DNA of 39,008 nt, from the NCBI GenBank assembly GCA_021808315.1, contig JAKBBY010000008.1, positions 1-39,008 of the forward strand, written 5' to 3'. This document shows positions 1 to 39,008 of this stretch, in pieces; positions within the stretch are counted from its first letter, which is position 1; each line of letters begins with the position of its first letter. A program made the position numbers and the translations under genes. The DNA is from Pseudomonadota bacterium (lineage in GTDB: Bacteria > Pseudomonadota > Alphaproteobacteria > Acetobacterales > Acetobacteraceae). Under the pieces are notes generated by a model. That model was not told where the DNA came from and did no database searches. It saw only the letters and a program-made list of their open reading frames with translations.

Positions 1-125
1 GGTTGCCGAAAAAATATCAATTAATCGCGAGTTTTCATTATTTTAACGTGTTTTATTAAGAAATTGCTGACAAAGGAAGGCTTAAGACGCTGATGCTTTA
101 GCGCGAACTTTTCCGGGAGCGTGAC
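1..125 (+). promoter_or_regulatory. AT-rich leader of the amidase-HiPIP-ftsI run
   Basis: The first 60 bases are far richer in A/T than the genes (for example TTTTAACGTGTTTTATTAAG), as is usual for promoter DNA. I cannot name specific -35 and -10 boxes with confidence. Confidence 0.35.
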
Positions 126-974
126 ATGGTGTTTTCACGGCGGTTTCTGTTGGATGCGGGGGTCAAAGCGACGATCAGCCTGCCGCTTTGGATGCAAACA
201 GCTTTGGCGGCAACACCCTGGTCGCGCCACGAGCAGGCTTCACGGCTGCGCGCTGCTGCCTATCGGCAGGGGCAGCAAAACCGCCTCGTGGTGATCGATC
301 CGGGTCATGGCGGTCGCGATCCGGGCTGTATCGGCAAAGGCAGGCTGTTTGAAAAAGACATCGCGCTGTCAGCTTCATGGGATTTACGGCGCACGTTAGA
401 ACGCGGCGGTTATCACGTTATGATGACTCGCGAGCGCGATTTTTTTGTCCCGCTGCAAGGCCGGGTCGATTTTGCCGAAAAACATCACGCTGCAGTATTT
501 CTGTCGATCCATGCCAATTCGGTGGCTCCAAACACCGTGGTGCGCGGTGCCAGTGTCTATACCTTCGCTGAACACGCATCGGACCCGCTGGCCCAGAAAA
601 TTGCCAGTCTGGAAAATAGTGTTGAGCGTCTATCCAATCCCACCTTCAAGGGGGTGTCACCGCAGGTGGGAGAAATTCTGTTTAGCTTGATGTCGCATAG
701 CACCAAGGTGGAATCACTGCTGTTGCAAAAACACGCTGTTGGCGCGTTAGCGCGTTCGGTCGATATGCTGCAAAACCCCGCCCGTCACGCCACATTCGCC
801 GTGCTACAATCTGCCGCGATCCCCAGCATCTTGGTCGAAACGGCGTTCCTCTCGAACCCCGAAGACGAAGCGGCATTGCGCACGAACGCCTTTCGCGAGC
901 GCATCGCCCAATCGATGAAAAATGCGGTGGACGCTTGGTTCATCGCCAAACAACATGCGGTCGCCAATTTGTAA
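126..974 (+). CDS. N-acetylmuramoyl-L-alanine amidase (Amidase_3 family)
   Basis: This is a zinc amidase that cleaves the bond between MurNAc and the stem peptide in the periplasm, as AmiA/B/C enzymes do during cell separation. The Amidase_3 zinc and catalytic residues are visible: VVIDPGHGG (His61), FEKDIA (Glu76), SIHANS (His129) and ILVETAFLSN (Glu238). The N-terminus SRRFLLDAG followed by a hydrophobic stretch ending near ALAAT resembles a twin-arginine signal peptide. There is no LysM or AMIN domain, so at 282 residues it is a compact form. GGAG lies just upstream of the ATG. It heads a run with an iron-sulfur protein and an FtsI-like transpeptidase, which suits a role in septal wall processing. 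The family call is secure; the AmiC-like division role is inferred. Confidence 0.93.
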   Translation: MVFSRRFLLDAGVKATISLPLWMQTALAATPWSRHEQASRLRAAAYRQGQQNRLVVIDPGHGGRDPGCIGKGRLFEKDIALSASWDLRRTLERGGYHVMMTRERDFFVPLQGRVDFAEKHHAAVFLSIHANSVAPNTVVRGASVYTFAEHASDPLAQKIASLENSVERLSNPTFKGVSPQVGEILFSLMSHSTKVESLLLQKHAVGALARSVDMLQNPARHATFAVLQSAAIPSILVETAFLSNPEDEAALRTNAFRERIAQSMKNAVDAWFIAKQHAVANL

Positions 975-983
975 GGCGCGGCC

Positions 984-1232
984 ATGATCGGGCGGCGGCG
1001 CGTCGCGTTAGGGCTTGGTGGATTTGTCTGGATGGCGTCCACGCGCGCGCTGTTGGCTGATCATCGCGCCTCGCCGCAAGAGGCCGACTATGTCGGTCAC
1101 CCAGGGCCGGGCGGCATCGAATGCGCCGCCTGCGAATTTTTCCAACCTGGGCGCGGTGGCCCTGCCCATTGCCAGTTGGTGCGCGGCGATATTCTCGCCG
1201 ATGGCAGTTGCGATTTTTTTGCCCGGCGCTGA
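984..1232 (+). CDS. High-potential iron-sulfur protein (HiPIP), Tat-exported
   Basis: This is a small periplasmic electron carrier with one [4Fe-4S] cluster. The mature part shows the HiPIP cysteine layout, CAACEFF (Cys47, Cys50), then HCQLVRGDI (Cys63) and DGSCDFF (Cys76). It resembles the classical purple-bacterial pattern in which the last cysteine sits in a GWC turn; here it is GSC. The N-terminus MIGRRRVALGLGGFVW has twin arginines and a hydrophobic core, as expected for a cofactor-bearing Tat substrate. The 82-residue precursor is of typical size. AAGGCG precedes the ATG at suitable spacing. It starts 9 bases after the amidase stop and ends 3 bases before the ftsI-like start, so the three are probably co-transcribed. 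A redox partner is not evident nearby. The sharing of a transcript with wall enzymes is unusual. Confidence 0.85.
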   Translation: MIGRRRVALGLGGFVWMASTRALLADHRASPQEADYVGHPGPGGIECAACEFFQPGRGGPAHCQLVRGDILADGSCDFFARR

Positions 1233-1235
1233 ACG

Positions 1236-3149
1236 ATGTCCAAAGGATTGCCGCCCTGGCGTCATGTTTTCGTCAATTGGCTCGGGGTCGCCGTCGCGTG
1301 CTTTGCGGCGTTATTTGTCATTTTAACATTCAAACTGATCGATGCCACCGTGTGGCAACCGATCAAGCCGAGCGAAGCCGTGCTCGCCGCGTGGCGGCCC
1401 GATGACCGGATCAAACGCGAGGAGCCGGATCGGGCGCCGATCATTGATCGTCATGGCCGAATTTTAGCCGTTTCGCTGCCCGGTGCTGCTCTGTTCGCCG
1501 ATCCGCAGCAAATCATCCATCCCGATCATGACGCCATATTGATCCGCCAGGTGCTGCCGTTTTTATCGCGCCAAATGCTCGTCCATCGCTTGGCGCTGCG
1601 CCCTTACGGCTTTGTCTATCTGGACCGGCATCTCACCGCCACCCAAGAATTGGCGATTAATCGGCTGGGGATACCCGGCTTGTATTTCCAGCCGATTTGG
1701 GAACGGCATTATCCGCAAGGTCATATCGCAGCCCATATTCTCGGTGGCGTCACGCCTGACCAACGAGGCATCGCTGGCATCGAAGCCTATTTCGATCATC
1801 GGCTGGTGGCCCAGCCCAATAAACCGTTGCGATTATCAATCGATTTGCGGATCCAGGCGATTGTCCATCACGAGGTGGCCCGCGCCATGCGCGATTATCA
1901 CGCGCGCGGTGCCTGCGGCATCGTCGAGAACATGCATGGCCGCGTGGTGGCCATGGTCAGCCTGCCCGATTACAATGCCAATCAATTCCATCAAGCGCCG
2001 AGCGACACGCTGTTTGATCGCTGCATTTCCGGCGATTACGAGCCGGGTAGTGTGATGAAGCTGATGACCCTGCCTGCCGCTTTGCAATCGGGCTTGGTGC
2101 AATATTGGGACCGCTTCAACACCACCCATCCGCTGGTCGTTGATGGTTTCGCCGTCACTGATTATGAGCCAGTGCATCATTGGCTAGCGATGCCCGCCAT
2201 TTTAGCCATGTCCTCAAATATCGGCGCCTCACGGATTGCGACCATCATGGGGCCAAAAATCCAGCGCGCTTGGCTGCGGAAAATGGGTTTCTTTCAGCCC
2301 TCGCCTGTGCAAATGCCCGGCGTCCAGCCGCCAATCTGGCACCCCAAAGCCACCTGGAAATTACTCACCACCATGACCGTTAGTTTCGGCAACGGCATCG
2401 CCATGGCACCCCTCACCATGGCCAATGCCGTGGTCGCCGATGTGAATGGCGGCATTCTCTACCGGCCAACCTTGCTCGCATCGCGCCCAGGTGCCCCGCC
2501 GCGCCGGGGCGTGCGGGTGATGCGGCGGTCCGTATCCGTCATTATGCGCAAATTGATGCGTGGTGTCGTGCTCTCAGGCACCGGCATTTATGCCCGCGTG
2601 CCGGGCTATCTGGTCGGCGGTAAAACCGGCACGGCGCAGGTTGTCGGTAAAAATGGCCGCTACCGTCATCATTTGAACAACGCCTCATTCATGGCGATTT
2701 TTCCGGCGAACCGGCCACGTTTTGTGGTCTATGTGGTGGTCATCCATCCGCACCCAACCAAAAAAATGGCCCATTTCTCCTACGGATTTACCACAGGCGG
2801 CTATGTCGCGGCACCCGCCGTGGGCCGCATTATCGCGCGGATCGGGCCGATGGTGGGTGTCCGCCCGCGCGCCGGGGCAGCGCTCAAACACATCAGTGCG
2901 CGCTGGCAAATTCCCCTCAAACCCAGCGTGCCACCGGGGCAGATCGCCTTGGGGCCGAATAATCCGCTGCCACCCGGCGCTAATCGCTACGCCTATATTT
3001 TGGCGCACCGAAAGCCACCGTCTCATCCTGACACACGCTTAGAAAAGGCGGCCCTACGCCGCGTGCAAATGGCCATCCCCGATCAAGCCCTGCCGCGCGA
3101 TCAGAACGAGCGCGATGTGCGGCGCGATGACGGCACGCGCACCGAATAA
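1236..3149 (+). CDS. ftsI: Penicillin-binding protein, FtsI/PBP3-like transpeptidase
   Basis: This is a class B penicillin-binding protein that cross-links septal peptidoglycan. A single membrane anchor lies at about residues 11-33, followed by a PBP-dimer region and a transpeptidase domain. The active-site motifs are all present: SVMK (Ser272-Lys275, in a YEPGS context), SSN (326-328) and KTGTA (463-467). At 637 residues it is longer than most FtsI proteins. The extra part is a Pro/Arg-rich, probably disordered tail after about residue 550. None of the usual division/wall-cluster neighbours (mraW, murE, murF) is here; it follows an amidase and a HiPIP instead. It could therefore be the main FtsI relocated or a second paralogue. 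Its stop codon is one base from the stop of convergent hpnE, leaving no room for a separate terminator. Confidence 0.9.
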   Translation: MSKGLPPWRHVFVNWLGVAVACFAALFVILTFKLIDATVWQPIKPSEAVLAAWRPDDRIKREEPDRAPIIDRHGRILAVSLPGAALFADPQQIIHPDHDAILIRQVLPFLSRQMLVHRLALRPYGFVYLDRHLTATQELAINRLGIPGLYFQPIWERHYPQGHIAAHILGGVTPDQRGIAGIEAYFDHRLVAQPNKPLRLSIDLRIQAIVHHEVARAMRDYHARGACGIVENMHGRVVAMVSLPDYNANQFHQAPSDTLFDRCISGDYEPGSVMKLMTLPAALQSGLVQYWDRFNTTHPLVVDGFAVTDYEPVHHWLAMPAILAMSSNIGASRIATIMGPKIQRAWLRKMGFFQPSPVQMPGVQPPIWHPKATWKLLTTMTVSFGNGIAMAPLTMANAVVADVNGGILYRPTLLASRPGAPPRRGVRVMRRSVSVIMRKLMRGVVLSGTGIYARVPGYLVGGKTGTAQVVGKNGRYRHHLNNASFMAIFPANRPRFVVYVVVIHPHPTKKMAHFSYGFTTGGYVAAPAVGRIIARIGPMVGVRPRAGAALKHISARWQIPLKPSVPPGQIALGPNNPLPPGANRYAYILAHRKPPSHPDTRLEKAALRRVQMAIPDQALPRDQNERDVRRDDGTRTE

Positions 3150-3150
3150 C

Positions 3151-4404
3151 TTACACCACCCGGCGCGCCGCCGCCTCGCCCGAGCGGATTGCCCCTTCAA
3201 TCGTCGCCGGCAGCCCCGTTGCGGTATAATCGCCCGCCAAGCCAAGATTATCGATCACGGCACCATCAATCACCGGTATTGTTGCCGGGCGGCGGCTTAA
3301 TTGCGCAGGCGTCGCCGCAAACGTTGCCCGCTTCTCCTTCAGCACCCGATAGGCCGGCATGGTGCGTGGTAAGCCAAAGGCCCGCCGCAAATCGGACCAA
3401 ACTTCGAGCGCTAACGCATCAGCATCACGATCAACCTTATCATTCGCAGCACTGATCGTGATCGACACGACATCGTTTTTTTCAAACACCCATTCCGCCG
3501 CCCCCCCCAGCAGCCCGTAAAATCCGGATGGCCCTGGCGGGATTCCCGCCCGAAAATGCACGTTCAAAATCGCTTCATGCTGATCCGGCACGATCAGTCC
3601 CGGCAGTAACTCTGCCGCAATCCAGGGCGGTGTGGCGAGGATCACCTGATCGCCCCCGCGCACCGGCTCATCCAGTGCCGACCCGGTCAGCCGCGTAATC
3701 CTGTTATGCTCCACGCCGAGCGCCTGGATACGCGCACCAAACCGCAATTCGGCGCCGTGCGCGCGCAAAAAAGCCAAGGCTGGATCAACCAAACTTTCTG
3801 ATAACCCCAGTTTTGGATAGCGCGGTATCGCCGCCGCCCCGCCGCGCCCAATCGTTTCGCGCAATACCGCACCCAGCAGCGCCGCCGAGCCCTCAGTTGG
3901 CTTGGTGTTCAACGCCGCAATCGCCAGCGGCTCAACCAGGCGTTCATAGAGCGGGTCAAGATCGCCCATCAGCGCCTGCACCCGATCATCCGGCCCGGCC
4001 CGATCAAGGCGGCGCAGGGCGAGATAATCACGCGCCCGCGAATCCGGCACCCGCGCAGCACGCCGAAAAATCCATAGCGGGATTCGGCTGTTATTCAGTC
4101 GTAAATTCCACGCAGCGCCGGATACAAGGTCAATAAACGGGAAAATCGCCCGGCTTGGGCCGGTGAGTGTATCGCTCGCACCAATCCGCGCCAAATATGC
4201 CATGGCCGCATGATTGCCCGAAGCCAGCAAATGATTGCCATTATCAATCCGACAATCGAGTGTCGCGTCATGGTAAGAGCGGCAACGCCCGCCCGCGAAC
4301 CGCGCCGCCTCATAGAGCACAACCCGCTCGCCGCGCTCAGCCAACGCTGTGGCGGCGGCCAGCCCGGCCATGCCCGCGCCAATAACATGGATGCGGCGGC
4401 TCAT
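3151..4404 (-). CDS. hpnE: HpnE, squalene-associated FAD-dependent desaturase
   Basis: This is the last enzyme of the bacterial three-step route to squalene. In studied HpnCDE systems it reduces hydroxysqualene to squalene, using FAD. The N-terminus HVIGAGMAGLAAATAL is a Rossmann dinucleotide-binding motif (residues 6-21), followed by an acidic end to the second strand (VVLYEA) and the GGRC turn of the amine-oxidase/phytoene-desaturase family. The length of 417 residues fits HpnE. Its ATG overlaps the hpnD stop by 4 bp, which indicates translational coupling. It is the last gene of the hpnABCDE block and converges on the ftsI-like gene with a one-base gap. Confidence 0.93.
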   Translation of the reverse strand: MSRRIHVIGAGMAGLAAATALAERGERVVLYEAARFAGGRCRSYHDATLDCRIDNGNHLLASGNHAAMAYLARIGASDTLTGPSRAIFPFIDLVSGAAWNLRLNNSRIPLWIFRRAARVPDSRARDYLALRRLDRAGPDDRVQALMGDLDPLYERLVEPLAIAALNTKPTEGSAALLGAVLRETIGRGGAAAIPRYPKLGLSESLVDPALAFLRAHGAELRFGARIQALGVEHNRITRLTGSALDEPVRGGDQVILATPPWIAAELLPGLIVPDQHEAILNVHFRAGIPPGPSGFYGLLGGAAEWVFEKNDVVSITISAANDKVDRDADALALEVWSDLRRAFGLPRTMPAYRVLKEKRATFAATPAQLSRRPATIPVIDGAVIDNLGLAGDYTATGLPATIEGAIRSGEAAARRVV

Positions 4405-5279
4405 AGCGGCTCAGCCCGCCGGTCGGCCAACAGCCAGAGCTGTGCGGCCAGACCCAGTTTGCGCCAGAGCGGCAGGCTTGGCCGCTCGGTGGGGGCGCTA
4501 AAACCTCGCGCGCGCATGATCTCAAGCAAGGGCCGATACGACGCCGCCATCAGCCGGGCCGGGCGCATGGCGCGTTCATCGCACGCCGCCATGGCCTGCG
4601 CCGCTTGATCGAAATGCCGCGCGGCACGATCACCAAGAGTGCTGAGCACCAGCGGCAAGTCTGGATGCGCCAAGGCAGCGTGCGGCTCGAACGGCACATG
4701 ATAGGCGTTGAGCAATTCACGCGGCAAATAGAGGCGTTGTCGCTGTGCATCTTCGCCAAGGTCGCGCAAAATGTTGGTCAATTGCAGCGCCCGGCCAAGA
4801 TGATACGCGACGCGCCGCCCGGCCTCCGTCGGTTCGCCAAAAATGCGGATCGATAAACGACCGACAGCAGAAGCCACACGGTCGCAATATAAATCAAGCG
4901 TCGCCTCATCGGGCGCCATAATCGGCGCAGCAATATCCATCGCCATACCATCGATGATCGCGATAAAATCCTCCTGCGCCAACCCATGCCGCGCAATCGC
5001 GGTTCGCAGCACCCGGGTGGTCGGCTCCTCAGCCTCACCCTGATAGAGCGCCGCGATCCGCTGGCGCCATTGATCAAGCGCCATAATGCGCGCATCGGCG
5101 GATACGCCATCATCATCGGCAATATCATCAACAACCCGGCAAAACGCATAAACCCCATACATCGCAACCCGCCTTGGCGCCGAAAGCACCGTCATGCCGC
5201 GATAAAACGAGGTGCCCGCCGCACGGGTCAATGCGGTAACGGCGGCAATGTCCTCAGGCTGATACGAGGCCGCCATCAT
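4401..5279 (-). CDS. hpnD: HpnD, presqualene diphosphate synthase
   Basis: This enzyme condenses two farnesyl diphosphates to presqualene diphosphate, the first committed step to hopanoids. Two Asp-rich Mg2+/diphosphate motifs of the squalene/phytoene synthase fold are visible: VVDDIADDDG (Asp51-Asp55) and NILRDLGEDAQRQRLYLP (about 169-186). The length of 292 residues is normal. The start overlaps the hpnC stop by 4 bp and the stop overlaps the hpnE start by 4 bp. Phytoene synthase is the main alternative by fold, but the surrounding hpnA, B, C and E settle the assignment. Confidence 0.94.
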   Translation of the reverse strand: MMAASYQPEDIAAVTALTRAAGTSFYRGMTVLSAPRRVAMYGVYAFCRVVDDIADDDGVSADARIMALDQWRQRIAALYQGEAEEPTTRVLRTAIARHGLAQEDFIAIIDGMAMDIAAPIMAPDEATLDLYCDRVASAVGRLSIRIFGEPTEAGRRVAYHLGRALQLTNILRDLGEDAQRQRLYLPRELLNAYHVPFEPHAALAHPDLPLVLSTLGDRAARHFDQAAQAMAACDERAMRPARLMAASYRPLLEIMRARGFSAPTERPSLPLWRKLGLAAQLWLLADRRAEPL

Positions 5280-6118
5280 GCGAGCCGCGCCGCGCCGACA
5301 ATGAACGCCGCTACAAAATCAGATTTGCGCAATTTCACCCGCCCCGCTAACGGGTCACCACGCCGCAAATGCCGATGCAAACGCTGCGCTAAATGCGTAA
5401 TCATCCCCGTCTCCAAGCGCATCCGGCGCGAACGCAACTGATGCGGCAGCGCGGTCGCAGCCTCGTTCAACGCGGCGGTTTTATCCAGCATCGCATCAAA
5501 TACGCGGCGCAATTCCGGCGATGTTTTGGGTGCCGTCAGCGCCTCGACGTCGATCCCCGCATCCGTGAGCATATCGGTGGGCAAATAGCATCGTTGCAGA
5601 TTGCGCCAATCATCTGCGCAATCTTGCAAATGGTTCAGCACCTGCAACGCCGCGCAAAGCGCGTCTGATGCAGGCCAACTCGCCCGATCTTCGCGGTGCA
5701 AATCAAGCACGAAACGGCCAACGGGGGCTGCGGAAAATCGACAATATTCCATCAACTCCGCCCAGCTCGCATAGCGCGCCTTGGTGGCATCCTGGCGAAA
5801 CGCGATCAGCAATTCGCGCGCATGCGTCGCAGGCATGCCCATTTCCGCCAAGCTCTGACGCAGGCGGCTGGCACTTGGTGAGCCAGACGTTACAGCACCG
5901 CTCAGCACCATATCCATCCGGTCCAGTCGGCTCATTTTCTGCTCAGGCGTGAGTGACGAATTGTCAGCAATATCATCGGCATTACGGGCAAAGCTGTAAT
6001 AGGCATGAACATGCGGGCGCAATTTTGGATGGATCAGCACGCCCACAGGAAAATTTTCATCCCTCCGATCCTTGCCAGACCACAGTTCAACGGTATCAGA
6101 CGGCATCATCGTGCTCAT
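5276..6118 (-). CDS. hpnC: HpnC, hydroxysqualene synthase
   Basis: This second squalene/phytoene-synthase paralogue converts presqualene diphosphate to hydroxysqualene in characterised HpnCDE pathways. The Asp-rich motif NADDIADN (Asp48-Asp52) and the second motif LQDCADDW (about 164-171) are present, the latter followed by NLQRCYLP as in HpnD. The ORF track starts 40 codons upstream, inside hpnB. I chose the internal ATG at 6118, because it overlaps the hpnB stop as TGATG and gives a 280-residue protein starting MSTMMPSDTVELW, the usual HpnC size. The extra upstream residues are Arg/Ala-rich and look like out-of-frame hpnB. It is coupled to hpnD by a 4-bp overlap. Confidence 0.93.
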   Translation of the reverse strand: MSTMMPSDTVELWSGKDRRDENFPVGVLIHPKLRPHVHAYYSFARNADDIADNSSLTPEQKMSRLDRMDMVLSGAVTSGSPSASRLRQSLAEMGMPATHARELLIAFRQDATKARYASWAELMEYCRFSAAPVGRFVLDLHREDRASWPASDALCAALQVLNHLQDCADDWRNLQRCYLPTDMLTDAGIDVEALTAPKTSPELRRVFDAMLDKTAALNEAATALPHQLRSRRMRLETGMITHLAQRLHRHLRRGDPLAGRVKLRKSDFVAAFIVGAARLA

Positions 6119-7257
6119 CAAGCGGCTCCGTAATCGCGGCGTTTCCATTGCGCACCCGCGCCGCGCCAATAGCGCCGCGCCGAGGCTATCGTCGCTTCCA
6201 AATACAGCACGGCAATCAGCGGCAGCGCGAGCGCCCATAGCCGGCTAACCCGATAGCGGCGCAGCGTTGGCAGATAAGACCAAATCGCAAGGCCACTCGC
6301 CACAACCCCCGCAATAAACCCAAGCCCGTGGCCCGCGACGATCGCGAGCGGCGGCACCAGCCAAACCAGCCCCAGCCCCAACACCGTCAACGCCAGCAAG
6401 AGTGAGGAATGGCGCAATTGGGTAAAGGCCGACCGGGCAATCATCGCGCGAATATCGGCAAATTGCGGATACAGCCGGATTGATTGGGCAAGGCCCGAAT
6501 GGCCGAGAAAAATCGCCCCGCCCGGCTTCACCGCACGCGCGAGCGTCACGTCATCGATCAGCGCGCCGCGCATCGCCCTGATCCCGCCGATGCGCGTGAG
6601 CGCCGTCCGGCGGATCAGCACCGTGCCCCCCGCCGCTGCGGCCACGGCGGAAAGCGGATTATTCACCTGCGCGAACGGGTACAGCATCTGAAAAAAATAC
6701 ACGAACGCCGGGATCAGCAATCGCTCTGCAAGGCTCGTGCAATTCAGCCGCACCATCTCGGAAACCATATCCAGCCGATAGCGCCCCACCGGCGCGTGCA
6801 ACCGCGCCACCAACGTCGCGAGATGGCGCGGATCATGGGTGATGTCCGCATCGGTGAACAAAATCAGCGGCGCCGTGCTCTGCGCCACAGCTTGCTCAAG
6901 CGCGAATAATTTCCCCGCCCAACCGGCAGGCTTTTCCGTCCCCTCGATCAGCAAAAACCGTGGATCATGCTGCGCCATTAGCCGGGCGCGTGCTTGGGTT
7001 TCATCGGCACTGCGATCATCGACCAAAATCACCCGGTATGACCCCGGATAGTCTTGCGCCAAGAGCGACGCCATCACCGGCGCAATCGTTTCGGCCTCAT
7101 CACGGGCCGGCACAATAATATCAACCGGTGGCGCCTCAACCGGCCATGCGGGCAGCAATTCCGGCGTGCTGTGCCAGAACGGCGCGCCCGGTTCACCATG
7201 CCAAAAAACCAGATAAACCCAAATGATTGCGGCCAGAACGGCAAGAGAGGTGAACAT
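6118..7257 (-). CDS. hpnB: HpnB, hopanoid-associated glycosyltransferase
   Basis: This is a family 2 glycosyltransferase found in hopanoid clusters; its exact substrate is not established, though a role in extended-hopanoid or membrane lipid modification is assumed. An N-terminal membrane helix (residues 1-18) precedes the GT-A catalytic domain with DIIVPARDEAETI, LVDDRSADET and the metal-binding LFTDADITHD. Two or three hydrophobic helices near the C-terminus (for example LLLALTVLGLGLVWL) anchor it in the inner membrane. The length of 379 residues is typical. It starts 6 bases after the hpnA stop and its TGA overlaps the hpnC start. Confidence 0.9.
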   Translation of the reverse strand: MFTSLAVLAAIIWVYLVFWHGEPGAPFWHSTPELLPAWPVEAPPVDIIVPARDEAETIAPVMASLLAQDYPGSYRVILVDDRSADETQARARLMAQHDPRFLLIEGTEKPAGWAGKLFALEQAVAQSTAPLILFTDADITHDPRHLATLVARLHAPVGRYRLDMVSEMVRLNCTSLAERLLIPAFVYFFQMLYPFAQVNNPLSAVAAAAGGTVLIRRTALTRIGGIRAMRGALIDDVTLARAVKPGGAIFLGHSGLAQSIRLYPQFADIRAMIARSAFTQLRHSSLLLALTVLGLGLVWLVPPLAIVAGHGLGFIAGVVASGLAIWSYLPTLRRYRVSRLWALALPLIAVLYLEATIASARRYWRGAGAQWKRRDYGAA

Positions 7258-7263
7258 CGCGGA

Positions 7264-8310
7264 TCACGCAGCCTGCGGGTGAAACGCGATGTCAGAAAGC
7301 AGCCCGCGCGTGCAAAAATCAACCAGCGCATCCTCGAACGCGCGCTGCGCCGGGCGCGGCGCGTAACCCAGCTCACGAACCGCCTTCGTTGAATCATACC
7401 ACATTAAATGCCGCGCCATCGCCAACATATCGCGCGTCATCATCGGCGGATGGCCGGTCAGCCGAGCCCACCCCTCCATCACGCGCGCAATCGGCACCAG
7501 CGGGGCAATCGGTAGCTTGATGCGCGGCGGTGAGCGGCCCGCAAGCTTGGCGATCATCTGGCCAATCTCGGAGAGCATCAGATTTTCACCCCCCAGAATA
7601 TACGATTCCCCCGTGCGCCCATGCTGCTCAGCGCGCAAATGGCCCGCCGCCACATCATCGACATGCACGATATTCATGCCGGTCTCCACATAAGCGGGCA
7701 TCAGCCCGCGCGCCGCATCCAGCACCATGCGGCCCGTTGGCGTCGGTTTAATATCGCCCGGTCCCACCGGCGCTGAGGGGTTCACAATGACAATATCCAG
7801 ACCCGCCTGCGCCAAGGCGCGCACCGCAATTTCCGCGTCATATTTCGAGCGTTTATAGGGGCCAATATGATCCTCTGGCCGGTTCGCGGTACCCTCATTC
7901 GCCGGTTCGCGCCCCTGCGCCAGCCCCAGCGCCGCAACGCTGCTGGTATAGACCATGCGTTTCACCCCCGCCGCATGAGCGGCTTTGAGGAGTGCCACAC
8001 TGCCATCGATATTGGTGCGGCGCATCATGGCAATATCAGGCACCCACAGCCGGTAATCAGCCGCAACATGAAACAGCCGGGTGCATCCCGCGACCGCCGC
8101 CGCGAGCGAGGCCGGATCGGTCAAATCGGCCACCACCCGTTCACCCGGCACGTCGCGCAGATTGCTCAAATCGCTCTGCGCCCGATGGATCAGGCGAATC
8201 CGCCGCCCCGCGCGCACCAAAGCCCGCGCCACGGCAGCGCCAACAAAACCGGTGGCGCCGGTGACCAGGGTAAGGCCGGGATCGGAGGATGCAGGATCAA
8301 GATCAGTCAT
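7264..8310 (-). CDS. hpnA: HpnA, hopanoid-associated sugar epimerase/SDR
   Basis: This is an NAD(P)-dependent extended short-chain dehydrogenase of the hopanoid cluster, annotated in the family as a sugar epimerase. The Rossmann motif is LVTGATGFVGAAVARAL near the N-terminus, and a YxxxK pair occurs in GPYKRSKYDAE. The ORF track extends to a TTG at 8361. I prefer the ATG at 8310 (MTDLDPASS), which gives 348 residues, close to known HpnA, although no strong ribosome-binding site precedes it. The TTG has AGGTAGG a few bases upstream and cannot be excluded. About 100 bases separate it from addA, so a separate promoter is possible here. Confidence 0.88.
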   Translation of the reverse strand: MTDLDPASSDPGLTLVTGATGFVGAAVARALVRAGRRIRLIHRAQSDLSNLRDVPGERVVADLTDPASLAAAVAGCTRLFHVAADYRLWVPDIAMMRRTNIDGSVALLKAAHAAGVKRMVYTSSVAALGLAQGREPANEGTANRPEDHIGPYKRSKYDAEIAVRALAQAGLDIVIVNPSAPVGPGDIKPTPTGRMVLDAARGLMPAYVETGMNIVHVDDVAAGHLRAEQHGRTGESYILGGENLMLSEIGQMIAKLAGRSPPRIKLPIAPLVPIARVMEGWARLTGHPPMMTRDMLAMARHLMWYDSTKAVRELGYAPRPAQRAFEDALVDFCTRGLLSDIAFHPQAA

Positions 8311-8413
8311 GGCGATCAGCGAAATAGAGATAAATTGGCAATCTGCAAAATCGGTGGGCAAAACCTACCTGCGCGCCCCCGCGCCAGCCACCCGCCCCTC
8401 ATCCGCGCGGCCC

Positions 8414-11400
8414 TCATAGCGAAATCGGCATCACCGTGCCGGTGCTGGTCCACACCAAAATCGCGGTCACTGGCCGGTGCGGATGGATCGCCCGCAGCAC
8501 CTCGGCATAGGCGCGAAGCTGGGCGCGATAGGGCAGGGGCACCGCGCTTTCCTGCGTTGGCGGGGCGCGGTCGGTTTTGTAATCGGCGAACAAAATCCGT
8601 TCATCGGTCATCATCAACCGGTCGATCATCCCGCCAATTTCCGTGCGCCCGACAATCCCGGCAATCGGCGCCTCGGCGCGGGAGCCTGCGGCGAATAGCG
8701 GCGCCATCGCCGGATGATCGAGAATCCGCATCACATCGGCCAGCACGCGCGATTGATCGGCCCGATCAAGCCCATGGCCTGGCTGCGCCAGATAGCGGCG
8801 CGCCGCCTCGCGGCGGGTCTCAGCGGGCAGATCCGGTACATATTGCAGCAGCGCATGCACAAGCCGCCCACGGGCGAGGGCATAATCGCGCGCACGCAGC
8901 TGGCCAGGGCGGCGCGGTGAGGCTGCCGCTAGGCCAGTTTCTGCATCTTCGGCGCTCCGGCTGGGCACCAGCCGATCAATCGGGTCAGATGGCGGTGGCG
9001 GCGGCGTGGCGTGCCAATTCTGCGCTGCCCCCACCCAATCGGGCAATGTCGCGTGATGCGCGAGGCCGCTCGGCGCCGGGCGATCGGGCGGCGCGGTTTG
9101 CGCACAACGCAGCGTCAAGGCCTCGCTCGCCCAGGGCAGCATCACCGGCGCAGGCAGCGCGGTCTCGCCAAAGCGCGCAAAGGCGCGCTGCACCGATTGA
9201 TACCAGCAATCCGCAGGTGGCGCTTGTTTCGGCGCGGCACCGCACACAATCAAATGATCCTCAGCACGGGTCAGCGCGACATAGAGCAGGCGATTATACT
9301 CCTCCATCATCGCGGTCTTGGCGGTTTCCACGGCGGCGATCACGGCACCACTCCGTTGATCGGCGCGCGGGCTGAAAATCGGCACATCAAGTGCGGATTG
9401 CGGTGCGCGCAGCCAATGCAGCGTGTCGCGGCTTTTCGGCACGCTGGTGGTATCCGGCAGGATCACCACTGGCGCTTGCAGCCCTTTGGCGCCATGCACC
9501 GTCATCAGCCGCACCGAATTGCCCGCCGCCTCGGCTTCGCGCTTGATTTCGGCGGCGGAGGCATCAAGCTCCGCCAAAAACGCCTGCACGCTCGGCGGAT
9601 TGCTGCGGGAAAAATCAATCGCCGCGGCGAGCAATTCATCAATCGGCTCCGCCGCCTCCGGGCCAAGCCGTGCGAGCAGCCGGGCGCGGCCTCCGAGCGG
9701 CCCCAGAATCTCTGCTAACAGTTGATAGGGCGAGACGAAATCCACGCGCTTTTGCAAATGCGAAAACAAATCCTCCGCCGCCCGATACGCATCATCCGCC
9801 CCAGCGCGCTGCGCCAGCGCCGCGCGTAACCGGCCCGTCCGCCCAATCGCGAGCTGCATCAATTCCTCATCGGCCAACCCGCCCAGCGGACTGGTCAAAA
9901 ACGTCGCGAACGAAACGTCATCCTCGGGCAGCAACAAAGCTCGCATCAGCGCGATCAAATCCGCGACGGCCCTGGTTTCGGTCAGCACCATCCGGTCCAA
10001 CCCCGCAACCGGCACGCCATGATCCTTCAGGGCGCGGGTCAGCGCCGGGCCAAACTCATTTCGTGAACGCACCAAAATCAAAATATCGCCGGGCTGCAGC
10101 GCACGTCCGCGCGCGGGCAGCGCCATCACCCCAATTTGGGCGGCAATCCACGCGGCAATACCCGCCGCCAACCGCCGCCGCGCCGAGCTTTGGCTGAAAT
10201 AACGATCCGCCACCTGCCACGCGGCCAAATCCGGCTCGGGTTCGGCAGGCACCAGCGGCCAGAGCGTGACAGACCCGGCTTGGCCAACCCGGCTGATCCC
10301 ATGCGCCAACGCCTCACCCGGCGTCACAACGCCCCGGCGCGCCTGCTCATCGGCGAATACCTGATCCACCAGAGCCAAAATCGGCGCCGTCGAACGAAAC
10401 GACGTGTCCAGCGTGCCATCATGCCACCGGGCCTGCGCGTCGGTCACGCGGCGGCCAATCTGGCGGCGCCATTGATCGAACACCTCAAGATTAGCGCCTT
10501 GGAATGAGTAAATTGACTGCTTGCGGTCCCCCACCGCGAAAATCGAGCGCTCCAGCCGCTCACCGGCACGCGTGCCAAGCCCTGAGAAAAATTCAGCGGC
10601 GATCTGATTGATCACCTGCCATTGCGCAGGCGCAATATCCTGCACCTCATCAAGCAAAATATGATCCAGCCCGCCGTCGAGCTTATAAAGCACCCAGGCC
10701 GCACCAGGATCGCGTAAAAGCTGGGCCGCCCGCGCGATCAAATCCGCATAATCAAAGCGCGATTCCTGATTTTTCGCCCCGCTATCCGCATCCCGGATCG
10801 GCAGCAGCAAATCAATCACCGCGCCGGACAAAGCGGCCAAGAGCAGCGCCGCGCAGCGATCATGATATCGCATAATCCGCGCCTGTTCAGCCTCAATAAT
10901 CCCCGCCAAATCAGGGTCCGACGCCCCGAGCCCCTTGTTGATAAAGGCCGATAAAGCGCGTGGCTCGCCCTTGCCGGTCAAAAACAGATCGCACCATGTC
11001 GCCCAATCATCGGCACGCTGCGTCACCGTCTTGGCCAGAATATCGAGCGCCAGCAACGCGCGCTCCTGCGCCTTCGGTGAGGACGCCTCGGCGATGCGCT
11101 GCAACGCCGCCCGCAGTGCCGGATTTTCGGTGCCCGCAATCGCATCGCGCAGCAGCGTCGCCGCGTCCTGATCTGGCGCGTTCAGAGCCGCACGCTGCTC
11201 CGCCTTGATCGCGGGCGCCGCACCATGCTGGGCCAGCAGCGGGGCCAGTTGCGTGCGCTGATCGGTCAGCAATTGATCGATCAGCGCGCCGAATTGGGTT
11301 TCGGATATCTCCCCTGCGAGTCGCAGCAGCGCCTCGGTTGGCTCGCGCGCCTTATCACCCAGCACCGCCTCACGCGCAGCCCGGCGACGCAGGCTGGTTT

Positions 11401-11875
11401 GCGCATCATCCGAAACGCTGAAATGCGGCGTGATCCCGGCTTCGAGCGGAAAGCGGCGCAGCAAAGACTGGCAAAAAGCATGGATCGTATCGATGCGCAT
11501 GCCACCGGGCAGATCAAGCACCTGACCAAACAAACCCCGCGCGCGCGCCCGGTTCGCGGGGCTGATGGCCACATCGAGCTTGCCGAGTTCGCCATCAAGT
11601 TGGTCATCCTCCAGCGTTGCCCAAAGCCCGAGCCGACCGCGCAGCCGGATCGCCATTTCAGCCGCCGCCGCGCGGGTGAAGGTCAGGCATAAAATCCGCG
11701 CCGGATTGGCGCCCGCCAGCATCAATCGCAGCAACCGATCAGTGAGCAGCTTGGTTTTCCCCGACCCCGCCGAAGCCGCCACGAATGCAGAAACGGCGGG
11801 GTTGGCCGCCGCACGCTGCGCCGCCTCCGCTTGACCAAGGGCGTCTCGACCAAGGGCGTCAATGGCATCGCTCAT
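8414..11875 (-). CDS. addA: AddA, double-strand break repair helicase-nuclease
   Basis: This is the UvrD-like helicase and nuclease subunit of the AddAB complex, which resects DNA double-strand ends and prepares 3' tails for RecA. The Walker A motif is ASAGSGKT (residues 34-41), Walker B is LLDEVQDIAP (about 407-416), and a helicase motif III/IV region reads VGDRKQSIYSFQGA (about 450). A RecB-type nuclease domain is C-terminal: GRLVHALLQY and then FADYKTDRAPP with the catalytic Asp near 1098 and Lys two residues on. At 1153 residues it is full length for alphaproteobacteria. Its start overlaps the addB stop by 4 bp. Many alphaproteobacteria have trxA after addA; here hpnA follows. Confidence 0.95.
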   Translation of the reverse strand: MSDAIDALGRDALGQAEAAQRAAANPAVSAFVAASAGSGKTKLLTDRLLRLMLAGANPARILCLTFTRAAAAEMAIRLRGRLGLWATLEDDQLDGELGKLDVAISPANRARARGLFGQVLDLPGGMRIDTIHAFCQSLLRRFPLEAGITPHFSVSDDAQTSLRRRAAREAVLGDKAREPTEALLRLAGEISETQFGALIDQLLTDQRTQLAPLLAQHGAAPAIKAEQRAALNAPDQDAATLLRDAIAGTENPALRAALQRIAEASSPKAQERALLALDILAKTVTQRADDWATWCDLFLTGKGEPRALSAFINKGLGASDPDLAGIIEAEQARIMRYHDRCAALLLAALSGAVIDLLLPIRDADSGAKNQESRFDYADLIARAAQLLRDPGAAWVLYKLDGGLDHILLDEVQDIAPAQWQVINQIAAEFFSGLGTRAGERLERSIFAVGDRKQSIYSFQGANLEVFDQWRRQIGRRVTDAQARWHDGTLDTSFRSTAPILALVDQVFADEQARRGVVTPGEALAHGISRVGQAGSVTLWPLVPAEPEPDLAAWQVADRYFSQSSARRRLAAGIAAWIAAQIGVMALPARGRALQPGDILILVRSRNEFGPALTRALKDHGVPVAGLDRMVLTETRAVADLIALMRALLLPEDDVSFATFLTSPLGGLADEELMQLAIGRTGRLRAALAQRAGADDAYRAAEDLFSHLQKRVDFVSPYQLLAEILGPLGGRARLLARLGPEAAEPIDELLAAAIDFSRSNPPSVQAFLAELDASAAEIKREAEAAGNSVRLMTVHGAKGLQAPVVILPDTTSVPKSRDTLHWLRAPQSALDVPIFSPRADQRSGAVIAAVETAKTAMMEEYNRLLYVALTRAEDHLIVCGAAPKQAPPADCWYQSVQRAFARFGETALPAPVMLPWASEALTLRCAQTAPPDRPAPSGLAHHATLPDWVGAAQNWHATPPPPPSDPIDRLVPSRSAEDAETGLAAASPRRPGQLRARDYALARGRLVHALLQYVPDLPAETRREAARRYLAQPGHGLDRADQSRVLADVMRILDHPAMAPLFAAGSRAEAPIAGIVGRTEIGGMIDRLMMTDERILFADYKTDRAPPTQESAVPLPYRAQLRAYAEVLRAIHPHRPVTAILVWTSTGTVMPISL

Positions 11876-14835
11876 TCGCTCTCATCCCATTCAGCCCGGC
11901 GCGAAATCCCGGCATAAGGCTGATCAAACGGGCTTCGCCCCGGATGGGGCCGATCACGATACGGCGTGGTCGGATCCGCGAAATGATGAAGGATCAAAGG
12001 AATTTCGCGCCGCGCCTGATCGATCATCGCGCGCAGCTGCTCAGGATGATTAGCAAATAAGCTGCGCGTCGCCCCCTCGGTCGCACCGCCCGAGAGTTTC
12101 CAATAGGCCAGCTCGCATACCTCCCGCGCAAATGACGCGCCAAAGCCACCGGTCTCGGCAATCACCGCCTCCAGCGGCAATTGTGGTGCGCTGCCCGCTT
12201 GCACCTCCTTGTCCGATGGCGGTGTGCCGGTTTTGAAATCGATCAGCGTCACCCCTGCATTGCGCCGCTCAATCCGATCCGCCCGGCCCCGCACCACAAA
12301 CCCATCAATCACCCATTCCCCCGGCTGCTCGGTGGCAACCAAATCCGCCGCCCCATGGCTCACCAGCCGTTCGCGCTCCAACGCAACGATCCAATCGGCA
12401 ATCCGCCGCAACCGCACCCGCCAAAACGCTTCCAGCCCGCCGCGCAAACGCTGCGCGCGCAGCTGCTGCTCGAATGCGGTGAACAGCACCATAGCCGCGT
12501 CCGGCGCACCCGCCCAACCCGGCTGATCGCCCACCGCCCGCAGCCCTTCATGAACCAGGGTGCCAAACAACGCCGCATCGGTCTCGGCATCCAGCGCGCC
12601 GAGCGGCTCCAGCCGCAGCACGCGCTTGGCATAGATCGCGTAAGGATCGGCGAGTAATGTTGTGATTTCGGAAATCGAATAGCGCTTAGGCCGATAGGAT
12701 GCCGCCGGCCGTGGCTCCGGTCGTGGCCGGATGATCCGTGTCACGGGCTGATCCAGCTGCACTGACCATAAGGCAGCCGGATGCTCCGGCAATGACTGCC
12801 CCGCACCGCGCAGCACCGTCTCGATCCGCGCGACAAACCGCGATGGCACGGCAGGGGCGCGCCCGCGCCGGGCCGGTGCCGAGAGAATAACGGTGCGGCA
12901 ACTCGCCATCAGGCTGGTGACATCATGCGCCGTCTCGCCGATCAACCGCGCCCCGTCCGGCAAGCCCGCCGCCCGGCGCATCGGGCGCGAGAGCCAAGGC
13001 CCCGGATCAGGTTCGGCGGGAAACACGCCCTCAACCATGCCGCCAAGGATCAGCGTATCAACGGTTTGCAACCGCGCTTCGAGCAAGCCCCAAATCGCCA
13101 CCCGTGGGTTGGCGTCCTGCGTGCGCGGGCGGCGCAACCGCGCATCGCTCAGCACCGCATCAAGCAGGGCAGGCAGTTCCGTCGGGCTGATATCAGGCAG
13201 GTCCTGCATCGCCTCCAATTGCTGCGCCAGCCATTCTGACAAAGCCGCCCCCGCAGGCCCCGCCCAGAGCCGATCAGCCCCCGCCTGCTCATCGCACCCC
13301 GCCAACGCCTCAGCCGCCTCGATCAGCGCATCAAGCATAGTCGCCGGGTTGATCGCTTGCCGCGCTGCCGCATCGAGCAGCGGGCGCAAGCAATTCTGCA
13401 ACGCCACAACGAACGCAGCCAAATCGGGGCTGGTCTGTTCAGCCGCGAAGCGCAGCGCCGCAAAACCAGGCCCAGGCAGCCGCGCCCGCAACATCACATC
13501 AAGCACCCGGCCCCAATGCCGCGCCTGCCCGCGTGCCAACCCGGCGGCGGTCAGCGGATGTTGCAGCAGCGCCAGCAACGGAACAGCGGCATAATCGGCC
13601 TGCTGTGCGGCGGCGAGCAAACGCAGCAGCACGGCAGGCGGGGTGTCGGCCAAAATCTCGCCCGCACTATCCTCAGCGCGAATCCCAAGCCGCGCCAATT
13701 CGGCGGTGACCCGCAGCGCCAATCCCCGATCCGGCGTCACCAACGCGGCATCACGGGTCGGATCATCCAGTGCATCGCGCAAAGCGAGCGCAATGGCGCG
13801 CGCCTCATCCTGCTCATCGGCGGGGCTGAGCCTAAACAGCGCGCCAAGATCAGCCTGCTGGCGCTGCTGCCATTCGGCGAGCGCTGACGGTGGCAAAAAT
13901 GCCCGCCGCAGCAACGCCGCCCGCCCAAGCCATGAAGCCCCTTGCGGCAAACCGGGCGGGGCCGGTTCGGGCGGATTGGGCCGGCGCCAGAGCTGGATTT
14001 CCGCCCGATCCGCGCCGAGCGCGTTGATCAATCGGCGCAACCCGGCTTGCGGATGCGCCGGCGTGTCATCCAGCGCCGCCCAGCCATCATCCGATAAATC
14101 CGGGTCAAACCCCGCGAGCACCACGCAGCCTTGCGCTAGATGCGCGATCACCCGCGCCAATCGCGCAACCGCAGGGGTGGCCACCGCCAGCCCCGCCAGC
14201 CAAATCGGCTGCGCAGGCGGGTTGCTCTGCCAAAATTCCGCCTGCGCATCCAAGCTGAGCCGATGGCGGCGCGCCGGATCAACCGCGCCGCGTTCAGCCA
14301 GAATGGCCGGCCAATGCCGTGTCACCACGGCCAAAAAATCGAGCGTGCGTTGCCAATGTTCGGCAAGATCAGGCGCAACAATGCCGGGCAGCGTCGCCGC
14401 GAGATCAATCTCGGCCTGCTCTGCATCATCGATCAGGCGCGCCAATTCATCGGCCAGGGCCAGCGCATCGGCCAACCGGGTTGGTGCGCCATCCTGCCCG
14501 CGCAATCGCAAAATCAGTCGCGCCAGAATGCTCCGCCGCTGCTCCGCCGGGATCGCGGGCGGCAATTCCTGTGCCGCGAGCAGCCCCAGCGCTGCCTCAT
14601 CAGCCCCACCAACCGCGATAATCCGCGGCAAGATCAGCGGCTTGCCATGCGCCGCCAAAAACGCCGCCGCCGTCGCGCGCGCCGCCCGGCGCGTCGGCAG
14701 GATTAACATCCCATCGGCAGGATCGCGCTCCGCCGCCCGCGCCTGATCGAGCCAAGCGCGCGCAAGGGCGGGCAGAAACGGCGTGCCAATCGGTATCGCC
14801 GCAATGCGCGGGACGCTGATCCCGATCTCGTTCAT
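11872..14835 (-). CDS. addB: AddB, double-strand break repair protein
   Basis: This is the second subunit of AddAB. It has an inactive helicase-like N-terminal body and a C-terminal PD-(D/E)XK nuclease that cuts the strand opposite to AddA. The nuclease core is VTLIDFKTGTPPSDKEVQ, with Asp near 866, Lys 868 and a later Gln (SAPQLPLEA). The four-cysteine iron-sulfur cage known from Firmicutes AddB is not seen; only a single Cys (VCELAYW) lies after the nuclease motif, as is usual in the alphaproteobacterial form. The length of 987 residues is normal. It overlaps tsaE upstream and addA downstream by 4 bp each. The large + strand ORFs across it are antisense shadows. Confidence 0.93.
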   Translation of the reverse strand: MNEIGISVPRIAAIPIGTPFLPALARAWLDQARAAERDPADGMLILPTRRAARATAAAFLAAHGKPLILPRIIAVGGADEAALGLLAAQELPPAIPAEQRRSILARLILRLRGQDGAPTRLADALALADELARLIDDAEQAEIDLAATLPGIVAPDLAEHWQRTLDFLAVVTRHWPAILAERGAVDPARRHRLSLDAQAEFWQSNPPAQPIWLAGLAVATPAVARLARVIAHLAQGCVVLAGFDPDLSDDGWAALDDTPAHPQAGLRRLINALGADRAEIQLWRRPNPPEPAPPGLPQGASWLGRAALLRRAFLPPSALAEWQQRQQADLGALFRLSPADEQDEARAIALALRDALDDPTRDAALVTPDRGLALRVTAELARLGIRAEDSAGEILADTPPAVLLRLLAAAQQADYAAVPLLALLQHPLTAAGLARGQARHWGRVLDVMLRARLPGPGFAALRFAAEQTSPDLAAFVVALQNCLRPLLDAAARQAINPATMLDALIEAAEALAGCDEQAGADRLWAGPAGAALSEWLAQQLEAMQDLPDISPTELPALLDAVLSDARLRRPRTQDANPRVAIWGLLEARLQTVDTLILGGMVEGVFPAEPDPGPWLSRPMRRAAGLPDGARLIGETAHDVTSLMASCRTVILSAPARRGRAPAVPSRFVARIETVLRGAGQSLPEHPAALWSVQLDQPVTRIIRPRPEPRPAASYRPKRYSISEITTLLADPYAIYAKRVLRLEPLGALDAETDAALFGTLVHEGLRAVGDQPGWAGAPDAAMVLFTAFEQQLRAQRLRGGLEAFWRVRLRRIADWIVALERERLVSHGAADLVATEQPGEWVIDGFVVRGRADRIERRNAGVTLIDFKTGTPPSDKEVQAGSAPQLPLEAVIAETGGFGASFAREVCELAYWKLSGGATEGATRSLFANHPEQLRAMIDQARREIPLILHHFADPTTPYRDRPHPGRSPFDQPYAGISRRAEWDESE

Positions 14836-15302
14836 CGGCCAGAAACCATCCGCTTGGGCAGTAAGCGATCAAGCATCAAGGCCGGCCCGCTCACCAGCGC
14901 CGTGCGTTCATCAGCACCGTGCCAGGCCAGCGCGATGCTGAGCGCCATCGCCGGCGCCGCCGCGCCCAGCCGGTCGGGCCACTCAATCAGAAAAATCGCC
15001 CGCTCAGCAAAATCGAGCCCCAGCTCGATCAGATCCGTATCGCCCTGCAATCGCCATAAATCGGCATGGGTAATCGGCGGATTGGTTGGATAGGTCTGCA
15101 CCAAGGTAAAACTCGGGCTTGGCACGTCGAGCGTCGGGTCCGCCGCGATGGCACGAATAAACGCACGGGCAAAGCAGGATTTTCCAGCCCCCAAGGGGCC
15201 TGCGAGCAGAATGACATCGCCAGGGCGGCTGGCGGCGGCGATGCTGCGCGCGAGCGACTCGGTTGCGTCTTGGTCAGCCAGGGTCAGCACGCGTTGCTCC
15301 AT
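14832..15302 (-). CDS. tsaE: TsaE, tRNA threonylcarbamoyladenosine ATPase
   Basis: TsaE is the ATPase that drives the TsaBD complex in making t6A37 on ANN-decoding tRNAs in the cytoplasm. The P-loop GPLGAGKS lies at residues 35-42, followed by FARAFIRA, and the conserved PSPSFTLVQTY and HADLWRL stretches are present. The length of 156 residues is usual. The ATG at 15302 is preceded by GAGGGG at good spacing. It is the first gene of the long minus-strand run. In many relatives, amgK and murU cell-wall recycling genes stand between tsaE and addB; here the two genes overlap directly. Confidence 0.94.
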   Translation of the reverse strand: MEQRVLTLADQDATESLARSIAAASRPGDVILLAGPLGAGKSCFARAFIRAIAADPTLDVPSPSFTLVQTYPTNPPITHADLWRLQGDTDLIELGLDFAERAIFLIEWPDRLGAAAPAMALSIALAWHGADERTALVSGPALMLDRLLPKRMVSGR

Positions 15303-15418
15303 GCCCCTCGGTTACCCGATCATCGCCATTTCGGCGAGAGCCGCTATCTTTCGACATCAAGCCATTGACGATTGCCACCGGATGCTTACCGGTATCAGCG
15401 CATGAGCGAGGTGATAAA

Positions 15419-16432
15419 ATGAGCGACCGAATCGAAGCCGATATCGCGATCATCGGTGCGGGACCCGCCGGGCTATTCGCTGTTTTCGAGTGCGGCATGC
15501 TGAAAATGTCCTGCGTGCTGATCGATGCGCTGGGCGAAGTCGGCGGCCAATGCGCGGCCCTCTATCCCGAAAAACCCATCTACGACATCCCCGCCTATCC
15601 CGCGATCGAGGCCTCGGTGCTGATCGAGCGGCTGGAGGCGCAAATCGCCCCCTTCAACCCCAAGCGCGTGCTCGGCCAGCGGGTCGAGCGCCTATCCGGC
15701 CAACCCGGCGCGTTCACGCTGGGCACTGATGGCGGTACCGATATTCAGGTCAAAGCCGTGGTCATCGCTGCCGGAGCCGGGGCGTTCGGCCCCAACCGAC
15801 CGCCCTTGGAGGGTTTGGCCGCGTTCGAAGCAAGCGGTGCGGTGCAATATTATGTGCGCAAGCGCGAAGCGCTGCGCGGCAAGCGGGTGGTCATTGCCGG
15901 CGGCGGTGATTCGGCGGTCGATTGGGCCTTAGCGTTGAAGGATGTCGCCGCCTCGGTCGCCGTGGTGCATCGCCGCGCCAAATTCCGCGCCGCCCCGGAA
16001 ATGGCCGCCCAGCTCGATGCACATGCCGCCAGCGGCGCCATCACGCTGGTCACGCCCTATCAGCTGCACGCGCTGCACGGGACCGATGGGATTTTGAGTG
16101 GTGTTGAAGTGGCCGATCTGGAAGGCGGCAAACGCCTGTTGCAAGCCGATATTTTGCTGCCGTTTTTCGGCCTGTCGAACGATCTGGGGCCGATTAGCAC
16201 CTGGGGCGTGGATCTGGTGTTGCACCGGATCACCGTCAATCCGGCCAGCTGCGAAACCAGCCTGCGCGGCGTGTTCGCCATCGGCGATGTCGCGACCTAT
16301 CCGGGAAAATTAAAGCTGATTTTGCAAGGATTTTCCGAAGCGGCGATGGCCGCCCATGCCATGTTCGCCATCGCGAAGCCAGGCGAGGCCCTCCATTTCG
16401 AATATTCAACATCCAAAGGTGTCGCAGCATGA
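15419..16432 (+). CDS. Ferredoxin--NADP+ reductase, thioredoxin-reductase-like type
   Basis: This flavoprotein moves electrons between NADPH and ferredoxin or flavodoxin; it belongs to the TrxR-like FNR group (YumC-type). The FAD motif is AIIGAGPAGLFAVFECG (about residues 10-26), the NADPH Rossmann motif is VVIAGGGDSAVDWALAL, and the C-terminal FAD contact is VFAIGDVATYPGKLKL. The thioredoxin-reductase CxxC redox pair is absent, which separates it from TrxB. The ORF track begins 52 codons too early; AGGTG lies 5 bases before the ATG at 15419, giving 337 residues. It overlaps the following CPBP protease gene by 4 bp and is divergent from tsaE across about 115 bases. Confidence 0.93.
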   Translation: MSDRIEADIAIIGAGPAGLFAVFECGMLKMSCVLIDALGEVGGQCAALYPEKPIYDIPAYPAIEASVLIERLEAQIAPFNPKRVLGQRVERLSGQPGAFTLGTDGGTDIQVKAVVIAAGAGAFGPNRPPLEGLAAFEASGAVQYYVRKREALRGKRVVIAGGGDSAVDWALALKDVAASVAVVHRRAKFRAAPEMAAQLDAHAASGAITLVTPYQLHALHGTDGILSGVEVADLEGGKRLLQADILLPFFGLSNDLGPISTWGVDLVLHRITVNPASCETSLRGVFAIGDVATYPGKLKLILQGFSEAAMAAHAMFAIAKPGEALHFEYSTSKGVAA

Positions 16433-17397
16433 GCGATCACGTCAATGGGCGTCCCGGCGCGGGTCGCATGATCCGGCGCATATTCCTTGGCGAGGCCGGC
16501 TTGCGCGCGGGCTGGGCGCTCGGGATTTTCCTCGTCGCCGCCGCAGCCATCGTTACGCTCACGGGCTATCTCGTGCGTATCGGCATCAGCCATCTCGATC
16601 AGCCTTTCGGCAAGCTGATGATAAAGGTCATGCATGGGGCCGCCCATGCGCCGGTTGGGTTTGTCCTGATCAATGAAGGGCCATTATTACTGGCCTATGC
16701 TGGTGCTTTGGCCGTCATGGTCTTGATTGAGCGGAAATCCTTGACCGCCTTTGGCTTGGGCGGAATCAGGCGGTGGCAACGGCTCGGAGTGGGGTTTTTC
16801 TGGGGGTTTACCGCATTGAGCCTGTTGATTTTTCTGCTCTGGAGCACGGGTCACCTTATTTTCCTCGCCCATCCGGTGCGCCCCGGCGCCGTGGTGCGCA
16901 GCGGCGTGTTCTGGCTGATTGGCTGTGGCGTGATTGCTCTGGCGGAAGAAAATCTATTTCGTGGTTATGTGTTATTCCGCCTAAAAACCGGCATTGGCTT
17001 CTGGCCTGCTGCGGTTTTGCTTGCGCTGCTGTTCGGTCTGGCCCATGGCGGTAACGCGGGCGAAACCCATCTCGGCGAAATTTTCGCCGGGCTCTACGGA
17101 TTGGTGATTTGTATCAGCATCGCCTACACACGCTCACTCTGGTGGGCAATCGGGTTTCATGCCGCCTGGGATTGGGCCGAATCGTATTTCTACGGCACGT
17201 CGGATAGTGGGATGATTTCGCAAGGGCGCCTGCTCGCAACCGCGCCGCGCGGCAATATCTATTGGAGCGGCGGCCCCACCGGGCCGGAAGGAAGTGTCTT
17301 CGCCTTCGTCGCGTTAGCGTTTGCCGCCTTAGTCATGGTCATCACCCTCCGCAACGCGCCGATTGAAGCGCGTGCGCAGGATGACAAACCCGGTTAG
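16429..17397 (+). CDS. CPBP (Abi) family intramembrane glutamic protease
   Basis: This is a multi-pass inner-membrane protein of the CPBP/CAAX-protease-like family. The family motifs are in order: ALAEENLFRGY (Glu173-Glu174, Arg178), LFGLAHGG (His206) and GFHAAWDWAES (His244, Asp248). Hydrophobic segments start near residue 28 and recur to about residue 310 (for example FAFVALAFAALVMVITL). The substrate is unknown; bacterial members have been linked to prenylated-protein-like processing, bacteriocin self-immunity or regulation. Its start overlaps the FNR stop by 4 bp, so the two are co-translated. The functional link is not obvious. It converges on mucR with a three-base gap. Confidence 0.88.
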   Translation: MSDHVNGRPGAGRMIRRIFLGEAGLRAGWALGIFLVAAAAIVTLTGYLVRIGISHLDQPFGKLMIKVMHGAAHAPVGFVLINEGPLLLAYAGALAVMVLIERKSLTAFGLGGIRRWQRLGVGFFWGFTALSLLIFLLWSTGHLIFLAHPVRPGAVVRSGVFWLIGCGVIALAEENLFRGYVLFRLKTGIGFWPAAVLLALLFGLAHGGNAGETHLGEIFAGLYGLVICISIAYTRSLWWAIGFHAAWDWAESYFYGTSDSGMISQGRLLATAPRGNIYWSGGPTGPEGSVFAFVALAFAALVMVITLRNAPIEARAQDDKPG

Positions 17398-17400
17398 CGG

Positions 17401-17838
17401 TTATTTCCGGCGTGACTTGGTCGGCGCGGGCGAAACCGCCGGCTTGGTGCCGAGGCCGATTTTCTTGGCGAGGGTCGAACGCTGTTGCGCATAATTGGGT
17501 GCCACCATCGGATAATCGGTGCGCAGATTCCAACGCTCGCGATATTGCTCGGGCGTCATTCCGTACGACGATTTCAAGTGACGGCGCAGCATTTTCAGCT
17601 TTTTGCCGTCTTCCAGACAAATAATATAGTCAGGGAACACGGATTTCGCGGGATTAACCGCCGGTTCCGGCCGTTGCGCGGCCTTGGCTTCCGCCGTCGG
17701 TTCGCCAGCGAGGCTGCGATAGACTTCACGGATCAATCCGCCCAGCGCCTCGGACGGCACCGAGTTGTGTGACACGTGAGCAGAGATGATTTGCGCAGTC
17801 AGGTGAAGCAACTGAGCGTTCTCGGGTTCTTGCGACAT
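17401..17838 (-). CDS. MucR/Ros family transcriptional regulator
   Basis: This is a 145-residue DNA-binding regulator of the MucR/Ros family, which represses exopolysaccharide, motility or cell-cycle genes by binding AT-rich sites. The conserved core is PDYIICLEDGKKLKMLRRHL followed by GMTPEQYRERW. Of the Ros zinc ligands, the first Cys and first His are present, but the second Cys is Asp (CLED) and the second His is replaced (HLKSS), so zinc binding is doubtful. Similar zinc-less versions occur in the family. The ORF track adds 19 codons; I chose the ATG at 17838 because GAAGGATC sits 5 bases upstream. The AT-rich 150-base divergent region may hold its own operator, as autoregulation is common in the family. 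Confidence 0.9.
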   Translation of the reverse strand: MSQEPENAQLLHLTAQIISAHVSHNSVPSEALGGLIREVYRSLAGEPTAEAKAAQRPEPAVNPAKSVFPDYIICLEDGKKLKMLRRHLKSSYGMTPEQYRERWNLRTDYPMVAPNYAQQRSTLAKKIGLGTKPAVSPAPTKSRRK

Positions 17839-17990
17839 AGTCGATCCTTCGATATTGATAATTGGAATATGAATAGCCATGGTGCTTAGACACAAACATT
17901 GTCACTGCGCAAGCGCAAAAGTCAGCGTAAATTATGTCAATGTTTTGGCTGTTGAGAAATATGCCAGTCACTCTGACAAGAAGTAGGTCG

Positions 17991-18293
17991 ATGATGAATT
18001 CGGTTCGTTCTAGTATAATAATCGAGTCTTCCGAAACGGAAACCGGTTCTGGCCTGCCCGCCCATGACCGCGCGATCGACATTACCGCCGAAACCTGCCC
18101 AATGACTTATGTGCGCACCAGACTTGCATTGGACGTGATGGAAACCGGTCAAATATTGCTGGTTCGATTACTTGGGGCAGAACCGCTGACTAATGTCCCG
18201 CGCGCCGCGACCGATCAGGGGCATGATGTGTTAGACCGGATCGATTTGGATGATGGCAGTGCTGTTCTGGTGATTCGCAAAGGTCAGCCATAA
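17991..18293 (+). CDS. TusA/SirA-family sulfur carrier-like protein
   Basis: This small cytoplasmic protein has the TusA fold signature: IDITAETCPMTYVRTRLALD, in which CPMT holds the active Cys. It continues with GQILLVRLLGAEPLTNVPRAATDQGHDVL. Relatives carry persulfide sulfur for thiouridine, molybdenum cofactor or sulfur oxidation pathways; the particular acceptor here is unknown. The ORF track starts at 17934. AGGT precedes tandem ATG codons at 17991 and 17994; the second has the better spacing, and either gives about 100 residues. It is divergent from mucR, and ends ahead of a strong hairpin. No other sulfur-relay genes are nearby. Confidence 0.8.
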   Translation: MMNSVRSSIIIESSETETGSGLPAHDRAIDITAETCPMTYVRTRLALDVMETGQILLVRLLGAEPLTNVPRAATDQGHDVLDRIDLDDGSAVLVIRKGQP

Positions 18294-18338
18294 CTGCGCC
18301 GAGACATCTCCAGCACGAGGTCGCCCATTGCGGCATGA

Positions 18339-18364
18339 TGGGTCTGCCCGGCCCAGCAGACCCA
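18339..18364. terminator. Hairpin between convergent genes
   Basis: TGGGTCTGC and GCAGACCCA form a perfect 9-bp stem with an 8-base loop, 46 bases after the tusA-like stop. It lies between that gene and the convergent MFS gene, so it may act in both directions. No long T-run follows, so intrinsic termination is probable rather than certain. Confidence 0.5.
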
Positions 18365-18406
18365 AACGAAGTCAGTGCGACATTACATTAAAATAACAAT
18401 CGTTTA

Positions 18407-18421
18407 ATCGGCACCGCCGAT
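18407..18421 (-). terminator. Small hairpin downstream of the MFS gene
   Basis: On the minus strand ATCGGC-GGT-GCCGAT forms a 6-bp stem, followed by TAAACGATTGTTATTTT, a T-rich tract. It lies 14 bases after the stop of the MFS exporter gene. Confidence 0.45.
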
Positions 18422-18434
18422 GATTGTGCGGATT

Positions 18435-19853
18435 TTAATGGCCAATCGGCTCGCCTTCCGCCTCGATCTGATCGCGCAGCGTCACATCGGCAACGCCCAG
18501 GCAAAGCAGGAGCGCCAACAGCGAAAACCCGCCCGCCAGCCCAAAGGTCAGATGAAATCCGCGCAGGATCGCGCTAGCCGCGACGCGATGGCTCAGCCGC
18601 GCGGCCATCACCGTCCCCGCCATCGTCGCGCCAAAAGCGCCACCCATCGCGCGCAACAGCAGCAAGGTCGCCGTCGCTGCGCCAACATCAGTGCGCGACG
18701 CGGCGTTTTGCACCGCGACCAGCGAGGAGGGCAACACAAAGCCAATGCCCATCCCGAATGCAAAACAAATCGTCACAATCACCAATGTCGGCGTGGCGCC
18801 CGGCAACAGGGCCAGCACACCATAGCCGAGGGACGTGGTCGCCAAGCCACCAATCAGCAAAAACCGCGTGCGCCCGCTGCGCCGCGCCCATTGGCCCGCC
18901 GCATAGGCGCCCAGCGTCGTTGCCACCAGGAACGGCATGATGTCCCAGCCCGATTGCGCCGCATTGGCATGGCGGATCAGTTGGAAAAATAATGGCAAGG
19001 TAAAAATGGCCGTGAACATAACCAAGGCGGTCAAAAATCCAATCGCGACCAGCCGGTTGAACGATGGATCGGCGAACAGGCGCATCGGCAGCAGCGGATT
19101 GGTCGCGCGCTGCTCCCAGCGCCATAATGCCGCCACCGCCAGCACACCCAAACCAAACATCGACAATACCGGCCAAGACAGCCAGGCAAAGCGATGACCA
19201 CCCCATGACAGGCCGACAAGCCAGCAAGCGACCGCGCCGGTCAGCAAACAAGCGCCGGCAAAATCAATCCGCCCACCCCGCGTCTGCTCGCGCAGGAGGC
19301 GCAGCCCGCGCTGGCTGAGGATCAACGCCCCGATCCCGAGCGGCAGATTGAACCAAAAAATCCAGCGCCAGGACAAATGATCGGTCACATAACCGCCAAT
19401 CACCGGCCCGGCGGTCGAGGCAACGCCCCAAGTCCCCGCGAGCCATCCCTGATATTTGCCGCGTTCGCGCGGCGAGACCACATCCGCCACCGCCGCCTGT
19501 GAAATCGCGAGCAAACCACCGCCGCCAATGCCCTGCAACGCTCGTGCGGCGATCAATTCACCCAAATTTTGCGCCAGCGCGCACAGCAAAGCCGCAATCA
19601 CAAACACCACAATCGCCGGCACCAGCGTGCGGCGTCGGCCAAACTGGTCGGATAGGCGGCCATAAAGCGGCGTGGTTGCGGTCGAGGTCAGCAAATAAGC
19701 GGTGACCACCCAGGATAAATCGCCAAAACTATGCAAATCGGCGGCAATCGCCGGAACCGCAGGCACCACCACCGTCTGGTCGAGGGCTGCGAGCAAAATG
19801 CAAAGCAGAATTGCGATAATGACGGTGCGCCGCTGCTGGTGGGTATACTCCAT
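18435..19853 (-). CDS. MFS transporter, DHA2 (EmrB/QacA-like) family
   Basis: This is a proton-driven drug or solute exporter of the inner membrane. DHA2 features are visible: the first helix holds [13 protein letters not shown], motif A is [11 protein letters not shown], and motif C is [20 protein letters not shown], which marks antiporters. The length of 472 residues and the run of hydrophobic segments fit 14 transmembrane helices. It stands alone: no periplasmic adaptor (EmrA) or TetR-type regulator is adjacent. The substrate cannot be told from sequence. The start at 19853 is divergent from the DUF2889 gene across about 180 bases, which contain a GCACGTGC palindrome at 19965-19972. Confidence 0.9.
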
Positions 19854-20035
19854 GGATCAGCCTATTGTTGAAAGGACAGGCAATGTGACAGATAATAGCG
19901 GCCAGAGGCAATTATGCTGCCACCGATGCGTCGCGGCATCTGCCATGCGCTCCGGCGTTGCACTGCACGTGCGAGCATGGCTTAAGTGTCAAACCTTCAC
20001 CTAATGGTTAAACCCACCTTTGAAAGATGTTGCCG

Positions 20036-20635
20036 ATGCCCTTGAGCCCGCCTGCCCAACGAGACCTTTTGCATTTGCGGGATATCGCCATTCGCGGCTT
20101 TCTGCGGGCGGATGGCTTGATTGATATCGAGGCCCGGCTGACCGACACCAAAACTTATAGTTTTGGCAATCATGATCGCGGCCGGATCGGGGCTGGCGAG
20201 GCGCTGCACGGCATGGGTCTACGCGTCACGATCGATCAATCGCTCTGTGTCATCAGTGCCGAGGCGGCGATGGATTATACGCCGCATAATGTTTGCCCCG
20301 GTGTCGCGCCAAATTTTGCCCGGCTGGCCGGATTGACCATTGGCAAGGGCTTTTTGAAGGGCGCCACCGAACGGCTCGGCGGTCCCGCTGGCTGTACCCA
20401 TCTGCGCGAGCTGTTGCAGCAGGTCGCCACCGTCGCCATCCAAACCATGTTCAGCGTGCGCGCGCACAAAGACGCGCGCGAAGGCACGGCGGAGCGGATC
20501 GATTGGAAAGTGCCAACATTCCTGGTCAATACTTGCTTTGCCTATGCCGAGGATGGCCCGTTGGTGCAGCAAAAGCGCGAGCGCGCCGCCCTCGCTGCGG
20601 CGGCTAATGGGGATGGATCGTCGTCATCAGCGTAA
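20036..20635 (+). CDS. DUF2889 family protein
   Basis: This protein of about 199 residues matches DUF2889, a proteobacterial family of unknown function. The recognisable N-terminal pattern is RDIAIRGFLRADGLIDIEARLTDTKTY, followed by CPGVAPNFARLAGL and GCTHLRELLQ with conserved Cys and His residues. There is no signal peptide or membrane segment, so it is cytoplasmic. The track start at 20027 is possible; GAAAG is better spaced from the ATG at 20036 (MPLSPPAQRDLLH). Its last 32 bases overlap the 3' end of convergent tadC. Confidence 0.82.
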   Translation: MPLSPPAQRDLLHLRDIAIRGFLRADGLIDIEARLTDTKTYSFGNHDRGRIGAGEALHGMGLRVTIDQSLCVISAEAAMDYTPHNVCPGVAPNFARLAGLTIGKGFLKGATERLGGPAGCTHLRELLQQVATVAIQTMFSVRAHKDAREGTAERIDWKVPTFLVNTCFAYAEDGPLVQQKRERAALAAAANGDGSSSSA

Positions 20636-21524
20636 GCCCGGCAGGCCCGCCAACAATAATAAACACGCACGGCAAGATAAACAGAATCATCGGCACGGTG
20701 AGCAACACCGGCATCCGCGCCGCCCGCTCCTCAAAGCGCGTTAATTGCTCCTCGCGCAACTCGCTGCTCAGCACGCGCAGCGCCTGGGTAATCGGCGTGC
20801 CATATTGAATGGTCTGCACCAAGGTGGACCCCAAGCGCTTGAGACTATCAAGCCCGGTTCGACGGCCCAAATTGAGCAAGGCTTCACTGGCATTATCAGT
20901 CATCCGCAACTCACCATTGGTGATCTTGAATTCCTCGGCCACCGCCGGATGGGTGGCGGCAATATCGGTCGCCACCCGCGTCAGCCCTGCCTCCAGGCTC
21001 AGCCCAGCATCGGAACAAATCACTAACATATCCAAGGCTTCGGCAAGACCGGCCTCCAGCCGCTTCAAAAAACGGCTTCGGCGGAATTTCAGCACCAAAT
21101 CGGGCAGTAGCAAACCAGCAATACCGGTCGCCACCGGCATGCCAATCATTGCCGCACCGCCAAGCCCGGCAATCCGGGCAACGCCCAGCCCCATGAGAGC
21201 GCAACCCCCCCACGATACTGTCTTAATCCCAATAAACAGGCCCAACGCCACGTCGCTGCGCACCCCCGCGCTGCGCAATGTTTGGCGCGTCTCCTCGATT
21301 GTGCGAAAACGCAACCATCCGCTCCGAATAATAAAAAATCCAATAAAAATCAGCAATGATACAAAAATATTATGGCGTCGCTGTTCAGTCCGGACCAGCT
21401 GCGGCTGCAAAGCCCGCAAAACCCGCCCCCGCAACGCCTGATCCAATTCAAATTGCGCATAAAAGCCAAATCCCATCGCGATCACACCGAGAAATAGCCC
21501 CGCGAGGGCAAATAACTTGATCAT
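20604..21524 (-). CDS. tadC: TadC, Flp pilus assembly inner-membrane protein
   Basis: This is one of two inner-membrane platform proteins (GspF-like) on which the CpaF ATPase acts during Tad/Flp pilus assembly. It has an N-terminal membrane helix (LFALAGLFLGVIAMGFGFYA), a T2SSF domain with the typical LDMLVICSDAGLSLEAGLTRVA stretch, and a C-terminal hydrophobic helix (LLTVPMILFILPCVFIIVGG). The 306-residue length is normal. Its start overlaps the tadB stop by 4 bp. It is the last gene of the five-gene tad run and its tail overlaps the convergent DUF2889 gene by 32 bp. Confidence 0.92.
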   Translation of the reverse strand: MIKLFALAGLFLGVIAMGFGFYAQFELDQALRGRVLRALQPQLVRTEQRRHNIFVSLLIFIGFFIIRSGWLRFRTIEETRQTLRSAGVRSDVALGLFIGIKTVSWGGCALMGLGVARIAGLGGAAMIGMPVATGIAGLLLPDLVLKFRRSRFLKRLEAGLAEALDMLVICSDAGLSLEAGLTRVATDIAATHPAVAEEFKITNGELRMTDNASEALLNLGRRTGLDSLKRLGSTLVQTIQYGTPITQALRVLSSELREEQLTRFEERAARMPVLLTVPMILFILPCVFIIVGGPAGLTLMTTIHPH

Positions 21525-22465
21525 GACAAGCTCCGCGCGATGATCGTCTTCATCACCAAAAAACCAAAGCAGAGCAAACCAATCGCCAGCAATAATAAAT
21601 GCTTCCCGGCGAGTGTGGTGACGAACGGCGCCATATATTGCGGGTCCAACAACCCAATCGCAATCCCAGTAAAAACCGGCAAACAGCCCAGGATCAACGC
21701 GCTGGTGCGCGCCTCTGCCGCCAGCGCATAAGCCCGCGCCTTCGCCGCAATCCGCTTATGCACAACGGTGGCCAGCGTTTCGAGTGTCTGAGCCAGTGCG
21801 CCGCCGGTGCGTGATTGCAAACCCAGGGCGGCGGCAAAAAATTTATACTCAGCAATGCCATTGCGCTCACTGATTGCCCGCAATGCCTCTTCCAGCGTCA
21901 CACCAATCGCCAGCCGGTTGGCGATGTCGCGGAACTCACCCGCTGTTGGCTCCGGCAAATCGCGGCCAACAATTCGCAGCGCACCCTGGATTGGAATCCC
22001 CGAGCGAATACATCGCACAATCGTCGCCAACGCATCCGGAAATTGCGACAATAACAACGATGTCCGCTTCTTGCGAAAATAACCCAGCAGAAATCGGATC
22101 ACCAAAGTCACCATTGCCGGGTAGATCATCATCATCGGGCCGCCGATCAACAGCCGCAGCACCTCAGTGATCACCAGCGCGAGAAAGCCCCCGCCAATGA
22201 GCAAAATCGGCATGCGCGCACGCGCAACCGGCAACCCACCCTCGGTTAACCCCAGCACCCAGCCAATAACGCCCGTCTGCAGCCAATCATCGAGCGATTT
22301 CTTGCCAACTTGCTGCTCGATCGCACGGCGATGGCCATCGAAATTGATGCGCGCCAGTCGCTGCGCATACCGTGTTTGTTGCTGATTAAAGCTGAGTGTT
22401 TGCTTGAAAACAACAATAAAAATACCAAAAAATACAGCGCCCCCCGCGAGCAACAGCGAAATCAT
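21521..22465 (-). CDS. tadB: TadB, Flp pilus assembly inner-membrane protein
   Basis: This is the second GspF-like platform protein of the Tad machine, paired with TadC. The ORF track begins 27 codons early; the ATG at 22465 overlaps the cpaF stop as ATGA and yields 314 residues starting with the membrane segment [20 protein letters not shown]. The T2SSF core FPDALATIVRCIRSGIPIQGALRIVGRDLPEP is clear, as are the C-terminal helices (ILGCLPVFTGIAIGLL and LLLLAIGLLCFGFLV). It is translationally coupled to both neighbours. Confidence 0.92.
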   Translation of the reverse strand: MISLLLAGGAVFFGIFIVVFKQTLSFNQQQTRYAQRLARINFDGHRRAIEQQVGKKSLDDWLQTGVIGWVLGLTEGGLPVARARMPILLIGGGFLALVITEVLRLLIGGPMMMIYPAMVTLVIRFLLGYFRKKRTSLLLSQFPDALATIVRCIRSGIPIQGALRIVGRDLPEPTAGEFRDIANRLAIGVTLEEALRAISERNGIAEYKFFAAALGLQSRTGGALAQTLETLATVVHKRIAAKARAYALAAEARTSALILGCLPVFTGIAIGLLDPQYMAPFVTTLAGKHLLLLAIGLLCFGFLVMKTIIARSLS

Positions 22466-23823
22466 GACGATCCCCCTTGCGCTTCTTCGATGGCAGCATT
22501 CCAGCTGCGCAGCAGACCAAAATAGGTGAGTTGCTCCTGAAAACATGGACGACCGACACTGATATCATAGCGTGAGGTCAGCTTTCCTGACGAATCTTCC
22601 CCCAATATCTCGAGTTTCACAATATCGTTGAGCAGAACCGTTTCGCCCTCAATCCCAGCAACTTCGGTCACTTGCACCAAGCGGCGCACCCCATCGCGCT
22701 GGCGTTCCACCTGCACGAACAAATCAACCGCCGAGACCACTTGTTGGCGGATCGCCCGCAGCGTGAGCCCCATACTCGCCATCTGCACCATATTTTCGAT
22801 ACGGGCCAGCGCATCACGCGTATTATTCGCATGGATCGTGGACATCGACCCATCATGGCCCGTATTCATCGCCTGCAACATGTCAAAGGCTTCGGTGCCG
22901 CGCACCTCGCCGATGATGATGCGGTCAGGCCGCATGCGCAGCGCATTGCGCACCAGATCGCGCTGATTAACCTCGCCTCGCCCCTCAAGATTTTGCGGTC
23001 GGGTCTCCAGGCGCACCACATGCGGCTGTTGCAGTTGCAATTCGGCGGCATCCTCAACGGTCACAATGCGTTCGCTCGTTTCGATAAACCGGCTCATCGC
23101 ATTCATCAGTGTGGTCTTGCCCGATCCGGTGCCACCCGAAATAATCACATTCAACCGGCAGCGTGCCGCGATTTCCAGCAATCGGGAAATCGGCGTGGTC
23201 ATCGTGCCAAACTGCACTAATTTCTTAAAATCAATTGATTTCTTGGCAAATTTCCGAATTGAAAGGCAAGGACCATCAATGGCGAGCGGCGGCAGCACAA
23301 TATTAACGCGCGATCCATCTTTCAGCCGCGCATCCACCATCGGGCTCGCCTCGTCAACACGCCGCCCGACTGTCGAGGCGATGCGCTGGGCAATATTGGT
23401 GGCATGAACATTATCGCGAAACCGAATATCCACCTGCTCAAGTCTGCCGCCGCGCTCGATGAAAATCCGGTCATGGCCATTAACCATGATGTCGGTAATA
23501 CTATCATCGGCCAAGAGCGATTCCAGCGGCCCAAGCCCAATCATGTCATCGACAAGTTCAATCGCGAGCTGGCGCTGTTCGCGTGCATTGAGCTGAATCC
23601 GATGCTCGGTCGCAAGCTCGGTCAAAATCTGCTCGACCATCGCCTCGATGCGCGCACTCGGCAAGTGCGCCAAGCTCGCGGCATCGATCTTGGTCAAGCA
23701 GAGCGCGCGCAGATGGCTGGTATTGCTATCGCGCTGCACCCGGCCAAGATCACCCTGCGGTTCGATGATCGGCGGTGCCTCTAATTCGGTTCGACGGCCA
23801 AACACATGCGCGCTGCTGCTCAT
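22462..23823 (-). CDS. cpaF: CpaF/TadA, Flp pilus assembly secretion ATPase
   Basis: This cytoplasmic hexameric ATPase powers Tad pilus assembly and, in some species, retraction. Walker A is GGTGSGKT (residues 230-237), Walker B is [12 protein letters not shown] (about 301-312), and the family's [12 protein letters not shown] box follows (322-333). The N-domain motif [14 protein letters not shown]-like region ([26 protein letters not shown]) precedes them. The length of 453 residues is typical. It overlaps cpaE upstream and tadB downstream by 4 bp each. Confidence 0.95.
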
Positions 23824-25004
23824 AAGGGGCTGGTCTCCATGGTGGCGCCGATATTTTTTACCAAATCAAGCATGGCCGTGCGAAACGGGCCTTTTTTGGC
23901 GCTGGCGAAGCGCCCTAAATCACTGGCAATACGCACCGATTTATCCCAATCAATCACGGCTCGTCCAAGATGATCGGGGAGGGCGCTCTCGATGCTAGCG
24001 CGACTCACGCCCTGATGGGGCCGCCGGATAAAAGCGACATGGGAAGCCGCACTGCGCCCTTGATCGTGCGCCAAGACCGCCTGCACAGCACTCACCCCGC
24101 GCGGCGAAAGATCGGCCACAAACAGGTTCTGGTTCGCAAGGCCAAGCAATTCGTCGGCAAAACCAAACACCCGACAGGGCAAGTCCGCGACAATAAAATT
24201 ATAACGCTGTCGTAAAGCATCAATCAGGGCATGACCGGCCCCATGATGATAGGTGCATTTTTCGGTGTAAGGCTCTTCGGCGGCCAGAACATGCAGCCGA
24301 TCCGACGCCATTTGCGCTGATCGTTCAATCAATAACGGATCGATCCGATCAGGCGTTTCCAGGGCGCTGCGCAACCCCGAACTCGGCGCGACATTGGCCG
24401 CCAGTGCCGCTGTCCCGGCGAGCAAATCACCATCTAACAAAACTGTATGGCGCCGCGTTTCCACACCCAGCAACCAAGCGAGATTGGCCGCCACAGTTGA
24501 CGCACCAACCCCGCCCGCGAGGCCACGCACCGCGATCAGCAACCCACCCCGATGAATATCAACCCGAGGCTCATTACCCATCGCCCACGGCACCAGATCG
24601 CGCGCCAACTGCACCGGATCGAGTGGTTTGGGTAGATATTCCCGAATGCCTAAATTACGCGTCAAAGTCCGATAAAACCCAACACTATGGACATCGCCCG
24701 TCACCAGTACGCGGGTGCCAGGTTCAATCACATGTTCGAGCCGCATCAATGCGCTCAACGGCTGATCCTCGCCGGATATATCAACCAGCACCGTCTTCGG
24801 TGACCGCATCGCGCCCAGTGCCGCGAGCATTTCCTCAAACGAGCTCAATCGCACCCGCATCGGCCCAATCGCTGGATGGCTGAGCACGCTCCGCAGGCAG
24901 GCCAGCGAATTCGGATCATTCACAAAGCCAAGAAACGTCTCTCGCTCAATTTTCGTGGCCGGCCCCTTCGCCGTCGCTGCAAGCCGCTCGGACAATTCAT
25001 TCAT
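23820..25004 (-). CDS. cpaE: CpaE/TadZ, pilus localisation ParA-like protein
   Basis: This protein places the Tad apparatus at its site in the cell. It has a receiver-like N-terminal half (about residues 25-140, with TVLVDISGED and the conserved Lys of YLPKPLD) and a ParA/MinD-like C-terminal half. The P-loop is degenerate, GLAGGVGAST (161-170), lacking the usual catalytic Lys; this is common in TadZ/CpaE, which bind ATP but hydrolyse it poorly if at all. The track start is a GTG at 25013; I chose the ATG at 25004 because AGGGAG lies 10 bases upstream of it. Its stop overlaps the cpaF start. Confidence 0.9.
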   Translation of the reverse strand: MNELSERLAATAKGPATKIERETFLGFVNDPNSLACLRSVLSHPAIGPMRVRLSSFEEMLAALGAMRSPKTVLVDISGEDQPLSALMRLEHVIEPGTRVLVTGDVHSVGFYRTLTRNLGIREYLPKPLDPVQLARDLVPWAMGNEPRVDIHRGGLLIAVRGLAGGVGASTVAANLAWLLGVETRRHTVLLDGDLLAGTAALAANVAPSSGLRSALETPDRIDPLLIERSAQMASDRLHVLAAEEPYTEKCTYHHGAGHALIDALRQRYNFIVADLPCRVFGFADELLGLANQNLFVADLSPRGVSAVQAVLAHDQGRSAASHVAFIRRPHQGVSRASIESALPDHLGRAVIDWDKSVRIASDLGRFASAKKGPFRTAMLDLVKNIGATMETSPL

Positions 25005-25040
25005 GATCCGCACACTCCCTGCTCAGCATGCACCCAGCGA

Positions 25041-25868
25041 TCATGGCCGGAACACAATCTGCTTCGCAGACCCCTGATAAATCGTGATTTCGCCGCCGCG
25101 ATGCGGGCTGGGCCGTAGATTGGCCAGCACCGGCGAAACCTGGCTGCCATAAACCGGCGCCGGTATCGCGGGTCGTGGCCGCGCCGACATGCTTGATGAG
25201 CGCACCACCAGCGATAGCGGCCCCAAATGCGCCGCCACTTCAACCCGCTCAGCCTGATCGGGACTTACTTCGAGCGTGACAGTGCGTGCCGGGGCAGGGG
25301 CCTGACCACTGGCATCGGCCCCTTGTACCAGCCGCTGATCGATCGCAATCACCCGCACATCGGCCAGCACCGTCTCGGCGGCAACGCGATGCCCCGGATT
25401 AATCCCTGGCCCATCAAGGCTCTGCGTTAATATCAAATCGACCCGGTCGCCGGGCCAAATCAGCCCCGCCGTCCCCGAAATCGCATCAACGCCAACGGAC
25501 ACGGCACGCATGCCCGGATGCAGCACCGCCGCTAGAAACCCATGATCGCCGGGCCTAATCACAATCCCCGCCGTAATCAGCGCGCCCGGTGCCAGCGCGC
25601 TGCGCACCATCGCCCCCGTATAGGCCGACCGCGCGGCGGCACTATCAATCACCGCACCCGGCGGAATTTTGCCGGTATCGATCACCGCCGTCAGATCAGC
25701 AGGCTGAATCAGGCTCCCCGCATGCAGGGCGTGCGCCACACCAAGCAATTGCACCGGTCGGATCGCGACGGGGCGTGGCCGGGCCGGATGCAGATCAAGC
25801 CATGCAACCGTTCCGAAACCGGCAAGACCCAGGGCCAGAAATGCAAGGAGCGTTAGTCTGACGATCAT
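25041..25868 (-). CDS. cpaB: CpaB/RcpC, Flp pilus assembly protein
   Basis: This periplasmic, inner-membrane-anchored protein is thought to connect the Tad export core with the outer-membrane secretin. A signal anchor (LTLLAFLALGLAGFGTVAWL) is followed by a SAF-like domain and the CpaB core PGMRAVSVGVDAISGTAGLIWPGDRVDLILT. The length of 275 residues is usual. AAGGG lies 10 bases before the ATG, in an AT-rich 130-base leader that probably holds the tad promoter. In most tad loci the secretin gene cpaC lies between cpaB and cpaE; here only 36 bases separate them and no secretin is present. Confidence 0.9.
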   Translation of the reverse strand: MIVRLTLLAFLALGLAGFGTVAWLDLHPARPRPVAIRPVQLLGVAHALHAGSLIQPADLTAVIDTGKIPPGAVIDSAAARSAYTGAMVRSALAPGALITAGIVIRPGDHGFLAAVLHPGMRAVSVGVDAISGTAGLIWPGDRVDLILTQSLDGPGINPGHRVAAETVLADVRVIAIDQRLVQGADASGQAPAPARTVTLEVSPDQAERVEVAAHLGPLSLVVRSSSMSARPRPAIPAPVYGSQVSPVLANLRPSPHRGGEITIYQGSAKQIVFRP

Positions 25869-26002
25869 GATCGGAAAACCCTTTGTTGATTCCCGATCTC
25901 TGACACCAAATACTTATCAAATCGTTACCAACCACACTAATCATTTCCAGCAAACCACAATCCGCATCCCGCGCCGCTCAAAAATCAGGCCGCACGCCAT
26001 CG

Positions 26003-27016
26003 TTAAGCGGTTGGTGAAAATGCCCGGCCAAGCGCCGCCAAATCCGCCGCTGCCGGGCGCGCACCGGTGCGCGCAATCGCCAACGCCGCCGCCTCGCTCG
26101 CCAAGCTGCCGCACGCGGCCAAATCAGCCCCTTTGGTCAACCCGGTGAGGAAGCCAGCCGCATACGCATCACCCGCGCCGGTGGTATCAACCACGCGGGT
26201 CGGCACCGCCGGCACCTGATAACGCGCATGACCCGCGCAAATCACGCTGCCAGCTTCGCTGCGGGTTAACACTGCGAGCGGAATTTCCGCCGCCGCCTCG
26301 CGTTCGGCGGTCGCAAAATCATTGCTCTGATACAGCGCGCAAATCTCCGCCTCATTGGCAAACACAATATCCGCCGCCTCGCCAATCAAGCGCCGAAACG
26401 CCGCCCGATGCCGATCGACGCAGAACTGATCCGACAACGAAATCGCAACCCGCCGCCCCGCTGCCCGCGCCAACCGGGCCGCATGCAAAAACGCCGCCTG
26501 CGCCGCCGGCGGGTCGAATAAATAACCCTCCAAATACAATATCGCCGAGTCGGCAATCAACGCTTCATCCAGATCAGCCCGGCCAAAATCAGCGCTAATG
26601 CCCAAACAGGTGTTCATCGTGCGCTGGCCATCCGGCGTTACCAAAATCAAGCAACGCGCCGTCGGCGCCTCATCGCCCACCATCGTGGCAGGGGCAGGCA
26701 GCGTCGGATAATGCACGTCAATCGCCCGCATCGATGCGGCAAACACCGCGCCCAACGCATCCGGCGCCACCTTGCCGATAAAAGCCGTCCGCGCGCCCAG
26801 CCCCGCCGCAACCGCACAGCTATTCGCGACTGACCCACCCGCCGATTCCAACCCTTGCGGCATTTGCGCGTATAAATGCAAAGCCTGCGACCCATCGATC
26901 AGCGTCATCGCGCCTTTGCGCATATCGTGACGATCTAAAAATCCATCATCCGTATGGGCAATCACATCAACAATCGCGTTGCCGATACCAAGCAAATCAA
27001 ACCGGGGTTGGGTCAT
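26003..27016 (-). CDS. Adenosine kinase-type PfkB family sugar kinase
   Basis: This cytoplasmic ribokinase-fold enzyme most resembles the bacterial adenosine kinase group, which phosphorylates adenosine to AMP. The N-terminal LLGIGNAIVDVIA, the substrate-site GGSVANSCAVAAGLG, and the PfkB signature VDTTGAGDAYAAGFLTGL with the catalytic Asp are visible. The length is 337 residues. AGAGGA precedes the ATG. It is monocistronic or leads into the tad genes 133 bases downstream on the same strand, with no clear terminator. Other ribokinase-family substrates cannot be excluded from sequence alone. Confidence 0.85.
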   Translation of the reverse strand: MTQPRFDLLGIGNAIVDVIAHTDDGFLDRHDMRKGAMTLIDGSQALHLYAQMPQGLESAGGSVANSCAVAAGLGARTAFIGKVAPDALGAVFAASMRAIDVHYPTLPAPATMVGDEAPTARCLILVTPDGQRTMNTCLGISADFGRADLDEALIADSAILYLEGYLFDPPAAQAAFLHAARLARAAGRRVAISLSDQFCVDRHRAAFRRLIGEAADIVFANEAEICALYQSNDFATAEREAAAEIPLAVLTRSEAGSVICAGHARYQVPAVPTRVVDTTGAGDAYAAGFLTGLTKGADLAACGSLASEAAALAIARTGARPAAADLAALGRAFSPTA

Positions 27017-27284
27017 GCATCATCCTCTTCCCGCGCGTGCTATCATCCGCGCGCGCCCACCGCAAACCAACCGCGCGCCGCTCGCCGACATAATACGTCG
27101 TCAAATCTAAAAATTTTGAATGGTTGCGGTCTGCCGGTTGTCCGGCGGGCCGGTGCATGCTAGCCATTTTTTCGCAATCAACTGCCGTTAAGGCTTGATT
27201 TCTCGCCGTTCCAACCGGGTTCGGCAGATAGCGCGCGTGGCTGTGTCAGCGATCCGTCTGACACCGATGAGGGAGGAAAATGGG

Positions 27285-27977
27285 GTGATCGGATTTTTCA
27301 AACGTGACGATCCACCGAGCAACGCACCAACCAACACATCAACCGGCGATTTGGCGCGGCCCGCGCCGGACTCGACGACACCGGCATCACCGGAGATCGA
27401 TGACGGTCTCACCGTCCCGCCATTCCGCGCCGCCGAACCAGCACCGGCGCGCCACGCTGCCAACCCGATCGCCGGTTCCCCCGGTCCTCATGATCTGTCC
27501 AATAAGGAGAGTCCGATGGCTCGTTCACCCTTCGCCCCTGCCCCGAGCGCCCCGCTGAACCAAGCCGCCTCGCCCATGGCCACCGGCGCGCCGATGGGTT
27601 TTCGCACCCCATCCTCAGAAACGACAGAGCGGCGCACCCTGGTCGTTGGTCGTGGCATCAGCGTTCAAGGGCTGGTGCAGGATGCCGAACGGCTGGTGGT
27701 CGAAGGCCATGTCGAAGCCACCATGATCACCGCGACCGAACTCGCCATCACCCAAGGCGGCGTGTTCAAAGGTGAGGTTGAAGTCGAAGAGGCCGAAATC
27801 GCCGGCACGATTGACGGAACCTTGACCGCCCGCCACGCGCTGATCGTGCGCGGCACCGGCCGCGTGCTCGGCACCGCTCGCTGCCGCCGTTTGCAAGTCG
27901 AAGATGGCGGCCAAATCACTGGCCGCATCGAAATGCTCTCCGATACGCCCAGCCAGCACGATCCGGTGGTCGACTAA
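27285..27977 (+). CDS. Bactofilin (DUF583) cytoskeletal protein
   Basis: Bactofilins polymerise into non-polar filaments that position wall enzymes and shape the cell. The C-terminal half is the right-handed beta-helix repeat domain: LVVGRGISVQGLVQDAERLVVEGHVEA through GVFKGEVEVEEAEIAGTIDGTL to RCRRLQVEDGGQITG. The N-terminal half is Pro/Ala-rich and disordered. The track start at 27195 and the ATG at 27267 are less convincing than the GTG at 27285, which has GGAGG 8 bases upstream and gives a protein starting (V/M)IGFFKRDDPP, the membrane-targeting style seen in bactofilins; 230 residues. It leads an operon with a lipoprotein and gshB. Confidence 0.9.
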   Translation: MIGFFKRDDPPSNAPTNTSTGDLARPAPDSTTPASPEIDDGLTVPPFRAAEPAPARHAANPIAGSPGPHDLSNKESPMARSPFAPAPSAPLNQAASPMATGAPMGFRTPSSETTERRTLVVGRGISVQGLVQDAERLVVEGHVEATMITATELAITQGGVFKGEVEVEEAEIAGTIDGTLTARHALIVRGTGRVLGTARCRRLQVEDGGQITGRIEMLSDTPSQHDPVVD

Positions 27978-28006
27978 GCTTTGGCGCGCACCCACCGAAC
28001 GGGCCG

Positions 28007-28423
28007 ATGATGAACCCGGCGATGCCGCAAAAGCGTCGCGCACCTGCCGCCCACGCCAATGCCGTGCCTTGGCGTGGGTGGATGCGCCTCGCGCTCTTGC
28101 CTTTGGCCGCCGGATGGCTCGCCGGCTGTGCGACTCAATCGCCGCGGCTCAGCGACGCCAAAGCCAGCCCAGCCGCACCATCGCCGGCGCATCTGATCGG
28201 CGCCACCCCGGCCTTGCTGCGCGCCGCGCTGATCCCGCCAGTGCTCCGCCGTAAGGATGGTTCGGCTGAAGTGTTGGTCTATAATTCCCAAAAATGCCGT
28301 CTCGAAATCGTGCTATATCCCGGTGCCGGCGGCGGCAAGCTTGTTTCGTTAGCACAACCCATGCCGCGCTCTGTGCAGCTTTCCACCTGCATGGCCAGCC
28401 TGCAGCGAAACGGCACATCGTAA
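28007..28423 (+). CDS. Small hypothetical lipoprotein
   Basis: I do not recognise the family. The 138-residue product has a Lys/Arg-rich N-terminus, a hydrophobic stretch (MRLALLPLAAGW) and a lipobox LAGC followed by Ala-Thr-Gln, so it is a likely lipoprotein processed by signal peptidase II. An inner start at the Met before RLALL would give a normal short signal. The mature part is about 90 residues, Pro/Ala-rich first, then a compact piece with VLVYNSQKCRLEIVLYP and two Cys residues. It lies 29 bases after the bactofilin stop and 42 bases before gshB, suggesting a shared transcript. Confidence 0.7.
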   Translation: MMNPAMPQKRRAPAAHANAVPWRGWMRLALLPLAAGWLAGCATQSPRLSDAKASPAAPSPAHLIGATPALLRAALIPPVLRRKDGSAEVLVYNSQKCRLEIVLYPGAGGGKLVSLAQPMPRSVQLSTCMASLQRNGTS

Positions 28424-28465
28424 GGCAGTCAGTCGTGATGCGGTCAATCCAATAAGAGGGCGGTA

Positions 28466-29407
28466 ATGAGCATGTTGCGCGTGGCGGTTCAAATGGACCC
28501 GCTGGCAGATATCGATATTGACGGCGATTCCACCTTTGTGCTGATGCTGGAGGCCCAAAAGCGCGGCCATCGTCTGTGGCATTACGGCGTGAGCGATCTC
28601 TGGTTCGATTGCGGCACCGTGCGCGCCCGCGTTCGCCCGGTAACCGTGCGACGGGTCAAGGGCGATCATTTCACCCTTGGCGCGCCCGAAATTGTCGATC
28701 TCGCGACAATGGATGTGGTGCTGATGCGCCAAGACCCGCCCTTCGACATGGGCTATATCACCGCGACGCATTTGCTGGAGCAAATCCATCCGAAAACCCT
28801 GGTGGTCAATAATCCGGCCTCGGTGCGCAACGCCCCGGAAAAATTGCTGGTCACCGAATTTCCCACCCTGATGCCCCCCACCATGATCGCGCGTGATCGT
28901 GCCGCGATCGCCGCGTTCCGCGCCCAACATCAGGACATTATCGTCAAGCCGCTGTTCGGCAATGGCGGCGCGGGGGTGTTTCGCATCCGCCCCGATGATG
29001 AAAATCTCGGCTCCCTGCTCGATATGTTCCTCGGCGCCTCGCGCGAGCCGGTGATGATCCAACGCTACGAGCCCGCCGTGCGCGCGGGCGATAAGCGGAT
29101 CATCCTGATTGATGGCGAGGCGATGGGGGCGATCAACCGGGTGCCGATGCCAGGCGATGTCCGCTCGAACATGCATGCCGGTGGCCGCGCTGAACCCGCT
29201 GCGCTGACCAGCCGCGATCGCGAAATTTGCGCGGCGATTGGCCCGCTCTTGCGTGAGCGTGGCCTCTTATTCACGGGCATCGATGTCATCGGCGATTATC
29301 TCACCGAGATCAACGTCACCTCTCCCACCGGCCTTCAACAAGTCGCCCGGTTCGATGGCGTGCAGCTCGAAGCATCGATTTGGGATCGCATCGAAGCCCG
29401 CCGCTGA
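28466..29407 (+). CDS. gshB: Glutathione synthetase
   Basis: GshB ligates gamma-glutamylcysteine and glycine with ATP in the cytoplasm. The protein has the family start [26 protein letters not shown], the flexible ATP-grasp loop [15 protein letters not shown], and the C-terminal metal-site segment [12 protein letters not shown]. The length of 313 residues is standard. AGAGGG precedes the ATG at 28466. The partner gshA is not in the window. It is the last gene of the bactofilin-lipoprotein-gshB run. Confidence 0.95.
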
Positions 29408-29442
29408 CCCGGCGCTCGGGCGCACTCCCCCATCCTTGACCG

Positions 29443-29467
29443 ATTTGCGCAAAATATTTGTGCAAAT
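29443..29467. promoter_or_regulatory. 11-bp inverted repeat, operator-like
   Basis: ATTTGCGCAAA-ATA-TTTGTGCAAAT is a palindrome with 11-bp arms and one G/T mismatch. Each arm contains its own TTTGYGCAAA palindrome, so it also reads as two tandem sites 13 bases apart. The right arm overlaps the proposed -35 box of the DUF2177 gene. This arrangement suits binding of a dimeric repressor; the regulator is unknown. Confidence 0.5.
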
Positions 29468-29487
29468 TTACGGCTCATCGTCATAAT
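29458..29487 (+). promoter_or_regulatory. Putative sigma70-type promoter of the DUF2177 gene
   Basis: TTGTGC as -35 and CATAAT as -10 are spaced by 18 bases. The -10 matches the consensus at five of six positions; the -35 only at the first three. Transcription would begin about 85 bases before the DUF2177 ATG. The inverted repeat covers the -35. Confidence 0.4.
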
Positions 29488-29579
29488 ATTGAGTAACGAA
29501 GCGCCGAACCGGGTTGTCAGCCACGCCCAGCTATGTCAGCGATGCAATAGGTTTGCTTGCTCACGTTTGAGGAAACACC

Positions 29580-29999
29580 ATGCGCCGCCCGGTTCTGCTC
29601 TATATCGTGATGCTCATCGCCTATCTGGTGATTGATTCGGTCTGGCTGACCTTCACCTCGAATGCAATCTATCGCGCAACGCTCGGCGATATCTTGCTGC
29701 CCGGCTTTCGCCTCGCCCCGGCCATCGCCGTCTATTTTTTGCAAGTTCTCGGCCTAGTGGTGTTCGTCATGCCGCGCGCCATTGCCTCCGGGCGCGGCAT
29801 CACCGCCTTGGTCTACGGCGCCGCCTTCGGCCTGTTCACCTACGGTCTCTACGATTTGACCAACGACGCGACGCTGCGCCACTGGACGTTACCGCTCACG
29901 TTGACCGACATGGCCTGGGGTGCCGTCGTGTCCGGGCTGGTGTCGCTGATCGGTCTCATGTTCGCCCGACGCTTCGGGCGCCAGCGGATTTTCTCATAA
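29580..29999 (+). CDS. DUF2177 family membrane protein
   Basis: This 139-residue inner-membrane protein matches DUF2177, whose function is unknown. Four hydrophobic segments are visible: LLYIVMLIAYLVIDSVWL, AIAVYFLQVLGLVVFVMP, ALVYGAAFGLFTYGLYDLTN and MAWGAVVSGLVSLIGLMFA. The conserved DSVWLTF and YGLYDLTNDATL stretches support the family call. GAGGA precedes the ATG. A candidate promoter with an overlapping palindrome lies upstream. It converges on the small His/Ala-rich gene. Confidence 0.88.
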   Translation: MRRPVLLYIVMLIAYLVIDSVWLTFTSNAIYRATLGDILLPGFRLAPAIAVYFLQVLGLVVFVMPRAIASGRGITALVYGAAFGLFTYGLYDLTNDATLRHWTLPLTLTDMAWGAVVSGLVSLIGLMFARRFGRQRIFS

Positions 30000-30097
30000 C
30001 CCCCTAATCCACGACCAAATCCACAATTTCACACCGCAGCGCTGCTGAGCAACGCAACGACTGATATTTCCTGGGCATCTGGCAAGAAGAAACTGAA

Positions 30098-30117
30098 TTG
30101 CGGCGCGTATGCCGCAA
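30098..30117 (-). terminator. Hairpin downstream of the His/Ala-rich gene
   Basis: TTGCGGC and GCCGCAA form a perfect 7-bp stem with a 6-base loop. On the minus strand it is followed by TTCAGTTTCTTCTTG. It may end the small-protein transcript, the convergent DUF2177 transcript, or both. Confidence 0.45.
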
Positions 30118-30133
30118 CTCAGCCCCTCAATCA

Positions 30134-30153
30134 CCTCACCGCAAGCGGCGAGG
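30134..30153 (-). terminator. Strong GC hairpin just after the His/Ala-rich gene
   Basis: As minus-strand RNA, CCTCGCCGC-TT-GCGGTGAGG pairs over 9 bp including one G-U. It starts 8 bases past the stop codon. It could stabilise the 3' end of the mRNA or act with the next hairpin in termination. Confidence 0.4.
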
Positions 30154-30161
30154 CACGATCA

Positions 30162-30359
30162 TCATGCTTTGGCATGCTGCGATGATTTATGCGCATCGGT
30201 GGTATTTTGATGCGCCGTCGTCGATAAATTTGCGGCCTTGGTCGCGTGCTCAAGCGCCGATTTTTGATCGCCCTTGCCATGCTGCTCGGCGGCCATGTGA
30301 TGGGCCTTGGCGGTCTCTTCGTGGGATTTAGCAGCGGTTTGGTGGCTGGTTGCGGACAT
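30162..30359 (-). CDS. Small His/Ala/Lys-rich hydrophilic protein
   Basis: This 65-residue protein has no membrane segment or signal peptide and is made almost entirely of Ala, His, Lys, Ser, Thr, Gln and Glu, with repeating AxxH/HxxA spacing (for example SHEETAKAHHMAAEQH and ALEHATKAANLS). It should form amphipathic helices. Similar small proteins are annotated only as hypothetical; a stress- or desiccation-related role is often suspected but not shown here. AAGGAA precedes the ATG at good spacing, and hairpins follow the stop. The out-of-frame track ORF 30131-30376 covers the same DNA and has no such support. Confidence 0.75.
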   Translation of the reverse strand: MSATSHQTAAKSHEETAKAHHMAAEQHGKGDQKSALEHATKAANLSTTAHQNTTDAHKSSQHAKA

Positions 30360-30404
30360 GGTGTTTTCCTTTTCAATCGGCGCGCCAGCCCAATGCCAGC
30401 GCGC

Positions 30405-30455
30405 TGTAGAGCAAAACCATAATCACAAAAAGCCGCGCTAAAGTTCCGCTCTACA
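30405..30455. repeat. 8-bp inverted repeat upstream of the His/Ala-rich gene
   Basis: TGTAGAGC (30405-30412) and GCTCTACA (30448-30455) are a perfect inverted repeat around a 35-base spacer, in the promoter region of the small protein gene. Next to the distal arm, the minus strand reads GGAAC, the -35 core of EcfG-type promoters, but no good -10 partner follows. Confidence 0.35.
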
Positions 30456-30504
30456 CAGCATCATGTCGTTCGCGCCAATCATATAAACAACCGCCCTAAT
30501 AAAT

Positions 30505-30541
30505 ATGGGCAATTATTTATCGAAAAGAAATAAACGCCCAT
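30505..30541 (-). terminator. Terminator of isocitrate dehydrogenase gene
   Basis: On the minus strand ATGGGC-GT-TTATTT pairs with AAATAA-TT-GCCCAT around a 9-base loop, followed by the T/A-rich ATATTTATTAG. It begins 21 bases after the icd stop. Confidence 0.55.
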
Positions 30542-30562
30542 TAATCTCCAATATAGAAATAT

Positions 30563-32026
30563 TTAGCTTTCACCCTGAGGCCGCTCAAATGCATCTTTAC
30601 TGTCAAAACGTTGCAATTTTTCAACATGCATCCAGGAATGGCGGCTGCCAATCGCTTTGACCAAATCGGCAATCCCTTGCGGTGGGTTGCCCTGCGCCGG
30701 GGCTTTCAGCATGAACCGGCAATCGAAATGATCGACCAGGAATGTCTGCCCGCCCGTCGCCGGCCAAACCTGCACCCCCCGGTTCGAAATACTATCAAGC
30801 CGGAGTTGGCTGCCCTCGGCAATCGCCGTCAATGAAGCGCCTAACTCCGCCGCCGATAAATCAGACTCGATAAAGATATCAACCCCAATCAATTCGCGTG
30901 ATTTCGGCTCGGTATGCGCCGTCAGGTCCGGCCAAGGCGTCAGCGTCAACGGGCTATAAGCGCGCGACGGCAAATTGCTGGAGCGGCCCAGATTCTCAAT
31001 CACCTGCCCCACAAATTGATCCGTACCCACCCCGTGACCGCGCGGCGATAAATCGCCAGTCAAATTCTTGCCTTCGGCCAAGGTAATAAACAAAGCCTGT
31101 TCAATCGTCGCGGCGGCCTCGAACGCGCCGATATGGCGCAGCAACATAATCCCTGCCGAGAGCAACGCTGTCGGGTTGGCGAGGCCCTTGCCGGCAATGG
31201 TCGGCGCTGAGCCATGCACCGCCTCAAAAATCGCCACATGATCCCCTAAATTGGCCGAGGGCGCGATGCCCAAGCCCCCCACCAAACCCGCCGCGAGATC
31301 GGAAATAATGTCGCCATTCATGTTGGACGTGACGATCACATCGAACTGCTCCGGCGCAATCACCAGCTGGTGGGCGCAATTATCGATAATAATATGATCG
31401 CGGACGATGCCCGGATAATCCGGCCCTACCTGCTCAAATACCCGCTTCATCATGCCCTCGGTCAGTTTCATGATGTTGGCTTTGGTCGCACAGGTGACTT
31501 TTTTGCGGTCTTCCGCCAGCGCCAAGCCAAAAGCGGCGCGAATAATCCGCTCGCAGCCCGGTCGCGTCATCAGTTTCAAGCATTGTGCGACATCGGGCGT
31601 CTGCATATGCTCAATACCAGCATACACATCCTCAACATTTTCGCGCACAATCACCATGTCGATGCCGCGTCCGGTGAATGGCGTCTTAATCCCTGGCAGC
31701 TCACGCACCGGGCGAATATTGGCATAGAGTTCAAAATGCTTGCGCAATGTCACGTTCGCCGATTTTTCGCCAAAGCCAACCGGCGTTTCCAACGGGCCCT
31801 TGAGCGCCAGACCATTTTTCGCAATTGAATCCAGCGTCTCGCGGGGCGCGCCGGAGGGAATTCCCTTTTTGAACACCGCCGCCCCGGCTTCCGCCAACTC
31901 CCACTCAACCGGCGCCTGGGCGGCCGCAAAAATCCGCCGCGTGGCGTCGAAAACCTCCATCCCAATGCCATCGCCCGGCAGGGCGGTCACGCGGGTTTTG
32001 GTGCTGGTGGCGTGGGTCTGTGTCAT
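30563..32026 (-). CDS. icd: Isocitrate dehydrogenase, long Thermus-type
   Basis: This TCA-cycle enzyme oxidises isocitrate to 2-oxoglutarate and CO2. The isocitrate-binding stretch [20 protein letters not shown], the [12 protein letters not shown] loop and the metal-binding [20 protein letters not shown] are clear. The cofactor loop reads [21 protein letters not shown] enzymes usually have Lys-Tyr where Thr-Ile stands, so NAD use is plausible. After the catalytic core there is an extra domain of about 140 residues, as in Thermus-type enzymes. The track start is 35 codons too early; AGGGGA precedes the ATG at 32026, giving 487 residues. A terminator follows. Confidence 0.92.
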
Positions 32027-32210
32027 CGCAATTCCCCTAAGCGTTGCAGAATGAACGTCTGCCGCCTCTATAAGCAATTCGCCGGGTCGGTGCCATCGCA
32101 CCGCAGCACGGGACACCAGACCGCAACGCACATATCGATGCTGGGTTTCCCGATTATGACCTGATCATCGGTTTGAAAACCGCCCGATCCGTCGCACTTG
32201 CCCGCTTATG

Positions 32211-33377
32211 TCAGCCGTTAGCGCCAATATGACGGACCAGATTAATCAATGTCTTGCGCAACCGCTCGGCAGCCACCTGCAAAACGCCAAGCTCGTTAAA
32301 TTCAGTCTGCACAACCGGCTCTTCAAGTTTTTCACCAAACGAGATCGCGCGCACCCGCTCGGTGAGCAGGCTCAACGGCGTCAAAATCCGTCGATTGACA
32401 AAGTTACGCAAATTAAGCCCGACACCGATAAAGATGATCAGCGAAAAAAACAAACTCAGGCCAAAAATCGTATAAGCAGTCTGCAAAATGCCCGACACAT
32501 CGACCCCGAACACCACAGAGCCAAACATTTTTCCGGTAAAATCTTTCAGCGGCAACACAAAGAGTTGATAGGATTTACCGGTGCCAATCGAGGTGGTCGT
32601 CGAAAATCTTGGGTCGATATCGCTCGGATGATGTTGCAAAAACTGCGTGAGCGAAGGCGAGTTGGTGAATTTAACCTGATAAGGCCCAATCATCGGCGCT
32701 TTCGGCCCTGCTTCCTTGGTGTTCGGTGGCTCCTGGATCAGCACCGAAACCACGCTACCGGGAATATCCTGAATAATGGTGCGGAAAATCGCGGTCACTG
32801 GCAATGAAATCTGAGCGGTGCCCACTGGAACGTTGCTGGCCGATAACACCGGTGCCACGCCGCTAATCGCATAGCCGATTTTCATCAATCCAAAATCACT
32901 GACCGGCTGGCCCGATTTCAACACGGTGCGAATATCGGGCCGGGCAATCGTGGTATCGCCATAAAGATGCGGTTTGTTGGCGCGGAACAACACGTGATGA
33001 TCTTGAATGAACACCACAATTGCCCGGCCATATTGTTGCTGCAGCGCCTTCCATACACTGCGCGATTGCAGCGCGAGCAGGGTGCGCTGCTGCTTGGACG
33101 GCGGCATGGCAAACGCCTCGACGATATTCGGGTTCGCCGCCAAAGCACTCGCCTCGGCCAGCGCTTGACCCGCATAGACTTCGCGCAGCCGATCAAACTC
33201 GTTGCGAACATTGACGACTTGCTGTTGTTCCGCGCGCTGAATAATCAAATATTGTCCAACGGCGCCAATGAATAAAATCACCAAGGCGTTCAGCAGCATC
33301 GCCGGGATCAAAAACCGAATGAATTCGGCGCGAAGCGTGAGGCCGCGGACAGCCCCCGTTTTGGGTTTTACGGCCAT
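32211..33377 (-). CDS. Cache-like sensor with HAMP domain, no output domain
   Basis: This inner-membrane protein has a signal-anchor helix (about residues 18-45), a periplasmic region of some 250 residues resembling a double Cache sensor, a second helix (about 301-323) and a HAMP domain (about 324-376, with RRILTPLSLLTERVRAIS and EFNELGVLQVAAERLRK). It then stops, at 388 residues. Chemoreceptor, kinase, GGDEF or other output modules normally follow HAMP; none is present and the next DNA has no matching downstream frame. The track starts at a TTG (33395), which overlaps the upstream stop by 4 bp; I list the ATG at 33377, but both are possible. It is coupled to the acidic Pro-rich gene upstream. 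Confidence 0.8.
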   Translation of the reverse strand: MAVKPKTGAVRGLTLRAEFIRFLIPAMLLNALVILFIGAVGQYLIIQRAEQQQVVNVRNEFDRLREVYAGQALAEASALAANPNIVEAFAMPPSKQQRTLLALQSRSVWKALQQQYGRAIVVFIQDHHVLFRANKPHLYGDTTIARPDIRTVLKSGQPVSDFGLMKIGYAISGVAPVLSASNVPVGTAQISLPVTAIFRTIIQDIPGSVVSVLIQEPPNTKEAGPKAPMIGPYQVKFTNSPSLTQFLQHHPSDIDPRFSTTTSIGTGKSYQLFVLPLKDFTGKMFGSVVFGVDVSGILQTAYTIFGLSLFFSLIIFIGVGLNLRNFVNRRILTPLSLLTERVRAISFGEKLEEPVVQTEFNELGVLQVAAERLRKTLINLVRHIGANG

Positions 33378-33391
33378 CGATCGTGCTCTTT

Positions 33392-34609
33392 TCAATCGTG
33401 CTCAAGGAATATACTGGCGAATACCGACCGGTCGATCCCATAGGGTGCCGATGGTTCAGCCTTTGGCGGACGCGGTGGCGGCGGGATCTCCGTATCATCC
33501 GCCGGACGTTGATTGAGGCCCGAATTCAGCTCGGGCTTAGGATCGGTATTCCAAGCGGGATCAGAATTCCAATCCGCATCCCAATCGGTCTCCAATGCCG
33601 CGCCACGATCCGGCGCCCCATCCGCCCGCAAATCCGGCTCGTCTTCCGGCGGCAGAATTTCGAGTGTCCGCGCTGATTCAAATCCGCGCGGCACCCGCAG
33701 CGCCATCTCATAATATTCAGGGTCCACCCCGGCATCGGAGGCTAACACGCGCCCATTCGGCGCGGTAATGATCGGCTGGGGCACCGCCGTCACCGGATCG
33801 GGCGTCACCGGCCAGGCCGATATTGGCAAATGAGCCATGCCCGGATCAGCGACCATCTCGTGATCGATCACATTGCCATGGCCCGATCGGCGCATCGGTT
33901 CCACAAACTCAACCGGCTCTGCCTCGGCGTGATGGGCATCCAGCAGAATCGCAGCCTCTCCTGCCGATACCGGATCCATCAGCGCATCGGACGGCGGCTC
34001 GTGCTCAACCGGCGTTACCATTTCCGCCAACACCGGCTCGGCCCCCACCGATTCCGGCGCGAGTGCTGGTTCGTCTGATTCTGGCTCCGGTTCTGATCCT
34101 GGTTCTGGTCCTGGCAAAACCTGATCAACGGGGTCCGCAGCCGTCGCGAGCGCCTCATGCTCCGCCGGTTCGATGATTTTTGGAATTTCGGCGACCTCAG
34201 CACCCACCGGCGTTGCCACCGCTTTCGGAGCTGCGACCATTGTCGCCGCCTCAACCGGCGTTTCAGCCCGCGCCGCAGCTGGTGCCGCGGTTGGCGCCGG
34301 CGCCGGTTGCGCGCTCAGCCGCGCCTCGCTCAGTCGGCGAATACTGGCAATCGGGTCTTGCGGCAACGGCCCGCTGAAATCATCCATGATCGAGAGAATA
34401 CGGTCCGCCAAGGCCGAGCAATCTGCACGGTTCAAGTTACCGCCAAGTTCCTGCAGCAAAAAGCGGGTCACCGTTTGCGTCGGATCACGCTCGAAATCCG
34501 GCGCAAAATTGGCCTCCCAACGCACCATCATGTCCAAAGCGCGCGGCGCTGGCACCGTGCCGCGCAAGGTTCCCCACAAAATCCGCCGAATTCTTGCGCT
34601 GGCATCCAT
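33392..34609 (-). CDS. Acidic, Pro/Ala/Glu-rich protein of unknown function
   Basis: I do not recognise this protein. With the ATG at 34609 it has 405 residues: an ordered N-terminal part of about 100 residues (ARIRRILWGTLRGTVPAPRAL, then a helical LLQELGGNLNRADCSALADRILSIMDDFS), a long low-complexity acidic middle (PGPEPGSEPEPESDEPALAPE), and a short conserved-looking tail (GIDRSVFASIFLEHD). There is no signal peptide or membrane helix. It may be a cytoplasmic scaffold. The track start at 34711 would add 34 less protein-like residues. Its stop nearly overlaps the Cache-HAMP gene, and it is divergent from the roadblock gene, so the three may work together. Confidence 0.7.
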   Translation of the reverse strand: MDASARIRRILWGTLRGTVPAPRALDMMVRWEANFAPDFERDPTQTVTRFLLQELGGNLNRADCSALADRILSIMDDFSGPLPQDPIASIRRLSEARLSAQPAPAPTAAPAAARAETPVEAATMVAAPKAVATPVGAEVAEIPKIIEPAEHEALATAADPVDQVLPGPEPGSEPEPESDEPALAPESVGAEPVLAEMVTPVEHEPPSDALMDPVSAGEAAILLDAHHAEAEPVEFVEPMRRSGHGNVIDHEMVADPGMAHLPISAWPVTPDPVTAVPQPIITAPNGRVLASDAGVDPEYYEMALRVPRGFESARTLEILPPEDEPDLRADGAPDRGAALETDWDADWNSDPAWNTDPKPELNSGLNQRPADDTEIPPPPRPPKAEPSAPYGIDRSVFASIFLEHD

Positions 34610-34837
34610 CACGCTAACCCCCGCATCCTTCAAAGCCGCGCCCGATGGCTCGCCCGATGCAGGACCAATCCTGATGAAGAACAAACCAGCGTGGAGAGTG
34701 GGCGCGCGCATTCATGACAAATGTCTCTAGCGCAGCCTGAAATGTTATTCCAGCGTGTTTATTCTTTCTTGGGTTGTGTTCGGCCACGTTGTTCTCTTCA
34801 CGGGTGGCAGGGCGCGTGCTATCCGGCATTCATGGAA

Positions 34838-34868
34838 AACGATCAAGTCGATTTGCCGTCCGATCGTT
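34838..34868. promoter_or_regulatory. 7-bp inverted repeat in the roadblock gene leader
   Basis: AACGATC (34838-34844) and GATCGTT (34862-34868) are a perfect inverted repeat with a 17-base spacer, ending just before the GAGGAG ribosome-binding site of the roadblock gene. It could be an operator or an mRNA hairpin affecting translation. Confidence 0.35.
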
Positions 34869-34890
34869 GAGACCTTGAGGAGCCGCGACG

Positions 34891-35256
34891 ATGAGCGAAA
34901 GTCAATTACGGGCAATATTATTGGGATTGCGCGCCTTGTCGCCGGATATTCTGGCCTCTGCGGTCATTTCGACCGATGGTTTGGTCATCGCCTCGGCCCT
35001 CCCGAATGATCTCGATGAAGATCGCGTCGGCGCCATGGCCACCGCCATGCTGAATTTTGGCGCCCGGATTTCCAAAGAGCTCGCCCGCGGCGCGCTCGAT
35101 CAGGTGGTGATCAAAGGGCAAGGCGGCTATGTGGTGCTCGAATTTGTGGGCGTCGATGCGCTGCTCTGCATCGTCACGGGCGGCGATGCCAAACTCGGCC
35201 TCGTGCTGATGGCCGCCAGCCGCGGCGCGTCCGCCTTGAACGAGGCGCTGGGCTAA
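34891..35256 (+). CDS. Roadblock/LC7 domain protein
   Basis: This 121-residue cytoplasmic protein is a single roadblock/LC7 fold, the family of bacterial MglB. Typical features are the N-terminal helix LRAILLGLRALSPDILASAVISTDGLVIAS, the central DLDEDRVGAMATAMLNFGARISKEL and the strand QVVIKGQGGYVVLEFVG. Relatives act as GTPase regulators or assembly platforms as dimers. No Ras-like GTPase gene is nearby. GAGGAG precedes the ATG at ideal spacing. It is divergent from the acidic Pro-rich gene and the Cache-HAMP gene, which may be its partners. Confidence 0.9.
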   Translation: MSESQLRAILLGLRALSPDILASAVISTDGLVIASALPNDLDEDRVGAMATAMLNFGARISKELARGALDQVVIKGQGGYVVLEFVGVDALLCIVTGGDAKLGLVLMAASRGASALNEALG

Positions 35257-35280
35257 TCATCAGACGGAGTTAATCATCAG
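35254..35280. repeat. Direct repeat TAATCATCAG, two copies
   Basis: Identical 10-base copies lie at 35254-35263 and 35271-35280, separated by 7 bases. The first contains the roadblock stop codon. On the minus strand they overlap the end of an apparent gene fragment. Confidence 0.5.
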
Positions 35281-35374
35281 GGATCACCCCCAGCGCCGCC
35301 ATCAACCGCGCGGCCCGCTCCGGACACTGAATTGATAGGTAATTTCCGACTCTACGCACCTTGGGTCCACCCAC
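35270..35374 (-). pseudogene. Possible 3' gene fragment
   Basis: On the minus strand, a frame open from 35386 and ending at 35270 finishes CPERAARLMAALGVIPDD. These last 18 codons use G/C third positions as real genes here do, while the codons before them (NYLSIQ) are AT-rich and atypical. No ribosome-binding site precedes the only possible GTG start at 35374. The simplest reading is the 3' remnant of a gene lost by deletion. The family is not recognised, and chance cannot be excluded. Confidence 0.25.
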
Positions 35375-35440
35375 GCTACAACCGGGTTACGCTTCAATAC
35401 CGGTCATTTGATCGGTTTGGCGTCAACCAGGGCGAGGTCG

Positions 35441-35998
35441 ATGGCATCCTCCAGTACCGAATTTCAGCGGGCGCGATCAAAAACGCCAGACCCCCTGCTT
35501 GCCCATATCGGGTCGCGCCTGCGGGACCAGCGCACATTACTCGGCATCACAACGGCGCAACTCGGCACCGCATGCGGCAGTTCATCGGCGCAAATCGAGC
35601 GTTTCGAGAGTGGGCTTGATCGGATCGCGCCGATCATCCTCTCCGAAATTGCGCAATTCTTATCCGTAACTATCGGCTATTTTTATCACAGCGTCCCAAG
35701 CCCTGCCGAGGGCCGCGATCACGCCACCGTCGCTGACCTCGCAACCTTCCGCGCCGCGCGCCAAGCGATGCTGGCGTCAAAAACAACCACATCCCATGAA
35801 GTCTCTGAAATCCTCGGACAAATCGAAGATCAAACGGTGCGGGACTGCCTAATCGCCTTCATGCAAAGCCTGACCGCGCAACCCGCCGTCAAAGCAGCCA
35901 ATCCCATCACGGACTATCAGCGCGACGGGGCTGTGCAAAACGCGATCAACACTCAGGCATTATTCATCCGCCTCGCCGATATCGGCCAAGGCCTGTAA
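35441..35998 (+). CDS. XRE-family transcriptional regulator
   Basis: This 185-residue protein has a Cro/CI-type helix-turn-helix at about residues 20-78: IGSRLRDQRTLLGITTAQLGTACGSSSAQIERFESG, followed by LSEIAQFLSVTIGYFYHS, the layout common in alphaproteobacterial XRE regulators. The remaining 100 residues have a helical stretch (EILGQIEDQTVRDCLIAFMQSL) that may serve dimerisation. The track start is 11 codons earlier; GAGG lies just before the ATG at 35441. The HTH is somewhat diverged in its second helix. Its target is unknown; the roadblock gene lies upstream and glcF converges on it with a one-base gap. Confidence 0.85.
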   Translation: MASSSTEFQRARSKTPDPLLAHIGSRLRDQRTLLGITTAQLGTACGSSSAQIERFESGLDRIAPIILSEIAQFLSVTIGYFYHSVPSPAEGRDHATVADLATFRAARQAMLASKTTTSHEVSEILGQIEDQTVRDCLIAFMQSLTAQPAVKAANPITDYQRDGAVQNAINTQALFIRLADIGQGL

Positions 35999-35999
35999 C

Positions 36000-37334
36000 T
36001 CACCGATCCAAACCAAGATTAATCTCGCGCTTCAAACCGGCGGGGCAGGGGCCTCCCGCCATCCAATCCAGCAATTCGATCGTGTGAATGGTTGGAATTC
36101 CCGCCCCCGCCAATTGCGTCAGGCAGCCAATATTCCCCGCCGCAATCGCATCGGGTGACAGGCTGGTCAGCGTATCAAGCTTGCGCGCCCGCAACGACGT
36201 CGCAATCTCCGGCTGCAAAATATTATACGTCCCCGCCGACCCGCAGCATAAATGCGCATCGCGCGGCTCCACCACCCGAAACCCCGCCTGGCGCAGCAAT
36301 TTTTTCGGCGCATCGGTGATTTTCTGACCGTGCTGCAACGAGCACGCCGCATGATAGGCAATCGTCAGCCCCGATTCCGGTCGCGTCCGCTGATAGCCAA
36401 TTTTTACCAAATACTCGGCGACATCCATCGCCAAGGCAGAAATCGTCGCCGCCTTTGCCGCCAAATCCGCCTCTTCGCCCCGCAACGCAAACCCGTAATC
36501 CTTCACCACCGTCCCACAGCCTGATGTGTTGATGATGATCGCATCCGTCGGCTCATCGAGCGCCGCCGCCATCGCCTTAATCGTCGCCCCGGCCTGCGCA
36601 ACGAACGCCGCATGTTTGCCCAAATGATGGGTCAGCGCCCCGCAACAGCCCGCTGCTTGCGGAATAACCACCTCCACGCCCAGCCGGTTCAACAACCGCA
36701 CCGTCGCCGCATGAATCCCCGGATCAAGCACGCGCTGCGCACATCCCGCCAGCAGCAACACCCGCCCGCGGCGCGCACCCACCGCCGGATGCACGGCTTG
36801 AACCGTCACATCAGGTCCCTCAGCAACCACCCGCTCCGAGGCGGATAGCGCCAGCATCGCCCGTAGCCGCGCCAATAACGCCCCGCGCTGGGGGATCAAC
36901 GCGGCAAAAGGCCGCGCCAGCCCCGCCGCCCGCAGTGCCCACCGCATCCGCTGCGGATAGGGCAAAATCGCCGCCAGTACCGCCCGCAGCGCCCGATCAT
37001 GCCAAGGCCGCCGATATGTTTCCTCGACATGGGTGCGCGCATGATCGATCAAATGCATATAATCAACGCCAGACGGGCATGTCGTCATGCAGGACAGGCA
37101 CGACAAGCACCGATCCAAATGAAACGCCACCGGCGCACTCGCCGCCGCACCGCTCTCCAGCATCTCTTTGATCAAATAAATCCGCCCGCGCGGACTATCA
37201 TCCTCATCACCCACCGTCACAAAGCTCGGGCAGGTCGCGGTGCAGAACCCGCAATGCACGCAAGAGCGCAGAATCGAATCCGCCACCTTGATCGCCGGAT
37301 CGCTCAATTGAGCGTCGCTAAAATTGGTTTGCAT
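36000..37334 (-). CDS. glcF: Glycolate oxidase iron-sulfur subunit GlcF
   Basis: GlcF is the electron-transfer subunit of membrane-associated glycolate oxidase, which turns glycolate into glyoxylate. Two [4Fe-4S] ferredoxin motifs are present near the N-terminus, CVHCGFCTATCPS and CLSCLSCMTTCPSG. Two CCG domains follow, with AGCCGALTHHLG and HLCCGSAGTYNI. The track start is 37 codons early; GAGG precedes the ATG at 37334, giving 444 residues, and this start lies 7 bases after the glcE stop. It is the last gene of glcDEF. Related heterodisulfide-reductase-like lactate enzymes are excluded by the glcD/glcE neighbours. Confidence 0.94.
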   Translation of the reverse strand: MQTNFSDAQLSDPAIKVADSILRSCVHCGFCTATCPSFVTVGDEDDSPRGRIYLIKEMLESGAAASAPVAFHLDRCLSCLSCMTTCPSGVDYMHLIDHARTHVEETYRRPWHDRALRAVLAAILPYPQRMRWALRAAGLARPFAALIPQRGALLARLRAMLALSASERVVAEGPDVTVQAVHPAVGARRGRVLLLAGCAQRVLDPGIHAATVRLLNRLGVEVVIPQAAGCCGALTHHLGKHAAFVAQAGATIKAMAAALDEPTDAIIINTSGCGTVVKDYGFALRGEEADLAAKAATISALAMDVAEYLVKIGYQRTRPESGLTIAYHAACSLQHGQKITDAPKKLLRQAGFRVVEPRDAHLCCGSAGTYNILQPEIATSLRARKLDTLTSLSPDAIAAGNIGCLTQLAGAGIPTIHTIELLDWMAGGPCPAGLKREINLGLDR

Positions 37335-37341
37335 CAGTGCC

Positions 37342-38547
37342 TCAAGCCGCGTGGAGTTTGCCAGGCGAAAAAATCCCGGCGGGATCAAAAGCCGTTTGCA
37401 GCCGACCACGAATGGCCGCCAGCGCCGGCGGCTCTTCGGGAACACAGGCCAATGACGTCCGCAACGCCTCCGGCGCCCGCAGCAACCACCAGCCGCCGCC
37501 CACCGCCGTCACCGCCTCGGTCAGCGCCGAGGCCGCCGCGTGGGACGCAGGCCCGGCCAGCATCAACAGCCCGCCGCCCCAATCCAAATACCCATCCAGT
37601 CCCAACGCCTGCGCCACGCCGAGAATGTCCGGCCCGCGCGATGGTGCCACCGACACCCGCCAGATCATCGCCTCCTCCAGCCCCCCCTGCACCGGCATAG
37701 CCTCCGCCAACGGCGTCGCATCGCGCACCGCCTGCCAAATCGCCAGCGAACCGGCCCGATCCAGCAACGTCGAGGCGGCATAGCGGCTCAGTTGCGTGCT
37801 CAGCGCCCGCAGCCGATACGCCACCGAAGCGGCAACATCCTCAATCCGGATCAATGCCACGGGCCGGTCATACCCCACCGCCGCCGCCGCCCGCTCTGGC
37901 AAATACGCGGCCCCCGTCACCGAGAACGGCGATCCCAGCGCCGCCGATAACGCCGCCACCGCCCGCGCCGGCGTCAAATCATGCAGCACCAGCGTCCCGG
38001 TCTCCTCAGGGATCGGCAGCACTTTCACGGTAATTTCCGTCAGCAACGCCAGCGTGCCATAGGAGCCGGTCAGCAGCTTGGCTAAATCAAGCCCGGTGAC
38101 ATTTTTCAACACCCGCCCGCCCGAGCGCATAATCTCGCCTCGCCCGGTAATCGCGCGCACCCCCAACACATGATCACGCATCGCCCCCCAGGCAATGCGG
38201 CGCGGCCCAGACAGGTTACACGCAATCACCCCGCCAAAACTCTGCGTGGCAGCCGCCCCCCCCAAAAACCCATAGCGCGGCGGCTCCGCAATCAAATGCT
38301 GGCCCGAAGCCGCGAGCGTGGCCTCCAATTCCGCCAACGGCGTGCCCGAACGCGCGCTCAGCACCAACTCTTTGGGCGCATAGAGCGAAACGCCGCGAAA
38401 CGCCCGCGTGCTCAGCGTCTCACCCGCCACCACCGGGCGCAAAAACCCGGCCTTGGAGCCATAGCCGGTTAAATTCAACGCGCTCTTCGCCGCTGTCGCC
38501 GCCGCAATCGCGCACGCAAACCCGGCCTCACTATCCGGGGCGATCAT
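37342..38547 (-). CDS. glcE: Glycolate oxidase FAD-binding subunit GlcE
   Basis: GlcE is the second FAD-binding (PCMH-type) subunit of glycolate oxidase. The FAD-binding region is recognisable: LNLTGYGSKAGFLRP, then the PPRYGFLGGAAATQSFGGVIACNLSGPRRIAWG stretch, and DHVLGVRAITGRGEIMRSGGRVLKNVTGLDLAKLLTGSYGTL. The ATG at 38547 overlaps the glcD stop as ATGA and gives 401 residues; the 29 extra codons in the track are out-of-frame glcD. GlcE is shorter than GlcD and lacks its C-terminal HGVGVEK motif. Confidence 0.93.
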   Translation of the reverse strand: MIAPDSEAGFACAIAAATAAKSALNLTGYGSKAGFLRPVVAGETLSTRAFRGVSLYAPKELVLSARSGTPLAELEATLAASGQHLIAEPPRYGFLGGAAATQSFGGVIACNLSGPRRIAWGAMRDHVLGVRAITGRGEIMRSGGRVLKNVTGLDLAKLLTGSYGTLALLTEITVKVLPIPEETGTLVLHDLTPARAVAALSAALGSPFSVTGAAYLPERAAAAVGYDRPVALIRIEDVAASVAYRLRALSTQLSRYAASTLLDRAGSLAIWQAVRDATPLAEAMPVQGGLEEAMIWRVSVAPSRGPDILGVAQALGLDGYLDWGGGLLMLAGPASHAAASALTEAVTAVGGGWWLLRAPEALRTSLACVPEEPPALAAIRGRLQTAFDPAGIFSPGKLHAA

Positions 38548-39008
38548 GCGGCGTGCGGCAGCGAAGCGCGCTTGTCTAGTGCGCGTTGGGGCAGCCGGTC
38601 GAGCGGGAACACTTTCGCGGTATTCAGCAGCCAATCCGGATCGAACGCCGATTTCACCGCCCGCTGCACATCAAGCTCGATCTCGGTAAATTGCACATTC
38701 ATCAAATCGCGCTTTTCCACCCCCACCCCATGCTCGCCGGTCAGGCAACCGCCGACCTCAACACAAAGTCGCAAAATATCGGCGCCAAACGCCTCGGCCT
38801 TTTGCATCTGCCCCGGCTGATTGGCATCGAACATGATCAAAGGATGCAAATTGCCATCGCCCGCATGAAAAATATTAGCGACCTTCAACCCATAATCCGC
38901 ACTCAGCGCCTCAATCCGCGCCAAAACCTGCGGCAAGGTGCTGGTCGGGATCGTCCCATCCATACATAAATAATCGGGGCTGATCCGCCCAATCGCGCCA
39001 AAAGCGCC
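38544..39008 (-). CDS. glcD: Glycolate oxidase subunit GlcD (3' part, partial)
   Basis: Only the C-terminal part of this catalytic FAD subunit is in the window; the frame stays open to the right edge, upstream of the track's Met at 38963 (preceding residues read GRISPDYLC). It contains the C-terminal hallmarks of the FAD-oxidase C family: VANIFHAGDGNLHPLIMFD and GGCLTGEHGVGVEKRDLM, followed by the usual KSAFDPDWLLNTAKVFP. The family call is secure despite truncation by the window. Its stop overlaps glcE, so glcD, glcE and glcF form an operon whose promoter lies outside. Confidence 0.93.
   Translation of the reverse strand, partial: GAFGAIGRISPDYLCMDGTIPTSTLPQVLARIEALSADYGLKVANIFHAGDGNLHPLIMFDANQPGQMQKAEAFGADILRLCVEVGGCLTGEHGVGVEKRDLMNVQFTEIELDVQRAVKSAFDPDWLLNTAKVFPLDRLPQRALDKRASLPHAA

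Follow-up and report, generated by a model that had tools for sequence, protein, structure and literature searches.

An Output-Less Cache-HAMP Receptor and an Orphan Roadblock Protein in One Gene Block of Acetobacteraceae: a Possible Phosphorylation-Free Relay

We analyzed a stretch of 39,008 nucleotides (hereafter the window) from a member of the Acetobacteraceae and found a block of four genes, which encode a Cache-HAMP-type membrane sensor without output domain, an acidic protein of no recognized family, an MglB-type roadblock/LC7 protein and an XRE-type regulator. Our tentative reading, with a probability of about 0.4, is that the four genes form one functional module, a phosphorylation-free relay for which we infer the physical links and the output.

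Results

Gene content and organization of the locus

The window genome (G000) is a 2.78 Mb assembly which is 89% complete, and the sister species used for comparison is the Acidiphilium sp. 37-60-79 bin (G264; 96% complete); both are acid-loving bacteria. The acidic gene is followed by the sensor gene on the minus strand, and the roadblock gene is followed by the XRE gene on the plus strand (Table 1). The original prediction described a three-gene locus in which the roadblock gene is divergent to the sensor and acidic genes. All three genes exist as described and the divergence was confirmed, but two of the starts had to be corrected and the gene list was incomplete, as it omitted the XRE regulator, which is co-distributed with the other three. 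Among the larger ORFs of the window, Pfam scans detected neither a histidine kinase nor a chemoreceptor nor a small GTPase, as had been predicted. Alignment with the sister species revealed an unusually conserved block at about 34721–34805 within the divergent intergenic region. This region contained no strong sigma-70 match, and no convincing inverted repeat that could serve as a common operator was found within the conserved block.

Table 1. Features of the four-gene block (window coordinates).
Feature	Position	Strand	Remarks
Cache-HAMP membrane sensor without output domain (putative)	32211..33374	-	387 aa from ATG 33374; TTG 33395 possible
Acidic Pro/Ala-rich protein	33392..34609	-	405 aa from ATG 34609
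Divergent intergenic region	34610..34890		likely promoter/operator
MglB-type orphan roadblock/LC7 protein	34891..35256	+	121 aa; PF03259 4e-13
XRE-type helix-turn-helix regulator	35408..35998	+	HTH_3 5e-6

The window also contains Tad/Flp pilus genes at 20604–25868 (T2SSF twice, T2SSE and RcpC/CpaB) and, near the block, a bactofilin gene at 27195–27977. The block might accordingly be thought to steer the Tad pilus, encoded 7–12 kb away, via the bactofilin and the roadblock protein, in the way that MglB-type proteins act on type IV pili, and GTPase-coupled roadblock loci in other genomes do adjoin FimV-like genes, with one neighbor in locus L062 resembling bactofilin by sequence. We regard this explanation as very improbable: housekeeping genes lie between the block and the bactofilin and pilus-side genes, and the argument is one of proximity only.

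A membrane sensor that ends after its HAMP-like segment

Two Pfam families matched the sensor above cut-off, sCache_3_2 (E 1.6e-7) and dCache_3 (E 4.3e-7), and two hydrophobic, probably transmembrane, segments at about residues 17–47 and 299–325 bracket the Cache region. HAMP was not called in the sensor by Pfam, where it stayed below the reporting level. Residues 290–390 matched the LetS model (E 0.001), and a profile made from the two orthologous sensors matched, over positions ~313–384, long ORFs of other family members with E values of 2e-4 to 6e-4. In the HAMP-like segment, the motif N-E-L-G replaces D-E-x-G. With a Cache region between two transmembrane segments, and with HAMP assigned by weak profile similarity and this motif, the protein appears to fit the description of a Cache-HAMP receptor. 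A structure model of the sensor had a pLDDT of 36 and was unusable.

The sensor had been predicted to stop right after HAMP, and this is a natural end: in both species the C-terminus lies at the same place, about 20 residues past the HAMP-like segment with its weak profile support, and the two proteins are 84% identical overall. Neither a signalling tip nor DHp/CA domains were present before this end, and an isocitrate dehydrogenase gene directly follows. The shared end and the identity of the next gene argue for a receptor naturally devoid of an output domain and rule out a truncated chemoreceptor or kinase. A start at TTG 33395 would overlap the acidic gene stop, but the apparently conserved start, ATG 33374, lies further in; it is favored because, in the sister species, only the part of the gene from this ATG onwards remains in frame beyond an insertion described below.

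An acidic protein with a helical N-terminal domain

A Pfam search with the acidic protein was empty, in agreement with its earlier description as unrecognised. ATG 34609 is a more likely start than 34711, since in the DNA of the sister species two in-frame TAG codons are located further upstream. The pI was 4.3 for the whole protein and 4.1 for the linker. AlphaFold2, run with the two available sequences, predicted five helices within residues 1–99, with pLDDT values of ~70–88 over most of residues 1–80; in the linker, pLDDT was below 50 and disorder was predicted. Conservation between the two orthologues was high in the first 100 residues, in a segment at ~306–328 and in the last 20 residues (386–405), and low in the middle. 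The N-terminal domain had no structural match with E <0.001 in the PDB or in a viral library, and a PDB sequence search with it gave no match either.

The roadblock protein and the search for a GTPase partner

The roadblock protein scored 49.4 bits against Robl_LC7, for which the curated cut-off is 23, and matched PDB roadblock chains 7f8m, 9jue and 7yh1 as well as CvnB5 (3leq). Between the window and sister genomes, it differed by one residue in 121 (99.2% amino acid identity), which is the strongest constraint among the proteins compared at the locus; the corresponding identities were 97% for isocitrate dehydrogenase, 84% for the sensor, ~64–65% for the XRE regulator and 63% for the acidic protein. 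As 36% of its four-fold sites differ, the natural reading of this comparison is strong purifying selection on the roadblock protein rather than recent transfer.

Across the phylum (398 genomes sampled), the closest roadblock relatives had 46–52% identity and occurred in six genomes, none of them from the family of the window genome; within the class (386 genomes sampled), the only roadblock match was in the window genome itself. In several of these 46–52% relatives, from gamma/beta-type genomes, and in Neisseria, an MglA-like GTPase adjoins the roadblock gene. The GTPase-coupled relatives have an L-D-x-K-R-A stretch in the last helix, whereas the window protein has M-A-A-S-R-G, a change that fits a loss of GTPase contact. 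Two other architectures were noted: in G907, a gene directly upstream of a roadblock gene joins a Ser/Thr protein kinase to an MglA-like GTPase region (L060:7937–9715), and G772 encodes an AAA ATPase with a fused C-terminal roadblock domain (L064:5468–7072).

We then searched with the MglA-like GTPase from the roadblock operon of G1035 at a threshold of E≤1. No match was found in the window genome or in the sister genome, which are 89% and 96% complete, respectively, and not closed. The controls, namely the source genome G1035 and three members of a different genus within the family, matched at 4e-20 or better. Chance loss of a GTPase gene from both incomplete genomes is unlikely.

These data bear on the possibility that the locus is a G-protein module, in which the roadblock protein would act as a GAP for, or otherwise regulate, a small GTPase whose gene lies elsewhere, and would be fed by the sensor and the acidic protein, as CvnA, MglB and RomR do in their systems. 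GTPase regulation by roadblock proteins has been reported from both Streptomyces and Myxococcus (PMC4316618, PMC13343842), and the closest relatives of the window protein are found in operons with MglA-like GTPases. The empty search with working controls and the replacement of the charged stretch of coupled relatives point the other way, and we consider this explanation improbable. In a 2014 survey (PMC4316618), 328 of 749 MglB homologues (~44%) were orphans without a nearby GTPase gene, none of which had been characterized at that time.

Distribution and inheritance

The sensor, acidic and roadblock genes were present in the window and sister genomes and absent in all 11 other genomes of the genus. 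An orthologue of the XRE regulator (64% identity) was found only in the sister; other homologues in the genus were at most 37% identical. The trio was not found together in any of the 293 additional family genomes searched. Among 300 family genomes, neither the sensor nor the acidic protein had another full-length match, and roadblock matches elsewhere were limited to five genomes of genus g69, none of them close. The prediction that the three genes would be co-conserved was therefore borne out, on the very narrow base of two sister genomes; because the carriers are sisters, the co-distribution counts as one acquisition or retention and not as repeated co-occurrence. In other genus members, a different neighbor was located beside or downstream of GlcF, and there was no clean empty site. 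A plasmid-borne module was considered and rejected, as tblastn against plasmids gave no match for the sensor and acidic proteins and only distant proteins for the roadblock.

In the sister genome, the acidic and sensor genes are located at two contig ends (L001:1–100 and L026:1–105). Both ends share 8 bp, GAAAAGAG, beyond which are the related terminal sequences GTATCTGCTCAACCC and GTAGCTGCTCATCCC. This pattern suggests an insertion sequence with an 8-bp target duplication between the two genes, the element itself being unassembled. Despite the apparent insertion, neither reading frame is interrupted, and the ATG of the sensor is retained. The apparent insertion somewhat weakens the case for a physical partnership of the two proteins.

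It also lends weight to an explanation in which the block consists of two unrelated pairs, one operon of the sensor and acidic genes and another of the roadblock and XRE genes, co-inherited in an island without a joint function. Divergent transcription and the very different rates of change among the four proteins agree with this explanation as well. On the other side are the exactly same distribution of the four genes within the genus and the one conserved divergent promoter region common to both pairs, but each of these also fits plain co-inheritance. We take unrelated pairs as a serious, if somewhat doubtful, alternative to a single module.

Related architectures in the family

Roadblock domains fused to or adjoining protoglobin occur in genus g69 (L014:7177–8112, L015:1166–3041, L016:7495–9414, L017:7233–8150 and L018:3106–5182). 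The protoglobin matches (PF11563) reached 1e-25, Robl_LC7 matched at 1.7e-9 in L016:7495–8376, and solo roadblock genes are frequently arranged in tandem with these genes. Such proteins could be haem gas sensors feeding a roadblock pathway; no paper dealing with both roadblock and protoglobin was found in the literature searched. They resemble the window locus in that roadblock domains are tied to a sensory domain, but the sensor is a fused globin, and neither a HAMP receptor nor an acidic protein is involved. Besides, the g69 roadblock proteins are only 27–47% identical to the window protein, and an MglA-like GTPase is present in at least three g69 genomes. Direct descent from them is not supported, as the tree, in which placement is poorly resolved, does not group them with the window protein.

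The g69 loci with a GTPase match were L071, L070 (minus strand) and L069 (minus strand). In two of these genomes (including L071:2040–3449), the genes near the match encode long acidic proteins that are rich in Pro, Ala and Glu and have a weak roadblock domain at the C-terminal end (Robl_LC7 E 0.0015 for the L071 protein); the third genome has a short roadblock-like protein. A second output-less HAMP protein of the family, a 125-aa membrane protein ending right after a HAMP-like segment, is encoded at L117:8120–8497, where its gene adjoins a Ser/Thr protein kinase gene and is near a gene resembling a type III secretion export-gate protein.

Discussion

Cache domains usually sense ligands, and HAMP domains usually respond by a change of helical state. 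In the proposed relay, the Cache domain would detect its ligand on the outer side of the membrane, and on this signal the HAMP-like segment would shift its helical state. With no kinase or chemoreceptor tip behind it, the HAMP end may be read by a cytosolic adaptor, for which the acidic protein is the candidate: its helical N-terminal domain would dock near the HAMP end, the disordered acidic linker would provide reach, and the conserved C-terminal tail would bind the roadblock dimer. The dimer could then act as a hub that controls the output. Within the locus, the XRE regulator is the best candidate for this output, and it may also control the divergent promoter. This reading is supported by gene content, co-distribution, the lack of a detected GTPase, the constraint on the roadblock protein and the natural end of the sensor, and also by the layout of the acidic protein, in which a helical domain is followed by a disordered linker and a conserved tail in a manner reminiscent of RomR. 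The occurrence in two sister genomes only, the apparent insertion between the acidic and sensor genes of the sister, the sub-threshold HAMP signal, the incompleteness of both assemblies and the fast evolution of the acidic protein and the XRE regulator count against it.

Several known systems resemble the block in part. An MglB-type roadblock protein is common to it, to the MglA/MglB(/MglC)-RomR system of Myxococcus and to gamma- and betaproteobacterial MglA-MglB operons, but in the block no MglA-like GTPase was detected and a Cache-HAMP receptor is present. Like RomR, the acidic protein combines a folded N-terminal part, a disordered linker and a C-terminal tail, and it has been reported that the C-terminal helix of RomR is sufficient for binding to MglC, a roadblock protein (PMC12719032). 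In contrast to RomR, the acidic protein appears to have no receiver domain (there was no match, and the predicted N-terminus is all helical), and the two are not related in sequence. Similarly, in the conservons (CvnA-D) as in the block, a HAMP-bearing membrane sensor is encoded next to a roadblock protein of the MglB type and to a protein whose family is unknown, and epistasis between roadblock protein and sensor kinase has been reported for the Cvn8 system of Streptomyces (PMC13343842). However, CvnA is a histidine kinase with HATPase, whereas the sensor here has no kinase domains and ends after the HAMP-like segment; instead of CvnC (DUF742) and the CvnD GTPase, there are an acidic protein without Pfam match and no GTPase that could be found. 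The conservons are also actinobacterial and differ in gene order from this alphaproteobacterial block. The RomR and Cvn8 likenesses are of layout, and defining features of both systems were not found.

Orphan MglB homologues are already known as a largely unstudied class (PMC4316618). They share with the window roadblock protein the lack of a nearby GTPase gene, but in the present case the search for one covered both carrier genomes and gave no match, and the roadblock gene is linked to a kinase-less receptor. We found no description of a roadblock protein paired with a kinase-less Cache-HAMP receptor in the open-licence literature searched. A more specific and, in our view, rather unlikely version of the relay is a GTPase-free pathway in which an output-less receptor would signal purely by conformation; a disordered scaffold would pass the signal on to an orphan roadblock dimer, which would have turned from GTPase regulation to the control of a transcription regulator. 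The locus, in which an orphan roadblock protein is the best conserved component and whose host genomes gave no MglA-like GTPase match, would allow a direct study of roadblock function in the absence of a GTPase. It would also provide a case in which a HAMP signal has neither a kinase nor a chemotaxis pathway downstream.
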